Below, piece after piece: positions 1-64,000 of a stretch of 64,000 nt of DNA (its first letter is position 1; every line of letters starts with the position of its first letter). The DNA comes from an uncultured Flavobacteriales bacterium. GTDB lineage: Bacteria > Bacteroidota > Bacteroidia > Flavobacteriales_G > Salibacteraceae. The stretch spans positions 1 to 64,000 of the forward strand of contig CAKZKD010000004.1 of assembly GCA_937121175.1 (NCBI GenBank), written 5' to 3'. The translations under genes and the position numbers were made by a program. Below the pieces are notes generated by a model, which was not told the DNA's origin, made no database searches, and saw only the letters and a program-made list of their open reading frames with translations.

Positions 1-2
1 AA

Positions 3-134
3 GTCACGATTGCACCTCTGGTTGAAGGTACGCGTGTAATGGGTACTCTCTGGAAAGCGGGCGTAGACTTCGTGCAGGGCAATTACTTGCAGCCACCAAA
101 AGATGCAATGGATTACGATTTCTTCGATAGTTGA
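3..134 (+). CDS. EAL-domain signalling protein, C-terminal fragment
   Basis: Only the last 43 codons are inside the window; the gene enters from the left edge. The reading frame gives a peptide with GTRVMGTLWKAGVDFVQGNY followed by LQPPKDAMDYDF and a TGA stop. This is the typical end of an EAL cyclic-di-GMP phosphodiesterase domain (the conserved W...G.D..QG.YLQ.P...M.YDF ending). Such multidomain regulators are characteristic of Gammaproteobacteria; the attribution to Alteromonadales-like bacteria is inference. A strong intrinsic terminator follows at 271-301. Together with the serB fragment it shows that the first 845 bases do not belong to the same genome as the rest of the window. Confidence 0.75.
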   Translation, partial: VTIAPLVEGTRVMGTLWKAGVDFVQGNYLQPPKDAMDYDFFDS

Positions 135-270
135 TATTTAAATAAGCTATATGCAAATAGCCAATTGATATATAAAAAATCGATGGCTATACTGAAATTC
201 AGGCTGTGTCACTACAGGCTGTTGATTGCTTTCTATTCCAAAGTTAGTCACTGACTTGGAGACTATATTT

Positions 271-301
271 CCTCGTAAGGTTGCCCTTACGGGGATTTTT
301 T
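271..301 (+). terminator. Intrinsic terminator after the EAL-domain gene
   Basis: A 10-bp stem (271-280 with 285-294, one G-T wobble), a 4-base loop and a run of T. It lies 137 bases after the EAL gene's stop codon. Confidence 0.8.
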
Positions 302-411
302 ATTTCTACCCCCCTACCTACATACCCTCTATTTCGCGCAACTCATTTTAGCCAGACTATACTTCCATCATGGTTTAAACATATATTTTGTACAGACCCG
401 ATGGAATTCAA

Positions 412-618
412 ATGATTAGCTTTCTCGATCAAACGAGTCGCCTATTGATTGTTCTCTGCCTCGCCTTTATCGGAGAGTCTCTAATATTTTTGGAGGGCGG
501 AAACCAGCAGCAGCTCCAAAACTCTTTATTGGTACTACTGCTGGTTGTAGGCATGCGCCTTTACACCAGACCAATCCTCAAGGCCCGACAGACAGCACAC
601 ATAAAAAAACCCTTCTGA
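412..618 (+). CDS. Small membrane protein of unknown function
   Basis: A 68-residue protein starting MISFLDQTSR if the ATG at 412 is used; an in-frame TTG at 388 would add 8 residues. Residues of about 8-25 and 36-52 are hydrophobic, so two membrane segments are likely, with a basic tail (RQTAHIKKPF). I do not recognise the family. It converges on serB and shares with it the bidirectional terminator at 607-648. It belongs to the gammaproteobacterial part of the window. Confidence 0.5.
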   Translation: MISFLDQTSRLLIVLCLAFIGESLIFLEGGNQQQLQNSLLVLLLVVGMRLYTRPILKARQTAHIKKPF

Positions 619-648
619 AGCCACCTAAATGGCTTCTCAGAAGGGTTT
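607..648. terminator. Bidirectional terminator between convergent genes
   Basis: A long inverted repeat (607-623 with 630-648, two-base bulge) bounded by A-rich sequence on the left and T-rich on the right. It can end transcripts of the small membrane protein gene (+) and of serB (-). Confidence 0.8.
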
Positions 649-679
649 CTTCAATCTGAGGGATAGAGCCTTTCAGGCG

Positions 680-844
680 TTACTTCAGCGCGTCACGATC
701 ACGGAAGCCGATCAGGTACAAAATGCCATCCAGGCCCAATGTTGAAATCGCCTGCTTAGCACTTTCACGCACTAACGGTTTCGCACGGAAAGCGATGCCC
801 AAACCTGCAATAGATAGCATCGGCAGATCGTTTGCACCATCACC
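680..844 (-). CDS. serB: Phosphoserine phosphatase SerB, C-terminal fragment joined to foreign sequence
   Basis: The last 54 codons read GDGANDLPMLSIAGLGIAFR followed by AKPLVRES and a tail LYLIGFRDRDALK. GDGANDLPML and GLGIAF.AKP are hallmark blocks of SerB, a HAD-family enzyme that dephosphorylates O-phosphoserine in the last step of serine synthesis; the first block carries the Asp residues of HAD motif IV. The tail resembles Alteromonadales SerB proteins. The upstream 80% of the enzyme is missing. In the same frame the sequence runs directly into a Bacteroidota PKD-repeat surface protein. The two families share no biological reason to be fused but do share the NGDGAND-like coding tract at the joint, so I treat this as a chimeric join. 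Confidence 0.85.
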   Translation of the reverse strand, partial: GDGANDLPMLSIAGLGIAFRAKPLVRESAKQAISTLGLDGILYLIGFRDRDALK

Positions 845-847
845 ATT
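827..847. other. Chimeric junction between two genomes
   Basis: Read on the minus strand, the tract codes for NGDGAND. The left side continues as gammaproteobacterial SerB. The right side is the AFTPNGDG start of a T9SS type B C-terminal sorting domain, whose family consensus is also FTPNGDG.ND. A crossover anywhere in this short shared tract keeps the frame open, which is why one 1498-codon ORF spans it. Assembly collapse or amplification chimerism fits best. Confidence 0.85.
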
Positions 848-3800
848 CGGAGTAAATGCCTCGGCGACATCAACGGAATATTTTTCATCTACTTGCACAA
901 AAAATGATTTACTCACCTCAAAACACCCTAAGGAATCCTTTACAAAAAGCGTGTACGTTGTGGAAGTTATGGGGTCGAATAAACCATCTTTACAAGTATC
1001 GCAATCCAATCCACTAATTGGCTCCCAGCGGTATTCAAATCCATTTGTAATTTCTGGAGAGGCGTTGAATTCTTCACCAATAATAATGCTAGTATCGTTC
1101 GGCATTTTAATTTTTGGTATTTGTTGAACGGCCACAATTACTGAATCTGAATTTGTACAATTATTTGAATCGGTTCCAACAACACTGTATTTAGTTGTAA
1201 TTGTTGGTGCTACCCTCGGTGAGGCAATGTTTCTGTTGTTCATAAATGAAATGGGTGACCAAACATAATTACTTGCACCATTAGCGTTCAACGAAATACT
1301 ATCGCCAAGGCAAATTAGAAAATCTCCAAATGCATTTACAATAGGCCTCGGCAGTACCTTCAAAGACTGTGTCGTTGTATCCATACAGCCATTTTTGGAA
1401 TTTTCGTAAATCAACTGAGCAATGAACTCTCCTTCGTTTTGATACGAGTTTTGTGGATTTTCGGTGTTTGCAGAATTATTATCTCCAAATGCCCAAACCC
1501 AAGTGTCTCCATCGATTGACTGATCGGTGAAATTTATAGCCAATGGTGCACAGCCCAAACTATCACTTATAGTAAACTGTGCTATCACCTCCTCAATTAC
1601 AATATCCAATGTGAATGCTCGCTCACAGGTTAATCCACTGTCTCGATATACCAGTACAGGCGATAAGTTACCTACTCTGTTGTATTGATGTTTGCGTTGC
1701 CGAACTGTTGCATTGGTAGTATCTACTTGACCATCGCTAAAATCCCATTCAAAACTGAAGGTAAACTCATTAGCTGTATCCACGGTGTAAGTTATTTCGT
1801 CGTACAAACAAATGGAGTCATCACTTGCGCTAAAAACTGCGTACGGGCCTTTCACGTTAATGTATTCATGGTAAGTAATAGAATCTTGGCAACCATAAGA
1901 GGTTTCAACAATAAGTTTAACCGAATATTTACCGGGATCTGTAAACGTTTTGGTCAGGGAATCTTTGAGTGGTGAGCGTATAGGTGTTCTACCATCACCA
2001 AAATCCCAATAGCGCCATGTAAGACTGTCGCCAGCACTTTGGTCAAAAAAGTACGTAGTTGCAGGGAAACATGTAGTATCTGTAAGTGAAGCGTAAAAAC
2101 TGAGCGAATCTACACCTTGCACGATAATGGGAATACTTAAGGTATCAGTACAGATTGAAGCACTTGTTACATACATGGAGTTAAAAACTCCTCTTTGAGT
2201 GTATTTGTAGGTTGGGGAGCTAAGTAGGCTACTGTCACCAGTTCCAAAAAACCATTTAAAGTTAACATTAGCACCACTTTGTTGAGATGTATCCTGAAAC
2301 CAAATTGAATCACCTGCACAAAGTGTTGAATCTTGGGTTCTATAAATCGTGCTCAAATCATGTATAATAATATCGACTTTGGTTTCTTGTATACAACCTT
2401 GAAAATCGCCATACAAATATCGCTCAGGCACAAGAGGATTTAGCCTGTAATTGAAGTGATAGGTGGAATCGACTGCTTTTAGGCTTAGCGAAAAAGTATC
2501 CGTTTTGTACCCTGAATTAGGCTGGGGTGGGTCAATTTTTAGTACTTTTTTGTAGTTGGCACTATCTGCAGGAATTAGGGTGTCATTAACCTTCCAAAAC
2601 CAAAAGAGGTTTCGATTATTACCTAGAAAAACAGTACCGGAAGTGTCGAAAGAACTCGAATGGTCGTTTGTATTAGCTAAATCGTGCACCCCAAAACTAT
2701 CTGCAGCAAAAATTTCTAAGGTATCTCCTTCGCAAAAATCCAGTGAAGGCAACGAAAATGCGGGCTCATTTGGCATAATATATACAGGATAGAATGCCGT
2801 GTCCTGACAACTACTGTCTGTTGCAACAACAATTAATCGCGCGTTGTACACTCCTTCGGAACTATACGTTGTACTTGGTGTTGGATTTAAAGAAGCGGTT
2901 TGACCATTGTCAAAATCCCAGAAAAAATTAAAACCGATATTTCCTAATGATTTAGTACCATCAAAACGCACAACACTATCGGAGCAAAAAATATTTTTCC
3001 CTTCAACTTTGGCAGAAATTTTACTGGGTTGAATTTTTAGTTCAGCTTTACTAAAACAACCTGTGGTATCATTATATAACTCAAGTGTTACGGTATAAGT
3101 TCCACTACCTGCATAAGTATGCGTAGGGTTAACATTGACACTATCGATTCCTGTACCGTCGCCAAAATCCCAATAAAAGCGGTTATAAGTTCCAGCACCA
3201 CTAATTATAAATGACTGAATTAATGGATTAACGCATGATGTATTAGTTCCGGTACCTATACTTGCTGCAGGTCCACTTATGTAAATACTGATTGTTGTAT
3301 CATCCCGACATCCATTATCATCTACGGTATGGGTAACATTGTACTTACCTAATCCGTCGTACCTATGATCTATGTTTTTACCATTACCCGGGGTTCCGTC
3401 ACCAAATGACCAGATATAGACCTTTATATCATTTGTATCTGTTGATGTACTCTTAAATTGGAAAAACTCTCTATAACAGAGCGTGTCATCATCTATTGTG
3501 AAGCTTGCTGTTGGTTTTTTTCCTACGCCATAATCAGACTGAGAACTAAAGGTGCAACCAATTGAATCTTCAATTTGCAATGAAATTGTATAAATGCGCG
3601 CAGAGTCTATAATAATTTGGTTGGTAGGGTTTTCCAGATTCGACGTGTCACCAGGTTTTCCAGTGCCGAAATTCCAACTAAAGGTTTTACCTCCATTTAC
3701 TAGACATCCGTAGAAAGAAAAGCTCAACGTATCGTCCAGGCATCTGTCCCCTCCCTGAATACTGATATCGGCAGTCGAATTTGAATACTCAACAATATTT

Positions 3801-5116
3801 TTGCTTATGGTGTCTCTACAGCCTAAACTGTTTATTGCAATGTATCGAACTTGCCGTTGAATAGGTGAGCAAAACGATTTTGGGAAAATAATTTTAGGAT
3901 CAATCAATGAATCGTACAACCTTCGAGTCCCATTGATATATGAATATTGTCCACTTACGGCAGCTGATACTCTGGAGCTGTCAAAGAATTTTACTTCATT
4001 TAAATTACAGGGATCTGGATACGTTATTCGATAATCCGCATCAATTTCGTGCACATAAGTTGTTTTAGAAATTGTATCAACACAGGTTGGCCCGCTCATA
4101 GCAATAAGTTGAATCGTTTTTAAACCGGTTGAGGCAAAACTTCGCACTGGATTTTCTGCAGTAGAACTTCCTCCACCCGTAAAAGTCCAGGAGTATGTTT
4201 GCGCTCCCACTGAAAGATTTAAAAAACTATCAGTTTGGTTAACACATAACGTATCAGTAACCGAAAAATCTGCTTTTGTTTGTCCAATAGAAATGTACCG
4301 ATTTATTTTTAGAGAATCTGTACAGCCTCTAATATCCGTAACTACCAATAAAACATCAAAGGTCCCTGCCGACGTGTAGGTATGAGTTGGAGATGTTGCC
4401 GAAGATGTATTTCCGTCTCCAAAAAACCAACCGTACGTTAAGTTTCCATTTCCTGTACTGGAGTTTGTGAAAGTGGTTGTCATTGGTGCCTGACAATCGG
4501 AACGTTTGCTTGCATTAAAACTAGCCTTAGGCTTATCAACTATTATGGTATCTTTTTGTTCTACAGTTCCTTCACACCCATTTGTATCAATTACAGAAAG
4601 AATAACCGAGTAGGTTCCTCTAAACTTGTAACTGTGTGAAGGGTTTTGTGTCGTTCCGGGTGCAGTAAGGTCTCCGTAATCCCATTGATAGGTCTGGATT
4701 GGAGCATCACCTTGGATGGACTGATTGGTAAAATTTACATTTACAGGCGGACAGCTGGTCAATTTATTGAACGTGAAAGCCGCTGTCGGATTCTTAAAAA
4801 CTCGAATGTAATTGCTTATCGATTTGGTTACCGTATCAACGCCGTCGCTTACGGTTAATGATACAGTATAGGTGCCACTATTTGCATATACTCTTGAAGG
4901 AGTTGGATTGTTGGTGTTGGAGAATCCACCGTTTCCGAAGTCCCAATTTCTGTAAACAATTGTACCACCTCCAGTGCTAAGTTCCGAAAAGTTAACCCTC
5001 AATGGTTCGCAGCCTTCTAAAGTATCTGCCGAAAAGTTACATGTAAGTTGCGCTTTGGCTTGATTGCAAAAGAAAAGCATGACCAAAATGGTCGCTAAAA
5101 TGTGGTTCAACTTCAT
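845..5116 (-). CDS. Giant PKD-repeat secreted protein, T9SS type B substrate (3' end lost)
   Basis: About 1424 Bacteroidota residues remain. The signal peptide is MKLNHILATILVMLFFCNQA, so the start is placed at 5116 and not at the upstream ORF opening; a TATATTTG -7 box at 5125-5132 supports this. At least twelve PKD-like repeats follow, each with a WDFGDG-type motif (for example WDFGNG, WSFGDGT, WDFSDGQ). PKD modules are beta-sandwich domains of extracellular adhesins. Near the joint the protein reads VAEAFTPNGDG, the beginning of a type B gliding/T9SS sorting domain (CHU_C), and then switches to SerB. The neighbouring divergent porP/sprF gene is the usual partner of such SprB-like adhesins. 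The native C-terminus is missing from this assembly. Confidence 0.85.
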
Positions 5117-5124
5117 ACGAATTT

Positions 5125-5132
5125 CAAATATA
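5125..5132 (-). promoter_or_regulatory. Bacteroidota -7 box for the PKD protein gene
   Basis: Minus strand TATATTTG, an exact TAnnTTTG match, 8 bases before the ATG at 5116. No clear -33 TTTG at the usual distance. Confidence 0.5.
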
Positions 5133-5212
5133 ACTAGTCTAGTTACCTCTTGTGTTAAAGATGTATAGGCATTCACTAAAGTTGGGTTTGGGTTTACTAA
5201 AACCTATTCATT

Positions 5213-5220
5213 TAATTTTG
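5213..5220 (+). promoter_or_regulatory. Bacteroidota -7 box for porP/sprF
   Basis: TAATTTTG, an exact TAnnTTTG match, with TTTG at 5187-5190 (22-base spacer, slightly long). It overlaps the GTG at 5220, so translation must start downstream, at ATG 5235 or 5253. Confidence 0.6.
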
Positions 5221-5252
5221 TGCATTGGCCTTTAATGAGCATTTTTGGTGTT

Positions 5253-6281
5253 ATGGGATTTAGACTAACTAAACCATTTTTATGCTTACTCAGTGGATGT
5301 CTTTTCCTGGTGTCTAAGAACAGCTTGAGCCAAGACGTTCATTTTAGTCAGTTTTATATGAGCCCACTTACCGTGAATCCAGCACAAACTGGAAATATGG
5401 ATGGCCAATGGCGCTTCTCAGCAAACCACAGAAATCAGTGGCGTTCGATTGGCAAACCTTTCAATACTACCGCAGTAGGATACGACAGAAATTTCTATTT
5501 GTACAACGAACAACTATCTGGTGGACTTTTGTATTTGTACGATGAAACAGGAGCTGCTAACCTCAAAACACATAAAATAGCCCTAAGCGGAGCTTACCAT
5601 AAGAAGTTTGATATTCATAAATTTCATTTTGGTTTCCAGCCGACATTTGTACAACGGTCGTATGATTTAGCTGGTACAAGTTTCCCGTCTCAGTTTGACA
5701 GAAACACGGGGCAATTCAACGCAAACATGCCCAATGCCGACCCTTTTGTTAGTGACCAAGTAACCTACTTTGATTTTAATGCTGGCATTGCGTATTCAAT
5801 TGACCTAAATAAATTTAGACCAGAAGTTGGTATTGCCATGTTTCATATCAACAAACCCTCGGAATCGTTTTTTGGCACAGAGTACCAAGTTCCAGTTAGA
5901 ACCACGTTTACTACCAATGCGGAATGGGATATAACTGGTAACATCACCCTAATTCCCAATCTGTTATATATGGCTTCTGATAAAGCTTCGGAGTTATTAT
6001 ACGGCTCCAATGTTTTGTTTCATTTGAAGGAAAACCAAATGGAGGCAACTGGAGTTTATGCTGGTGTTTTACTCCGCGATGGATTTAATCGAAATACCGA
6101 TGCGGCTATTGTAGTTGTTGGAATGCGCTTCCCGAACCTAGAAATTGGATTCAATTACGACTTAAATATTTCTGAGCTAAAAACTTCTACAGACTTGAGA
6201 GGAGCTTATGAAATATCATTAATATACACGAGTCCAAGTATGTTACTCAAAAAAACTGCTATTCCTTGTGATCGGTACTAG
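5253..6281 (+). CDS. PorP/SprF family type IX secretion outer-membrane protein
   Basis: About 342 residues from ATG 5253 (MGFRLTKPFLCLLSGCLFLV signal peptide; ATG 5235 is possible). The N-terminus of the mature protein reads DVHFSQFYMSPLTVNPAQTG, the family signature, followed by the RNQWR block and alternating beta-barrel sequence. PorP/SprF proteins are outer-membrane barrels that work with the T9SS; SprF-type members are needed for export of a particular type B (SprB-like) adhesin. The divergent PKD protein next door is the obvious candidate substrate (inference). The stop overlaps the start of the PorE-like gene by 14 bases, indicating co-translation. Confidence 0.9.
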   Translation: MGFRLTKPFLCLLSGCLFLVSKNSLSQDVHFSQFYMSPLTVNPAQTGNMDGQWRFSANHRNQWRSIGKPFNTTAVGYDRNFYLYNEQLSGGLLYLYDETGAANLKTHKIALSGAYHKKFDIHKFHFGFQPTFVQRSYDLAGTSFPSQFDRNTGQFNANMPNADPFVSDQVTYFDFNAGIAYSIDLNKFRPEVGIAMFHINKPSESFFGTEYQVPVRTTFTTNAEWDITGNITLIPNLLYMASDKASELLYGSNVLFHLKENQMEATGVYAGVLLRDGFNRNTDAAIVVVGMRFPNLEIGFNYDLNISELKTSTDLRGAYEISLIYTSPSMLLKKTAIPCDRY

Positions 6282-8328
6282 AGCGTTATTTCTGTTTTGT
6301 TTCGGTTTTCTGACTACTCTTATTGCTGTAAGTCAGGACGTTGTTCTTGAGGATTTAAAAAACGCTCAACTAAAACAATACTACAAGAGTGCATATCGAG
6401 CAAATGACCATTACAGCCAAATCGACTACCTCAAAGAGTTGGTAAAGCGAGATGATGAAAAACTAAAATATCACTTTAGATTGGCCAGAGCTTATGACCA
6501 GAGCAGAGATTTTCAGAGTGCACTTACCGCCTATTCCAAAGCATATTACGGAGATAAAAAGAAATATGCTGTAGCCTTGTTTCACATGGCCAGAATTATG
6601 AAAACCAGAGAGCAATACAAATTTGCTAAGTTGTACTTAACCAAATTTCAGGAAGAGAATAAAGGCAAAAATGACGGAGATAAATACAAGAAACTGATTA
6701 AAGCCGAGCTAGCTGGATGTGAGCTTGCCATGAAAGAAGACGACAACAATGCAGAAACCATTGAGACACATCTTGAAAACGAAATCAACCATGCAAACAT
6801 TGAATTTTCTCCTTTTATCATTGACAGTACCAGCTTTTGGTTTGTGGCCTTAATTAGCGATTCTGTAATTTTTAAAGTGGATAACGAAGACCCGGCATCC
6901 ATTCCAAAACGGAAAGTATATCAGGCAAAAAAAACGAACGGAGAATGGAAATTACATGGTGAGGCTGATATTGCCATCAATGCGCTAAACGATGAAAACA
7001 TCAGTAGCTTTTCGATTTCTGAAGATGGAAATCGCATCTACTTCACCTCATGCAAACCCAACTGGAAAAATCAAATTCGCTGTAAATTACTCATGCTCCG
7101 AAAAGATGAAAACGGAACATGGAGTGATCCACTTGAACTGCACGAAGACATCAATAGTAACAAATACACGAATACGCATCCATCAGTAGGAAAGTGCGCA
7201 AAGCCAGATCGAGAAATCATCTATTTTGTATCGGACAGACCAGGTGGAAAAGGTGGACTTGATATTTGGTACACCAGATACAGAATCAGCAAAAAACGAT
7301 TCGATAAACCCAGAAACTGTGGTTCTAAAGTGAATACCATGGGAGAAGAAATGGCACCTAGTTTTAATAACAAGGGATACAAATTGTACTTCTCATCTAC
7401 CGGCTGGCCTTCTTACGGTGGGCTTGACATTCAGTATGTAACAGGAGAAAGAAGCCGCTGGAATGGTAAAGCAGAAAATGCCGGAATTGAAGTTAATTCT
7501 CCCGTTGACGATATGTATTATAGCCTATTTCCGAACCGTAAAGATGCCCTTATCGTTTCTAATCGTGAAGGAAGTATTTCCTTGAAACATCCGCACTGCT
7601 GTGATGATTTGTTTATGCTTGAATGGAAAAACATCGTATCTCATGAACTTTTTGGTTCTATCATTAATGAGGAAACCAAAAAGCCACAAGAAGGAATAGA
7701 AGTTCGTCTAATAATCCGAAACAAAGAGGACAACGAAGAGTATTTGGCAGACAAAGTAGTAACGGACAAAAACGGAAAATACTCGGTTCAATTAGAAGAG
7801 AACACAGAGTATCAAATCGTATATCACAAAGACCAGTTCTTCAATAAAAAAGATTCTACAACAACTACAAACCTCAAGGAATCCACAAAAATTGAAAAGA
7901 ATTTAACCATCAAACCAATTCCTGATGCCGAAGTCGTAATCCCAAATATTCTTTACGGTTTTGATGATGCGTCGCTAAACATCAAAGCTAGAGCTACCAT
8001 AGATACTTCAATCTATGTTTTGTTGATCGAAAATCCGACCTTGATTGTTGAAATTGGCTCACACACCGATAACAAAGGAACAGATGGCTATAATTTGAAT
8101 CTTTCTCAACGGAGAGCTGAATCGGTCATTAATTATTTACAGAAAAAAGGAATCGCTAAGAACCGAATCATTGCAAAAGGGTACGGAGAGTCTAAACCTG
8201 TTGCCCAAAACGTTTTCCCGGATGGAACCGATAATCCAGCCGGTAGAGCAAAAAACAGAAGAACCTCCTTCAGAGTTGTTGGCGAGCTAGACATGAATGT
8301 GATTTACGACGATGACGAGGATGAGTGA
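6268..8328 (+). CDS. PorE-like OmpA-family protein of the T9SS
   Basis: 686 residues from GTG 6268, signal peptide ending VSQ. The order of parts is TPR-like helices (about 40-125), a WD40/PD40 beta-propeller (about 175-415, with FVSDRPGGKGGLDIW-type repeats), a carboxypeptidase regulatory-like fold (about 457-535) and an OmpA C-terminal peptidoglycan-binding domain (about 555-675) with SHTDNKG, NLSQRRAESV and GYGESKP. This TPR-propeller-CRD-OmpA layout matches PorE, the T9SS subunit anchored in peptidoglycan. Paralogues with the same layout are common in Bacteroidota, so it may be a locus-specific paralogue. It overlaps porP/sprF by 14 bases. Confidence 0.8.
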   Translation: MIGTRALFLFCFGFLTTLIAVSQDVVLEDLKNAQLKQYYKSAYRANDHYSQIDYLKELVKRDDEKLKYHFRLARAYDQSRDFQSALTAYSKAYYGDKKKYAVALFHMARIMKTREQYKFAKLYLTKFQEENKGKNDGDKYKKLIKAELAGCELAMKEDDNNAETIETHLENEINHANIEFSPFIIDSTSFWFVALISDSVIFKVDNEDPASIPKRKVYQAKKTNGEWKLHGEADIAINALNDENISSFSISEDGNRIYFTSCKPNWKNQIRCKLLMLRKDENGTWSDPLELHEDINSNKYTNTHPSVGKCAKPDREIIYFVSDRPGGKGGLDIWYTRYRISKKRFDKPRNCGSKVNTMGEEMAPSFNNKGYKLYFSSTGWPSYGGLDIQYVTGERSRWNGKAENAGIEVNSPVDDMYYSLFPNRKDALIVSNREGSISLKHPHCCDDLFMLEWKNIVSHELFGSIINEETKKPQEGIEVRLIIRNKEDNEEYLADKVVTDKNGKYSVQLEENTEYQIVYHKDQFFNKKDSTTTTNLKESTKIEKNLTIKPIPDAEVVIPNILYGFDDASLNIKARATIDTSIYVLLIENPTLIVEIGSHTDNKGTDGYNLNLSQRRAESVINYLQKKGIAKNRIIAKGYGESKPVAQNVFPDGTDNPAGRAKNRRTSFRVVGELDMNVIYDDDEDE

Positions 8329-8422
8329 CCCAATAGAGTATGTTCTGGTCTTTTCCGATATCCATCTGTAAAAGCACGTGTAAATAAGACCAAACAACCT
8401 AACATATCGCAGATTTGAATCC

Positions 8423-8430
8423 TACTTTTG
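8423..8430 (+). promoter_or_regulatory. Bacteroidota -7 box for the MATE gene
   Basis: TACTTTTG, an exact TAnnTTTG match, 22 bases before the TTG start codon at 8453. Confidence 0.55.
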
Positions 8431-8452
8431 CTATCCTTTTACAATTACCGAA

Positions 8453-9799
8453 TTGGACTCCTTATCCCCTACTCAACAAATTAGCTTCAAGAACATCTTG
8501 AACATTGCTGTGCCCATGATGATTATGGGATTGTCGATGACGGTTGTAAACTTAACCGACACTGCTTTTCTCGGACAATTGGGACCAATAGAGCTTGGAG
8601 GCGCCGGAAATGCGGGACTTACCTATATGCTGTTGATTATGATTGGAATGGGCTTCTCTTCTGGAGTCCAAATCATTATTGCAAGGCGAAACGGTGAAAA
8701 ACAATTCGAAAAAATTGGCTCGTTAATTCATCATACTGTTTTATTTCTGGCATTTTACGGGCTACTGTTGCAGCTGCTGTTCGTTTTTACCATTCCGTAC
8801 CTGTTGCCGTACATAACCCAATCTGATGCTGTTGGTGATATCATACAACGGTTTTTGCACTACCGTTCTTGGGGAGTCTATTTCAATTTTTTTAATGTTA
8901 CCGTAATGGCGTTACTGGTGGGAACGGCCCAAACCAAAATCATAGGCATTGTTACCCCAATTACTGCCGTTCTGAATATTTTCTTAGACTATTCTCTAAT
9001 TTTCGGAAACTTCGGATTTCCTGCAATGGGCGTGGAAGGTGCAGCAATTGCTTCAAATATTGCAGAAGGTGTAGGCAGTGTATTGTTACTTTACTATTTA
9101 GTTGTTCATTTTTCACATCAGAAATATCAACTGTTCTCTGAGTTCTATATTAAATTTAAGACCTATCAAAATATCCTAAAAACGGCCAGCCCAATGATGG
9201 TTCAGAATTTTGTTTCCTTCTTTTCTTGGTTTGCTTTTTTTACGCTAATCGAGGGCTTGGGAGAACGAGAGTTAGCGGCTTCCCATATTTGCAGAAGCAT
9301 ATATATGGTGCTTATTATCCCCGTTTTTGGTTTGGGAGATGCCGCCAATTCACTTACAGGTAACTTAATGGGTGAAGGCCATACCAACCTAGTTTTGAAA
9401 ATGGTCGGAAGAGTTTGTTTGATAAGTGTTGGATTCGCATTATTGTTTCAACCCATAATTTGGTTGGGTGGTGACGTTATTTTAAGCCAATTTTCGAACG
9501 ATGAAGTAACGTTAAGTTTTGCCTCTGAAGTTTTGAAGGTCATAGCGTTTGTGCTCTTTCTTTTTGGAGTTGTCATTGTTGGTTTTAGAGCCGTTTCTGG
9601 CACAGGAAGGACTATGATTGCACTATTGATTGAAGTATTTGTAGTTGCAATTTATTTGATTTTTACCTACTATTTAACCAACACAAATGGCATTAGACTC
9701 TACCAAGTTTGGTATGCAGAGTTCGTATATTTCATTGCCTTTGGTTTACTTATTTTCGGATTTTTGTGGAAAGGAAATTGGCGAACATCAACAGTATAA
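8453..9799 (+). CDS. MATE family efflux transporter
   Basis: 448 residues with about twelve membrane segments in two similar halves. The N-terminal MTVVNLTDTAFLGQLG and the ...GAAIASNIAEG... segment are typical of MATE (DinF/NorM-like) cation- or proton-driven drug/metabolite exporters. TTG 8453 is the only sensible start, giving MDSLSPTQQISFKNILNIAV. Ends 9 bases before fmt, so it probably heads a MATE-fmt-cupin operon. Substrate cannot be inferred. Confidence 0.88.
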   Translation: MDSLSPTQQISFKNILNIAVPMMIMGLSMTVVNLTDTAFLGQLGPIELGGAGNAGLTYMLLIMIGMGFSSGVQIIIARRNGEKQFEKIGSLIHHTVLFLAFYGLLLQLLFVFTIPYLLPYITQSDAVGDIIQRFLHYRSWGVYFNFFNVTVMALLVGTAQTKIIGIVTPITAVLNIFLDYSLIFGNFGFPAMGVEGAAIASNIAEGVGSVLLLYYLVVHFSHQKYQLFSEFYIKFKTYQNILKTASPMMVQNFVSFFSWFAFFTLIEGLGERELAASHICRSIYMVLIIPVFGLGDAANSLTGNLMGEGHTNLVLKMVGRVCLISVGFALLFQPIIWLGGDVILSQFSNDEVTLSFASEVLKVIAFVLFLFGVVIVGFRAVSGTGRTMIALLIEVFVVAIYLIFTYYLTNTNGIRLYQVWYAEFVYFIAFGLLIFGFLWKGNWRTSTV

Positions 9800-9808
9800 A
9801 ATAGTGAA

Positions 9809-10750
9809 ATGAGAATAGTTTTTATTGGCACTCCCGAATTTGCAGTGGCTTCGTTAGAGTCGCTAATAAACAGTAACAAAAATATTGTAGGCGTAATTAC
9901 TGCGCCCGACAAACCTGCAGGTAGAGGCAAGAAATTACAAGGCTCTGCTGTTAAAGATTGTGCGCTGAAAAACAACCTCAATCTAATGCAGCCCACTAAC
10001 TTGAAAGATGAGCGTTTTCTATCAGAATTAAAAGCTTTAAATGCTGATTTACAAATTGTTGTGGCGTTCAGAATGCTTCCCGAATCTGTATGGAATATGC
10101 CCAAACTCGGCACGTTTAATTTACACGGCAGTTTATTGCCACAATACCGCGGTGCGGCTCCTATTAACTGGGCAATTATGAATGGAGAAACTGAAACTGG
10201 AGTCACCACATTTTTTCTAAAACACGAAATTGATACGGGTTCCATAATTGACCAAACCAAAGTGAGTATTGGAATTAACGAGAACGTTGGTGAATTATAC
10301 CACCGATTAATGAATACCGGCGCAGATTTGGTGGTTTCAACGGTCGATAAAATTGAAAAGGACAATTATTCACTCACCAATCAAGAAGATATTCTAAAAG
10401 AAATAAAAGAAGTAAAAACTGCCCCAAAACTCAATAAGGATATTTGCAAAATTGATTGGAACAACTCCATTGACCAATTGCACAATCACATTCGTGGACT
10501 AAGCCCTTACCCTTGTGCTTTTACAGAAGTGATGGTGGATGATAAAAAGTTGAAGCTAAAAATATACTCTGGTGAAAAAGAATTAGACACCACTTCTAAC
10601 AACCCCAAAATGGTTTTAGAAAAAAAACGAATTGGTATTGCGAATTCAACTGGAACCTACTGGATAAAGGAATTGCAATTGGAGGGTAAAAAACGAATGG
10701 ATACTCAAAGCTTTTTGACCGGATTGAAGAATGAAATTACTTTAACCTAA
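9809..10750 (+). CDS. fmt: Methionyl-tRNA formyltransferase
   Basis: 313 residues, normal for Fmt. It formylates the amino group of initiator Met-tRNA using 10-formyl-tetrahydrofolate. MRIVFIGTPEFAV starts the Rossmann-like domain. FNLHGSLLPQYRGAAPINW carries Asn104 and His106, and EIDTGSII carries Asp142, matching the catalytic N106/H108/D144 of the E. coli enzyme. A C-terminal OB-like tRNA-binding domain follows from about residue 205. The stop codon shares one base with the next gene's ATG (TAATG). Confidence 0.95.
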   Translation: MRIVFIGTPEFAVASLESLINSNKNIVGVITAPDKPAGRGKKLQGSAVKDCALKNNLNLMQPTNLKDERFLSELKALNADLQIVVAFRMLPESVWNMPKLGTFNLHGSLLPQYRGAAPINWAIMNGETETGVTTFFLKHEIDTGSIIDQTKVSIGINENVGELYHRLMNTGADLVVSTVDKIEKDNYSLTNQEDILKEIKEVKTAPKLNKDICKIDWNNSIDQLHNHIRGLSPYPCAFTEVMVDDKKLKLKIYSGEKELDTTSNNPKMVLEKKRIGIANSTGTYWIKELQLEGKKRMDTQSFLTGLKNEITLT

Positions 10751-11151
10751 TGAAATACTTCTTTCTCGTTTTCTTTCTCGGAACTTTGCATTTGAATGCA
10801 CAAGAACATTTTAATCTTAATGAAATATTGAACTCAGCAGCGGACAAAAACGTGAATGTGCATTCTCTGTGTTCCGACGAATACGAATCGTCTTATCTAA
10901 TTTGGGTCAAAGATTCTGTAAAACCACATTACCACGCCAAGCATACCGAGTTGGTATATGTAATTGAAGGTAGCGGTACTTTTTACATTGGAAAAAAGTC
11001 TTATGCTATTAAACCTGGAGATTATCTGAGAATACCTCAAGGGCAAGTCCATTCGTTTAAAAACAATTCTGCAACTGAAGTAAAAGTGTTAAGTGTACAA
11101 ACACCTGAGTTTAAAGGCCAAGACCGAATTTGGGTTGACGTTGAAGAATAA
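10750..11151 (+). CDS. Exported cupin-domain protein
   Basis: 133 residues with a signal peptide (MKYFFLVFFLGTLHLNAQ). The cupin core has motif 1 PHYHAKHTELVYVIEGSG (His60, His62, Glu67) and motif 2 PGDYLRIPQGQVHSF (His101), a complete set of metal ligands. The protein is therefore a small periplasmic or secreted metal-binding beta-barrel; the reaction or ligand is unknown. Translationally coupled to fmt. Confidence 0.8.
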   Translation: MKYFFLVFFLGTLHLNAQEHFNLNEILNSAADKNVNVHSLCSDEYESSYLIWVKDSVKPHYHAKHTELVYVIEGSGTFYIGKKSYAIKPGDYLRIPQGQVHSFKNNSATEVKVLSVQTPEFKGQDRIWVDVEE

Positions 11152-11211
11152 ACTGCCTAAACGCTTTATCCCATTCCACACATTTAGTAACCATTTTTAG
11201 TTTCTCTAATC

Positions 11212-11219
11212 TACATTTG
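11212..11219 (+). promoter_or_regulatory. Bacteroidota -7 box for the M3 peptidase gene
   Basis: TACATTTG, an exact TAnnTTTG match, 32 bases before the ATG at 11252. Confidence 0.55.
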
Positions 11220-11251
11220 CGGTCATTATTACCACGTAAATAATACCTGAG

Positions 11252-13405
11252 ATGAAATTTAACATGAAGAAACGGATAGTAATCCCTGCACTTGCAGCAC
11301 TTATGGTAACTGCTTGCACTCCGAAAAAAGAAGAAACTAAAAACGAAACACCTATGTTTAGTAATGTGTTGCTAAAGGAATGGACAGGACCCTACGGTGG
11401 TGTACCTGCATTCGATTCCATGAAAATTGAAGACGTAAAACCAGCACTCATCAAAGGCATGGAACTTAACTTAGCGGACATTGATGCTATAGCGAATAAC
11501 CCAGATGCTCCAACATTTGAGAACACATTGGTAGCGATGGAAAAAGCAGGCCAACCCTTAAACAGAGCATTCAATTATTATGGAATCTTGAGTTCGAATA
11601 TGTCTTCTCCTGAATTCCGCGAAATTCAAGTAGATATGGCTCCTAAATTCTCTGAATTTCAAACTAAAATAACTCAGAACGAAGCGTTGTTTAACCGTAT
11701 AAGCACAGTTTACGAAGCGGCAAAAGAAAACCCATTAAGTGCTGAGAAACAGCGTGTATTGGAACTTACTTACACCAGCTTTACCATGAAAGGTGCGGAG
11801 TTGGACAAGGCCAAAAAAGCGGAATACGCAGAAATGAGCAAGCAGCTTTCAAGCCTCTACACCAAGTTCTCGAACAACGTTTTGCACGACGAAGAAAACT
11901 ATGTGACCTACTTGACCAAAGAGCAATTGGGTGGTTTATCAGAAGGATTTATTAAGTCGGCTGCCAACATTGCATCAAGTAAAGGAAAAGAAGGAATGTA
12001 TGCCATTACCAACACCCGTTCTTCCATGGACCCCTTCCTTACCTATTCCACCGAAAGAGAACTAAGAAAACAAGTTTGGGAAAACTACTACTCTCGTGGT
12101 GACAATGGCGATGAATACGACAACAACGAATTGATTGCCGAAATTTTAAGATTGCGTCGAAAAAAAGTAGAAATCTTGGGTTACCCAAACTATGCCGAAT
12201 GGAGATTACAAGACCGAATGGCCAAGACTCCTGAAAATGCAATGAACTTAATGATGGCGGTTTGGCCAGCAGCAATTGCGCGAGTTGAAGAAGAAGTAAA
12301 CGATATGCAGGATATCGCTGAAAAATTGGGCGATAAGATTACCATTGAACCTTGGGACTATCGCTTTTATGCTGAAAAAGTAAGGAAAGCCAAATACGAT
12401 TTGGACTCTGAGGAAGTAAAACAATACTTACAATTGAATAAGCTTACCGAAGCCATGCACATGGTTGGGGGAGAATTGTTCAATTTCAAATTCACTCCTA
12501 TTACCGATGGTTCTGTGCCCGTTTTTCATGAAGATGTTAAGGTTTGGGAAGTAAACGATATCACTACGGGTGAGAATGTAGGTCTATGGTATTTAGACCC
12601 GTACTCACGTCCTGGCAAAAGGTCTGGAGCTTGGGCAACTACCTACCGAAGCCAATCTAGTTTTGATGGCGAGAAGAATGTTTTGGCTTCTAACAACTCC
12701 AACTTTGTAAAACCTGCACCGGGTGAAGCATTGTTAGTTTCTTGGGATGATGCAACCACCTTTTTCCATGAATTTGGACACGCGTTGCATTTCTTTTCTT
12801 CCGACGTAATGTACCCGACGCTTAATAGCGGAGTGAGGGATTACACAGAATTTCAATCGCAATTATTAGAGCGCTGGTTATCTACCGATAAGGTGATAAA
12901 CAACTACTTGGTCCACAACAAAACTGGTGAGCCAATGCCAGCTGAATTGGTAGCTAAGATTAAAAAAGCAAGTACGTTTAACCAAGGATTTTCGACTACC
13001 GAGTATTTGGCTTCAGCAATTATGGACATGAAACTGCATTTGGCAGACCCAGCAAATATTGACATTGACAAATTTGAGCGAGAAACCCTTACTGAAATGA
13101 ACATGCCGAAAGAATTGCCAATGCGCCACAGAACACCACATTTTGGACATGTATTTTCTGGTGAAGGATACGCTACAGCTTATTACGGTTATATGTGGGC
13201 CGATGTATTAACGGCTGACGCATCTGAAGCATTTGCCGAAGCTCCAAACGGATTTTACGACAAAGAATTGGCTGCTAAAGCCGTTAAGTATTTGTTTGCT
13301 CCGCGTAACGCTATAGACCCGGCAGAGGCATATCGTTTATTTAGAGGCCGTGATGCTAAAATAGAAGCACTTATGCGCGACAGAGGTTTTCCTGTTGCGG
13401 AATAG
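11252..13405 (+). CDS. M3 family metallopeptidase lipoprotein (Dcp-like)
   Basis: 717 residues. The zinc-binding motif HEFGHALH is at residues 506-513, preceded by TTFF, as in M3 oligopeptidases and peptidyl-dipeptidases (Dcp/oligopeptidase A family), and the C-terminal GEGYATAYYGYMW block is also conserved. The leader with a cysteine at VTACTPKK fits a lipoprotein, so it should act in the periplasm or at the outer membrane on short peptides. ATG 11264 (MKKRIVIP) is an alternative start. A hairpin terminator follows at 13433-13460. Confidence 0.9.
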   Translation: MKFNMKKRIVIPALAALMVTACTPKKEETKNETPMFSNVLLKEWTGPYGGVPAFDSMKIEDVKPALIKGMELNLADIDAIANNPDAPTFENTLVAMEKAGQPLNRAFNYYGILSSNMSSPEFREIQVDMAPKFSEFQTKITQNEALFNRISTVYEAAKENPLSAEKQRVLELTYTSFTMKGAELDKAKKAEYAEMSKQLSSLYTKFSNNVLHDEENYVTYLTKEQLGGLSEGFIKSAANIASSKGKEGMYAITNTRSSMDPFLTYSTERELRKQVWENYYSRGDNGDEYDNNELIAEILRLRRKKVEILGYPNYAEWRLQDRMAKTPENAMNLMMAVWPAAIARVEEEVNDMQDIAEKLGDKITIEPWDYRFYAEKVRKAKYDLDSEEVKQYLQLNKLTEAMHMVGGELFNFKFTPITDGSVPVFHEDVKVWEVNDITTGENVGLWYLDPYSRPGKRSGAWATTYRSQSSFDGEKNVLASNNSNFVKPAPGEALLVSWDDATTFFHEFGHALHFFSSDVMYPTLNSGVRDYTEFQSQLLERWLSTDKVINNYLVHNKTGEPMPAELVAKIKKASTFNQGFSTTEYLASAIMDMKLHLADPANIDIDKFERETLTEMNMPKELPMRHRTPHFGHVFSGEGYATAYYGYMWADVLTADASEAFAEAPNGFYDKELAAKAVKYLFAPRNAIDPAEAYRLFRGRDAKIEALMRDRGFPVAE

Positions 13406-13432
13406 TTGCTCATTAAACATATAATTGAAATT

Positions 13433-13460
13433 CAAAACGAGGCTTTAGGGCCTCGTTTTG
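13433..13460 (+). terminator. Intrinsic terminator after the M3 peptidase gene
   Basis: An 11-bp perfect stem (13433-13443 with 13450-13460) with a T-rich descending arm and 6-base loop, 28 bases after the stop. Confidence 0.75.
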
Positions 13461-13803
13461 AAGACAGAAATGGACAATCTCATAAAACTTAGAGTTGGTT
13501 TTGTGTTAGTGTTACTGCTTTCTAATGCCGCTCAAACTCGATACCTTCTGGTTTGTTTTGTAGTTGTCGTATCCATTTACTTTGCACAGATTACCTTATT
13601 CATTTAGCTTATGCGCTGTACTTGGTACTAAACTCTTTTTGTTTTATTGGCCATAATTCGATATAAATTTCATTGGTCCAAAAATCTAACATTCAACAAA
13701 ATGGACTTTTAGTTCAAAATCCGATAACTACCCACGAATTCCACTGGTAATTCGTACTTTTATTATAATAAAGCTAATTATTGACCAACTTTACTCTTAA
13801 ACC
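13461..13803. other. Intergenic stretch with one weak small ORF
   Basis: No convincing gene. An ORF at 13470-13607 (+) would encode 45 mostly hydrophobic residues (MDNLIKLRVGFVLVLLLSNA...) but lacks a clear promoter or recognisable family. A near-consensus -7 box, TACTTTTA, is at 13755-13762, upstream of the next gene. Confidence 0.3.
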
Positions 13804-14484
13804 ATGACATTTCTAAAAGTAATTTCAGTAAACTTATTCTTCATTTATATGGTAGCCTGTGCAATTGCACAAGAACCCAAAAAAAATGAAGAAATCGGAA
13901 TAAAAAAAATTCCTAAGATTATTCTAAAAATTGATTTGATAAGACCCTTAATCGAAGAAATCCCTATTTCTATCGAGTTCATTAGTCAAAAAGGAAATGC
14001 TCTAGAATTAAAGGCTGGAATCATTTATTCCAATCCGTTTTTGAAGGATTTTATAGAAGGTGCTTATGGGTCTAACCGATTTTATTATGCAGGTACGATA
14101 TTTCAAGCTGGGTATCGAAGATACTTTGATGGTTCTCAAGGATCATATTTTCAGTTCTCTATCGGCTATGTAAACAAATCTTTTGAAAATGAAAATTTAT
14201 GGTTAGGTGGCTGGGGAGGCAGCAGTTCCGCCGATGAATTTATATTGAGTGAGACAGTTAATCAGATAATGATAATTCCAAAAATCGGACAACGATTTAC
14301 TACTGGTCGATTATGTTTGGATGCGTACATTGGAATTGGTGGAAAGGTTTCTTATAAAAAAACCACTTATCACTGGAGTAGACAGGAAATAGATAATGAA
14401 TTCCTAAATACTCCTTATTACAGTCAACAATTTCGTCCCTCGTTGAGATTAGGAGTTCAAATTGGAGGTTTACTATGCAAATAG
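13804..14484 (+). CDS. Secreted, probable outer-membrane beta-barrel protein, unknown
   Basis: 226 residues with a signal peptide ending CAIAQ. The rest alternates polar and aromatic/hydrophobic residues in short strands (AGYRRYFDG, YFQFSIGYVN, AYIGIGGKVSYKK, LRLGVQIGG), as in small 8-strand barrels of the DUF3575 kind. I recognise no catalytic motif and cannot assign a function. It stands alone, followed by a hairpin at 14508-14529. Confidence 0.6.
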   Translation: MTFLKVISVNLFFIYMVACAIAQEPKKNEEIGIKKIPKIILKIDLIRPLIEEIPISIEFISQKGNALELKAGIIYSNPFLKDFIEGAYGSNRFYYAGTIFQAGYRRYFDGSQGSYFQFSIGYVNKSFENENLWLGGWGGSSSADEFILSETVNQIMIIPKIGQRFTTGRLCLDAYIGIGGKVSYKKTTYHWSRQEIDNEFLNTPYYSQQFRPSLRLGVQIGGLLCK

Positions 14485-14507
14485 ACATTCCTTAATATTC
14501 AAAATAA

Positions 14508-14529
14508 GTTGAATTGGTACAAATTCAAC
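14508..14529. terminator. Hairpin between convergent genes
   Basis: An 8-bp stem (14508-14515 with 14522-14529). A third copy of GTTGAATT follows at 14543. There is no strong T-run, so a terminator role is tentative. Confidence 0.35.
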
Positions 14530-14620
14530 AATAATAAAAAGATGTTGAATTTGGGAAAGCAATGTCACCTTGAGGTTCTAGCGCATTCGTTCTTGCCTCT
14601 GTACAGAAAGTGTAAATATA

Positions 14621-15118
14621 CTACTCCACATTCTCCACGATCAATCCAACATCCATTACAGGCATGAGTGCTTTTACGTCAGCATTGTGTTCTAGCTTAA
14701 ATGTATGCTTACCTTTTTGCAGCGAAACATTCATAGCAACAGGATGTTTACTATCCCAAATATCGTAACCCGGTTCGCCGATATAATCACCTTTGTCGTC
14801 CTTAATTCGTAATTGATACTCGTTACTTTCTGTTTCTCCATCAGGTTCCGTTTGGCTCAATAGCACCGGAGCTACATTACTTGCATAGCCCGTTGCGTAT
14901 CGAAAAGTGATGTAAACATTGTACTTCAAATCCGCATTTTCAATCACTACATCAAAAGTTTTACTATCGTCTTTGGTCCACTCTAACCCTGCGCCGGTCT
15001 CGAAATGCTCAGAATAAATTTCATTCGGATTGCAACCAATTATAGTTATGGAACAAACCACCCCAATTAGTATAATAGTTCTAATTCTTGTTTTCAACTC
15101 TAGTTGTACTTTATTCAT
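14621..15118 (-). CDS. GldH-like gliding motility lipoprotein
   Basis: 165 residues. The leader ends at a lipobox-like SITIIGC, so it is probably an inner- or outer-membrane lipoprotein. Blocks resembling GldH are W.KDDSKTFDVVIEN near the N-terminus, YNVYITFRYATGY in the middle, EYQLRIKDDKGDYIGEPGYD, and a C-terminal GKHTFKLEHNAD....MDVGLIVE. GldH is required for gliding and chitin use in Flavobacterium through the GldHJ branch of the T9SS machinery. The family assignment is by my reading of these blocks and is moderate. Confidence 0.6.
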   Translation of the reverse strand: MNKVQLELKTRIRTIILIGVVCSITIIGCNPNEIYSEHFETGAGLEWTKDDSKTFDVVIENADLKYNVYITFRYATGYASNVAPVLLSQTEPDGETESNEYQLRIKDDKGDYIGEPGYDIWDSKHPVAMNVSLQKGKHTFKLEHNADVKALMPVMDVGLIVENVE

Positions 15119-15215
15119 AACACGTAAATAATTGATAGTGAACCTTTAAGTATTTGTATTCTTGTATTTAACAATTTTCAAAATATACTACTTTTACGGC
15201 TTAAATTACATTGAT

Positions 15216-16964
15216 ATGCAGCAAGGATTACGAGTTTTAGTGCTATTTGCTTTGGCAATAAGTATTCAAATAAACATAAGTGCACAGGAGCCTACGGTTC
15301 CTGAACACGAAAAGAAAGTATATATAAACGACGGAAACACCTATGTTCAAAAAGGGTTACCGCTTTATTTCAAATTCTCCACTTCGCCAGGTGGTGAGAT
15401 GTTCGATTTAAACAGCAAGGCTACTTCTAAGTATGCGAGCCCTATGTATTTGGATACTGAAGGTATTAATTACATCAGAAGCCGTTATGCAGTTGACCCA
15501 GAAACAAAAAAAACGGTTCAACCTCAGCAAGAAGTACTATATGAACTGTATGCAGATGGTTTAGCTCCTATCACTAGATTGAAATATGACGGTGCTCCTA
15601 AATACAGAAGCGACCGAACGTATTTTGGAAAAGGTCTTACCTTCTCTCTTTCTGCAAAAGACGGAGTTTCGGGTGTAGAAAAAATCCATTATGCAGTAAA
15701 TTCAGCAACATGGACAGACTATAGCGGCACCACTAATATGGACCAAGAAGGCGAGTTTTCTCTTTCATGGTATGCGCACGATAATGTGGGTAATGCCGAG
15801 CAACTAAAAAACAGCAAAATTGTTGTTGACCTTTCAGCTCCAAGTTCAAATCATACTATTGTTGGAATAGTTTATAACGGAAATATTATCGCTCCAAGTA
15901 CTAAATTCAATCTTTCTAAATCGGACAACCTTTCTGGTGTGAACAGAACTAAATTCAGTTTTGACGACCGTTCTGAGAATTCGTACGGTGGAAACTTTGG
16001 AGTATCTTACTTAAGTGACGGTGACCATACCTTGTACTATTACTCGGTTGATAATGTAAAGAATACTGAAGAAAAACAAGCTTTTCAGTTCTACTTAGAC
16101 AAAATCCCACCAGTAGTAACGCACACAATTAATGGCGACCAATACAAAGGAAGCAATGGAGTTACTTATGTTTCTAACAGAACTACGGTAAGTCTTGCTG
16201 CTACTGATAACAAAGCTGGTGTAAATAAAATTTACCACAGAACAGATGGGAAAGAGCGGTTCGATTATTCTTCAGAAATTAAGTTCCCAGACAAAAAAGG
16301 TTCTCATTCTGTAAAATATGACGCAACGGACAATGTGCAGAATCTATCTCCGAACAAATACGTGAACGTATATATGGATAACGTAATGCCAATGACAGGA
16401 ATCAAATACGGTTCACCTCAGTTCTTTGCGCGAGATACGTTGTTTATCAATAAAGAGACTGCAATCAAGTTATTCGCAAAAGATTACGAGTCTGGTGTTC
16501 AAAAAACTGAATATCAGGTTGACGGATCTGGATATCAATCTTATAGCCAATTCACTATTCCGGCTGAAGGCTATCATACCATTAGCTTTAAAACAACGGA
16601 TAACGTGAATAACGAAGAAGCTGAAAAGACTTCTAATTGTTTTGTAGATAACACTGCTCCTGAGATTTACGCAAACTTCAGCATTCAACCAATCGGAGCT
16701 AAAAAAGACATGAAGGTTTATCCTAATTACACTCGTATTTATTTGGGTGCAACTGATGATCATGTAGGTACTGAGACTATCATGTACAGTATTAACGATG
16801 CTCCAATGTCGTTGTATTCTTCTGCCCAAACGTTAGATATTTCTGAAAGAAATAGATTCCTTAAAAAGAAAGTAAAATATACAGTTAAGGTGGTAGCTAA
16901 AGATAAATTAGGCAACACATCAGAAAAGTTAATTGAATTCTACGTAGGTCTTCAAAACGACTAA
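15216..16964 (+). CDS. Secreted protein with OmpL47-type beta-domain repeats
   Basis: 582 residues from ATG 15216 (MQQGLRVLVLFALAISIQIN signal peptide); the ORF opens further upstream. From about residue 110 there are at least five repeats of about 90 residues of the type D..SGV.KI.Y..N...W..Y.......GE....Y.A.DNVGN, the pattern of the OmpL47-type beta-barrel/Ig-like domain found in surface proteins. No T9SS sorting domain or enzyme motif is seen. A near-consensus -7 box (TACTTTTA) is at 15189-15196. Confidence 0.75.
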   Translation: MQQGLRVLVLFALAISIQINISAQEPTVPEHEKKVYINDGNTYVQKGLPLYFKFSTSPGGEMFDLNSKATSKYASPMYLDTEGINYIRSRYAVDPETKKTVQPQQEVLYELYADGLAPITRLKYDGAPKYRSDRTYFGKGLTFSLSAKDGVSGVEKIHYAVNSATWTDYSGTTNMDQEGEFSLSWYAHDNVGNAEQLKNSKIVVDLSAPSSNHTIVGIVYNGNIIAPSTKFNLSKSDNLSGVNRTKFSFDDRSENSYGGNFGVSYLSDGDHTLYYYSVDNVKNTEEKQAFQFYLDKIPPVVTHTINGDQYKGSNGVTYVSNRTTVSLAATDNKAGVNKIYHRTDGKERFDYSSEIKFPDKKGSHSVKYDATDNVQNLSPNKYVNVYMDNVMPMTGIKYGSPQFFARDTLFINKETAIKLFAKDYESGVQKTEYQVDGSGYQSYSQFTIPAEGYHTISFKTTDNVNNEEAEKTSNCFVDNTAPEIYANFSIQPIGAKKDMKVYPNYTRIYLGATDDHVGTETIMYSINDAPMSLYSSAQTLDISERNRFLKKKVKYTVKVVAKDKLGNTSEKLIEFYVGLQND

Positions 16965-16984
16965 TACCTAAAATCTAACTTTAG

Positions 16985-17019
16985 AAAAACCTCTTTCGCT
17001 TTGCGTTGGAGGTTTTTTT
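16985..17019 (+). terminator. Intrinsic terminator after the OmpL47-type gene
   Basis: A 9-bp stem (16985-16993 with 17009-17017) followed by a T-run. Confidence 0.75.
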
Positions 17020-17072
17020 ATGGACAATTCTCTGCTATTGTAATTTGAATTCAAAACAAAACTTAACCCTAC

Positions 17073-17187
17073 GCCGTCATTCCTTGCCTGACAAGGAATC
17101 TATGAATTTATAGTTCAACATTGATTTTCGAAAAAACTAATTTACGTGTTTATTATTTCGAATAAATTGTACCTGCGCAGGAATGAA
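17073..17187. repeat. REP-like element with imperfect inverted ends
   Basis: The left end has CGTCATTCC inside a perfect hairpin (17079-17086 with 17092-17099); the right end has the 10-base palindrome CCTGCGCAGG (17172-17181) followed by AATGA. The two ends are roughly inverted copies of a TCATTCCTGC core. This resembles dispersed palindromic elements of flavobacterial genomes. No ORF inside. Confidence 0.4.
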
Positions 17188-17554
17188 AAACCGAGTAAGG
17201 CTCAATTCATTTATCCTTATCTTTACCCTCAATGGACAAAAAGCCCTCAAACAAAAAATAGAATTGGAGATTATTCAAACCTCCCAACGCATTGAAGAAT
17301 TAAAAGAACTCACCAAACCGATATCTCCTGAAAATGCTATTGGCAGAGTAAGTAGAATGGACGCTATTCATAATAAATCCGTTAATGAACGCACACTCCG
17401 TCAAATGGAGTTCAAGTATAAGAAGCTGACTTTAGCTATAGATAAAATTGAAGACTCAGATTTTGGAAATTGCAGAAGATGTTGAAATTCGATTCAAGAA
17501 GGTCGGTTGATGCTTATGCCAGAAAACACGCTGTGCGTTCGCTGCGCCAATTAA
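17183..17554 (+). pseudogene. DksA/TraR-type zinc-finger protein, broken by an in-frame TGA
   Basis: The frame from 17183 gives a helical region (KQKIELEI...) then KPISPENAIGRVSRMDA and NKSVNE, blocks I associate with Bacteroidota TraR/DksA-family proteins, then DFGNCRRC and a TGA at 17483-17485. The same frame continues after TGA as NSIQEGRLMLMPENTLCVRC AN and stops at 17552-17554. This restores the C..C..........C..C zinc finger, with TGA where glycine (GGA) is expected. The natural start may be ATG 17232 in another frame (MDKK...), one base out of register in an A-run. One nonsense change plus a possible frameshift suggests decay; sequencing error is the alternative. Confidence 0.7.
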
Positions 17555-17558
17555 CCCT

Positions 17559-19016
17559 CTACTCATTAAAATAGACTGCAAAACTGGCAACAAATTGCTG
17601 CTGTATATTCTGAAATGTGCTTGCTTCTAAATTTATGTTTTCTGCAAAATGAATAAACCGTTCACCCGTGCTCGAAAACGAATAATTGTAACCTACATCA
17701 AACACATAAACATCTCGTCTGTAACCTAATCCAAAGCCAATTTGCTGTCTATCGACTGCAGTTGTATTAGCAATACCTTGCTGATATCCATACCCTCCCC
17801 TTACAGCATAAGGGCCTATTGTTTTTTCTACTCCCATTCTCACGTTCACAGTTGGTTTAAATACCGATTGTATTTCATTATTTAATGTCGAGAAATCGAT
17901 TCCTTGCAATGGAATCGTCGAAAACTCCACCACACGATAATCCACATAATCGATATCGATATTTATGGCCCCCAACTTCTTTTTCGCTGCGCCAAAACTT
18001 AATCCAAGCGAGTATGGACTGCGCATTTTATAATCGTTTAACCCTTCAGGTGACTCAGAATCAGTTGGTGCTCGGTCTTCCCAATTGGCGTCAATACGAG
18101 TGGTATAAACTTCAGACAATCGGAAATATTCACTACTTCGGAATGAAGCGCCAGCTCTCAAATATTTATTAATTCTATAGATAGCACCCAACTTCAATTG
18201 AATTCCATTTCCTTTTATTTGAAGGTTGCTCACCTCTTTCCAATCCGTTACAAATGTATTGGGGTCGTTTGGCTGCATTTCTTCATAGTAGGTTGATATA
18301 TTCTTAAATCTTAAGGATGAAAATCCGATAGTACCTCCGAGGTACAGTTTATCGCGGTAATTGCCTCCTAAACCTAGACTGTAATGTCCTATTCCTCGTT
18401 CTTGTACATCTTTTCGCCCCTGTGTTTGTCCATGAAATTCGTTGCCGTGGTAATACTCACCATTTAATGTATCAATCAAAAAAGACTCAAAAGCATTACC
18501 AGCACCAAATGGAAAAAAACTATAGACGGATTCTACAGTAACATCGGGGTCTTCGATGATATCTAATAGGTATAAATCGAGCAGTGAACTTTGGTTATTT
18601 ACTCCTTCAAAATTGGTTTTTGATTTAAATATACTTTGCTGATTGTAAGCAAAGTAAACATTTAGGAATTCCCAATCGGGATGGGCTGATTTTTCAGAAA
18701 GTACTACGGAAAAATTGGAGAGCCTTCCAAAACCATTCTGAGCAGAACTTTCACTACCATAATGAGAAGTGTTGGCTTGTTTTTGACCGACTGTAATAGA
18801 ACTTGAAAACTGCCCGGAACGGAAAACACCAATTCCTGCTGGGTTAGTCATTACACCTGAAGCTTCACCACCCAACGCTCCAAAAGCACCTGCCATAGAT
18901 ACAAAACGTGCCGTTCCCATAATCTCGGGAGTGGAAAAACGAACAGCGTCTTCTACATTTTGCCCGTAACTAACTACTTGAATTGAAACCAACAGTCCGA
19001 CGAAAACGAACCGCAT
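17559..19016 (-). CDS. FadL/OMPP1-like outer-membrane protein
   Basis: 485 residues with a signal peptide ending VVSYG. The mature start (VEDAVRFSTPEIMGTARFVS followed by MAGAFGALGGEASGVMTNPA) matches the hatch region of Bacteroidota OMPP1/FadL/TodX transporters, and the rest is barrel-like with many aromatic-ended strands. Family members pass hydrophobic compounds across the outer membrane. Its ATG lies one base after the stop of the upstream lipoprotein gene, so the two are co-transcribed. Confidence 0.8.
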   Translation of the reverse strand: MRFVFVGLLVSIQVVSYGQNVEDAVRFSTPEIMGTARFVSMAGAFGALGGEASGVMTNPAGIGVFRSGQFSSSITVGQKQANTSHYGSESSAQNGFGRLSNFSVVLSEKSAHPDWEFLNVYFAYNQQSIFKSKTNFEGVNNQSSLLDLYLLDIIEDPDVTVESVYSFFPFGAGNAFESFLIDTLNGEYYHGNEFHGQTQGRKDVQERGIGHYSLGLGGNYRDKLYLGGTIGFSSLRFKNISTYYEEMQPNDPNTFVTDWKEVSNLQIKGNGIQLKLGAIYRINKYLRAGASFRSSEYFRLSEVYTTRIDANWEDRAPTDSESPEGLNDYKMRSPYSLGLSFGAAKKKLGAINIDIDYVDYRVVEFSTIPLQGIDFSTLNNEIQSVFKPTVNVRMGVEKTIGPYAVRGGYGYQQGIANTTAVDRQQIGFGLGYRRDVYVFDVGYNYSFSSTGERFIHFAENINLEASTFQNIQQQFVASFAVYFNE

Positions 19017-19017
19017 A

Positions 19018-19821
19018 TTACCTTCTTCTTACACCTTGAACTGTACTTGGTCTGCTTGACCCTGAACTTGAGCCAGATCTAGAACCGTTGTAATAACCTG
19101 GGCTTGACCACACTCCTCTACCAGTTCCAGAACCTGTACGATACTGTCTGCTGCTGTTGGAATTATAACCCGGTTTTTTGGTTGTTGTTGTCGTAGTTGT
19201 ACTTGTTGTTGGACGAATCGGCTGCACGACTCTGTTTTGTCTTTCGGCTTCGTATCTTGATGATGAAATGTTTGGGCGATACGGTTGAGTAGATTGATCC
19301 GGTTGATTACTTACTACGCTATTTGGTCGCTGAGCTGGCGTATAAAATGTTCCTGCACCATAATGTGTATTTGGTTGGGTACCATAGGGCTGATAATAAG
19401 GATTGTAGGTGTTGTATGGAGAAATGAAACCCGGATTATTCATTGGGTAAGCCATATATCCACCTCCCGCTATTCCAACCCCAAGACCAATTGTAGGGTA
19501 GTATGGAGAACGTGGTTGTTCCCAGTTTGAATTTTGTCCGTTGTTGGCATTTTCCCATGCTGCCTCATCCTCTTCTAGAGCAGCCAATCGGTCTTCATAG
19601 GTAGGATTGATTGCACGTGCTTCGCTTTCGTCATAATAGACTACTGCTTCATCAGGCATTGCAACATTCTCATTATTTAAAATTGCAGAGGTGTTAAAAT
19701 TGTGGGTTACCTCATAATCATAGTACAAGTCATCGGAATAGTAATTGGCGTTTTCAAGCGTAGAACAACTGCTCAAAACCAATACTAAAACACCAAAAAT
19801 ACCCGTAATTTTCATCATCAT
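19018..19821 (-). CDS. Low-complexity Asn/Tyr/Ser/Pro-rich lipoprotein
   Basis: 267 residues starting with three consecutive Met codons. The leader ends LVLSSC, a lipobox. The rest is biased: acidic near the N-terminus, then Asn/Tyr/Pro-rich (NNPGFISPYNTYNPYYQPYG), a Thr run (TTSTTTTTTT) and a Ser/Arg/Gly-rich tail ending RRR. No fold or function recognised; it looks like a disordered surface or periplasmic protein. It sits one base upstream of the FadL-like gene. Confidence 0.65.
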   Translation of the reverse strand: MMMKITGIFGVLVLVLSSCSTLENANYYSDDLYYDYEVTHNFNTSAILNNENVAMPDEAVVYYDESEARAINPTYEDRLAALEEDEAAWENANNGQNSNWEQPRSPYYPTIGLGVGIAGGGYMAYPMNNPGFISPYNTYNPYYQPYGTQPNTHYGAGTFYTPAQRPNSVVSNQPDQSTQPYRPNISSSRYEAERQNRVVQPIRPTTSTTTTTTTKKPGYNSNSSRQYRTGSGTGRGVWSSPGYYNGSRSGSSSGSSRPSTVQGVRRR

Positions 19822-19845
19822 GAATTTACAACAATCGTGCCTCTG

Positions 19846-20868
19846 TTAAAGTTCAACTTTGTTAATCGTATCCAGTGCATATTCTAGTTGTTCGTCACTA
19901 ATGTCGAGATGCGTCACCAATCGAATACTGGTTGAAGTAAGTGTTAGTGCATGAATATTATGCTTTGTTAAGTAGTCGAGAACTTTTTCTTTAATCTCTA
20001 TTGTCGCAAAATGAACCATTACAATATTCGATTCAACTTCCGTAACCTCAGCAACACAAGACAAAGCGCTAAAAGCTCTTCCAATATTCTTAGCGTTTTT
20101 ATGATCCACTACAAGTCGTTCAATATGATTATCTAAGGCATAAATACCCGCCGCAGCCGAATAACCCGCTTGCCTCATTCCACCCCCAAAACGCTTCCGT
20201 ACGCGTCTAGCTTCATGAATAAATTCTATGCTCCCAACCAAAAGACTACCTACCGGCGCACCTAAACCCTTGCTCAAACAAATGCTAATGCTATCGAACC
20301 AGTTTCCAATATCGTTAGCGGTGTAATCTGCTTCAATGAGGGCATTAAAAATTCGCGCACCATCAAGGTGCAAGGCTAATCCTTCAGCTTTACATAATTG
20401 GTGAATTTCTTGTAAATCGAAACGGTTGTAAATAGTACCACCAGCTTTGTTGCAAGTATTCTCCAACGAAACCAATGTAGATTTTGGAAAATGTACATTA
20501 TCCTCTTTAATGGATTCGGCAACCTGTTTGGCTTTTAATTGCCCTTTGACTCCATCTAACAAAGTTGTAGAAACTCCAGAATTAGCAGCAATTCCACCAC
20601 CTTCATACACATGAATATGCGATAGCTTATCGCAAATTACCTCATCGCCTGGGGTTGTGTGCACATTAATCGCAATTTGATTCGTTTGCGTTCCACTCGG
20701 GCAAAACAAACCAGCCTCCTTTCCAAAAAGTCGAGCTGCTTTTTGTTCCAACGAATTTATTGTTGGGTCCTCAACAAACACATCGTCTCCAACTTCTGCA
20801 TTAAACATAGCCTCCAACATTTCTGGTGTTGGTTTTGTGACCGTGTCGCTTCTAAAATCAACTCGCAT
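19846..20868 (-). CDS. ltaE: Low-specificity L-threonine aldolase
   Basis: 340 residues, normal for the family. The enzyme splits L-threonine or allo-threonine to glycine and acetaldehyde with PLP. FRSDTVTKPTPEM at the N-terminus, HIHVYEGGG, LHLDGAR (Asp169, Arg172) and the PLP-lysine block LSKGLGAPVGS (Lys200) are all present. Eight bases separate it from the upstream SIMPL gene. Confidence 0.93.
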   Translation of the reverse strand: MRVDFRSDTVTKPTPEMLEAMFNAEVGDDVFVEDPTINSLEQKAARLFGKEAGLFCPSGTQTNQIAINVHTTPGDEVICDKLSHIHVYEGGGIAANSGVSTTLLDGVKGQLKAKQVAESIKEDNVHFPKSTLVSLENTCNKAGGTIYNRFDLQEIHQLCKAEGLALHLDGARIFNALIEADYTANDIGNWFDSISICLSKGLGAPVGSLLVGSIEFIHEARRVRKRFGGGMRQAGYSAAAGIYALDNHIERLVVDHKNAKNIGRAFSALSCVAEVTEVESNIVMVHFATIEIKEKVLDYLTKHNIHALTLTSTSIRLVTHLDISDEQLEYALDTINKVEL

Positions 20869-20876
20869 TCAATATT

Positions 20877-21584
20877 CTATTTTATGTAAAAAACAACATA
20901 AACTTGATCGCCTAACTTAATTGAACCAGGGTTTACATCCATGGTGGCAGCCGATTTACTATGAGCCAATCCTGCATCCATTTGCATATTGTAATTTCTA
21001 GGTTGGTAATTATTTCGACGAATGCCGTAATCGATATTCTTTATTCCAATCACTTCTACTTCAGCACTATTAGCTAACATTTCGGCTTTGTTTTTAGCAT
21101 CCACCATGGCCATCTTCATCAATTTATCCTCATATTTCTTTGCATTCGACAATCCGAAACTCAATCGCATATTTACCTCAACTTTAGAATCTCTAATTGC
21201 AGAATAAATGTCCTTCATTCTGTCCTTATCAAATGGAATATGAATATTTAAACTGTGCACTGCTTTGTAGCCATCTTGGTATCGTTTGCCATTTTCGTAT
21301 TTCCAGTTTTCGTTAATCGAATAATTGGTCGTTTTCATATTTTCATTCAATACATCTGCCTTTTTCAGATGAGCTTTAATAGCGTTCACCTTGGTATTCA
21401 ATTCGTCTAACGCAACACCAAAGTCTGCATTTTGCTGATTTACAGTAACTGAAAAAATCACTTCGTCTGGCATCACACTCAATTGCGATTGACCCGTAAT
21501 TTCAATTGTTGCCAATTCATTTTCTTGTCCAAATAGCATGACACTGGAAAGCAATGCGAATGCTGATAGTACTAAACTTTTCAT
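20877..21584 (-). CDS. SIMPL (DUF541) domain exported protein
   Basis: 235 residues with a signal peptide (MKSLVLSAFALLSSVMLFG). The body ITGQSQLSVMPDEVIFSVTV, KTTNYSINENWKYE and ...MKMAMVDAKNKAEMLA is the standard SIMPL/DUF541 pattern, a periplasmic or surface protein family of unclear function (oxidative-stress and interleukin-receptor-kinase-interacting relatives). Part of the leftward run 23257 to 17559 with short gaps. Confidence 0.85.
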   Translation of the reverse strand: MKSLVLSAFALLSSVMLFGQENELATIEITGQSQLSVMPDEVIFSVTVNQQNADFGVALDELNTKVNAIKAHLKKADVLNENMKTTNYSINENWKYENGKRYQDGYKAVHSLNIHIPFDKDRMKDIYSAIRDSKVEVNMRLSFGLSNAKKYEDKLMKMAMVDAKNKAEMLANSAEVEVIGIKNIDYGIRRNNYQPRNYNMQMDAGLAHSKSAATMDVNPGSIKLGDQVYVVFYIK

Positions 21585-21601
21585 AATCTTAAATTTTTTG
21601 T

Positions 21602-22243
21602 TTACAATACCCTAGCAACCATTAGACCATCTCTGATTGGTAACAGTACATTTTGCACTCTTGAATCTTCTTGTACTTTTTTGTTGTATTCCAACAACAT
21701 TTTTGTTTCCTCGTCTTTTGGGTCAAGTGGCTCCACTACTTTACCACTCCAAAGAACGTTATCTGCAATAATGTATCCGCCTTTCGCCATTTTATCGATT
21801 ACCAAATCAAAGTAATTGCAATAGTTTTCTTTATCAGCATCGATATACACCAAATCAAATTCACTTTCTATTTTTGGAATTAAATCAACGGCATTACCAA
21901 TGTGTTGCACTATTTCATTTCGGTAGCCGCTCTCTTCGAAGTATTTATTCTGAAAAGATTCCAATTCTTCGTTCAAATCAATAGTGTGGATAACACCACC
22001 ATCAGCCAAACCTTCTGCAAAACAAATCGCTGAGTAGCCAGTATAGGTACCAATTTCAAGAATGTTTTTTGGCTTTATCATGTGACTCAACATACTAAGT
22101 ACCCGTCCTTGATAGTGGCCTGCAATCATTCGCGGAATAAGAATCTGCAGATGGGTTTGACGATTCAACTCTTGTAACAATTCGTTTTCGTTCTCGGTAT
22201 GCGCAACAACGTAATCGTCTAATTTTTTATCTAAAAACTCCAT
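21602..22243 (-). CDS. Class I SAM-dependent O-methyltransferase
   Basis: 213 residues. ILEIGTYTGYSAICFAEGL is the SAM-binding motif I, VYIDADKENYCNYFD the metal- and SAM-binding block of the COMT-like (family 3) O-methyltransferases, and GGYIIADNVLWSGKV completes the family signature. The natural substrate, probably a catechol-like hydroxyl group, is unknown. Eighteen bases from its neighbours on each side. Confidence 0.9.
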   Translation of the reverse strand: MEFLDKKLDDYVVAHTENENELLQELNRQTHLQILIPRMIAGHYQGRVLSMLSHMIKPKNILEIGTYTGYSAICFAEGLADGGVIHTIDLNEELESFQNKYFEESGYRNEIVQHIGNAVDLIPKIESEFDLVYIDADKENYCNYFDLVIDKMAKGGYIIADNVLWSGKVVEPLDPKDEETKMLLEYNKKVQEDSRVQNVLLPIRDGLMVARVL

Positions 22244-22261
22244 CTAAACTTTATTTAAGCT

Positions 22262-23257
22262 TTATTTAAAATTAACCACAACTGGTAAATGATCTGAATA
22301 TCCACCGTAGTAGCGTTTTCCGCTGTGTGTTCTGCTCGGAAACCAATCGCCGCCTTTGTTTTCGTACAGCATATATTTTCTTTTGTGTACATACACCGAA
22401 TCTACATTTTGGTTTAAAGTTGGAGTTAAAATAGCATGATCTAAAACGCCCCAATGCCCTCGGTAAGCATGGGTTCCTTGAGTTGAATCAATGTGGATTT
22501 TATAAGTTGCATTAAATAAACTTCCATCATTCTCGGCACTTGAATCGGCATTTAAAACCGTCCACACACTTTCGTTAGTAGGGTAATCGTTTAAGTCTCC
22601 AAGAATGAGAACATTCGAGGATTTCAAGTTCACCGATTTCAAATCATTTTTGAGTACAGTTGCCGCCGCAACTCTTTTTCTATTGGTCTTTTCTTGCCCT
22701 CCCCATCTAGATGGCCAATGGTTGATGTACACCAATAATGAATCGTTGGTATGATCAACGATTTGAGCCTTTAGAATATCTCTAGTGGTTTTACCAGTAT
22801 CATTTATATCTACGTATAAAAATTCACTACCAACTACAGAAATCAACTTTGGATTGTACAGTAGAGCCACATCAATTCCTCGAAAATCTGGACTCTCTTT
22901 GTGGACGATTTTCAGATTTAGATGGCTAACAAGTTTATGCTTCGCTAAATCCTCCAAAACCAATCGATTTTCGATTTCAGCCAATCCAATTGCAGCCAAT
23001 TGTTCCGTTGAATCTATAGAAGCAATGACTTGTGCAATTCTATCCAGCTTTTGGTTGTACTTCTCAGTGTTCCATTCCTTTTTTCCTTCTGGAGTGTATT
23101 CACCATCGTTTTTACCCTCCGCATTTAGCGTATCAAACAGGTTTTCGACGTTGTAAAATGCTATTTGGTAATTTTTGCTTTTAATACTGGTCTCAGTTTT
23201 TTGTGCAGTGCAACCAAACACAGCCAAAGTAACCAACGAAAAGAATAGATGTTTCAT
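22262..23257 (-). CDS. Endonuclease/exonuclease/phosphatase-fold lipoprotein
   Basis: 331 residues, with a lipobox-like AVFGC at the end of the leader. FYNVENLFDT, GLAEIENR, HWPSRWGG, LGDLNDYPTNE and the C-terminal YSDHLPVVV are the ordered EEP catalytic blocks: Asn and Glu metal ligands, His, GDLND and SDH. It should hydrolyse a phosphodiester or phosphomonoester in the envelope; the substrate is unknown. It appears to head a leftward operon of up to six genes. Confidence 0.87.
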   Translation of the reverse strand: MKHLFFSLVTLAVFGCTAQKTETSIKSKNYQIAFYNVENLFDTLNAEGKNDGEYTPEGKKEWNTEKYNQKLDRIAQVIASIDSTEQLAAIGLAEIENRLVLEDLAKHKLVSHLNLKIVHKESPDFRGIDVALLYNPKLISVVGSEFLYVDINDTGKTTRDILKAQIVDHTNDSLLVYINHWPSRWGGQEKTNRKRVAAATVLKNDLKSVNLKSSNVLILGDLNDYPTNESVWTVLNADSSAENDGSLFNATYKIHIDSTQGTHAYRGHWGVLDHAILTPTLNQNVDSVYVHKRKYMLYENKGGDWFPSRTHSGKRYYGGYSDHLPVVVNFK

Positions 23258-23436
23258 GTTGCAAATGTGCAGGATTTAAAGCGGAATCAACTGGATAAAC
23301 CTCATCATTTATTGTACTGTTTTTCACAAAAAGAGGCGGTCGAAAATGATTTTCAAAAATTAATTTGGGAAAAACTGCAAGGAAAAATAAACCTTGCGTC
23401 TTCATAAGTGAAAAGCTCGATGTAGCGTTTTAGAAA

Positions 23437-23979
23437 ATGTCAACAGAATCTGGAAATAAACAAAAGCTAGAATCCTTTTTTAAGGAGGAATCCAATGCGT
23501 TGAAATCCTACATAGGTTCTCGCATTAAGGCTAGTGCAAACAAAGACCCTGAAGACATTTTACAAGATGTAGCTTACAATTTATTTGCCGGTGCCGACGG
23601 GTACGGCCCTATAAGTAATGTAGCCAGTTTTGTGTATCGGTCCATCAAAAACAAAGTAATCGATTCTATGCGAAAAGGGAGGCCACCTGAATCTAGTGGA
23701 AAAGAAAACGAAGTTGAAAAATGGGCACAATCTGCAGAGCTTATGTACGGTGAAACAGCGAATCGGTATTCGACAGAAATGTTGAATGCGCTCAAGGAAT
23801 CCATGGGTGAATTGAATGCTCCAGATTTTGCAATAATCATGGCTATTGACATTGAAGGATACACGTTTCGCGAAATTTCTGAAGAAACCGGAACACCTGA
23901 AGGTACACTTATGTCAAGGCGACATCGAGCCTTATCAAAATTGAATAAATCATTAAAAAATAAAAACAACACATTATGA
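23437..23979 (+). CDS. ECF-type RNA polymerase sigma factor
   Basis: 180 residues. Region 2 is DPEDILQDVAYNLF...VASFVYRSIKNKVIDSMRK and region 4 is FREISEETGTPEGTLMSRRH, a helix-turn-helix for the -35 element. The ATGA overlap with the next gene couples it to a small membrane protein, its likely partner. Signal and regulon unknown. Confidence 0.88.
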   Translation: MSTESGNKQKLESFFKEESNALKSYIGSRIKASANKDPEDILQDVAYNLFAGADGYGPISNVASFVYRSIKNKVIDSMRKGRPPESSGKENEVEKWAQSAELMYGETANRYSTEMLNALKESMGELNAPDFAIIMAIDIEGYTFREISEETGTPEGTLMSRRHRALSKLNKSLKNKNNTL

Positions 23980-24422
23980 ATCAGTATTTTAGACACAAAA
24001 TGAGAGGGAAAAGCCCATTTATTATCGTTGGCTTTGTATTATTTGGAATCCTAGCAGTTGGCGCTTTAGCCATACTCTTCGGCTACATAGTTATGTCGCT
24101 CTGGAATTGGTTGATGCCAGAACTATTTGACCTGCCTACCATTACGTATTGGCAAGCAGTTGGGCTATTTATCCTTGCAAAGTTTTTATTCGGATTTGGC
24201 AGTGGAGGCGGTTCAGGTGGTAAAAAATCGCACGAAAAACAAGAAATGTCATGCGATAATCGACGTAATAAAAAAAGCGATTTTTCGAAATGGGAACATT
24301 ATGACAAATTCTGGGAAGAAAAGGGTGAAGAAGCTTATCAGAATTATGTAAAGGAGATTGACCTAGATAATTCTCAGATCAACAATACCTCTGAAAACTC
24401 GCAACGTGATGACAAATCATAA
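23976..24422 (+). CDS. Small membrane protein coupled to an ECF sigma factor
   Basis: 148 residues. Two hydrophobic segments (about 14-40 and 57-73) are followed by a Gly-rich turn (FGFGSGGGSGGKK) and a charged soluble tail with SKWEHYDKFWEEKG. It overlaps the sigma gene by four bases. The position suggests a membrane-bound sensor or regulator of the sigma factor, but it lacks a recognisable anti-sigma (ZAS) motif, so this is inference. Confidence 0.7.
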   Translation: MNQYFRHKMRGKSPFIIVGFVLFGILAVGALAILFGYIVMSLWNWLMPELFDLPTITYWQAVGLFILAKFLFGFGSGGGSGGKKSHEKQEMSCDNRRNKKSDFSKWEHYDKFWEEKGEEAYQNYVKEIDLDNSQINNTSENSQRDDKS

Positions 24423-24633
24423 GGTAATTGTACTCAAAACAAATATTCAGTCGGAGCAAATGCTGCGACTGGTTGCTCCAATTTTCAAAAAGGAAAATCA
24501 CGTGAAAAAATGGTCCGTTGACCTAGAAGATTGTGATAAAGTCCTGCGAGTAGAAAGTAACCAAAACATCACGGAATCTGGCTTGATACGTCTTTTGGTT
24601 GCAAAAGGAGTAATGGCTGAAGTCTTAGAATAA
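24409..24633 (+). CDS. Small HMA-like ferredoxin-fold protein without CxxC
   Basis: 74 residues from ATG 24409; an in-frame GTG at 24406 just precedes it. The pattern VIVLKTNIQSEQMLRLVAPI...VKKWSVDLEDCDKVLRVE..........GLIRLLVAKG..AEVLE looks like a heavy-metal-associated (HMA) beta-alpha-beta fold. The metal-binding CxxC in loop 1 is replaced by SEQM, so metal binding there is unlikely. The start overlaps the previous gene by 14 bases. Confidence 0.6.
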   Translation: MTNHKVIVLKTNIQSEQMLRLVAPIFKKENHVKKWSVDLEDCDKVLRVESNQNITESGLIRLLVAKGVMAEVLE

Positions 24634-24653
24634 AGACCTCACCACACATTCTA

Positions 24654-24676
24654 AAGTAATTGCAAATCAATTACTT
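24654..24676. terminator. Perfect hairpin after the HMA-like gene
   Basis: A 9-bp stem (24654-24662 with 24668-24676) with 5-base loop; no immediate T-run. It may stabilise a 3' end or act as an operator for the next transcript. Confidence 0.35.
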
Positions 24677-24727
24677 ACGATTGTTCTGGGTTTTTATTCA
24701 AAAAACATTACGTTTTTTGTAACCGAT

Positions 24728-24735
24728 TAGTTTTG
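24728..24735 (+). promoter_or_regulatory. Bacteroidota -7 box for the second sigma-factor locus
   Basis: TAGTTTTG, an exact TAnnTTTG match, 37 bases before the ATG at 24773. Confidence 0.5.
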
Positions 24736-24772
24736 ATCAACGACTAAAGGATTGAACTCAAAAATTTAAATT

Positions 24773-25111
24773 ATGTATCAAGTAGTAGAATTGTTTATTC
24801 CGTTAGGATGTTTTGCCATGGTTTTCGGAATAGTTTACGTTGCAGTAACAGCAGAAAATAGAAAAAATTTGGCAATGATTGAAGCTGGACTCAACCCGAA
24901 TGAGAAAAAGGAAGGCGGTAAATCAAATCTAAAAAAAGGTATGCTGCTCTTTTTTGTGCCAATCGGGTATTTCGTTGGTAGAATGCTGGAGTTTGCTGGT
25001 GGAAGCGCTAACATGCGCGGCATTCTTTGTGCGGTCTTATTTGGTGGTTTAGCACTAATGTTGTTCTACTTTTTGAATCCGGAAAAGAAGGAAGAAGAAC
25101 TGAACCTTTAA
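24773..25111 (+). CDS. DUF6249-like small membrane protein
   Basis: 112 residues with membrane segments at about 5-25, 55-72 and 83-101. The AMIEAGLNPNE block between the first two segments is typical of the DUF6249 family found beside ECF sigma-factor genes in Bacteroidota. It ends 8 bases before the sigma gene at 25120 and probably leads its transcript. Role unknown. Confidence 0.75.
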   Translation: MYQVVELFIPLGCFAMVFGIVYVAVTAENRKNLAMIEAGLNPNEKKEGGKSNLKKGMLLFFVPIGYFVGRMLEFAGGSANMRGILCAVLFGGLALMLFYFLNPEKKEEELNL

Positions 25112-25119
25112 TCAGCTTA

Positions 25120-25680
25120 ATGTCCGAAACGGAACTTATTGAATTAGTGCAAAAGGGAGATTCGTCTGCCTTTTCGCATTTGGTAGAATCGCATAAAAAC
25201 TTGGTGTTTTCTGTGGTGTTACGAATGGTAAGTAACCGAGAAGACGCCGAAGAAGTTGCTCAGGATGCTTTTATTAAAGCCTTCAAACAAATCAAACAAT
25301 TTAGAGGAGAAGCTAAATTCTCGACTTGGTTGTACAAGATTGCCTATTTCTGCGCAATAAACCACCTAAGAAAAAATAAATTGCTTACTACGGATTTGGA
25401 CCAAGTTTCAATTTCGAGCGACGACGAATCTATTCTAGAAACATTGCATAACGCAGAAAAAAAAGAATACCTCACCAAAGCCATTAACCTACTGAAGCCA
25501 ATAGACAAAAACTTGGTTTCGATGTATTACTTGCAAGAGATGAGCATAAAAGAAATTGAGGAAGTAACGCTCTTCTCGCCCTCGAATATTAAGGTAAAGC
25601 TTATGCGCATTCGCAAGCAACTGAACGGCATTTTATCGGCATTGATGAAAAATGAAATTGAACATTTTAAAAAGCAGTAG
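25120..25680 (+). CDS. ECF-type RNA polymerase sigma factor
   Basis: 186 residues from ATG 25120, chosen over the ORF opening at 25027 because MSETELIELVQKGDSSAFSH is the usual start and the extension would overlap DUF6249. Region 2 has REDAEEVAQDAFIKAFKQI and FSTWLYKIAYFCAINHLRK; region 4 has YYLQEMSIKEIEEVTLFSPS and VKLMRIRKQL. The gene after it encodes a short two-span membrane protein, the probable anti-sigma partner. Confidence 0.93.
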   Translation: MSETELIELVQKGDSSAFSHLVESHKNLVFSVVLRMVSNREDAEEVAQDAFIKAFKQIKQFRGEAKFSTWLYKIAYFCAINHLRKNKLLTTDLDQVSISSDDESILETLHNAEKKEYLTKAINLLKPIDKNLVSMYYLQEMSIKEIEEVTLFSPSNIKVKLMRIRKQLNGILSALMKNEIEHFKKQ

Positions 25681-25683
25681 ATT

Positions 25684-26067
25684 ATGAAAAACGATAGTTA
25701 CAAAGACCTCTTTGACTCTGTTAAGGAAGAAACCGAAAACCCCTCGGTTGATTTTACTGCGAATGTGATGGCGGAGGTTACGGCAATTGCCTCAACCGAG
25801 AAAGTAATTGAACCTCTGATTCCTGCTAAAGTATTTTGGTTTATTGCAGCCTTGATTTTTAGCATAGGGCTTCTTCCCTTCTTTATAGAAATTCAAGAAG
25901 CAGCTCCATCATATTTTAAAAACTTGAATTTAGATTTTGTTGACGATGAACTTGTTAGAGAAAATGTGCTGTTGATTTTTCACCTTGTTTTTGCGGTTGG
26001 ATTGGTATTTTTAAGTGACTTGTTGATGAAATACAGTCACTTATTTCTAGGTTTACGAAAAAGTTAA
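25684..26067 (+). CDS. Probable membrane anti-sigma partner
   Basis: 127 residues. A soluble N-terminal stretch (1-48, FTANVMAEV helix) precedes two hydrophobic segments (about 49-66 and 96-115). It starts three bases after the sigma factor gene. This layout is common for Bacteroidota anti-sigma-like proteins of unknown signal; no ZAS motif is seen, so the function rests on context. Confidence 0.65.
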   Translation: MKNDSYKDLFDSVKEETENPSVDFTANVMAEVTAIASTEKVIEPLIPAKVFWFIAALIFSIGLLPFFIEIQEAAPSYFKNLNLDFVDDELVRENVLLIFHLVFAVGLVFLSDLLMKYSHLFLGLRKS

Positions 26068-26135
26068 GTGCATCTTCAAAAAGCAACTTGTCTTGAACTA
26101 AACAAAATAATAAAGCACTTGTACATTAGTAAAAC

Positions 26136-26618
26136 ATGTTTAAAACGAAAGTTCAAACCTCACTTTTTTGGGTATTAATTCTGGCTCTTGCAAGTAGTTG
26201 CACACCCTCATTAAAAGTAAGTCCAATTCCGAAACAACCCATTGAGGTAGATGAAGAAATGAATTACATCCTAAAAACAGACCAAAAAGACAGAAAAGCG
26301 GTCTTATTGAAAGTACTCTTTCAACCGGAAGAAAAATACATGAAAAACGAAAAGGTACTTGCCGTTTCTGACCGAGATTCGATTCGACTCAGTAGAGTAA
26401 TGTACTTAGACGAAAACAGACTTATTAACTCCGAGCAGGCTAAATTCAATGCCGGTATTATTTATTTGCACACCGGCGGAAAAAAATTGAAGGACAACCT
26501 TAGCTACCTTAAACGTGCATCCGAATTATTTGAGGAGATTTTGAAAAACTCAGGCAATAAAAAGCTTAAAAAAAGGAGTGAGGTTTATTATGAGGAAGCG
26601 GAAGAGAGGATAAATTGA
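26136..26618 (+). CDS. Lipoprotein, unknown, with helical C-terminus
   Basis: 160 residues. The leader ends LALASSC, a lipobox. The remainder is charged; the segment from about 100 to 160 reads like one or two TPR-type helices (AKFNAGIIYLHTGGKKLKDN). The family is not recognised. A near-match -7 box (TACATTAG) is at 26122-26129. Confidence 0.6.
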   Translation: MFKTKVQTSLFWVLILALASSCTPSLKVSPIPKQPIEVDEEMNYILKTDQKDRKAVLLKVLFQPEEKYMKNEKVLAVSDRDSIRLSRVMYLDENRLINSEQAKFNAGIIYLHTGGKKLKDNLSYLKRASELFEEILKNSGNKKLKKRSEVYYEEAEERIN

Positions 26619-26848
26619 TTAAAAAAGGGTTTTGATTAAGTGTTTTTGCTTTTTAGGTACATATTGACTGGCAAAAAGTACTTGACCTGTTTACGAAATA
26701 CAGTTGGAGAAATCAATCTTTAGGGCTTAAAAACAACAATTAGTAGTCTAAATTCACACTTGAATAGAATATATTCACTGGCTTAAGGGAAATTCTGGTA
26801 ATACTTTTTTCAAACCAGATTAATAACCAATTATTACGATATTCAGAA

Positions 26849-27793
26849 ATGAAAATAACAGCTAAAAGACACCCGTATAAATTCTATTTGACGGTAACTT
26901 TTGTTTTCTCGTTTTTTTTGGCGTTAGGTTGTTTTATGTTCAAAATTTATGGAAATGAATCTCAACAAGATGAATTTGAGCTAAAAATTTTACTTCTACC
27001 AATTTTTGCAACTTTAGTTATTTCAATGGCTTTTTATTCAGTTTGGCAGTATTTTAAAAATGCGCCAATTGTTGTGGTTGAGAACGAAATAATTTCTTTT
27101 GGAAAAACGAGCTATCCTATCACCGAAATAAAAGAGCTTATTCTAACTGGCAAAATGCCCTTTCGATATATTGTTAAATATCCGATGGAAGGTGCCTTAC
27201 TGATATTTAATGATGATTCCAAAAAATATATTTTCGATGACATGTATTCAAATACCTGGCAACTGAAATGTGTTCTTGAGAAAACTATTCATAGAAACGA
27301 GGAATACCACCTAAGAGAAAATGGAAAAATTGACCCTGAAAGAGTACTTAAACAACAAGTCGAGATTTTTACTGGTTCGCAGGTAATTAGTTTAAGAGGC
27401 ATTAGTCTTTGGGGGGTAGTAGTTTTTTTCCTTTATATGGGATTATCTAAAGAAAACCTACCATCAAGTGGGTTTTGGTGGGCATTTTTCTGGTTTGGTT
27501 CTTTTTGGTTCTTTCTAAACTCTTATTTGATGCATTATTTCGGTTTGACAAAAGAGTTTCTGATTGTAAAAAACCAAAATTTACTTTGGCGTAAACATAT
27601 TTATCGATTGTCCGATGTACAAGAAGTCGTATTTGAAAGTTCCTATCAACAGCCGAATTGCATGCGAATAATTACGAAAGACTTCAGAAATAAACTATAT
27701 CCTGCCGCAAATCTCAGAGACTATAGATGGTTAGAACTAAAAGCCAAGCTCGAGCACAAAGGAATAACCGTACGAAATGAGTGTATTTGGTAA
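26849..27793 (+). CDS. Membrane protein of unknown function with repeated PH-like halves
   Basis: 314 residues. Hydrophobic segments lie at about 13-30, 46-64, 186-200 and 207-225. Each pair is followed by a beta-rich soluble stretch, (APIVVVENEIISFGKTSYP and EFLIVKNQNLLWRKHIYRLS), which suggests two bacterial-PH-like units in tandem (inference). No match to a named family. It stands alone on the plus strand, abutting the convergent anti-sigma gene. Confidence 0.6.
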   Translation: MKITAKRHPYKFYLTVTFVFSFFLALGCFMFKIYGNESQQDEFELKILLLPIFATLVISMAFYSVWQYFKNAPIVVVENEIISFGKTSYPITEIKELILTGKMPFRYIVKYPMEGALLIFNDDSKKYIFDDMYSNTWQLKCVLEKTIHRNEEYHLRENGKIDPERVLKQQVEIFTGSQVISLRGISLWGVVVFFLYMGLSKENLPSSGFWWAFFWFGSFWFFLNSYLMHYFGLTKEFLIVKNQNLLWRKHIYRLSDVQEVVFESSYQQPNCMRIITKDFRNKLYPAANLRDYRWLELKAKLEHKGITVRNECIW

Positions 27794-27794
27794 C

Positions 27795-28421
27795 TCATAT
27801 CCCCCGTCTAAACTGATTCAACTCATCATTGCTAAAAGGCGAATTCCCAATTTCCTGCTCTAAATCTGTGAGATTCGGTATTTCTTTTTGCTCCTGAGGC
27901 ATGGGCAATTCAACTGACGTGTATTGCACATCAAAAGTGGATTCAGCAACTGGAAGCTCTTTGTATTTAATCACTTCCTTTATTTGAACTACCGGGACTT
28001 CAATTTTCGTTTCTAGAAAAACCGTATCTACTTTAGTTTGATACACAATTTTTTCTTTTGCTATGACTTCTGGAGCAATTGTTTCACCAGAATTCCACCA
28101 AACCATGCAGAAGAATAGCACTACGGCAGCTACTTGATAAAACTTTATGCTTACCGAACGTAAATAAAACGGAACCATCTTACCGCTGCTATTCTTTGCC
28201 CGCAATTGCAGTTTCAATTTGTGCTGCGTTTCTAAGTTGGGAGTAATAAATGCTTTTTCGGTTTCAAACGCATGAGCCGCATTTTGAATAAAGCTTCTCC
28301 GTGCAGAATAGGATTCCTCGGTCATCGTTGAGAGCACCATTTCTTGTTCGGCAGCCGTTAACGCGTCAAAATCTTTGGTTTCTATCCAATCTAAAATTTG
28401 CTCTTCTAATTTCATTTTCAT
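27795..28421 (-). CDS. Probable anti-sigma factor
   Basis: 208 residues. A soluble helical N-terminal domain (LEEQILDWIETKDFDALTAA, the usual sigma-binding end), one membrane segment at about 110-124 (VAAVVLFFCMVWW) and a periplasmic tail rich in Glu/Val/Pro. The ATG at 28421 overlaps the sigma gene's TGA (ATGA). The topology and coupling support an anti-sigma role even without a zinc motif. Confidence 0.75.
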   Translation of the reverse strand: MKMKLEEQILDWIETKDFDALTAAEQEMVLSTMTEESYSARRSFIQNAAHAFETEKAFITPNLETQHKLKLQLRAKNSSGKMVPFYLRSVSIKFYQVAAVVLFFCMVWWNSGETIAPEVIAKEKIVYQTKVDTVFLETKIEVPVVQIKEVIKYKELPVAESTFDVQYTSVELPMPQEQKEIPNLTDLEQEIGNSPFSNDELNQFRRGI

Positions 28422-29002
28422 ACGTTTTGTGGATTAAAATCGGCCAGTTTCACCGCCAATATTTTCAGACAATTGAAGGTTCGTGACTTTACGGTTCCCT
28501 CTGAGCACTCCATAACAGCACTAATTTCCTTTATTGAACTCTGCTCTTGGTAGCGCAGTATAAAAGTTGTTCTGTGCACATAACTCAGCTCAGACAGTGC
28601 AATGCCTAAAGCACGCCTGAATTGCTTTTCTTGAATTTTATCGTGTAAGTTTTCTGGAGAAAAACTGAATTCTTGAAGCGATACCATTTCAATATCGGCT
28701 TCTTTCTTTTCTTTTCGGAACAAGCCTTTACATTCATTCGAAGCCACCGTAAAAATCCATGTTTTAAAGTTTTTGTTCGTATCAAATAATTCTGGGCGCT
28801 TGATGATACGCTCAAAAATATCGTGTAATAAATCTTGAGCTAACTCTTCGTTTCCATTGAGCACCCGATACATAAAATACAATATGCGTTGACTGTAGCG
28901 ACTATAGATTTCATTGAAAGCGCTTTCATTCCTTTCGGATTGAAAACGCTTCATCAATTGCTCATCCGAGCTTGTTTTTATGTTTGAAAACAACTCCAAC
29001 AA
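28418..29002 (-). CDS. ECF-type RNA polymerase sigma factor
   Basis: 194 residues. Region 2 contains ELAQDLLHDIFERIIKRPEL and KTWIFTVASNECKGLFRK; region 4 contains RYQEQSSIKEISAVMECSEG and TVKSRTFNCLKIL. Its start directly abuts the stop of the upstream TPR/FGE-like gene, and its stop overlaps the anti-sigma gene, so the three genes form one leftward unit. Confidence 0.93.
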   Translation of the reverse strand: MLELFSNIKTSSDEQLMKRFQSERNESAFNEIYSRYSQRILYFMYRVLNGNEELAQDLLHDIFERIIKRPELFDTNKNFKTWIFTVASNECKGLFRKEKKEADIEMVSLQEFSFSPENLHDKIQEKQFRRALGIALSELSYVHRTTFILRYQEQSSIKEISAVMECSEGTVKSRTFNCLKILAVKLADFNPQNV

Positions 29003-30934
29003 CTACTTGATTTCCATGACTACCCTAAAACCAACTTCGGGACTCGTATTCTCAAAAGATTCCGAATGAACGATTAACGCTACGCCTGCTTTGGTGTTCC
29101 AGCTTCCTCCTTTTGTTTTTCCTTTTTCAGAAATCATTTCAGCAATATTCCCTGATATGTTGTACAATCCGACCGAATTAGGCAGATAGGATTTTACAGG
29201 CACAGTAAAAAAGCCTCCATCTTCGTCCTGCCTTCCACAAGATTCGCAATCGGTTGGTAAATCGTATTTCTCGGCTAAATCACTCACATCCCAATTGCCT
29301 AAGTAACATCCTTTAGAGTTTCTACAATATTTACCGTTCCAAGGGTAAGCATTGGTTTCAAGAGTGCCTCTAGCCATCAGTTCCCACTCTGCTTCTGTTG
29401 GCAATCTGAAAACGACATTATCAAATGATTTCTTTTTATGAGTTGTGCTATTGTAAATGGTGGTAAGCCATTGGCAATACATCTGAGCGGCCTCAAACGT
29501 TATGTTTTGCACCGGAGCCTTTGCATCGTCAGGATGGCCGTTCGGAAAGAGTACTTCATTTTTATAATCCTTGTATTCGGGTTTTAAATTTCTCCAATCT
29601 ACTTTTTCAGATTTTGCTATAATAAGGTCATCAAAACGTTTTTGCTTGAGCATGTCCGTTAAGAATAACTCGTACTGCGCGTTACTAATTTCCGTTATTC
29701 CTGCATGCAAACGCTCTGATAGTTGAATAAATTCCGACTCAATATCTCTTGGATCTATACTCATCTTACTACTACTCTCACGTTTGTTTTTTTCTAATAC
29801 TTGCTGAACCTCAGCTTGTAGTCCGTTCTTTTTTGCAATGCGGTCTATCAGATACTCCATGTCCTTGCCTTCCTCATCCTCACTCTGCTCATAATGATTA
29901 TACAGGGTCAGCATCGAGATTAAGTAGTTTGCGTTGGCTTGGTCAACTACTCCGCTACTTAAGTCGTTCATAAGGTCTATTTCTAAATAATCAAGCAGGT
30001 ATTTCTTTTCAAAATTCCGCTTAATTACAGCCACGTTATCAAACTTAGCAATACTCCACTTGAAGGCTAATCCCACGTTGTACAATTCATCTTTAAAAGA
30101 AGCATACAACTCCGGATAAACTGTGACCGCAAAGTATATAGACCTCTTGCTGTGTTTTTTAATGTGTTCAACTATCGCTTTTTGAAAGTCTAAACGAGAG
30201 TCAAAGTCATCCACTTCTTTCTCGAATACAGGTAATCCACTACTTTTAAGCAAGTTATCGCAGTACTTTTTTACTGTAAGCAAACTTGTATTCATCACAA
30301 TTACATCGTTTCGAACTCCTTTGGCTAACTGCAACACAAAAGCAGGATAAGTATCGTTGTCTCCATTGGTAAACAAAATGCCATTGGCATCAACCGATTG
30401 TAGCATATTGTAATTCCAGGCATACAAACCAGCAGAAATATCGTTGGTGTTAAACCATCGTTTTGCTACTTCTAACTTATTCTTCCTGTCATTCTCAATT
30501 AGATAATGGCTAAATAAATCATCCATAAGCTCCACACGATTTGGCCCCAATTCGTGTGCTTTTTTTAGATGAATTTGCTGCTCCTTAGTAGTTTTTAGGC
30601 CACGATTCCAGTACGCTATGTAATGGTACTCGAAGGAGTTAGGGATTTCAGTACTAAGCCTTTTAACAATACCATTTAAATCTTCTTGGGTAACCCCTTG
30701 ACCTAAAATTTTGAGCATCCGTTTCGCAGTGTAATAATTCAACCATGCTTCTGGGCTTTTCGAATTTTTGTCAATTTCATTCATCCATAAATTAGCTTGC
30801 TCTCGATACCAATCGGGATGCTGTTTTTGTTTTACGACTGAATAAACGGTTTGCTTTTCAATTTCTGAATTTGCAATTGCTCCTGCGGCAAGCAATACCA
30901 AACTTGTTGCGACTAATATGTTTTTCAATTTCAT
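29003..30934 (-). CDS. Exported TPR-like protein with C-terminal formylglycine-generating-enzyme (SUMF1) domain
   Basis: 643 residues with a signal peptide (MKLKNILVATSLVLLAAGAI). Residues about 40-170 look like TPR-type helices. FTNGDNDTYP at 188-197 followed by GVRNDVIVMNTSLL resembles the C-terminal part of DUF2723 glycosyltransferase-like proteins. From about 420 an SUMF1 fold follows: PVQNITFEAAQMYCQWL, RLPTEAEWELMARG, GNIAEM, KGGSWN, GFRVV. Stand-alone FGE domains in Bacteroidota include GldJ/GldK-like structural lipoproteins, so enzymatic activity should not be assumed. It is joined to the sigma/anti-sigma pair. Confidence 0.75.
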   Translation of the reverse strand: MKLKNILVATSLVLLAAGAIANSEIEKQTVYSVVKQKQHPDWYREQANLWMNEIDKNSKSPEAWLNYYTAKRMLKILGQGVTQEDLNGIVKRLSTEIPNSFEYHYIAYWNRGLKTTKEQQIHLKKAHELGPNRVELMDDLFSHYLIENDRKNKLEVAKRWFNTNDISAGLYAWNYNMLQSVDANGILFTNGDNDTYPAFVLQLAKGVRNDVIVMNTSLLTVKKYCDNLLKSSGLPVFEKEVDDFDSRLDFQKAIVEHIKKHSKRSIYFAVTVYPELYASFKDELYNVGLAFKWSIAKFDNVAVIKRNFEKKYLLDYLEIDLMNDLSSGVVDQANANYLISMLTLYNHYEQSEDEEGKDMEYLIDRIAKKNGLQAEVQQVLEKNKRESSSKMSIDPRDIESEFIQLSERLHAGITEISNAQYELFLTDMLKQKRFDDLIIAKSEKVDWRNLKPEYKDYKNEVLFPNGHPDDAKAPVQNITFEAAQMYCQWLTTIYNSTTHKKKSFDNVVFRLPTEAEWELMARGTLETNAYPWNGKYCRNSKGCYLGNWDVSDLAEKYDLPTDCESCGRQDEDGGFFTVPVKSYLPNSVGLYNISGNIAEMISEKGKTKGGSWNTKAGVALIVHSESFENTSPEVGFRVVMEIK

Positions 30935-31007
30935 AATTCCAATTTTAAGTAATAGACGGAAGTAAGAAGAAGGTTCATTTTAAGTTTCTCTAAAACTCGA
31001 TTTTTTT

Positions 31008-31045
31008 GATTTTAGCACCTTATTAGGTGGACTAAAATCTTTTTT
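31008..31045 (+). terminator. Orphan intrinsic terminator in a divergent region
   Basis: A strong hairpin (31008-31020 with 31025-31039, TATT loop) followed by six T on the plus strand. No plus-strand gene ends before it: the genes on both sides are transcribed away from each other. It may end an unannotated small RNA or attenuate the 31194 leader. Confidence 0.6.
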
Positions 31046-31193
31046 GATATCATATTACAAATCCTCAGGCGGAATTCATCAGGACTTTCTAAATTGATTT
31101 GTTTCCAGTAGTACTGGGCGTTTTATCAAATAGTTACGGTGCAATTATTGTACTCGCCAAAAAAATAATTTTTCATTCCTAAACATTACAATT

Positions 31194-31874
31194 ATGAAAT
31201 CATTACAACTCGCAATTTCCACTCTGCTATTTTTTTCTGCTATAGGTGAAACACAAGCTCAAACAACACTGTACAAAGCAAACTATTATATAAACGGAGA
31301 AAAAGCACAAGACCAATACTACCAAGTACAACGCGAAAATGGTACCATGAAAATTCAAGAACGTGGTGTTTTTCTTTCCAATACAGATATTTACGCTTAT
31401 GCAGAATCAATTAGCGATTCCATTGGATATCGTTCTGTTGAAATAGCATTTAACAACGGCACCATCAATTCACTCGTTCAGATTATAAGATCTGAACGAA
31501 AGAGTAAATTATACTACTCCTATTTTAACAATGAATTGGTTGATTCCATTTCAACAAATGATTCGACCATTATATTATTTGATGGACCAAACCCTTCATT
31601 TGATGCATTAAACGCCATGCTATTAGCAGGTAAAAAAGGACAAGAAGTTGAACTTGTACTTATTAACTGGATTAATGGTTCACTGTCATCAGAAAAAGCA
31701 TATTACATAATTGGAAAAGAGGAAATAGCTGTGCATAAACAAGAAACAAAAAGAGTTTCATTTTTATCCTTTGCAAAGAATGGAATACTCCCCAAAACTT
31801 GTTATCAGGGAAAAGAATCTTACGAATTTGAAAATATCAACGTGCTTCCAGTGAAATTGAAAATTCCGAATTAA
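31194..31874 (+). CDS. Secreted protein of unknown function
   Basis: 226 residues with a signal peptide ending GETQA. The mature part begins TTLYKANYYINGEKAQDQYY and is beta-rich with no cysteine pair or catalytic motif that I recognise. No sorting domain at the C-terminus (KLKIPN). It stops 18 bases before the convergent hutI. Confidence 0.6.
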   Translation: MKSLQLAISTLLFFSAIGETQAQTTLYKANYYINGEKAQDQYYQVQRENGTMKIQERGVFLSNTDIYAYAESISDSIGYRSVEIAFNNGTINSLVQIIRSERKSKLYYSYFNNELVDSISTNDSTIILFDGPNPSFDALNAMLLAGKKGQEVELVLINWINGSLSSEKAYYIIGKEEIAVHKQETKRVSFLSFAKNGILPKTCYQGKESYEFENINVLPVKLKIPN

Positions 31875-31891
31875 ATCGAAAATATTTCAGC

Positions 31892-33151
31892 TTACCCTTG
31901 AACCTTTCCGTTTAAAATAACCGATTCAATATGGTTTGAGCCAAAGCTGTAAGGTATATATGAATAAGAAGGAACTTCCTTGGTGATAATAAGGTTCGCC
32001 TTTTTGCCAACCGCAATACTCCCATGTGTGTCTGCCAAGTCCATAGCATAGGCTCCATTTCGATAGGAAGCGTTAAAAGCCTCATTGGGCTTCATTTTCA
32101 TTTTAATACACGCCAATGACATAACGAAGGGCATGTTCCCAGAAGGCGTGGAACCGGGGTTAAAATCTGTAGCTAATGCAACTGGTAGTCCTTGGTCAAT
32201 CATTTTACGAGCCGGAGAATATGGAATTTCCAAAAAGAAGGAACATGAAGGCAACAGTGTAGCAATAGTAGAAACGCTTTTTAATGCCGTAATTTCCTCA
32301 TTGGCCAATACTTCTAAATGGTCAACTGACAAAGCCTTTTCTTCAATACCAATCTGAATTCCACCTGAAATCGTAAACTGGTTTACATGAAATTTTGGTG
32401 TTAATCCATGTTCCATTCCTGCTTTTAAAATGCGTCGTGTATCGTCATTATCGAAATAACCTTTTTCGCAAAAAACATCAATGTAATCTGCTAATTTTTC
32501 AGTGGCAACCTTTGGGATTATATCATTGATAATCAAATCAATATAACCCAATTTATCATCTTTATATTCTGGCGGGACAGCATGTGCTGCTAACAAAGTT
32601 GACTTTATGCTAAGGTCAGTATTTTCTTTTAATCGCTTAATTACTCGGAGCATTTTTAACTCGCTTTCGAGGCTTAAACCATACCCACTTTTAATTTCTA
32701 AAGCACCGGTTCCAGTTGAAATAACTTCTTTCGCTCGGGTTAAAGCTTGTGCATATAATTCGTCTTCTGAAGCTTCGCGCAATTTCAGAGCTGAGTTTAT
32801 TATTCCGCCGCCATTATTAGCGATTTCTTCATAGGTCATGCCGTTTAATCGGCCTACCCACTCTCCTTCTCTGTTTCCTGCATAAACAATGTGTGAATGA
32901 GAATCGCAAAAAGCGGGCAATACGATTTTACCTCTGGCATCGATAATTTTCAGATTCGTCCAATCGCTAATTCCTTCCCAATCTTCCATAGATCCAAAGC
33001 CTGCAATAAGGTCTCCTTCAACCGCCAACCAAGCGTTTTCAATGGTTTTGCATTCATTCATTTCGGCGCCTGAAAGTCGCGTACGATTGTCACTTTCGTC
33101 TTGAATAAAAGCGAGTTCTTTTATATTTTTGATAAGAATGCGTTGTTCCAT
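31892..33151 (-). CDS. hutI: Imidazolonepropionase
   Basis: 419 residues, normal length. HutI hydrolyses 4-imidazolone-5-propanoate to N-formimino-glutamate in histidine breakdown. FCDSHSHIVYAGNREGE carries the metal-binding His pair, EIKSGYGL, KFHVNQF, SVDHLEV, and ATDFNPGSTPSGNM are family blocks, so the amidohydrolase centre is complete. No hutH, hutU or hutG is nearby, so the pathway genes are dispersed in this genome. Confidence 0.95.
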   Translation of the reverse strand: MEQRILIKNIKELAFIQDESDNRTRLSGAEMNECKTIENAWLAVEGDLIAGFGSMEDWEGISDWTNLKIIDARGKIVLPAFCDSHSHIVYAGNREGEWVGRLNGMTYEEIANNGGGIINSALKLREASEDELYAQALTRAKEVISTGTGALEIKSGYGLSLESELKMLRVIKRLKENTDLSIKSTLLAAHAVPPEYKDDKLGYIDLIINDIIPKVATEKLADYIDVFCEKGYFDNDDTRRILKAGMEHGLTPKFHVNQFTISGGIQIGIEEKALSVDHLEVLANEEITALKSVSTIATLLPSCSFFLEIPYSPARKMIDQGLPVALATDFNPGSTPSGNMPFVMSLACIKMKMKPNEAFNASYRNGAYAMDLADTHGSIAVGKKANLIITKEVPSYSYIPYSFGSNHIESVILNGKVQG

Positions 33152-33169
33152 TGTTCTATTTATTAGTCC

Positions 33170-33272
33170 GTCATTCTAAAATTGTTTCAGAACCGACGAA
33201 GGAGCTCAGCGAAGCTAATCTCTACCATAAAGAAAACGAGATGCTGAAATAAATTCAGCATGACATCTCGTT
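33170..33272. repeat. REP-like palindromic region between hutI and lon
   Basis: Contains CGTCATTCT at 33169-33178 and, at 33235-33272, a long hairpin (AACGAGATGCTGAA against its inverted copy, 5-base bulge). The CGTCATTCTGAA-type core is a familiar dispersed repeat in flavobacteria. The hairpin lies right after lon's stop codon and probably also serves as its terminator. Confidence 0.5.
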
Positions 33273-33281
33273 AAAAATTCG

Positions 33282-35723
33282 CTACTTCACTTCAATTGCA
33301 TCAGACACCTTTGCACTTAACAGCGCCTTGTCCAATACTTCTTGCATGGTAGATACGTAATGAAAAGTAAGTCCTTTAAGATACTTTTCATTGATTTCAT
33401 TTATATCCTTTTCGTTATCTGCACAAAGAATTATTTCCTTGATATTTGCGCGTTTAGCGGCTAAAATCTTTTCCTTTATTCCACCAACTGGAAGCACGCG
33501 TCCACGCAACGTAATCTCACCAGTCATTGCTAATTTAGATTTTACTTTTCGTTGGGTAAACAGAGAGGCTAAGGATGTTAACATGGTAATTCCAGCAGAA
33601 GGGCCATCTTTTGGAGTAGCTCCTTCTGGCACATGAATGTGAACATTGTACTTGTCAAATACTTCTGGTTTTAAACCCAAGACATGAGCGTGTGATTTCA
33701 AATACTCAAGCGCGATTACAGCACTTTCCTTCATCACATCACCTAAATTTCCTGTGAGGGTTAGTTTTCCTTTTCCTGGTGTAATTGACGATTCAATAAA
33801 TAAAATATCTCCACCAACAGAAGTCCAAGCTAATCCGGTTACAACACCAGCAATATCATTATTCTCGTACTTTTCTTTCGGTATTCCTGGCCCTAACAAA
33901 TCGTTCAATTGATCAGCAGTAATAATTGGGTCAAATTCTTCTTCCATAGCCACTTTGGTCGCTACTTTACGTACAACCTGAGCTACTTTTTTCTCTAAAG
34001 AACGGACTCCTGATTCACGCGTATAGCCTTCAATCAAAGCCTCTAACACCTTCTTTGATAGCTTAACATCGGCTTTTTTCATACCGTGGTCTTTCACCTG
34101 TTTTGGCAATAAGTGTTTGTTGGCTATCTCAACTTTCTCTTCAACCGTGTAACCCGTTAGGTTAATGATTTCCATTCTATCGCGCAATGCAGGCTGAATT
34201 CTACCTAAATCGTTGGCAGTAGCAATAAACATGACGTTAGAAAGGTCGTAATCCATTTCTACGTAATTATCGTAAAAGGAATTGTTTTGTTCTGGGTCAA
34301 GAATCTCTAATAATGCCGAAGAAGGATCGCCTTGGTGACCGGTTCCTACTTTGTCAATTTCATCCAAAATAAACACAGGGTTCGATTTTTCAGCCTTTTT
34401 CAAATTCTGAATTATTCGCCCCGGCATTGCACCAATGTATGTTTTACGGTGACCTCTCAGTTCCGCTTCGTCTCGCAATCCGCCTAAAGAAATCCGCACA
34501 TATTGTCTTCCGATGGCCTCAGCAATAGATTTTCCAAGTGAAGTTTTACCAACGCCCGGAGGGCCCGCAAAACATAGAATTGGAGACTTCATATTGCCTT
34601 TCAATTTAAGCACTGCAATATGCTCAATGATTCGGTCTTTTATTTTCTCTAAACCGTAATGGTCTCTATCTAATATTTTACGAGCACGCTTTAAATCAAA
34701 CGAATCTTTTGAGAATTCATTCCAAGGTAAATCGAGCAACAACTCCACATAATTCAAGTGAACAGAATATTCCATACTCTGCGGGTTTATGCGCTCCAAC
34801 TTATCCAATTCTTTATTGAACCTTTCGTCTATCTCCTTACTCCACTTCTTCTTTTCAGCACGAGTCGCCAAATCATTTATCTCTTCAGCAACTGGGTTTC
34901 CACCCAATTCCTCCTGAATGGTCTTCATTTGTTGCTGCAAGAAAAACTCACGTTGTTGCTTGTCGATATCAACGCGAACTTTGCTTTGAATATCATTTTT
35001 GATATCCAACATTTGCAACTCTTTTGTCATGTAGCGCATCACACGATTTGCACGCTCGGTGAAGTCTGGCTCGTTCAAAATATTTTGCTTCTCCTCTACT
35101 CCAGCATTCATGTTAGATGAAATGAAGTTGAGCAAAAAGTTTGGACTTTCAATATTCTTAATCGCAATGTTAGCCTCAGTAGGTATATCCGGTGATTTTT
35201 CAATAATTTCCAACGCCATATCCTTCACGGATGTTACAAGCCCCTTGAAATTATCGTCCTTTTTTTTGGGGAAAATTTGATCTACCGATTTTACCGAAGC
35301 TTTAAAATACGGTTCGGTTTGAACCATATCCAATAATTCAAATTTTTGCTTGCCTTGAATTATAATGGTCGTATTGCCATCAGGCATTCGAAGCATTTTT
35401 AAAATGCGTGCAACGGTTCCAATTTTGTTTAAATGTTCGTGAGTTGGGTCTTCTACGCCTTGGTCTTTTTGAGCGATAACCCCTATCGTTTTATCGCTAC
35501 TGTATGCGTCTTTTACAAGCTTTATCGATTTATCTCTACCAACAGTAATTGGAATTACAACTCCAGGAAAAAGTACTGTATTTCGAAGCGGTAATATTGG
35601 CAGACTATCAGGCAGGTTTTCTTTATTCATTGAGTCTTCATCCTCCTGCGAAAGCAATGGAATAAAGTCTCCAGAGTCGTCCATACCGTCAACTAGGTTG
35701 TAAAATTCTAAGTTGTTGTTCAT
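33282..35723 (-). CDS. lon: ATP-dependent Lon protease
   Basis: 813 residues. An N-terminal substrate-binding domain ([20 protein letters not shown]) and coiled region come before the AAA+ module with Walker [14 protein letters not shown] and Walker [13 protein letters not shown]. The C-terminal protease domain has the Ser-Lys dyad: DGPSAGITM (Ser) and [14 protein letters not shown] (Lys). The longer-than-E. coli N-terminal acidic extension (about 40 residues) is common in Bacteroidota Lon. It degrades damaged and regulatory proteins in the cytoplasm. Confidence 0.97.
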
Positions 35724-35803
35724 GTTTTGTGTTTAAGTCAAAAAGGCAGATTATTGCCGAAATACTTGTTCAAATGGATAAAGTCAAGGTTTGTGCCAGC
35801 CGA

Positions 35804-36985
35804 TTATTTACGATGTTTTTTGTCAGCTTCAAAAATGAAATCTAATATTTCAGACTCTTCAATGGTCAAGTCTAGATCCCGACGTTGCATCATTTTAGAA
35901 GCAACTTCTTTTGCTTTTTCAATTTTGAAGGTTTGAAAACCTTCCGCCCCTCCCCAAGAAAAAGAAGGGATAAACTTTGGTGGAAATCCTCCACCGAACA
36001 CATTTGCCGAAACCCCGACAACCGTTCCGGTATTCAACATGGTATTAATACCTGTTTTGCTGTGGTCGCCCATTATTAACCCACAAAAAGTTTCGCCGGT
36101 ATTCTCTTGAATTTCTGTAGCATAATTCCAAACCGAGACGGCTGAATAATTATTTTTTAGGTTACTGCTGTTGGTATCGGCCCCAAGGTTACACCATTCT
36201 CCAATTACAGAATTCCCTAAAAACCCGTCATGGCCTTTATTTGAATAGCCGTAAAAAACCGAATTACTTACTTCGCCACCAACCTTACAATGCGGGCCAA
36301 TAGTCGTATCGCCATAAATCTTAGCAGACATTTTAATCGTAGCATGTTCAAGCGCTGCAAAAGGACCGCGAATAACTGAACCCTCCATTACTTCAACACC
36401 TTCGGCCAAGTATATTGGACCATTTGTTGAATTTAGTGTTACTCCTTCCATTTTCACCGATGGATGAATGTAAAAGTCATCACCTATTAAGGAGTTGTAT
36501 TTGCCATAGCTTGCCACTTTTTCAAGTTTCAAAGCCTCTATGTCTTTTCGAATTTCGTTTCCATTGTATTTGAAGATGTCCAACGGTGCCGAAATTGAAA
36601 TTCCGTTTGCATTTGAAGGAATTGAACTCGCAGAAGAAATAGCATGTTCTAATTCACCTAAATTTTCAATTGCCAATTCCGTTTTTAACACTAGACATTT
36701 CCCGGAAATCTCCAATTTTTGACCCGCTTCTAATTTAGAAATCTCAACTATTAATTCTGGATTTGGAATGAGATTGGAAGCTATAAAAATAGCTGGTGCA
36801 TGGCTAATGAAAAATCGTTTGGAAAGGTAGCCCTGTGTTACATAGCCAGCAACGTCCCAACCGGTTATTGCCTCCCATTTTTCTGATATTTTTTGAATAC
36901 CAATTCGCAGATCTGCAGCGGGTCGAGTATAGGTTAGCGGTAACAATGACTGATGACTTTGGTTATCGAAAAAAGCAATGCGCAT
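35804..36985 (-). CDS. GlmU-family sugar nucleotidyltransferase-like protein
   Basis: 393 residues. MRIAFFDNQSHQSLLPLTYT and RPAADLRIGI form the N-terminal part, and from about 170 there is a left-handed beta-helix with hexapeptide repeats (SVIRGPFAALEHATIKMSAK, GDTTIGPHCKVGGEVSNSVF). This matches the Bacteroidota 'alternate GlmU' family. It is predicted to have acetyl- or uridyltransferase activity on sugar phosphates, but it lacks the canonical LAAGxGTRM pyrophosphorylase motif. Confidence 0.82.
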   Translation of the reverse strand: MRIAFFDNQSHQSLLPLTYTRPAADLRIGIQKISEKWEAITGWDVAGYVTQGYLSKRFFISHAPAIFIASNLIPNPELIVEISKLEAGQKLEISGKCLVLKTELAIENLGELEHAISSASSIPSNANGISISAPLDIFKYNGNEIRKDIEALKLEKVASYGKYNSLIGDDFYIHPSVKMEGVTLNSTNGPIYLAEGVEVMEGSVIRGPFAALEHATIKMSAKIYGDTTIGPHCKVGGEVSNSVFYGYSNKGHDGFLGNSVIGEWCNLGADTNSSNLKNNYSAVSVWNYATEIQENTGETFCGLIMGDHSKTGINTMLNTGTVVGVSANVFGGGFPPKFIPSFSWGGAEGFQTFKIEKAKEVASKMMQRRDLDLTIEESEILDFIFEADKKHRK

Positions 36986-37013
36986 ATTAATTTCTTTGTG
37001 TCGAATTTAGGGC

Positions 37014-37046
37014 AAAAAAAAGTCGCTCAATAAACAGAACGACTTT
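37014..37046 (-). terminator. Intrinsic terminator after the thioredoxin-like gene
   Basis: Read leftward: a 7-bp stem (37040-37046 with 37019-37025), a 14-base loop and a run of T (A's at 37014-37021 on the plus strand), 43 bases beyond the stop at 37089. Confidence 0.65.
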
Positions 37047-37088
37047 AATTTTTGAATGTAAATCTTTGTGTAATTTTTACTTCGGTGA

Positions 37089-37643
37089 TTATTTTCTGTT
37101 TGCTAAAATCTTGTTAGCATTAGCAATAAACAACTTGTCTTCCTGACCTGGCTGCGAACCGCTTGGATACCCTAAACTTCCTAGAGCAAGAATTTCATAC
37201 TGAGTTTGTTCTTGGTTCAACTGCATATCGAACATCCAAATTGTAGGATAGCCTCTTGGCTGAAAGAAATTTTTGAGTTCATTGTTCTGTGCTGCGATTT
37301 CTGGTGGCAATTGTTTTCTTCTTGGAAAATCCAATTCCAATAAAACCACATTTTCATTCGCCCATTGTTTGAATGACGGTTTATGAAATACTGTCGCTTG
37401 CAATCTTCTGCACCAACCACACCAGTCACTTCCTGTAAAAAAAGCGAAAATCGGTTTGTTTGATTGTTTAGCTACTTTTTGAGCTTCGTCTAATTTGGTA
37501 AACCATTTTAATTCTCCTTCAGCAGGGATTTCTAGTTCTACTAAATTTACCTTATCAGTATTTTGAGTAGTGTTCTTAAACGTAAATGCGGTTCCAATTA
37601 TTGAAACTGTTGAAAGCGCGATAAAAAGTATTTTGATATTCAT
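37089..37643 (-). CDS. Exported thioredoxin-like protein
   Basis: 184 residues with a signal peptide (MNIKILFIALSTVSIIGTAF). FFTGSDWCGWCRRLQATVF holds the redox pair Cys75-Gly-Trp-Cys78, and GYPTIWMFD supplies the cis-Pro loop. This is a thioredoxin_7/DUF255-like periplasmic oxidoreductase. A complete TTTG-N19-TACATTTG promoter precedes it. Confidence 0.88.
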   Translation of the reverse strand: MNIKILFIALSTVSIIGTAFTFKNTTQNTDKVNLVELEIPAEGELKWFTKLDEAQKVAKQSNKPIFAFFTGSDWCGWCRRLQATVFHKPSFKQWANENVVLLELDFPRRKQLPPEIAAQNNELKNFFQPRGYPTIWMFDMQLNQEQTQYEILALGSLGYPSGSQPGQEDKLFIANANKILANRK

Positions 37644-37662
37644 AACTATGATTCTTGATTTT

Positions 37663-37693
37663 CAAATGTATCTACAAAAACCTAACCATCAAA
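37663..37693 (-). promoter_or_regulatory. Complete Bacteroidota promoter for the thioredoxin-like gene
   Basis: On the minus strand TTTG (37693-37690), a 19-base spacer and TACATTTG (37670-37663). This is the best -33/-7 match in the window and lies 19 bases before the ATG. Confidence 0.75.
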
Positions 37694-37752
37694 TTTGAGA
37701 CATTAAAGAAGTTTAAAATGTAAGTTCCATTACATGAAAGCATGCATTCAAT

Positions 37753-38346
37753 TTATGTATCCACCTTGGAAAATAAATAGTTCATTTCTGATGCAATTTG
37801 TAAACTGCGTTCATGGTATTTTTTTATTTCTTCTGCACTTCCATCTGCAATCTTTGGGTCTAAGTAGGTTAACGGAATCCTCAGATCTGAGCCGGACACA
37901 AGCGGACAATTATCATCGGCATGAGAGCACGTCATTATTGCAGCAAAGCTAGATTTCGGATTCTGTTTGTCATTGTACAACTTCGACCAACAATTTAGTA
38001 CATCACCCTGATAATGAACAGTATATTTGGGATTGACCCCTTCGTAATTCGTGATTTTTAATCCAGTAGATTGTAAAACTTCAACTCCTGAACTATAAAA
38101 AGCAGTCACTTCAATACCACCACTAAAAGCTTGAATGGGTAGATTATAATACTTTGCAAAAACAAATGCCCATACTTGCGCCAATTGGCTTCTTCTGGAA
38201 TTATGCGTGCAAATAAAATTCAGTTGAGCCTGATCGTTTTTTGCAATCTGCTTTTTGCAATAACTCGCAATTGAATCGAGAATCTCTTTTCTGGAATTAG
38301 GTACTTCTATTTCTTGAATTTCAAGAATTGTGTCTTCAATTATCAT
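37753..38346 (-). CDS. LMW protein-tyrosine-phosphatase / ArsC-type protein
   Basis: 197 residues from ATG 38346; the ORF opens at 38382 but that would overlap the preceding stop. The P-loop CTHNSRRSQ (Cys46, Arg52) is the CX5R(S) signature of low-molecular-weight phosphatases and thioredoxin-linked arsenate reductases. LTYLDPK near residue 170 is the general-acid Asp loop. Behind arsR and a DUF6428 gene it most likely reduces arsenate or acts on a small phosphoryl substrate in arsenic stress (inference from context). Confidence 0.8.
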   Translation of the reverse strand: MIIEDTILEIQEIEVPNSRKEILDSIASYCKKQIAKNDQAQLNFICTHNSRRSQLAQVWAFVFAKYYNLPIQAFSGGIEVTAFYSSGVEVLQSTGLKITNYEGVNPKYTVHYQGDVLNCWSKLYNDKQNPKSSFAAIMTCSHADDNCPLVSGSDLRIPLTYLDPKIADGSAEEIKKYHERSLQIASEMNYLFSKVDT

Positions 38347-38356
38347 GAAAGCGAAA

Positions 38357-38836
38357 TTAACAGCAACCACCTCCAGGCACACAGGCCTCAGCAGTAGAAG
38401 TAACCAATGAACTCAGCTTAGTTTTTATTTTTTCTACTGGAATTCCGCAGTCATCTTTGGCCAAACAATCTGTCTTTTTAGAAGCCAACTTGAAAACTTT
38501 ATCACCTTTATTAAATTCTAAATTGTATTTGGCAATTGTGTCTTGTTGGTACTCAACCTCTATTTCGTGGTCACCTATGTTCAGCCTTTCTTCCGACAAT
38601 TTAATTATGGTTTGTAATTTTTCCGCACCCAATCGATGGTACACATCAATAGACGACCATAATTGCAAATTGACTAAGGATTCTTCTCGTGTAACTCCAC
38701 CACAATCAATGAATTTTTTAGTTACTTCTCCAATTTCAGTTACGTGAAAATGTGATTCTACATATTTCCCATTGGGCAACTGAAATTTGATTTCTTCCAA
38801 TTGGCTTAGTGCCGATTTTAGTTCTGATAATTTCAT
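38357..38836 (-). CDS. DUF6428 family protein with Cys-rich tail
   Basis: 159 residues. KLSELKSALSQLEEIKFQLP followed by NGKYVESHFHVTEIG is the family signature of DUF6428, which is typically found in arsenic operons of Bacteroidota. The C-terminus has AKDDCGIPVEKIKTKL then EACVPGGGCC: several cysteines including a final vicinal pair, reasonable as a metalloid-binding tail. Function unknown. It lies 11 bases after arsR. Confidence 0.8.
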   Translation of the reverse strand: MKLSELKSALSQLEEIKFQLPNGKYVESHFHVTEIGEVTKKFIDCGGVTREESLVNLQLWSSIDVYHRLGAEKLQTIIKLSEERLNIGDHEIEVEYQQDTIAKYNLEFNKGDKVFKLASKKTDCLAKDDCGIPVEKIKTKLSSLVTSTAEACVPGGGCC

Positions 38837-38847
38837 AATTATATTAT

Positions 38848-39180
38848 TTAGCAGCAGCCTTTGCCACCTTGTTTAAATTTTTCAAATAATCCGTTTAGTA
38901 ACTTCGATATTTCACTCCAGCGAACTGGGTTTATGCAATAGCTCACCGAAACACCTTCAATTGTACCTTGAATTATACCTTGCTCTTTCAACTCTCTTAA
39001 GTGCTGACTTACAGTTGCTTGAGCTAATCCCGTTTCTGCAACCAAATCCCCATTTATGCAAGCATTTGCTTTTAATAAATGCTGCAGAATAGCAAGTCTA
39101 GCAGGATGCGCCATTGCTTTTAATGCGCTTGCTAATGTGTTTTGTTCTTCTGTAAAAAGATTGCTTTTGGTAATTCCCAT
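38848..39180 (-). CDS. arsR: ArsR family transcriptional repressor
   Basis: 110 residues with a winged helix-turn-helix (KAMAHPARLAILQHLL, TGLAQATVSQHLRELKEQG). Cysteines are at 41 (ACINGD, at helix 3), 82 (YCINP) and 109-110 (GKGCC). Arsenic-sensing ArsR proteins use such thiol sets, so As(III) sensing is plausible. A 12-base palindrome, TTATTGCAATAA (39195-39206), upstream of the ATG is the candidate operator. It heads arsR-DUF6428-LMW-PTP; no efflux gene follows. Confidence 0.88.
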   Translation of the reverse strand: MGITKSNLFTEEQNTLASALKAMAHPARLAILQHLLKANACINGDLVAETGLAQATVSQHLRELKEQGIIQGTIEGVSVSYCINPVRWSEISKLLNGLFEKFKQGGKGCC

Positions 39181-39194
39181 GTTTATTAATCTAT

Positions 39195-39206
39195 TTATTG
39201 CAATAA
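39195..39206. promoter_or_regulatory. Candidate ArsR operator
   Basis: A perfect 12-base palindrome (TTATTGCAATAA) 14 bases upstream of the arsR start, overlapping a near-consensus -7 box (minus strand TATTATTG). Confidence 0.45.
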
Positions 39207-39256
39207 TACGATTAAATAAGAATAGAAAATGAAATCAACAACGTCTTAACTGAAAA

Positions 39257-39922
39257 TTATTTAGTGGAGCTAATAGTCGAAAACAACATGTGTTTCAAAA
39301 ACTTTTCGAGCGAACTTTCCGAATCACTTTCGGTCAAAGCACAAAGATGTGTGCTAAAAAATCGCTGAAAATGAGCACTTTCAATCACGGTGCTGATTAG
39401 GGCAGATGGAAATTTATATTTCGGGTTGAGCTCTCTGACAATCATACTTAACTCCTTGACGAGCTTCTGAAAACTTATAAAGTAACCATCCTCATTGTCC
39501 GCATCAACCTCTTTTGTTAAATATACTTTCGAACTTTCTGAAATTACAATCCGGTGCAACGCCACTTCATCGATATGACCAAATGTTGGGTCAACTTTAA
39601 CCGGTTGGGTTATGTGCTCAACAAATATTTCTAACCTACGTTTTGGAGAGCTTATGTTGTGCATGGCAAAGGTCAACCTGTAGTCCAACCAATTCCAATA
39701 CCATGAAACAAGATAAATCAACAACTTATGTTTGTTTTCAAAATACCGATAAACCGAAGCCTCGGTAGATTCTATTCTCTGGGCCAATTTTTTAAAAGTA
39801 AATGCCTCAAAGCCAACTTCATCAATTAATGAAATACTGTTGGCTATAATATTTTGCCCTAATTCAGAACTATCAGGGTCTTTCAAAAAGCACTGTTCTT
39901 GGATTTTTACTTGTACAATCAT
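39257..39922 (-). CDS. TetR/AcrR family transcriptional regulator
   Basis: 221 residues. The N-terminal helix-turn-helix is SISLIDEVGFEAFTFKKLAQ followed by TEASVYRYFENKHKLLIYLV. The ligand domain is unlike well-known subfamilies. It starts 7 bases after sulP on the same transcript, so it probably controls that operon. Confidence 0.85.
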   Translation of the reverse strand: MIVQVKIQEQCFLKDPDSSELGQNIIANSISLIDEVGFEAFTFKKLAQRIESTEASVYRYFENKHKLLIYLVSWYWNWLDYRLTFAMHNISSPKRRLEIFVEHITQPVKVDPTFGHIDEVALHRIVISESSKVYLTKEVDADNEDGYFISFQKLVKELSMIVRELNPKYKFPSALISTVIESAHFQRFFSTHLCALTESDSESSLEKFLKHMLFSTISSTK

Positions 39923-39929
39923 GGCAGGG

Positions 39930-41489
39930 TTATTTTACTTTATCTTCAGAAAAACCTTTCATAAAAACAGAAATATTCCTTTCGTGGGCGGTACTTTCAA
40001 ATTCTTTGATTAAGTCAAATATATCGTAAGGAATACTTACCGCCTTTGTACCGTCTATAATTACCTCTTCATCGTGCTTCACATGCTCTAGTGCGTCTAA
40101 CAAAGCACCTTTGTTCAAGAAGCTAACTTCTTCAGAAAGTAATATTCGATGAATGTGCTTACCATCATCTTCTTCTTTAATTTTTATGTGGTCTGTTTCT
40201 AAGTTTCGTTGAAGAATGAAGAAAATAGCCACCAATAAACCTATCCCGATTCCAATTAATAAATCAGACATAATGATTGCGAACACGGTCACTAAAAAAG
40301 GAATGTATTGTTCCTTTCCCTTAGAAAGCATATCTCTAAAAACACTGATTTTCGCCAACTTATACCCAACCACCAATAGTATTGCAGCAAGTGCAGCAAG
40401 CGGAATTTGACTTAATAGCCCAGGAATAAAAACGACTGAAACCAATAATAATATTCCATGAAAAACAGTCGAGACTTTAGTTTGACCACCAGAATCTATG
40501 TTGGCACTGGAACGAACAATTACCTGAGTAACGGGTAATCCACCAATAAGTCCAGAAATCATGTTACCTAAACCTTGAGCTTTTAATTCCCTGTTTGCAG
40601 GGGTAATTCGTTTGTGTGGATCTAATTTGTCGGTGGCTTCAACGCACAATAAGGTCTCCAAAGAAGCGACAATGGCTATGGTAACCGCAGTTACCCAAAC
40701 ATCTAAATTGACAATAGCAGACCAATCCGGAAAAGTGAGAAATTCACTCATTTGAGCAAAGGAATTTATTTTAGGAATGCTCACTAAATGCTCCGCACTT
40801 ACCGCCAAAGAAGGGTCTAACGAACCCAAAAACTTATTTAACCCAGCACCTAGTATAACAACCACTAATGCACCGGGAAGCATTTTCATTATTCCACCTT
40901 TCGAACTTAGAAACTTATCCCAAAGAATGAGCACTACCAAGCAGGACATTGAAATAATTATAGCACTTATGGAAAAATAATCGAACGCTTGCCAAATTTC
41001 TGAAAACGTATTCTCCCCATCAGATTGAAAAAATGAAAAGTCACCCTCCTGATCATGGTCATACCCCAATGCATGAGGTATCTGCTTTAGAATAAGTATG
41101 ATACCAATACTCGCCAGCATTCCACGGATTACTGAGTTTGGAAAGTAGTAAGCTATCATTCCAGCCTTTAAAAACCCCATCAGAATTTGTAATAATCCGC
41201 CGATAACAACGGCCAATAAAAAAGGTTGAAAACCAATATTATTGACAGAAGTAAATACTATTACTGCTAACCCCGCTGCTGGACCACTGGCTCCAACCTG
41301 AGAGCCACTCGCCAACCCTACTACAATTCCTCCAACTATGCCAGCAATTAAACCAGCAACTAAAGAAAATGTGTCTGGACTCGCGCCAGATGCCGATGCA
41401 ATACCTAGGCAAAGCGGCAATGCGACCAAAAAAACTACTAATCCTGCAGGTAAATCGGCTTTTAAATTTTTAAAATATTCGCTATTCAT
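39930..41489 (-). CDS. SulP family inorganic anion transporter
   Basis: 519 residues with about 12-14 membrane segments. ADLPAGLVVFLVALPLCLGI begins the transport domain; SQVGASGPAAGLAVIVF and LKAQGLGNMISGLIGGLPVT are typical. A C-terminal STAS domain (about 435-519, VIIDGTKAVSIPYDIFDLIK) follows. SulP members move sulfate, bicarbonate or similar anions with Na+ or H+. The N-terminus is typical of SulP carriers often paired with carbonic anhydrase; no such gene is here, so the substrate is open. Confidence 0.9.
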   Translation of the reverse strand: MNSEYFKNLKADLPAGLVVFLVALPLCLGIASASGASPDTFSLVAGLIAGIVGGIVVGLASGSQVGASGPAAGLAVIVFTSVNNIGFQPFLLAVVIGGLLQILMGFLKAGMIAYYFPNSVIRGMLASIGIILILKQIPHALGYDHDQEGDFSFFQSDGENTFSEIWQAFDYFSISAIIISMSCLVVLILWDKFLSSKGGIMKMLPGALVVVILGAGLNKFLGSLDPSLAVSAEHLVSIPKINSFAQMSEFLTFPDWSAIVNLDVWVTAVTIAIVASLETLLCVEATDKLDPHKRITPANRELKAQGLGNMISGLIGGLPVTQVIVRSSANIDSGGQTKVSTVFHGILLLVSVVFIPGLLSQIPLAALAAILLVVGYKLAKISVFRDMLSKGKEQYIPFLVTVFAIIMSDLLIGIGIGLLVAIFFILQRNLETDHIKIKEEDDGKHIHRILLSEEVSFLNKGALLDALEHVKHDEEVIIDGTKAVSIPYDIFDLIKEFESTAHERNISVFMKGFSEDKVK

Positions 41490-41518
41490 TATTCATAAAA
41501 GTAAGCCACTAAAGTATG

Positions 41519-41531
41519 ATAGTATTACTAT
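41519..41531. promoter_or_regulatory. Candidate operator of the sulP-tetR operon
   Basis: ATAGTA-T-TACTAT, a perfect 6-1-6 palindrome 29 bases upstream of the sulP start; a plausible TetR site. Confidence 0.35.
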
Positions 41532-41624
41532 TATAAAAAGAAGTTAGACAATTACTTTTTAACGTAAAGCTATTTTATTATCTACAGTTTTATTACCTCC
41601 AGAAATCAAATCACTGTAACTCCC

Positions 41625-42764
41625 TTAGCTAATGACTTTTAGCAAGGATTTCACTTCTTTTGCCTTTGAATACGCTTCAGACAAATTATTATCTGTTACG
41701 GTTACGTGCCCCATTTTACGGAACGGTTTTGTGAGGTGTTTACCATATAAATGCACATGGACTTGAGTCATTTTAAGTACCTCGGTAAGGTTTTCATATT
41801 TCGCCTTACCAGTAAAGCCGGCTTCACCCAATAGATTTAGCATTACACTTGGCATTACAATAGATGTATCTCCTAATGGCATTCCTAAAATGCTCCTCAA
41901 ATGCTGTTCGAATTGAGAAGTTACATTTCCTTCAATACTCTGATGGCCGCTATTATGAGTTCGCGGTGCAACTTCATTCACTAGCAATTCGCCCGACTTG
42001 GTTAGAAAAAACTCCACTGCCAGTAAACCTACTACGTCCATTTTTTCTGCAACTTTTTTAGCAATATCCATAGCCTCAGATTCAATTTCAGAGCTTACAT
42101 CAGCCGGGCATTTTAAATACTCCACCAAATTGGCAACTGGATTAAACTCCAATTCTACAATAGGATAAGTAGTCATTTCATTGTGTTCATTTCTAGCCAC
42201 AATTACGCTAACCTCTTTTTCAAAGTCAACGAATTCTTCCAAAACTGAAGGAGCATCAAAACATTGTTCAATGTCTTTTTCAGATTTTAAAACATGAACT
42301 CCTTTACCATCGTACCCTCCTGTTCGGGCCTTTTGCATAAAAGGAAATTCGGATAAATGTTCTCGAACTTCTTCTTCTGAACTTACCAATTTGAAAGGCG
42401 CTGTTGGAATATCATTTTGTTGGTAAAACTGTTTTTGTAAGCCTTTGTCTTTAATGAGTTCAAGTACGCTTGGCTGCGGAAACACTTTAACACCACTGGA
42501 TTCCAATTGTTTCAATGCATCGGTATTAACATGCTCAATTTCGATAGTAAGCACATTTTTATCCTTACCAAAGGCTATTACTGTGTCATAATCATTGAAA
42601 TCTCCACAAATAAACTCATGGGCAATCAATGCACAAGGAGCTTTACTATCAAGCTCTAATACACATACTTGAACGTTATAGTTAACCGCTTCTTGAATAA
42701 ACATTTTACCCAACTGGCCTCCGCCAAGCATTCCTAGTTTAAACTCCTTATCGTAAAAATTCAT
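41625..42764 (-). CDS. purK: 5-(carboxyamino)imidazole ribonucleotide synthase
   Basis: 379 residues, normal size. PurK makes N5-CAIR from AIR, ATP and bicarbonate in purine synthesis. MLGGGQLGKMFIQEA is the N-terminal fold, PFMQKARTGGYDGKGVHV the ATP-grasp nucleotide loop, and EFFLTKSGELLVNEVAPRTH NSGH the metal and substrate site. No purE is adjacent. Confidence 0.95.
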   Translation of the reverse strand: MNFYDKEFKLGMLGGGQLGKMFIQEAVNYNVQVCVLELDSKAPCALIAHEFICGDFNDYDTVIAFGKDKNVLTIEIEHVNTDALKQLESSGVKVFPQPSVLELIKDKGLQKQFYQQNDIPTAPFKLVSSEEEVREHLSEFPFMQKARTGGYDGKGVHVLKSEKDIEQCFDAPSVLEEFVDFEKEVSVIVARNEHNEMTTYPIVELEFNPVANLVEYLKCPADVSSEIESEAMDIAKKVAEKMDVVGLLAVEFFLTKSGELLVNEVAPRTHNSGHQSIEGNVTSQFEQHLRSILGMPLGDTSIVMPSVMLNLLGEAGFTGKAKYENLTEVLKMTQVHVHLYGKHLTKPFRKMGHVTVTDNNLSEAYSKAKEVKSLLKVIS

Positions 42765-42793
42765 TCGAATATGCGTTTCATAATTTAGCTTCG

Positions 42794-42801
42794 CAAAAAT
42801 A
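42794..42801 (-). promoter_or_regulatory. Bacteroidota -7 box for purK
   Basis: Minus strand TATTTTTG, an exact TAnnTTTG match 29 bases before the purK start, in the 41-base region divergent from tex. Confidence 0.5.
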
Positions 42802-42805
42802 TCGA

Positions 42806-44944
42806 ATGCACTCTATGTCTATGTCCGCTAAAATCAAATTCATTCAACAAAGTACTAACCTTTCCTCCTCCCAAATAGGCAATTGTGTAGAGCTGCTTGA
42901 ACAGGATTGCACCATTCCGTTCATTGCCAGATACCGAAAAGACATTACACGGGGGCTAAACGAAATAGAAATTGAGGACATTTCGAATGCCTTAGCAATT
43001 TGGAAAAAAATTGAAGACCGAAAAGCTTCCATCTTTAAATCACTGAAAGAACAAGGTAAACTCTCCTCAGAATTAAGCGATAAACTAGAAGCCGCGAACA
43101 CGCTAACAGCTCTAGAGGACATTTACCTTCCTTTCAAGAAAAAAACAAAAACCAAAGCCACCCTGGCACTAGAAAGCGGACTTAAACCCCTTGCAGTTGC
43201 CATAATGAAAGAATCAACAACCGACCCTGTTCAGTTTGCGACTAAGTTGACTTCCACAAATTACCCCTCTGCGGAAAACGCAATTGAAGGTGCAATTGAT
43301 ATCTGTGCCGATTGGATAAACAACAATGAATGGATTAGAAACCGGTTACGTAAAATCTTCGCTTCAAAATCGGTAGTAGCAAGCAAGCTTGTGAAAGGAA
43401 AACAAGAAGATGGAGAAAAATTCAACGATTTTTTCGATTTTTCAGAACCATACAACAGAATAAAGCCACACCGATTTATGGCAATAAATCGAGGAAAAAA
43501 TCTCGGTCTGCTTCGGGTTTCTATTGCGCCTCCCCAAAAAGACTCAGTAGATAGCATGGAATATTCCTTGGTAAAACAGAACAATCTTTTTTCTGAACTA
43601 CTCAAAAAGGCCATCAAACAAGCATATTCGAAACAATTAAAGCAGGCATTGGAACGTGAGCTTCTGAATCAGTTGATAGAAAAATCTGAGAACGAGGCAG
43701 TTGCCATATTCCGGAAAAATCTGGAGCAGATTTTAATGACCGCCCCACTTCGAAACAAAAAAGTACTGGCCATAGACCCTGGTTTTAAATCGGGCTGCAA
43801 AATTGTCTGCCTCTCAGAAACTGGCGAACTTAAACACAACGAAACCATTTACCCACATGCTCCGCAGCACGATTCGGGTGCAATGAGTAAAATCAACACG
43901 TTGGTACAATCGTATAAAATTGATGCTATTGCAATAGGAAATGGAACGGCCAGTAGAGAAACCGAGCGATTAATAAAACAGATACGATTCAATAGAGAAA
44001 TTCAAGTTTTTGTGGTAAGTGAAGCTGGTGCATCAGTGTATAGCGCATCCAGAGTAGCACGCCAAGAATTTCCGAATTACGACGTGACGGTGCGTGGAGC
44101 TGTTTCTATCGGAAGAAGACTACAGGACCCGCTCTCTGAATTGGTCAAAATTGATCCAAAAGCTCTCGGAGTTGGTCAATATCAACACGACATTACTCCA
44201 TCGAAGTTGGAACTTGGTTTAACAAGAACCATTGAATTTTGCGTTAATAAGGTGGGAGTGGACATTAATTCTTGCAGTTCCAATTTATTGAATTACGTGA
44301 GTGGTGTCGGAACCAAATTAGCAGAGTCGATAGTTGAATATAGGCAAGTAAAGGGTGTTTTTGAAACCAAAAAAGACCTCATGAATGCAAAAGGACTAGG
44401 AGCAAAAGCATTTGAACAATGTGCTGGATTTATTAGAATTAATAATGCAAAGAACCCGTTGGACAATTCTGCAATACATCCCGAATCTTATGAAATTGCA
44501 AATCGGGTTTCTAAACAACTTTCAATTCCACTAGAGGATTTAATTGGAAACAAAGAAGCGCTGAAAAATATTAATGCTTCTGATTTTATAGACGCGGAAA
44601 CTGGAATGCAAACCGTTCAGTTCATTTTAGATGAACTCGCCAAACCAAATCGTGACCCGAGAAAAATTGCTAAAGTTTTTGAATTCAAAAAGGACTTAAA
44701 AACGATTAACGATTTAAGTGAGAATGATGTAGTCCCTGGAATCGTGTCGAACATTACAGGGTTTGGAGCATTTGTAGATATAGGTATAAAAGAAAATGGA
44801 CTGCTGCACCTTTCAGAAATGGCGGACCGCTACGTAAGTGACCCAAATGAAGTCGTTAGCATGAATCAAACTTTGGAATTACGCGTAAAGTCAATTGATC
44901 GAGAGCGAAAAAGAATTGCCCTTTCTTTAAAGGGAATCTCTTAA
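42806..44944 (+). CDS. tex: Tex family S1-domain RNA-binding protein
   Basis: 712 residues. The N-terminal Tex helices (CVELLEQDCTIPFIARYRKD), a YqgF/RuvX-like RNase H-like domain (VLAIDPGFKSGCKIVCLSET), two helix-hairpin-helix units (NYVSGVGTKLAESIVEYR) and a C-terminal S1 domain (VVPGIVSNITGFGAFVDIGI) appear in the family order. Tex is a conserved transcription-associated nucleic-acid-binding protein. Starts at 42815 or 42821 are also possible. The 3' end overlaps the convergent DUF2807 gene by 18 bases. Confidence 0.95.
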   Translation: MHSMSMSAKIKFIQQSTNLSSSQIGNCVELLEQDCTIPFIARYRKDITRGLNEIEIEDISNALAIWKKIEDRKASIFKSLKEQGKLSSELSDKLEAANTLTALEDIYLPFKKKTKTKATLALESGLKPLAVAIMKESTTDPVQFATKLTSTNYPSAENAIEGAIDICADWINNNEWIRNRLRKIFASKSVVASKLVKGKQEDGEKFNDFFDFSEPYNRIKPHRFMAINRGKNLGLLRVSIAPPQKDSVDSMEYSLVKQNNLFSELLKKAIKQAYSKQLKQALERELLNQLIEKSENEAVAIFRKNLEQILMTAPLRNKKVLAIDPGFKSGCKIVCLSETGELKHNETIYPHAPQHDSGAMSKINTLVQSYKIDAIAIGNGTASRETERLIKQIRFNREIQVFVVSEAGASVYSASRVARQEFPNYDVTVRGAVSIGRRLQDPLSELVKIDPKALGVGQYQHDITPSKLELGLTRTIEFCVNKVGVDINSCSSNLLNYVSGVGTKLAESIVEYRQVKGVFETKKDLMNAKGLGAKAFEQCAGFIRINNAKNPLDNSAIHPESYEIANRVSKQLSIPLEDLIGNKEALKNINASDFIDAETGMQTVQFILDELAKPNRDPRKIAKVFEFKKDLKTINDLSENDVVPGIVSNITGFGAFVDIGIKENGLLHLSEMADRYVSDPNEVVSMNQTLELRVKSIDRERKRIALSLKGIS

Positions 44945-45670
44945 ATCAATAAGTACTCCGCCGGAAATGGTTTCGTTGATTTTCAAGGAGTCTTCTCCTC
45001 TGTATTCGATGGTTCCGTTAGTCATTTTTACATCTAACAGTTTGGCAGCATAAGCATTAAAGGTGCCGTTTGCAGACATATTTACATACGTTGAATCGGT
45101 TATCAGAAATTCTGTATCATAATCTCCAGCTGCATCAAAAATTACATTATGAATTGGTGCATAACCACTCGTCTTTACATTAGATGCTCCCTTAAAGTCA
45201 ACATTCAATTCATCCACTAAAACATAGGTTTCTACAGTTGCAGATTCATTTAGGGTTAAATTAAAATTACTCCCAATTAAAGCAGACTCAGAATACACTC
45301 TTGAAGGAGAGTTGATAATCAATTGGGTTAATTCATTAAAGTACAAATGAAACTGAATTTCCTTGTGTTCTCTGAAACAACCATCAAATCCTACAGTTAG
45401 TGAACCATCTGATTCTGAAATTACTATTTGTTCCGAAACATTTTCTTGCGCTATTACCACAACCTCGCCTCTCAGTCTATTTGTATCTGGATGCAAGAAT
45501 ACCTCGGCTGGAATATCTAGTGTAAATGATTTGTAATTATCGAATGAACGTCGGTCTTCAAAAACATCACCCCTACCCTTTTCACAATCTTGCCAAGGCC
45601 ATTTCTTACATGAATACAGCGCAGGAATTAATGCTAAAAGAATACAATATGAAAACTTATTTAATCTCAC
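44927..45670 (-). CDS. DUF2807 (head GIN domain) lipoprotein
   Basis: 247 residues from GTG 45670; the ORF opens at 45739 but a TATATTTG -7 box lies at 45694-45687, so the upstream part is not transcribed from it. The leader ends ALYSC, a lipobox. FTLDIPAEVFLHPDTN and the repetitive right-handed beta-helix (LTLNESATVETYVLVDELN, VDFKGASNVKTSG) are those of DUF2807, a putative auto-transporter-adhesin 'head GIN' fold of surface lipoproteins. Function unknown. Confidence 0.8.
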   Translation of the reverse strand: MRLNKFSYCILLALIPALYSCKKWPWQDCEKGRGDVFEDRRSFDNYKSFTLDIPAEVFLHPDTNRLRGEVVVIAQENVSEQIVISESDGSLTVGFDGCFREHKEIQFHLYFNELTQLIINSPSRVYSESALIGSNFNLTLNESATVETYVLVDELNVDFKGASNVKTSGYAPIHNVIFDAAGDYDTEFLITDSTYVNMSANGTFNAYAAKLLDVKMTNGTIEYRGEDSLKINETISGGVLIDLRDSL

Positions 45671-45686
45671 CGACGTAATATTGGTG

Positions 45687-45694
45687 CAAATATA
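45687..45694 (-). promoter_or_regulatory. Bacteroidota -7 box for the DUF2807 gene
   Basis: Minus strand TATATTTG, 16 bases before the GTG start at 45670; it decides the start. Confidence 0.55.
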
Positions 45695-45750
45695 TCCGTT
45701 TACAAGGCTATAATTTACACCTATAATAACAGTAAACAAACAACTTGATT

Positions 45751-46458
45751 ATGACAAACGACGATAAAATAATAAGAGCATTTGTAGATAAAAACTGGAA
45801 TGAAATAAAGACCAACAATTCTTGGCAGATATTCAAAATCATGTCGGAATTTGTTGAGGGGTTTGAAAAACTTTCGAAAATCGGCCCTTGTGTTTCCATC
45901 TTTGGTTCAGCCAGAACAAAAGAAGACCACCCCTATTACTCACTAACTGAAAACATTGCTTACAAACTAACACAAACAGGATTTGGTGTAATAAGTGGTG
46001 GCGGCCCAGGTATTATGGAAGCCGCAAATAAAGGTGCGCGAAAAGGAGGCGGAAAATCTGTTGGATTGAATATCGATTTACCTTTTGAACAAACCGAAAA
46101 CCCATATATAGACCGTGATAAGTTTATAAACTTCGACTATTTCTTTGTGAGAAAACTAATGTTTGTAAAATATGCTCAAGGGTTTATTGTAATGCCAGGT
46201 GGCTTCGGGACTTTAGATGAGTTTTTTGAGGCAATGACCCTTATTCAAACTCAAAAAATTGGCGCATTTCCGGTCGTATTAGTTGGTAAGAACTATTGGT
46301 CAGGACTGCTAGATTGGATAACGGATGTTATGCTCAAAGAAGAAAAAAACATAAGCGAAAAAGACCTGGATTTATTCAAGCTTGTTGATACTGCTGATGA
46401 AGCCGTTGCAGAAATTGAATCCTTCTACTCAAAGTACTTACTAAAACCAAACTTCTAG
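45751..46458 (+). CDS. LOG family nucleoside 5'-monophosphate phosphoribohydrolase-like protein
   Basis: 235 residues from ATG 45751 (TTG 45745 just precedes). VSIFGSARTKEDHPYY, GVISGGGPGIMEAANKGA and the signature PGGFGTLDEFFEA identify the LOG/TIGR00730 lysine-decarboxylase-like Rossmann family, which releases nucleobases such as cytokinins from nucleoside 5'-monophosphates. Physiological substrate here is unknown. A hairpin follows at 46476-46506. Confidence 0.9.
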   Translation: MTNDDKIIRAFVDKNWNEIKTNNSWQIFKIMSEFVEGFEKLSKIGPCVSIFGSARTKEDHPYYSLTENIAYKLTQTGFGVISGGGPGIMEAANKGARKGGGKSVGLNIDLPFEQTENPYIDRDKFINFDYFFVRKLMFVKYAQGFIVMPGGFGTLDEFFEAMTLIQTQKIGAFPVVLVGKNYWSGLLDWITDVMLKEEKNISEKDLDLFKLVDTADEAVAEIESFYSKYLLKPNF

Positions 46459-46475
46459 AGAATAGTATGTTAATG

Positions 46476-46506
46476 AACAACCTCTTCTTTATAAGTAGAG
46501 GTTGTT
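46476..46506 (+). terminator. Hairpin after the LOG-family gene
   Basis: A 10-bp perfect stem (46476-46485 with 46497-46506), 11-base loop, weak T-tail. Confidence 0.5.
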
Positions 46507-46658
46507 ACACCACATTTAATCGCCTCCCTACCAAACCAACATAAAACACTGTAAATCAAAAATATAAACCCAAAATACACCCTAAGGCAACCCACCTTGT
46601 ACACACTCTCGTGTTCAGAAGTGCAACCCCTCTAAAACAGTAGCCCCACACCTTAAAA

Positions 46659-46666
46659 TAGCTTTG
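46659..46666 (+). promoter_or_regulatory. Bacteroidota -7 box for the Glu-rich SPOR-like gene
   Basis: TAGCTTTG, an exact TAnnTTTG match 28 bases before the ATG at 46695. Confidence 0.5.
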
Positions 46667-46694
46667 TTAGCATAGTCATTCTAAATAAAGAATT

Positions 46695-48287
46695 ATGCTT
46701 CGTTCGCTTATTGCATTCTTACACATTTTTTCGCTAACCTTCATTTTTACAACTGATATTAATGAACTGAAGAAAGACCCATTCAAGGCAGAATTGATCA
46801 CCCCAACAAGTATCGAACAAGGCAATGAAGCAGTAATTGAAGTGAAGTTTACTGTGGGAGCTGTGAAAGGATTTGCTAAACTTACTGAGAACCTTCCTAG
46901 TGGTATTATTGCCGAAGCTGTTGATATGGGTGATGCTACATTTACATTTAGCAACGGAATAATGAAAATCATCTGGCTGAACTTCCCTACTGAAGATGAA
47001 TTTTCTATCAAGTATAAACTAAAAGTCAGCACTGGTGCGCCCAACGAATTTCAAGTTGGGGGAAAATTTTCCTATCTAGAAAATAATGAAAAGCGCAGCT
47101 ACTCCGTTTTCAAAAAAACGATAACCACCGGTGGTTCGGCCTTGGCAGCCCAAACCGAATCGTCTGAGCAACCTGAGAAGCAACCTGCATTTGCCAAAGT
47201 GATAAGGACGGTAGAATCCATAGGTGCAGACAAATACAAAGTAACCTTAGAGGTTACCAAAAGTGGTATTGAAGGCTTTTGTAAAATCCAAGAATATACT
47301 TCATTCGGTGGCAAAATGACCGAAGGAGAACTCAATGGTGCCATTTTTAGCTTTATCAAAAACAAAGGAAAACTTGTATGGATGTCATTACCACCCGAAG
47401 AAAACTTTACCGTAACCTACCTATTAGATTTAAAAAATGGAAAGGATAAAGATGTAACCGCATTGAAAGGCGATTTCTCGTTTTTAGAAGATAACGTTAC
47501 CAAAAAAGTGACCATTGTAAACCAAGATGAAGACGTTCTTGCTGAGAATAATATTGACAAAAACGATGATATACCTAGCACCACGGAGGCAACGGAAGTT
47601 ACTCAAAAAGAGCCAATCACTACTCCTCCGACTTCTGAATCGACTCCAACCACGGTAGTTGTGGATTCGCCTGAACTTGCAAACAACATTGAACCTGACT
47701 CAGAAAACACCAATGAATCAGAGAGTGAAAATACAACTACGCCTAAAGAACCTCAGCCTGCACCAGCACCAACAACTGTTGAAGAAACTCCTGTTCTTGA
47801 GCAAATTGACACTGAAACTATAGCTGAAGTTATAGAAGAAGAAGAAGAAGAAGAAGAAGAAGAAGAAATTATTAAGGAAGCGCTAGAACCTGTTGTTGAA
47901 CCAGAATCAGAATCGGGCGTTACCGAAGAACAAACTGTTGCGGGCAAAAACGAACCAGAACCTGCCCCAGTTGTAGAAACTGATTTTGGCGTAAATTCTG
48001 GGGTAAACTATAGAGTTCAAATTGCTGCCGGGAAGAATGTAGTGGATAAAACTTATTTTGAAAAACGACATAATTGGACAAATGACTTCGTGATTGAAAA
48101 CCATGAAGGTTGGGTAAAATATACAGTTGGTTCATTCCAGGCGTATAAAGATGCAAGAGACAATAGAGTTGTTGTAAACATGGGTGGACACAAGTTCAAT
48201 GGCCCATTTGTAACAGCTTACAATGGAGGAACAAGAATTACCGTACAAGAAGCTTTGATGATAAGCAAACAGAAGTGGTATAAATAA
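46695..48287 (+). CDS. Secreted protein: two Ig-like domains, acidic linker, C-terminal SPOR-like domain
   Basis: 530 residues. After a hydrophobic leader there are two similar beta-domains of about 110 residues (residues ~25-145 and ~170-280), each with GFAKLTENLPSG/GFCKIQEYTSFG and LVWMSLPPEENFTVTYLL-type strands: an internal duplication. A Thr/Pro/Glu linker (about 285-435) includes an 11-Glu run coded by (GAA)11. The C-terminal part YRVQIAAGKNVVD......WVKYTVGSFQAYKDARDNRV looks like a SPOR-type peptidoglycan-binding domain. Function unknown; the following gene also ends in SPOR-like domains. Confidence 0.7.
   Translation: MLRSLIAFLHIFSLTFIFTTDINELKKDPFKAELITPTSIEQGNEAVIEVKFTVGAVKGFAKLTENLPSGIIAEAVDMGDATFTFSNGIMKIIWLNFPTEDEFSIKYKLKVSTGAPNEFQVGGKFSYLENNEKRSYSVFKKTITTGGSALAAQTESSEQPEKQPAFAKVIRTVESIGADKYKVTLEVTKSGIEGFCKIQEYTSFGGKMTEGELNGAIFSFIKNKGKLVWMSLPPEENFTVTYLLDLKNGKDKDVTALKGDFSFLEDNVTKKVTIVNQDEDVLAENNIDKNDDIPSTTEATEVTQKEPITTPPTSESTPTTVVVDSPELANNIEPDSENTNESESENTTTPKEPQPAPAPTTVEETPVLEQIDTETIAEVIEEEEEEEEEEEIIKEALEPVVEPESESGVTEEQTVAGKNEPEPAPVVETDFGVNSGVNYRVQIAAGKNVVDKTYFEKRHNWTNDFVIENHEGWVKYTVGSFQAYKDARDNRVVVNMGGHKFNGPFVTAYNGGTRITVQEALMISKQKWYK
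47835..47867 (+). repeat. (GAA)11 microsatellite coding an 11-Glu run
   Basis: Eleven uninterrupted GAA triplets inside the acidic linker of the preceding protein. Length changes would stay in frame. Confidence 0.9.
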
Positions 48288-48350
48288 AAAAACAAGTCCG
48301 CATTTTGTATAAATACTTACTTTAGGCGGATTATTGTTACCAGTAAATAC

Positions 48351-50399
48351 ATGAGGTCAATCCTTACCGTGATTTTTTCAGTACTAATGCTTACCCAGTC
48401 CTGGGCACACGCAGACAGTACAGTAACGGAAGATTTCTATGAAGAACCAGTTCAAGAAGATTCTTCCAAAAGCAGTAGTGACTTCCGACCAATAATTTCA
48501 TTATCCGGTGGTTGGTTGACTTTTTTCGGCGATGTAACTAACAATCAAAAAGCAAATGGATTTCTATTATCCAATCTTGCCATGGATTTTAGCGTTTCCT
48601 TTCCATTAAAAAACAGCTTTTACTTAACGTTTCGATCTATGCTAGGTAAAGTTTCTGCCAATGAACGCAGCTTAAATCGTAACTTGAATTTCAGTAGTCG
48701 TCTGCAAACTTTTGGAGTTGAGGCTAGTTATAATTTCAATCACTTTTTGAACGAAAAAAGAGCAATTGACCCGTATCTATCACTTGGATTTGATGCACTC
48801 ATCTTTAATTCGAAAACAGATATTATTGACGCAAATGGAAACCCATATTATTACTGGAGCACTGGCGATATTTTGGACAGAGAAGAAACACCAGAAAATA
48901 TAGCGTCGGCTCAAGCATTGCAGCGCGATTATAATTACGAAACCGATTTGCGTAAAAGTGGAATTACTGGAAGCCCAGAATTTGAGAAATTCTCTTTTGC
49001 GTTACCAATTGGAGCTGGAGTGAACGTTAGAATGAGTCACAGAATGCACGCACATATTGGTGCAACCTACAGTATATTATTTACAGATCGGGTTGATGGT
49101 GTTACCAATGACGGTGTTGGTTCTTATAAGGGTGAAGGAAAATTAGATGGACTTCTTTATAGCCACATTGGTTTAAGTTTTGACCTGTCAACTCACCAAA
49201 AAAGCGACCCCGCTGATGATAAAATTAGCGATGAGGATTTGGCCAATTTGGCTGTAGGTGACAAAGACTTGGACGGTGTTAAAAACTTGAATGATGAATG
49301 CCCAGAAACACCTGCGGGAATTGAAGTCGATGAAAAAGGTTGCCCTTTTGATGAAGATAATGATGGTGTTCCAGATTACAAGGATTTGGAACTCGGAACT
49401 GACTCGACTATGGTCGTGGATACAAATGGAGTTGGCCTTACACAAGAACAAATTGGAATGATAGCCTTGCGGTTTTTAGATGAATCTGGGGCATTATTAG
49501 CAATGGAAGATACCATATACACTAACGAATTACCTGACCGAAGCAAACGTGTTACCAAAAAGAAGTATAGTGTTCAAGTAGCTAGCGATTCGTTAACAAC
49601 CGAACAAGCAGGTGATTTACTTAGTAATGAGAAACTAAAGAGCGTAAAAGATGGTGATGAATCTACGGTACTTGTTGGAGAGTTTGACGAAATAAGTGAT
49701 GCACTAGCAAAAAACAAAGAGCTTAAAGACAAGGGAATTGCAACTAGGGCTATTGTAGAAGAAACTCAAACGGGTAAAGTTATTACTGCAGATACACGTG
49801 GTGAGTTTATTGGGCCAGCTGCTGGTAGAACCGCTCCTGCTGGAACAGTATTCAGAATACAATTAGGAGCTTTTAAAAGCCCTATCAACTCGGATGTTTT
49901 TGGTGACCTAGATGTTGTTGGAATAAAAAGTAGTGACGGGTACACCAGGTATTATACCGGAAATTACACTAACTATAATGACGCCGCTAAAGCCAAAGTA
50001 GCGCTAGCTGGCCAAGGGCAAGAAGGTTTAGTGAAGGCATTTAGTGAAGGCGAGCAAGTGTCATTGTTTAGTAATGGAGCAACATTCGATGCACCGGACC
50101 CGTCCATTGAAAACGATTCTCGAGATAAATCAAAAGTAAAATTCAAGGTTCAGTTAGGTTCATACGAACAAGCTATTCCAATGGATGAATTCAACAAATT
50201 CGTGAAGCTGGGTAAAATAAAAGATGAAAAAGGCAACGATGGAAAAACTCGTTATTTCATAGGCTCATTTTCTAGTTATGAGCAGGCAGAAGCTTACATA
50301 AATGAATTAGGCGATTTTGATATTTCGGATGCGTTTGTGGTTGGGGAATACGATGGAAAGACTATAACTGCAAAAGAAGCGTTAGATATTGCTAAATAA
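48351..50399 (+). CDS. Outer-membrane barrel protein with TSP3-type and three SPOR-like domains
   Basis: 682 residues with a signal peptide ending WAHA. An OmpA-like barrel (about 45-280) is followed by a calcium-type thrombospondin-3 linker (GDKDLDGVKNLNDECPETPA, DEDNDGVPDYKDLELG). In place of an OmpA C-domain there are three SPOR-like units starting YSVQVASDS, FRIQLGAFK and FKVQLGSYE, the last two with RYYTGNYTNYNDA and RYFIGSFSSYEQA. It probably links outer membrane and cell wall. A near-match -7 box (TACTTTAG) is at 48318-48325. Confidence 0.78.
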   Translation: MRSILTVIFSVLMLTQSWAHADSTVTEDFYEEPVQEDSSKSSSDFRPIISLSGGWLTFFGDVTNNQKANGFLLSNLAMDFSVSFPLKNSFYLTFRSMLGKVSANERSLNRNLNFSSRLQTFGVEASYNFNHFLNEKRAIDPYLSLGFDALIFNSKTDIIDANGNPYYYWSTGDILDREETPENIASAQALQRDYNYETDLRKSGITGSPEFEKFSFALPIGAGVNVRMSHRMHAHIGATYSILFTDRVDGVTNDGVGSYKGEGKLDGLLYSHIGLSFDLSTHQKSDPADDKISDEDLANLAVGDKDLDGVKNLNDECPETPAGIEVDEKGCPFDEDNDGVPDYKDLELGTDSTMVVDTNGVGLTQEQIGMIALRFLDESGALLAMEDTIYTNELPDRSKRVTKKKYSVQVASDSLTTEQAGDLLSNEKLKSVKDGDESTVLVGEFDEISDALAKNKELKDKGIATRAIVEETQTGKVITADTRGEFIGPAAGRTAPAGTVFRIQLGAFKSPINSDVFGDLDVVGIKSSDGYTRYYTGNYTNYNDAAKAKVALAGQGQEGLVKAFSEGEQVSLFSNGATFDAPDPSIENDSRDKSKVKFKVQLGSYEQAIPMDEFNKFVKLGKIKDEKGNDGKTRYFIGSFSSYEQAEAYINELGDFDISDAFVVGEYDGKTITAKEALDIAK

Positions 50400-50422
50400 T
50401 TTTTAGCACAACACCTATTCGC

Positions 50423-50430
50423 TAACTTTG
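50423..50430 (+). promoter_or_regulatory. Bacteroidota -7 box very close to the start codon
   Basis: TAACTTTG, an exact TAnnTTTG match ending 4 bases before ATG 50435, which implies a leaderless or near-leaderless mRNA. Confidence 0.5.
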
Positions 50431-50434
50431 ATTC

Positions 50435-51217
50435 ATGTCCATTGTTCAAAATTCAATTAAGATAACTTTTCTTTTTTTCCTTTGTTCTGGATTTTATTTT
50501 CAGGCGAAATCTCAAACCAAACTCCTAAATGGGCAAATAATTTCCAAAAAAGATAGTTCAAAACTAGTAGGAGTGCATGTGGTTAATATTTCCACGAATC
50601 AAGCTACAAATTCAATTGCAGAGGGTTTTTTTACCATGCCATACCAACCAGGAGACACTATTTTATTAACCTCAATTGGGTACAACGAACACTTTTTATA
50701 CACCGGAATGTTTTGGGTAGCAAGTGGACAATTGATTTCAATATACATGTCTGAAAAAGTGTATGACTTACCCGGTGTGGATGTAAATCAATACAATTCA
50801 AAAGAAGAGTTCAAGGAAGATTTCACCAACAAGGCACCAGCTAAACCAGTTAATAAGGAGTTGTTCCAATACGAAGGCCCAAGCGAATTGAAAGATGTAA
50901 AAACTGACCTCAACGCTCATATTCCTTTAGGTAGTCCAATTACTAAACTTTACAATAAAATAGGCAAAGAAGCCAGAAAGGCAAAAAAACTGGCCAAAGC
51001 AAAGGAAACTGAAGAAAGAGCCAAAACTATAGAACAGAAATACAACCCAGGAGTTGTTCAACGCGTTTTAGAATTAGAATCGAAAACCGACGCTCAAAAA
51101 TTCATGGAGACCTGCCCGCTTGATGATGATTTTGTGGTTCGAGCAAAAGAATACGACATCGTAAAAGCCATATTAGATTGTCAGAAAACACAAGCCAACG
51201 AAAAGAATGACCAATAA
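50435..51217 (+). CDS. Exported protein with carboxypeptidase regulatory-like domain
   Basis: 260 residues with a leader ending FQAKSQ. LLNGQIISKKDSSKLVGVHV, SIAEGFFTMPYQPGDTILLT and SIGYNE are the CarboxypepD_reg-like fold at the N-terminus (about 28-110). The rest is charged and helical (ARKAKKLAKAKETEERAK), with no TonB-receptor barrel attached. Small proteins of this kind are common envelope proteins in Bacteroidota; function unknown. Confidence 0.75.
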   Translation: MSIVQNSIKITFLFFLCSGFYFQAKSQTKLLNGQIISKKDSSKLVGVHVVNISTNQATNSIAEGFFTMPYQPGDTILLTSIGYNEHFLYTGMFWVASGQLISIYMSEKVYDLPGVDVNQYNSKEEFKEDFTNKAPAKPVNKELFQYEGPSELKDVKTDLNAHIPLGSPITKLYNKIGKEARKAKKLAKAKETEERAKTIEQKYNPGVVQRVLELESKTDAQKFMETCPLDDDFVVRAKEYDIVKAILDCQKTQANEKNDQ

Positions 51218-51232
51218 TTGACATTTGTCAAT
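51217..51232. promoter_or_regulatory. Palindromic operator of CRP/FNR type upstream of the hvf cluster
   Basis: ATTGACA-TT-TGTCAAT, a perfect 7-2-7 inverted repeat with TTGA-N6-TCAA half-sites, 60 bases upstream of the hvfA start. A weak -7 box, TATATTAG, at 51262-51269 puts the palindrome about 50 bases upstream of a likely start of transcription. The TTGA-N6-TCAA spacing matches CRP/FNR-family sites (established); regulator identity is inference. Confidence 0.5.
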
Positions 51233-51291
51233 CTTTCTTATTCTAAGCCCCGATAGAACTGTATATTAGTCCAATCTTTAAAACTTTAATT

Positions 51292-51681
51292 ATGAAAGCA
51301 AGTAAAAAAATTGGAAAAATAGCAGCAGTTGCAACTGGTGCTTTAGCAATTGGTGCAGTTTCTTCTGAAGCAAATGCAGCAGAATTATTTCAAGTTGATC
51401 ACCTAGGTTCTGGGTCGGAAGTACGTTCAAATCTAATTGACTTAAACAGTGACTTTGTAGCAGAAAACAAAATGGTGAGTAACCTTAATGTTGAGCTAAA
51501 ATGCGGTGAAGGCAAATGTGGTGAAGGTAAGTGCGGCGAAGGAAAATCTGGAGACGACAAAAAAGAAGGCGAGAAAAAAGACGAGAAAAAAACAGATAAA
51601 AAAGACGCTAAAGCTGACGATAAAACCAAAGAACACAAGTGTGGAGAGGGTAAGTGTGGTGAAGGCAAATGCGGTAATTAA
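51292..51681 (+). CDS. hvfA: HvfA-type EGKCG-repeat RiPP metallophore precursor
   Basis: 129 residues. A Sec signal peptide (MKASKKIGKIAAVATGALAI...ANAA) is followed by a spacer and two clusters of cysteines at exact five-residue spacing: Cys71, 76, 81 (LKCGEGKCGEGKCGEGKSG, with Ser86 in the fourth position) and Cys117, 122, 127 (HKCGEGKCGEGKCGN). The linker between them is Lys/Asp/Glu-rich. In HvfA and bufferin families an MNIO enzyme converts EGKCG cysteines to oxazolone/thioamide or thiooxazole groups that bind copper. The maturase and partner genes follow directly, so the assignment is strong. Modification of these particular cysteines is inference. Confidence 0.85.
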   Translation: MKASKKIGKIAAVATGALAIGAVSSEANAAELFQVDHLGSGSEVRSNLIDLNSDFVAENKMVSNLNVELKCGEGKCGEGKCGEGKSGDDKKEGEKKDEKKTDKKDAKADDKTKEHKCGEGKCGEGKCGN

Positions 51682-51701
51682 TAGCTATACATTATAAATA
51701 G

Positions 51702-51732
51702 AAATGCTCAGACCGTTGTCTGGGCATTTTTT
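51702..51732 (+). terminator. Intrinsic terminator between hvfA and hvfB
   Basis: A 12-bp stem (51702-51713 with 51718-51729, CGTT loop) followed by a T-run, 13 bases before hvfB. Partial read-through would give much more precursor than maturase mRNA. Confidence 0.75.
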
Positions 51733-51744
51733 ATTTTCACCCAT

Positions 51745-52569
51745 ATGAAACATGTAGGAATAGGATTTAGAAGAGATATTGCGGAAGAAATGCTCTCGCT
51801 TGAAGCCTCTAAACGACCTGCTTTTATTGAGGTTGCTCCTGAAAACTGGATGAAAATGGGAGGTTATTGGAACACTATTTTCAAGAAGGCAACCAGTCAA
51901 TATAAAGTTAACAGCCATGGTTTATCATTAAGTATTGGAAGTCCTGATACGCTGAATACAAATTTTGTCGGAGAAGTAAAAGACTTCATCAACACTTATG
52001 GAATAGATATTTACTCCGAGCATTTGTCGTACAGTCAATGCAATAACGCTCATTTGTACGACTTACTTCCCATTCCATTCCGAAAAGATGCAGTAAAACA
52101 TATCGTTGAGCGCATTCAACAAGTTCAAGACATTTTAGGCAAATCATTGACTCTAGAAAATGTAAGTTATTACACTCCCCTCGCACCACAAATGGAAGAG
52201 TATGAGTTTATTTCTGAAATAATCACGCAAAGTGGTTGTAAATTGCTGCTTGATGTAAATAACGTTTATGTTAATGCTTTTAATCATAACTACGATGCCA
52301 AAAATTTTATTTCTAACCTTCCACTAGACCAAGTGCAATACATTCACATGGCTGGGCATAAAAAAGTTTCGGACGACCTTATTATCGACACTCATGGTAG
52401 CCCAATAATTGACCCTGTTTTCGAATTATTCGAATGGGCCATTCAACATTTAAAACCTGTTCCTGTATTACTCGAACGCGATTTTAACATTCCAGATTTG
52501 CCCGAATTACTTGATGAGGCATTACACCTCGAATCTATTTGTGAAAAAGTATGGAATCGAGCAAACTAG
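51745..52569 (+). CDS. hvfB: MNIO-type (DUF692) RiPP maturase, HvfB/BufB family
   Basis: 274 residues, a TIM-barrel multinuclear non-heme iron oxidase. The full expected set of metal-ligand positions is visible: His58 (NSHGLS), Glu92 and His93 (YSEHLSYS), Glu139 (LENVSYYT), Asp170 and Asn172 (DVNNVYVN), His201 and His205 (HMAGHK), Asp215 and His217 (DTHGSPI), Glu244 (LLERDFNIP). Family members (MbnB, TglH, HvfB, BufB) oxidise peptide cysteines. The likely substrate is the preceding EGKCG peptide. It overlaps the next gene by 19 bases. Confidence 0.93.
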   Translation: MKHVGIGFRRDIAEEMLSLEASKRPAFIEVAPENWMKMGGYWNTIFKKATSQYKVNSHGLSLSIGSPDTLNTNFVGEVKDFINTYGIDIYSEHLSYSQCNNAHLYDLLPIPFRKDAVKHIVERIQQVQDILGKSLTLENVSYYTPLAPQMEEYEFISEIITQSGCKLLLDVNNVYVNAFNHNYDAKNFISNLPLDQVQYIHMAGHKKVSDDLIIDTHGSPIIDPVFELFEWAIQHLKPVPVLLERDFNIPDLPELLDEALHLESICEKVWNRAN

Positions 52570-53288
52570 ATAAAAGCACCATTGAGCAGCAAGAGCTGTT
52601 GGCACGCTACTGTCGTTCCGGAGAAATCCCGAATGCAATTGAGGCCAATCCAGAGCGATTAAAACACTATAGAAGACTAGTTTACAACGTCATAAACGAC
52701 ACTCTATCCTCCGCCTATCCTATAGCCAAATCTCATTTAGGAGAGAAAGAATGGGGAGTACTTATAGCATCGTACTTCAAGTTGTACCCCAGCCAAGAAC
52801 CACAAGTTTGGAAAATGCCATACGGATTATTGGAATTTGTGACAGATTATCCAACAAAAATTGTCGAGGAAAAACCTTTTCTAGCTGAGTTAATCTATTT
52901 TGAGTGGTTAGAGATTGAATTGTATGCAGAACCAGATTTAAAACTGGAATCATTCTCCTCAACTATAAAAAGGGTGAATTTGAATCCTCATCATCGTTTA
53001 ATTCAGCTCAACTACCCTTTTCATAAGGAGTCGGTAGAAAGCGCTTTAACGAATCCTAAACCTCATTACGTTGTTCTTTTTAGAAATTTAGAAACCTTTA
53101 AAGTTGAGTTTACTGAAGTTACCCTCTTCATCACGCAAGTTTTAGAATCTCTTGAAGAAAATGACTTTCAACTAGAACATACGGTAACCAAAATTGCTTC
53201 TGGTTATAATGTTACCGACAAGGCAGTTATTGATACGCAGCTCAAGGTACTTTTCGAGAAGCTTTCGGGATTAGGACTTTTTCTGTAA
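52551..53288 (+). CDS. hvfC: DUF2063 RiPP maturation partner, HvfC/BufC family
   Basis: 245 residues. LLARYCRSGEIPNAIEANPE and RLKHYRRLVYNVINDTLSSA YPIAKSHLGEKEW form the DUF2063 N-terminal helical domain that in MNIO systems presents the precursor to the oxidase. A C-terminal region follows (about 90-245) with FLAELIYFEWLEIELY. The start overlaps hvfB by 19 bases. Its stop directly abuts the stop of the convergent subtilase gene with no gap. Confidence 0.88.
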   Translation: MESSKLDKSTIEQQELLARYCRSGEIPNAIEANPERLKHYRRLVYNVINDTLSSAYPIAKSHLGEKEWGVLIASYFKLYPSQEPQVWKMPYGLLEFVTDYPTKIVEEKPFLAELIYFEWLEIELYAEPDLKLESFSSTIKRVNLNPHHRLIQLNYPFHKESVESALTNPKPHYVVLFRNLETFKVEFTEVTLFITQVLESLEENDFQLEHTVTKIASGYNVTDKAVIDTQLKVLFEKLSGLGLFL

Positions 53289-56003
53289 CTACTGCTTTAT
53301 CACACGAGTAATGACCGGAGATTGCCCTTCTTCCTCAACTGAAATTTGATATACTCCAGACGGCGCATTACTCAAATCAATTTCAATTTTATTTCCAACC
53401 AATTCTGACGAAAAATCAACCATTCTTCCGAGTGCATCACTTACCAAAACCATTGAATTCCCTGTCAAATTATTCACAGAAAGTTTGTTTCTAAACGGAT
53501 TAGGATAAATTGTAACACGGTCTTCTTCGTTGTAATTCTTAACCGATACACCATCTTCCTCACATTCATTTAGTTGCACAAAAGCCCTTTCAAAACCCTC
53601 ACAACCGTTTGTATCCGTATAAAAATACTCCACCTTAACCCTACCGAAAGATTCGACCGAAGGGTCGAAAATTGATTTTAAAGAATCATTGATGTAATAC
53701 AAACCACCACTTGGAGTGCCCTCGGTTAATACTGCAGCTGTATCTGTGTTGCAGTATTCAGTTTTATTAAATAGAAGAGTAACAATTGGGTTCTCACGGA
53801 TTTTCACAGTAATGGTGTCTGAAGAAACACAACCTAAGCCATTAGTAATGGTATGAATTGCTTCATAATCTCCTTCGGCCAAGCTCCGTGGCAAAAAGCG
53901 GCAACTATCTATTGAAGGCATCCAAGAACCAATGTCCTTCCATCTTCCATTTGGACTGATTGGGCTTAGCACAACGAATTGATTCTCCGATGTACAAAAG
54001 GCCGTATCCGACTCTAAGACACCTGCATCATCGACATTTCCAACCGTTATGTTCACAGTTTTGGTATCCGATAAGTTACCGGAAGTAGCCCTTAATTGAA
54101 TGGTGAAATTTCCAGGTGAATCAAAAATTGCCATTGAATTCTTAGCGGTTGAACCTGAAGTGGTTGCCCCTATAAAAGTCCAATTATAATTAGAAATGTT
54201 TCCTGATGAAGTATTAGTTAGAAATACGGTATCTCCAATGCAAATTCTATTGGAAGAAACAGTAAAATCTGCTCTAGGGCCATCCACTAGTCCTTCTGCA
54301 ATTATCGAAAAATTCTGACTTCCAGTACTCAGAGAGCCCTTATGAGAAACTCGGAGAACATAACCGCCTACCGGAAGACTTGAATAGTAAATCTGTTCTA
54401 CATTGTCTCTGAAATTATCGCCTTTTGTAGCCGCCGAAGTAGGAACAAGAGGGTTGAGTCGATAAGGAGAATAAGAAACACCAGTATTTGTATTGACTAA
54501 CCGCACATCCAAGTCATTTACCAGTTTAATAGTAGCTGGATTTAAACTTGGTGAATTGGCTATTCCTTCAATATCGGTCCAGCATACAGTCACTCTAACT
54601 GGGTTATTACCAGTTGAAAACACATATCGTTCGTAATTCTGACCATTATTCAATTTTAATTCATCAAACTGCACAGCTGTATCATCAATAAGTTTGACGG
54701 CTTTTAAAGAGTTCATTAACCCCCATCCAAAACTATAATCTGGCCCAACCCAGGTTCCAGCTTCATCAGCCGTGTGTATTACCAGCGCCTTGAGGGACGA
54801 AGAACGCATATATCTAGCTTTTTTATTATTGTGGTGTTGTTGCAAAAGCAAGCAAGATGCTGCTACACTAGGTGAGGACATACTTGTACCACTTGAACTA
54901 TAGTAAGCAGAATTTCCTGTGTTATTACAACTGTACAATCCCGCTCCGTTTCCTACAATATCAGGTTTAATTCTTCCATCATCGGTAGGGCCGTACGAAC
55001 TAAATCCGGTTATTCTAACCGCACCGGCGTTTGTATAACCACTCGTTAAATCATTCACTGCGCCTACAGTCAAAATGTTCTTAGCAGTTCCGTACGTCGA
55101 AATACAATCAAACTGTCCGTCCGGGTTTCTAGCGGCCGAGGTAGTTGTCCAACTTCCAGAAGAATTTCGAGCTCTGTGTGAACCAGAATGATTGTCATTT
55201 CTATCATTTCCTGCCGATTTCACGATAAGATAGTACGGCGCCAGTCGAGCCATTTTGTCCCACTCTCTCGTTCTTGAATCATAAAAACCAAATTTGTAAT
55301 CTTCTACCGTACTTATGTTGACGGAACCTAACCAACTCCAAGTACCGTTAGAACTTGACCAGCCAGCTCCCGTTCCATAGGAGTGATTAGAAATAAGCAA
55401 ACCAGCAGACGCCGCGTTAGCCATTTCTGCAGCATCGGAAAACCAGTCGTGCGCCCATAATTTAGCTTGTGGCGCCATTCCCTTCGCACGCGCTGTAATT
55501 CCAGAAGCAACCATAGTACCTGCGACATGCGTAGCATGAGACGACGTGCCAGTTACGTTATCTCGTTGAGTAACTCGGCTTCCAAATTCTCTGTGCTTAA
55601 TTCTGGTTCCACCGCCATCCCATTCACCGATGGTCATGTTTTGTCCTTCTAAATTTAAATTTTGGCCACCATTATTGTGCAACTTGTCAGTCGATATGGT
55701 TTTTGCAGCGTCTGTATTATTGTTTGTCTCATAATACTTTGGCGAACCATCGTCCTGCAAACCTACCAGTTGCAAAAAGGTACTTTCTCCTTTAATTTCA
55801 AGAGGCCAGTTAAATTTTTTAGCCGAAGCCAATGCTTTAGCATAAGAAATACTGTCTTTAATTCTCAATTCTTTCGAGAATTCGCTAAGTTGTTCTACAT
55901 CAGTGCTTTTGAGCACTATTTCCTCAGCAGATTGACCGTAAACATTCCCAAATAATAATGCAATTAGAGCAAAAATAATGGTGGTAACTCTTGTTATTTT
56001 CAT
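53289..56003 (-). CDS. S8 subtilisin-like protease with PKD and T9SS type A sorting domain
   Basis: 904 residues from ATG 56003 (MKITRVTTIIFALIALLFGN signal peptide; the ORF opens 10 codons earlier, but a near-consensus -7 box lies at 56008-56015). Catalytic residues are Asp129 (GEWDGGG), His156 (SSHATHVAGT) and Ser374 (SGTSMSSPS); SAGNDRND supplies the oxyanion Asn. A jelly-roll domain and a PKD domain (FTVSSNRICIGDTVFLTNTS) follow. The C-terminus (YPNPFRNKLSVNNL...GVYQISV) is a T9SS type A signal, so the protease is secreted or cell-attached through the T9SS. Confidence 0.93.
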   Translation of the reverse strand: MKITRVTTIIFALIALLFGNVYGQSAEEIVLKSTDVEQLSEFSKELRIKDSISYAKALASAKKFNWPLEIKGESTFLQLVGLQDDGSPKYYETNNNTDAAKTISTDKLHNNGGQNLNLEGQNMTIGEWDGGGTRIKHREFGSRVTQRDNVTGTSSHATHVAGTMVASGITARAKGMAPQAKLWAHDWFSDAAEMANAASAGLLISNHSYGTGAGWSSSNGTWSWLGSVNISTVEDYKFGFYDSRTREWDKMARLAPYYLIVKSAGNDRNDNHSGSHRARNSSGSWTTTSAARNPDGQFDCISTYGTAKNILTVGAVNDLTSGYTNAGAVRITGFSSYGPTDDGRIKPDIVGNGAGLYSCNNTGNSAYYSSSGTSMSSPSVAASCLLLQQHHNNKKARYMRSSSLKALVIHTADEAGTWVGPDYSFGWGLMNSLKAVKLIDDTAVQFDELKLNNGQNYERYVFSTGNNPVRVTVCWTDIEGIANSPSLNPATIKLVNDLDVRLVNTNTGVSYSPYRLNPLVPTSAATKGDNFRDNVEQIYYSSLPVGGYVLRVSHKGSLSTGSQNFSIIAEGLVDGPRADFTVSSNRICIGDTVFLTNTSSGNISNYNWTFIGATTSGSTAKNSMAIFDSPGNFTIQLRATSGNLSDTKTVNITVGNVDDAGVLESDTAFCTSENQFVVLSPISPNGRWKDIGSWMPSIDSCRFLPRSLAEGDYEAIHTITNGLGCVSSDTITVKIRENPIVTLLFNKTEYCNTDTAAVLTEGTPSGGLYYINDSLKSIFDPSVESFGRVKVEYFYTDTNGCEGFERAFVQLNECEEDGVSVKNYNEEDRVTIYPNPFRNKLSVNNLTGNSMVLVSDALGRMVDFSSELVGNKIEIDLSNAPSGVYQISVEEEGQSPVITRVIKQ

Positions 56004-56007
56004 ATTG

Positions 56008-56015
56008 CAAATATG
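56008..56015 (-). promoter_or_regulatory. Near-consensus -7 box for the subtilase gene
   Basis: Minus strand CATATTTG (one mismatch to TAnnTTTG), ending 4 bases before the ATG; leaderless-like arrangement. Confidence 0.35.
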
Positions 56016-56124
56016 CCCCTTAAATCGATTCATAATCTTTGTTTCAGTACTAGATTTATGTTGACAACAATTTGATGACCTGGTTAGTTGGTCTTTAACT
56101 TGTAATAAATTGAAAAAAGGAGAT

Positions 56125-57360
56125 TTAGAAAAATCGCATGGCCAAAAAGTACACCGCGAACGAACCTAAAAACACCAAACTAGAAATCGATAATAACCTA
56201 AGCCGATTTGGCAATACGTAATTGTGGGACGTTTTTAGGAGGATAAAGGAGCGATAATTCAGAAAAGCCAACAGCGGAGAAGTTAAAAAAGAAATTGTAG
56301 TTGCAAAATCAACCAACTGGCGCATATTTTCTACTATCAGTATCAATATCAAACCTGCCCCAACAACAAGCACAAGAAGTATTGTTTTGTAATTCAACCA
56401 TTTGGAAAATTGACTAGAAATTAGCGAAAATCCTACAGCCAAAGAACGCGGAAAAGCATCGAGGCAAGTAATACCTGTACTGAACATGGTTACTACCGCG
56501 GCCAATCCGATAAAAAACAGACTCCACTCCCCTATCAATGAAGTATAAACACCAATTAATTGAGCACTGAATGCCACACCTCCAGCTTCCAATTCGACTC
56601 CGGCAGAAAACAAGGTAAATGCACCCAAACACAAAAATAAAATGGCCAAAACTGCGGTTCCGAAATACCCGATATGAAAATCCAGGTTGGTTCTAGCCTT
56701 GTCTCCATTGTTTATATTGATGTTTTTCTCTAGCCTCCACACCGAGTGCCAAATAGAAATATCCATCGGGGCTGGCATCCAACCAAAAAAAGCAATCAAA
56801 AAGAACACATTCTTCGTTACTGACCAATCGAAATTACCAAATGAAACCCCATCAAACGAAGTTTTATTGATAGCAAACACAAAGGACAACACCGTTGCTA
56901 GGGTTAAAATTACCACAATCCATTTCATGAATTTATCAAGAAAGGAATAGCCATTAAATAGCAGTAAAATCAAGCACATTGTCAGTATTATTAAGCCCCA
57001 AATTTGAGCCGACCATCCGACTCCAAAGAGGAACTCGGCCAGACCACCAGTTACTACTGATATTGCGGCAATCACAGCAAACATGGTTGATACCGTGAGT
57101 AACACAAACAACCACAATGCCCAGTTTCCTTGCTTTTTGTAGCCATCCAAAATGGTTTTACCTGTAATATCGGCATACAACGGACCCATTAAAAAAAATG
57201 GATATTTCAAAATGTGCGCAACTACGATTACCCAAATTAATTCTAGGCCAAACTCCGCTCCTGCTCTGGTGCTCTGTACCAAATGCGAAACCCCAATTGC
57301 CGCTCCAGCATATAAAAGACCTGGACCAATTTGTTTGAATGTGGAACTATTCAGGTTCAT
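56125..57360 (-). CDS. Nramp-related transporter lacking the DPGN motif
   Basis: 411 residues with about eleven membrane segments. IGPGLLYAGAAIGVSHLVQS followed by TRAGAEFG clearly aligns with Nramp TM1, but the metal-binding Asp-Pro-Gly-Asn is Gly-Val-Ser-His (residues 23-26). TM6 has MPAPMD at 195-200 in place of the usual MPH/MPQ. Such Nramp-related carriers may not move Mn2+ or Fe2+ and can prefer other substrates (for example Mg2+ in NRMTs). The GDPD gene ends 3 bases upstream, so they share a transcript. Confidence 0.8.
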   Translation of the reverse strand: MNLNSSTFKQIGPGLLYAGAAIGVSHLVQSTRAGAEFGLELIWVIVVAHILKYPFFLMGPLYADITGKTILDGYKKQGNWALWLFVLLTVSTMFAVIAAISVVTGGLAEFLFGVGWSAQIWGLIILTMCLILLLFNGYSFLDKFMKWIVVILTLATVLSFVFAINKTSFDGVSFGNFDWSVTKNVFFLIAFFGWMPAPMDISIWHSVWRLEKNININNGDKARTNLDFHIGYFGTAVLAILFLCLGAFTLFSAGVELEAGGVAFSAQLIGVYTSLIGEWSLFFIGLAAVVTMFSTGITCLDAFPRSLAVGFSLISSQFSKWLNYKTILLVLVVGAGLILILIVENMRQLVDFATTISFLTSPLLAFLNYRSFILLKTSHNYVLPNRLRLLSISSLVFLGSFAVYFLAMRFF

Positions 57361-57363
57361 ATT

Positions 57364-58206
57364 CTAATTGAGTACTCGGAGTAAATGTTTCAATTCATCC
57401 GTTTGGATGTAATCAGGATTAAGTTCAATTGCTTTTATGTTTTTTTTGTTGGAATTACAGCCAAAAAGCGTGACTCTAATATTGTTTTCATGCGCTTTTT
57501 CGACTTGTTCTTTCGTAAGCCAATCAACGGAGCAGGTAATTCCAAATGCACCCAGTTCAACAGCTTTTTCCAAGGCAAAATCATATTCATTGTAAATAAA
57601 CACTTTGATATCCGGTCGCAATTTGCGCATGGCTTTTGCCAACTCTACGCGGTTAAACTCTACCAATACTTGGTCCGACAAATTAAATTTATCGATGAGC
57701 GCTGAAATCTTCTGGACATAAGAATTAGCGTAATCCTTCGAAATTTCGTCCTTGGTCGTTTTTACATCCAACGTGAATAGAAAGTTATCATCGAATTCGA
57801 GACAATTCAACAAATCCTCCATACTTTTTAATTCATGGCGCTTTGCAGCAGCAGTGTTGTATTTAGCGCCGCTTATTTCACTCCAATTTTTCTCTGCTAT
57901 TTGTCCATCGTGTTTGGTGGCAAGGTTTAATGTTTCATCGTGAAATGCAACCAGCATTTCATCTTTGGTCATTTGTACATCGATTTCAGTTCCTTCTGCT
58001 CCCGCATCTATGCAGGTCTGAACTGATTTCAACGTATTGATCGGGCAATGTACCTTAGTACCCATTCCGCCATGCCCCATTGCTTCAATTTTATCGTTAT
58101 TGAGGTTTTTAATGGTGAAGTCTTTTTTGGTGCAGCCTACAGATAATAAGAGCTGCAATAGAACCAGAAAAAAAACAAATTTTCTATTTAATATTTTAAT
58201 ATTCAA
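57364..58206 (-). CDS. Glycerophosphodiester phosphodiesterase family lipoprotein
   Basis: 280 residues from TTG 58206. The leader ends LLSVGC, a lipobox. MGHGGMGTKVHCPINTLKSV, then GAEGTEIDVQMTKDEMLVAFHDETL gives the Glu-x-Asp metal ligands and catalytic His of the GDPD TIM barrel; the usual AHRG is GHGG. LFTLDVKTTKD is the next conserved block. It probably releases glycerol 3-phosphate from lipid head groups in the envelope. First gene of a two-gene unit with the Nramp-related gene. Confidence 0.85.
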   Translation of the reverse strand: MNIKILNRKFVFFLVLLQLLLSVGCTKKDFTIKNLNNDKIEAMGHGGMGTKVHCPINTLKSVQTCIDAGAEGTEIDVQMTKDEMLVAFHDETLNLATKHDGQIAEKNWSEISGAKYNTAAAKRHELKSMEDLLNCLEFDDNFLFTLDVKTTKDEISKDYANSYVQKISALIDKFNLSDQVLVEFNRVELAKAMRKLRPDIKVFIYNEYDFALEKAVELGAFGITCSVDWLTKEQVEKAHENNIRVTLFGCNSNKKNIKAIELNPDYIQTDELKHLLRVLN

Positions 58207-58552
58207 TTAATTGACCTTTTAACTGCAATATATGATTGGTGCAAAATAATTCATTTGCTAAGTAATGACAGAACGTTTTTTCGAAGAAAAGTAACTAAGA
58301 TTATGTAATGGAGCAAGTTTACGTTTAATCCAAGATCTTCTTTTCATTCGTTAAATGGTCTCACAATTGTATTTTTAAAAGTGGTCAATGTCTAACGTAA
58401 AGCGAATTTGATTTGGTAAATGAATTTAGGTGGTTTGCGGCAATTAGCTGAGAAGAATTATTCTAGCAACCAATGATCGTGCGGCAAATAAAACAAGAAA
58501 TTTAGCCAAGAAAAGCAAACCGTAAGAATGCATGGCGTTGGACTTGGTGGTA
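58207..58552. other. Intergenic region with inverted and direct repeats
   Basis: No gene seen. It contains GTCTAAC (58390-58396) and GTTGGAC (58537-58543), inverted with one wobble and matching RYYYAAC/GTTRRRY; an inner inverted pair GGTTTGC (58432-58438) and GCAAACC (58515-58521); and a direct repeat TGCGGCAA (58436-58443, 58480-58487). This resembles an integron attC site but is longer than usual (154 bases). Confidence 0.3.
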
Positions 58553-58849
58553 TTAAAATCTTAATTTTTTCGGATCTTGTCGAGAATCAAAAAGTCTCAC
58601 TATCTCGAGCTTTCCTGCTTTCTCTCTGTAGTAGAGTGTATTTTGTTTTGAGATTACACTTTTTCTTATTTGAAGTTCTTCATTAATAACAGGGAATATT
58701 TTATGGTCTTCCAGTATCAATCTAATGTTATCATCTACTCTATTAACGAACCTTAAAATTATTCTATCATTCCAGTTTAATTTCAAATATTCTAAAATTG
58801 ATTCAAAATCTTTCTCAGCAGAAGGGGACCAGATAACCTCATTAAGCAT
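58553..58849 (-). CDS. RelE/ParE family toxin
   Basis: 98 residues. MLNEVIWSPSAEKDFESILE YLKLNW is the N-terminal ParE/RelE fold, and NTLYYREKAGKLEIVRLFDSRQDPKK the C-terminal end with an R-rich strand. It overlaps the upstream antitoxin gene by 8 bases, the usual toxin-second order. Depending on the family branch it targets gyrase or mRNA on the ribosome; I cannot tell which. Confidence 0.87.
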   Translation of the reverse strand: MLNEVIWSPSAEKDFESILEYLKLNWNDRIILRFVNRVDDNIRLILEDHKIFPVINEELQIRKSVISKQNTLYYREKAGKLEIVRLFDSRQDPKKLRF

Positions 58850-59090
58850 TTATGTAACGCTGTCTAATATCCGATATAACTTTTTTATGTTCTCTTCCTT
58901 CTCCGTTATCGAGTTGTTGAACACCAAGTAAAATATCATTCTGTTGCTCTAAAGTCAAATTATGCCACTCATCAACTTCATTTTTTCCGTTGATATAGTT
59001 CAATAACATCCCATAAGCTTCTTCTAATCGATTTCCCTTTAGTGAATCTAATTTTCTAAACAAGTCTATTTTTAACTCTGCAGAATTCAT
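58842..59090 (-). CDS. Antitoxin of the RelE/ParE pair
   Basis: 82 residues, mostly helical and charged (ELKIDLFRKLDSLKGNRLEE, NLTLEQQNDILLGVQQLDNG). This fits the small acidic antitoxin class that precedes RelE/ParE toxins in Bacteroidota, without a classical ribbon-helix-helix start. The assignment relies on the 8-base overlap with the toxin. Confidence 0.8.
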   Translation of the reverse strand: MNSAELKIDLFRKLDSLKGNRLEEAYGMLLNYINGKNEVDEWHNLTLEQQNDILLGVQQLDNGEGREHKKVISDIRQRYINA

Positions 59091-59322
59091 AATGGAAGAT
59101 TTCGGGTAAAATTAACTATAAAAACCGAGTGTTAAAATCACTGAGCAATTCTTGCATGTGGTTTGATGATTTAGCATTTGTTTATGTTGGTTTTCCGATG
59201 AACCTTGTAAAACTATATATCTTAATGCCGGTCTTTTGCAAACAAGCCGAATTAGCACCCAAGACAGAGTACCTTATTCACTCTGTGCTTCATAAACATT
59301 ATTTAAGGTTGTTGTTTAGTCT

Positions 59323-59898
59323 TTAAAATTTGATTACGTCACCTGTGTCGGTTCCTCCGCTGATAAACTTTATAATAATGCCTTCCGCTTCACTGAAGTC
59401 CTTTCTACATTTTTTTATCATCTTGTCTCTAAGAGCTGTATATTGGGCACTAGAAAAACTAAATTTACTAATTACGGTTCCTAAATATTTATTCTCATTT
59501 AACGGCTCACTATCAACAAATAAAAATAGGCCCTGATATCTAGAAACTTTTGCCTGATTTTTATTATCGGCATTATCTTTAAACTTAATTATCACAGCTT
59601 TATCAGTACCTCCATTTACCAATGAAAACATCAAGCCTTCCGCAGTATAGTTAACCTGTCTAGCCTTTCTAATAAGATAATCCCTTACCGATTGGTACTG
59701 AGCACCTGAGTTTTTTATATCTATGTCATTATGCCCAGTGGTAGTAACTTCACCAACTACTTCATATTCAGCAATCGGTTGAGCGTCTGTGAAGATATAA
59801 AACCCTTGAATTTTGTTAACAACTGCAATATTGTTTTGGCAAAAAGTCGAATAAGAAATCAATAAAAATGGCAATGTTAGGAGCACTGATTTTATCAT
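59323..59898 (-). CDS. Secreted protein made of two duplicated domains, unknown
   Basis: 191 residues with a signal peptide ending STFCQ. Two halves of about 75 residues repeat the same pattern: QGFYIFTDAQP (31-41) and QGLFLFVDSEP (122-132); AQYQSVRDYLIRK (66-78) and AQYTALRDKMIKK (151-163); AEGL....NGGTD (86-99) and AEGI....SGGTD (171-184). The family is not recognised. The NGGTD/SGGTD end pattern and the matched helix suggest a small alpha/beta fold used twice. Confidence 0.7.
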   Translation of the reverse strand: MIKSVLLTLPFLLISYSTFCQNNIAVVNKIQGFYIFTDAQPIAEYEVVGEVTTTGHNDIDIKNSGAQYQSVRDYLIRKARQVNYTAEGLMFSLVNGGTDKAVIIKFKDNADNKNQAKVSRYQGLFLFVDSEPLNENKYLGTVISKFSFSSAQYTALRDKMIKKCRKDFSEAEGIIIKFISGGTDTGDVIKF

Positions 59899-60214
59899 AT
59901 TAATGTAATTTCAAGTTTAGTATATTAAGTATTTGCATTCGGTCTATTCAAACTGATGAATAAAAATAACCCTTCAACTAGAACGAGCTTTTACGGTTAC
60001 TTTTAATCAGATTGTTAATCAAAAATACAATAAATGTAATAGGCTTACAATAGTGAAACAGGCTCTCTTTCGCAGAAAATTACAATAAACGAAATCATCA
60101 GACCATTACTAATTTCTTAGGCTACTAAACTATCTTCCCAATTGAACCGAATAGATTAAAAATAATTCCTCTTACCCGCTTCAACTAGCTTATTAATAGT
60201 ATTATTTTGCCATT
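59899..60214. other. Intergenic region upstream of priA
   Basis: AT-rich, no ORF or strong hairpin. A near-consensus -7 box, TTATTTTG, is at 60202-60209, five bases before the GTG of priA. Confidence 0.5.
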
Positions 60215-62686
60215 GTGACTACCTATTTCGCAGACGTAATAGTTCCGCTTCCCCTACCCCAATTGTTCACCTACAGAATTCCTGTTGGGCTGGAGCAAAG
60301 TGCAAAGCAGTTTGTAAGGGTTGTAGTGCCTTTTGGTAGAAAAAAACTGTATGCTGGTCTGGTGGCCAAAGTTCACAGTACTCCACCTGCAGAATATCAA
60401 GCCAAGTACATTGAGCAAATCTTAGATGAAACTCCAATCATCAACCAAACGAATTTTAGGCTTTGGGAATGGATTTCAAAATACTACCTCTGCCCGCTAG
60501 GTTCGGTTATGAATGTTTCCCTTCCTGCTGGGTTTAAAATATCATCGGAAACCAAAATCACGCGTCACCCTGAACTTACCGAGGTTACGGTTAGCCTGTC
60601 CGACAAAGAGTATTTAATATTAGAAGCACTCGAAGCACAAAGTCATCTGAGCTTGGAGGATATTGCTAAAATATTGCAACAAAAAACGATACTCCCCCTC
60701 ATCAACTCTATGATAAACAAGCGTATGCTCATTACCGAAGAGGATATGAAATTACGCTACAAACCCAAACAAGTTGCCTATATCCGATTGGCAAAAAACT
60801 ACCGTTCAGAGCAACAACTGAACGATATTCTGAACGAACTCAGTAAGGCTCCAAAGCAAATGGAGGCTGTAATGCATTACCTAAAAATTTCGGGTTGGCA
60901 TACTGAGAAAAAAGTAGAAGTTCGGAAACAGTTGCTTAATGAAGCCATGCAAAGCAGCAAAGGCGCGATAAAAACGTTAATTGACAAAGAAGTATTTGAG
61001 CAATACGAACGAGAAGAAGGAAGACTAAATCCATTTGTTCTCGACCATGAATCGAAACTGCAACTTACCGAAAATCAAACAAATGCAATAGATGATATAA
61101 CAGGCTTTTGGGAACAAAAAAAGCCGGTTTTATTGCACGGTGTAACCTCTTCCGGAAAAACTGAAGTCTATATTCAACTGATTAAAAATTGTATTAAAGA
61201 AGGAAAACAAGCACTTTTTTTGGTTCCAGAAATCGCTTTAACTACACAGTTGGTAAATCGATTGAAAGCTCATTTCGGAGAAGATTTGGGAGTTTTTCAT
61301 TCCAGATTCAACGATAACGAACGGGTAGAAACCTGGAACGCAATTCTTGGAATACACAAGTATTCAAAATTCAAATTGATTGTTGGAGCACGCTCGTCAT
61401 TGTTTTTACCATTCGATAATCTAGGGCTGGTAATAGTAGATGAGGAACAAGAAAATTCATTCAAACAATTTGACCCAGAGCCGAGATACCATGCCAGAGA
61501 TGTGGCCATTGTTGCAGCGAAGATGCATAACGCAAATATTATTTTAGGTACGGCTACTCCCTCCTATGAAAGTTACGATAATGCTCTGAAAGAAAAATAT
61601 GGAATGGTAGAGATGAACCACCGATTTGGAAATCGTGAAATGCCAAAAATTCAGATTGCTGACTTAAAAAAAGCTCATAGTCAGAAAGAAATGCGCGCAA
61701 GCTTTTCGCCAGAATTGTATTACGAAATGGTGCAGGCTTTGGAGCGAAAAGAGCAAATAATTTTATTCAGAAACCGACGAGGATTTGCACCAAGAGCTCA
61801 GTGTACAACTTGCGGCTGGACCAGCGATTGCAAGAATTGCGATATTAGCCTTACTTACCATAAATTCCGCAAGGAAATGGTTTGCCATTATTGTGGTTTT
61901 CATGTGCCGTTTCCAAAAACGTGCTTGCAATGTGGTTCTCCTACCGTGAATTTGCAAGGCCAAGGAACCGAAAAGATTGAAGAAGAAATTACCGAATTAT
62001 TTCCGCATGCTCGTGTGGCACGAATGGATTTAGAAACCACACGTCAAAAACATAGCTACCAGAAACTCATATCAGACTTTGAAGACCGGCAGATTGATAT
62101 TCTAATTGGAACTCAAATGCTATCTAAGGGTTTGGACTTTGATAATGTGAGTTTAGTGGGCATCATCAGTGCCGATTCCATTTTACATTACCCTGATTTT
62201 AGGGCCTATGAACGGGCTTACAGTCTAATGGAGCAAGTTTCGGGGCGTGCAGGAAGAAAAAACAAAAAAGGAAAGGTGGTTATTCAGGCATTTGATGTGG
62301 ATAATCCTATTCTTAAAAATGTGCAACAACACGATTACATTGGTGTTTACAAAAACCAATTGCAGCACCGAAAACAATTCTTTTATCCACCTTATTCGAG
62401 ATTAATTCAAATTACACTGAAACACAAAGACCCTCAGTTTTTGCGCCAAGCAGCAGACCATTTTGGAAAATACCTTAAACCAACATTTAAGGAAAACATG
62501 CTTGGACCTGAAGCTCCTACCATTGCTCGAATAAGAAATTGGTACATCGAAAATTTATTACTGAAAATGCCCGCAAACCAAACTAACGCTGGATTAAAAC
62601 GTTTGATAAAAGACTCGATACACCACTACAAAACACAAAAACAGTTTAGTGGAGTCCGTGTAATAATTGATGTTGACCCACAATAA
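60215..62686 (+). CDS. priA: Primosomal protein N' (PriA helicase)
   Basis: 823 residues from GTG 60215 (MTTYFADVIVPLPLPQLFTY). PriA reloads the replicative helicase at stalled forks. The 3'-binding domain is followed by the helicase core: Walker A HGVTSSGKTEVYIQ, Walker B region LVIVDEEQENSFKQFDPEPR, TATPSYES, and the motif V/VI blocks IGTQMLSKGLDFDNVSLVG, QVSGRAGRK. A zinc-binding insert has CTTCGWTSDCKNC, CHYCG and CLQCGS. Motif II is DEEQ where DEEH is usual. Shine-Dalgarno is weak; the start sits close to the -7 box. Confidence 0.95.
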   Translation: MTTYFADVIVPLPLPQLFTYRIPVGLEQSAKQFVRVVVPFGRKKLYAGLVAKVHSTPPAEYQAKYIEQILDETPIINQTNFRLWEWISKYYLCPLGSVMNVSLPAGFKISSETKITRHPELTEVTVSLSDKEYLILEALEAQSHLSLEDIAKILQQKTILPLINSMINKRMLITEEDMKLRYKPKQVAYIRLAKNYRSEQQLNDILNELSKAPKQMEAVMHYLKISGWHTEKKVEVRKQLLNEAMQSSKGAIKTLIDKEVFEQYEREEGRLNPFVLDHESKLQLTENQTNAIDDITGFWEQKKPVLLHGVTSSGKTEVYIQLIKNCIKEGKQALFLVPEIALTTQLVNRLKAHFGEDLGVFHSRFNDNERVETWNAILGIHKYSKFKLIVGARSSLFLPFDNLGLVIVDEEQENSFKQFDPEPRYHARDVAIVAAKMHNANIILGTATPSYESYDNALKEKYGMVEMNHRFGNREMPKIQIADLKKAHSQKEMRASFSPELYYEMVQALERKEQIILFRNRRGFAPRAQCTTCGWTSDCKNCDISLTYHKFRKEMVCHYCGFHVPFPKTCLQCGSPTVNLQGQGTEKIEEEITELFPHARVARMDLETTRQKHSYQKLISDFEDRQIDILIGTQMLSKGLDFDNVSLVGIISADSILHYPDFRAYERAYSLMEQVSGRAGRKNKKGKVVIQAFDVDNPILKNVQQHDYIGVYKNQLQHRKQFFYPPYSRLIQITLKHKDPQFLRQAADHFGKYLKPTFKENMLGPEAPTIARIRNWYIENLLLKMPANQTNAGLKRLIKDSIHHYKTQKQFSGVRVIIDVDPQ

Positions 62687-62739
62687 ATAGGCGAGTTTTA
62701 ATTATAATTTCGCATTACGATTTAGATTCTAGGAATAGA

Positions 62740-63666
62740 TTGAAATTCAACTACTTATATATAATCATACTGCTACCAGCACTTGCATTCGGACAAGAAA
62801 ACAAGCGCAAACGTAACTTTGGAAAAAAGCAATACAACTATTATAAGCACGAATTTGATTTAGGATTGGGTGTGAGTAATTACTTGGGTGAACTGGGTGG
62901 TAGTGATGGGCCTGCTAAACGTTTTTCTCCTGCTGATGTAGAAACTAGCGAATTCAAATTTGCTTTCAGTGCTGCTTGGCGTTACAATTTAGATCCGAAA
63001 TTTGCAATTCGAACCAGTTACATGGCAGGCAAAATATCGGGTAGCGATCAACTGACCAATGAAGCAACAAGGAATTACAGAAATCTTGCTTTTGAAACCA
63101 ACCTTAATGAATTGATGGTTTTGGGCGAATACTTCATCAAACGCGCAGATTATGGACACGGCTTTCATCGCACTGGAGTTACAGGAAAAACAGGAACAAG
63201 CTTTTCTCTGAGTATCCACTTAGGGCTTGGTCTATTGAAGTTTAACCCAACGTACAACGGTACTTTGCTGCAACCCTTAAACACAGAAGGACAAGGCCTA
63301 CCAGGTGCTGAAGACCCTTACCGTAGAACTACTCTAATATTACCTATTGGTTTTAACGTTGGGTACGAAGTGACCAAATGGCTACGAATTGGCCTCGATG
63401 TTACGCACCGTTTTACCCGAACCGATTTTCTTGATGATGTTAGCGGTACGTACTACGATAAAGAGTTGATAAGAAAAGAATATGGTGATTTGGCCGCAGA
63501 AATGTCTGACCGCACAACTGGCGAAAACCCATGGACAAACCCTGGCGCGCCGCGCGGAAATCCTAAAAATAAAGACAGTTATTTTACGGTTGCATTAGTG
63601 GCCACTTATACACCATTCATCAAATCGTATCGAAGTAATAAAAAACGATACCGACCTAAGTTTTAA
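62740..63666 (+). CDS. PorG-like (DUF6089) outer-membrane beta-barrel protein
   Basis: 308 residues from TTG 62740 (MKFNYLYIIILLPALAFG signal peptide). HEFDLGLGVSNYLGELGGS, FAFSAAWRYNLDPKFAIRTS, YRRTTLILPIGFNVGYEVTK, RFTRTDFLDDVSGTYYDK and DSYFTVALVATYT match the DUF6089/PorG barrel family, whose PorG member belongs to the T9SS outer-membrane complex. A weak -7 box (TAATTTCG) is at 62705-62712. Its stop overlaps the next ATG by one base. Confidence 0.8.
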   Translation: MKFNYLYIIILLPALAFGQENKRKRNFGKKQYNYYKHEFDLGLGVSNYLGELGGSDGPAKRFSPADVETSEFKFAFSAAWRYNLDPKFAIRTSYMAGKISGSDQLTNEATRNYRNLAFETNLNELMVLGEYFIKRADYGHGFHRTGVTGKTGTSFSLSIHLGLGLLKFNPTYNGTLLQPLNTEGQGLPGAEDPYRRTTLILPIGFNVGYEVTKWLRIGLDVTHRFTRTDFLDDVSGTYYDKELIRKEYGDLAAEMSDRTTGENPWTNPGAPRGNPKNKDSYFTVALVATYTPFIKSYRSNKKRYRPKF

Positions 63667-64000
63667 TGGCTTCTGTTTTTCGTTTCAAACAATTTGAAAT
63701 TGACCAAACCAACGCTCCGTTCAAAATAGGAACTGACGGTTTGTTACTAGGAGCTTGGGCAACACATTCTAACCCAGAACACATATTAGACGTTGGCACA
63801 GGAACTGGTTTAATAGCGCTAATGATGGCACAGCGTTATTCAAATTCGCAAGTAAAAGCTGTAGAAATAAACCCAAATGCCGCAGAAATTGCACATTCAA
63901 ATTTTCTAAAAAGTCCTTGGAGAAATCGATTACAAATCGAATCCGCTGATTATTCCAATTTTGGATCCTTTGAAAAATTTGACTTAATCGTGTCTAACCC
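63666..64000 (+). CDS. trmN6: tRNA1(Val) (adenine(37)-N6)-methyltransferase TrmN6-like, 5' part
   Basis: The N-terminal 111 residues are inside the window; the gene runs off the right edge. FRFKQFEIDQTNAPFKIGTD GLLLGAWA is typical of the YfiC/TrmN6 start; ILDVGTGTGLIALMMAQR is the SAM-binding motif and DLIVSNP at the edge begins the catalytic NPPY. It methylates A37 of tRNA1(Val) in E. coli. Translationally coupled to the PorG-like gene. Confidence 0.85.
   Translation, partial: MASVFRFKQFEIDQTNAPFKIGTDGLLLGAWATHSNPEHILDVGTGTGLIALMMAQRYSNSQVKAVEINPNAAEIAHSNFLKSPWRNRLQIESADYSNFGSFEKFDLIVSN

Follow-up and report, generated by a model that had tools for sequence, protein, structure and literature searches.

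A diverged HvfABC/captophorin-type RiPP operon in Bacteroidota with a conserved terminator-like hairpin after the precursor gene

The HvfABC(X) oxazolin operon of Haemophilus influenzae encodes an EGKCG precursor with a Sec signal (predicted for the window precursor), an MNIO enzyme, and a DUF2063 protein in the order A-B-C (PMC13419390), and the same components in the same order were identified in the window, the whole 64,000-nucleotide stretch of DNA from an uncultured Flavobacteriales bacterium analyzed here. Compared to the Haemophilus system, the window operon has no HvfX, a diverged HvfC, an LGSGxExR leader, a charged linker between two repeat blocks, and a putative terminator after hvfA; the closest solved structure to its HvfB is 3BWW from Histophilus somni. 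The fontiphorin fonABC (captophorin) cluster shares the Lys-Cys repeats, the limitation to three genes, and the Arg-Arg and Asp-Phe residues of the enzyme, and the cysteine chemistry of this class is 5-thiooxazole formation (PMC13097082), but that cluster belongs to another phylum and the window product is a predicted one. The mmrABC operon of Microbulbifer also has three genes, a conserved leader, and a variable number of EGKCG units (PMC12538549); it is likewise from another phylum, and its conservation within the genus is reported to be obligate, whereas two of four congeners here have lost hvfBC. Bufferins (BufABC, with Buf1 DUF2282 or Buf2 precursors) have in common a Sec-exported precursor (as predicted here), an MNIO enzyme, and a DUF2063 partner but differ in Cys context and MNIO branch. 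The chryseobasin/DybA clusters are MNIO RiPPs also found in Bacteroidota and, unlike the window operon, have a C-terminal CPACGMG motif and no conserved partner protein (PMC12636315).

The locus (Table 1), its mechanism included, is very probably explained as an HvfABC/captophorin RiPP operon of the EGKCG (Lys-Cys) class. The first-pass annotation had called it HvfABC-type, as borne out by an HvfB above the NCBIfam cut-off, a KCG precursor, and a DUF2063 partner, and had further proposed it as the best candidate for a new system, which did not hold since the family is already curated in NCBIfam and biochemically characterized (PMC13097082, PMC13419390, PMC12538549). The Bacteroidota operon is thus a diverged branch of a known RiPP class and not a new system. 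All three genes are intact ORFs conserved in relatives, with a 63 bp gap between hvfA and hvfB and a 19 bp overlap between hvfB and hvfC. The three ORFs annotated earlier stood, but position 51217, given as the start, is where the upstream gene ends, and the operon proper runs from 51292.

Table 1. Coordinates of the hvfABC operon and associated features in the window.
Feature	Position	Strand	Description
Region upstream of hvfA	51218-51291	+	Weak: palindrome TTGACATTTGTCAA, stretch TATATTAG
hvfA, precursor	51292-51681	+	129 aa ORF
Terminator-like hairpin and T tract, proposed attenuator	51700-51736	+	14 pairs, -17.9 kcal/mol
hvfB, MNIO/DUF692 maturase	51745-52569	+	274 aa ORF; above NCBIfam HvfB cut-off
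hvfC, DUF2063 + NGO1945_C partner (PME1, RiPP recognition element)	52551-53288	+	245 aa ORF

HvfB matched Pfam PF05114 (MNIO; E 1.5e-97) and the NCBIfam HvfB model NF003818 (375.1 bits, cut-off 360). Assignments to chryseobasin ChrH (54 bits against a cut-off of 600, with no CPxCGxG motif in the precursor) and to methanobactin MbnB (49 bits against 325) were rejected on scores, tree, and motifs. The first-pass annotation counted all 11 ligand positions expected of a DUF692/MNIO enzyme; 11 His, Asp, Asn, and Glu residues (H58, H93, E138, D170, N173, H181, H201, H205, D215, H217, and E244) were invariant in 30 relatives and are putative ligands. Enzymes acting on Lys-Cys precursors keep two Arg (FonB 15 and 16), Asp249 as base, and Phe250 (PMC13097082), matched in the window HvfB by R9, R10, D246, and F247. 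Position 10 was R or K in every FCB relative, and in six proteobacterial plasmid enzymes with precursors not mainly of KCG type, N, D, or Q stands in place of the Phe and position 10 holds a residue other than Arg or Lys. Substitution of N175, D242, or H244 abolishes HvfB activity (PMC13419390), and what seem to be the corresponding residues of the window enzyme lie in its DVNN and DTHG motifs. An AlphaFold2 model (pLDDT 91.5) gave 3BWW, a close HvfB relative (PMC13419390), as its first structure match (TM 0.84-0.90). A tree of the DUF692 protein, set beforehand as the refutation test, placed HvfB in the EGKCG RiPP branch and not in a non-RiPP branch.

HvfC matched DUF2063 (PF09836, 57.5 bits) and NGO1945_C (PF22106, 39.5 bits), both above cut-off, and together with the shared 19 bp this upholds the overlapping DUF2063 gene noted earlier. 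Its sole NCBIfam match was the HvfC equivalog NF050145 (111.7 bits, below the cut-off of 142), and all 29 aligned HvfC relatives likewise matched HvfC only. The profile of the HvfC family recovered the NGO1945 structure 3DEE (8.3e-13), phmmer with the single HvfC sequence found no solved structure, and the AlphaFold2 model (pLDDT 91.2) matched 3DEE first and then the TglHI complex. HvfA also fell below its narrow equivalog NF050188 (23.9 bits, cut-off 95), and because both proteins score under these cut-offs, the HvfABC lineage here is, by profile comparison, diverged.

The six HvfA cysteines (71, 76, 81, 117, 122, and 127) each lie within KCG, in two three-Cys blocks joined by a Lys/Asp-rich linker: the first at about residues 69-84 (three KCG and, as fourth repeat, one KSG) and the second at about 115-129 (three KCG). 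HvfA matched NCBIfam NF050137 KCGExKCG_twice (26.6 bits, cut-off 19.5, E 3.5e-6) and a KCG precursor directly precedes hvfB in all 20 family genomes with HvfB, so the EGKCG-type repeats reported at first pass go beyond chance; across 26 related precursors, 148 of the 159 Cys lie in KCG. Residues 1-29 form a predicted Sec signal (MKASKKIGKIAAVATGALAIGAVSSEANA) in which n, h, and c regions and an ANA/A cleavage site were read by eye. Since the signal region contains no Cys, and no lipobox, HvfA would not be a lipoprotein precursor, unlike the lipidated precursor of a Neisseria dentiae relative (PMC12636315). The motif ELFQVDHLGSGSEVR follows at residues 31-45, and F-x4-LGSGxE[LIV]R or a close variant stands directly after the signal peptide in nearly all FCB precursors, with L069 carrying it at the N terminus of a miscalled gene start and L079 being without the pattern as searched. 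A precursor encoded on a Pseudomonas plasmid reads PFAVQELSSGY in the same place, so F-x4-L-[GS]-S-G is shared by precursors of different phyla. The F-x4-LGSGxExR stretch is most likely the HvfC-binding leader of HvfA; for FonA, no single leader residue was essential (PMC13097082).

The hairpin (51700-51731) ends 13 bp before the start of hvfB, leaving no room for a promoter downstream of it. The hvfA-hvfB gap of 17 of 19 family loci contained a hairpin with a folding energy of -10 kcal/mol or below and TTTT after it, compared to 4/40 co-directional gaps of similar length (Fisher 3e-9, the family loci being related and so not 19 independent events) and 14/380 shuffles. The hairpin sequences varied widely among these loci and the position was kept. 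The case for a terminator rests on this positional conservation across genomes, because scanning the 2.4-kb region for terminators in general gave two sites against 1.7 expected, which is not significant alone. Termination between hvfA and hvfB suggests that hvfA mRNA would exceed hvfBC mRNA and the precursor its enzyme; terminators and attenuation are not mentioned in the landscape paper. In Moraxella and Acinetobacter plasmid operons (L081:2083-2164 and L082:2903-2982), the gap between precursor and MNIO genes also holds long complementary arms, but no T tract. Upstream of hvfA, a 14-bp palindrome (51218-51231) was dropped as a candidate operator as the palindrome of the sister species differs, the stretch TATATTAG, weak as evidence, is shared with that species, and a sigma-70 promoter scan gave no more matches than expected by chance.

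HvfB above cut-off was found in two of four genomes of the genus, 20/35 of the family, 20/42 of the order, and 7/395 drawn across the phylum, and the trait is therefore concentrated in the host family. The earlier statement that such systems are described mainly from Proteobacteria is true of the literature, but 20/35 genomes of this Bacteroidota family carry the system. Other families and classes, as well as an Ignavibacteriae MAG, yielded further KCG-type precursors, and Bacteroidota members may already be included in the part of the published taxonomic spread given in fig. 3c of PMC12452194. In a maximum-likelihood HvfB tree, the 30 FCB enzymes formed one clade (100/98) adjoining the gammaproteobacterial KCG enzymes of Moraxella/Acinetobacter (join 91/80) and apart from the Cys-Lys and DUF2282 (bufferin) enzymes, whose long branches limit this to a broad split. 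The FCB-wide clade, and the same four genes preceding the operon in five family genomes, spoke against recent horizontal acquisition from Proteobacteria, which was rejected. Vertical inheritance with repeated loss is the simplest reading. Among draft genomes of the genus, the operon is decaying: G003 retains it intact, G001 contains a deletion remnant (contig C18, L098, ~4816-5174) in which the frameshifted start of hvfA is fused to the last ~70 codons of hvfC, and G002 has an orphan hvfA (contig C9, L099:5007-5261; 84 aa, three KCG) with a terminator-like hairpin of its own behind it; HvfB was not found in this draft assembly, where the contig ends ~1.2 kb beyond hvfA. The loss of hvfBC in two congeners indicates a dispensable function.

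Gene clustering around 30 loci revealed no DoxX/HvfX gene at the window locus, as the first-pass annotation had stated, or at any of the 20 family loci, and a DoxX gene after hvfC in eight FCB loci outside the family. The absence of HvfX from HvfABC-type operons is already known elsewhere and is not diagnostic, because the characterized fon cluster likewise has no genes beyond those for precursor, MNIO, and partner (PMC13097082). The sole DoxX (PF07681) protein of the genome, a 473-aa frame on contig C12, had no match to the HvfX-like cluster, and an HvfX unlinked to the operon was rejected accordingly. An MbnP-family protein (PF20243, 1.1e-27; L080:8710-9645, minus strand) lies directly before this frame. 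In 14 loci, genes upstream of hvfA encode an ECF sigma factor, a small Cys/His anti-sigma-like protein, or both, and sigma factor and zf-HC2 genes stand beside the Acinetobacter and Pseudomonas plasmid operons (for Moraxella, the sigma factor only in the stretch shown). The window sublineage has no ECF sigma/anti-sigma pair at the operon, and a profile search of the window's genome for an unlinked anti-sigma gave nothing convincing (best E 0.067, with an internal stop). As no recognized copper gene adjoins the operon and the sigma switch is missing, copper induction is without sequence support in this lineage. Downstream genes on the minus strand encode a subtilisin-like protease with PKD domains and a secretion-system C-terminal sorting domain (53289-56033, convergent with hvfC) and an Nramp-family transporter-like protein (56125-57360). 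In several genomes of the window's class (L038-L043), MNIO matches of 248-258 bits were found beside a ~200-aa protein with ELHVCMGLNACKG and other Cys-rich motifs, which has no obvious signal peptide and resembles Buf2-type Cys-Lys spacing in a large protein.

We infer the chemistry, copper binding, periplasmic location, attenuation, and trigger of the system, drawing on characterized relatives for HvfC- and O2-dependent 5-thiooxazole formation, Sec export, and Cu(I) buffering (PMC13097082, PMC13419390, PMC12538549). HvfA would be synthesized in the cytoplasm, where HvfC would bind its leader and activate the HvfB iron cluster, and HvfB with O2 would remove four H per Lys-Cys site to give up to six 5-thiooxazoles. 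The modified HvfA would then be exported through Sec with cleavage of the signal peptide at the predicted site, and the product in the periplasm (or released) would buffer Cu(I) by binding it and so counter copper stress. A Cys-modified, copper-chelating product is well supported by homology. Most transcripts would probably stop after hvfA, such that the substrate and copper-binding product exceed the catalysts. A more specific proposal, which we hold only tentatively, is that of a Bacteroidota captophorin branch in which the attenuator would provide a bulk stoichiometric copper buffer, with an LGSGxExR leader, no HvfX, and a sublineage without the ECF switch that is so perhaps constitutive.

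The assignment to a bufferin operon (Buf1 DUF2282 or Buf2 Cys-Lys) instead of the EGKCG class has gene order in its favor and a BufB match of 274.8 bits, but this score is below the cut-off of 310 and 100 bits under that for HvfB, the precursor has neither DUF2282 nor Cys-Lys motifs, the tree separates HvfB, and F247 and R10 are residues of Lys-Cys and not Cys-Lys enzymes, making it extremely improbable. A degenerate, non-functional remnant is also very unlikely; the hvfA-hvfC deletion in one congener, the solitary hvfA of another, and the KSG repeat in the first block of the window HvfA would fit such decay, but the window ORFs are intact with every putative ligand conserved, and the HvfB of the intact G003 operon is 76% identical to that of the window.

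Less improbable, though still unlikely, is that the same enzymes and 5-thiooxazole peptide serve mainly for another soft metal (Au, Ag, Hg, or Zn), oxidative stress, or copper acquisition. This is consistent with the missing adjacent copper gene, with a related bufferin cluster lying within a mer operon, with ties of such clusters to gold and oxidative stress (PMC13097082), and with the downstream Nramp-family gene, which recurs near hvfABC in three relatives. However, EGKCG and bufferin products that have been assayed bind Cu in general, and inducers often include excess copper (PMC13097082), and the Nramp gene is on the opposite strand outside the operon. The hairpin after hvfA may also cap and stabilize processed hvfA mRNA instead of, or in addition to, attenuating; the Moraxella and Acinetobacter hairpins in the same gap suggest this, but the run of TTTT or more in the family loci is that of intrinsic terminators, and we consider mRNA capping somewhat doubtful.

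The picture of what HvfABC-type systems do is unchanged by this operon, and the conserved terminator, the leader motif, and the family-wide spread most deserve the attention of specialists. The operon offers testable points in the excess of peptide over enzymes and in recognition by the partner, and with it a copper-peptide system whose descriptions come almost entirely from Pseudomonadota reaches into a deep, widespread branch of the Bacteroidota/FCB.
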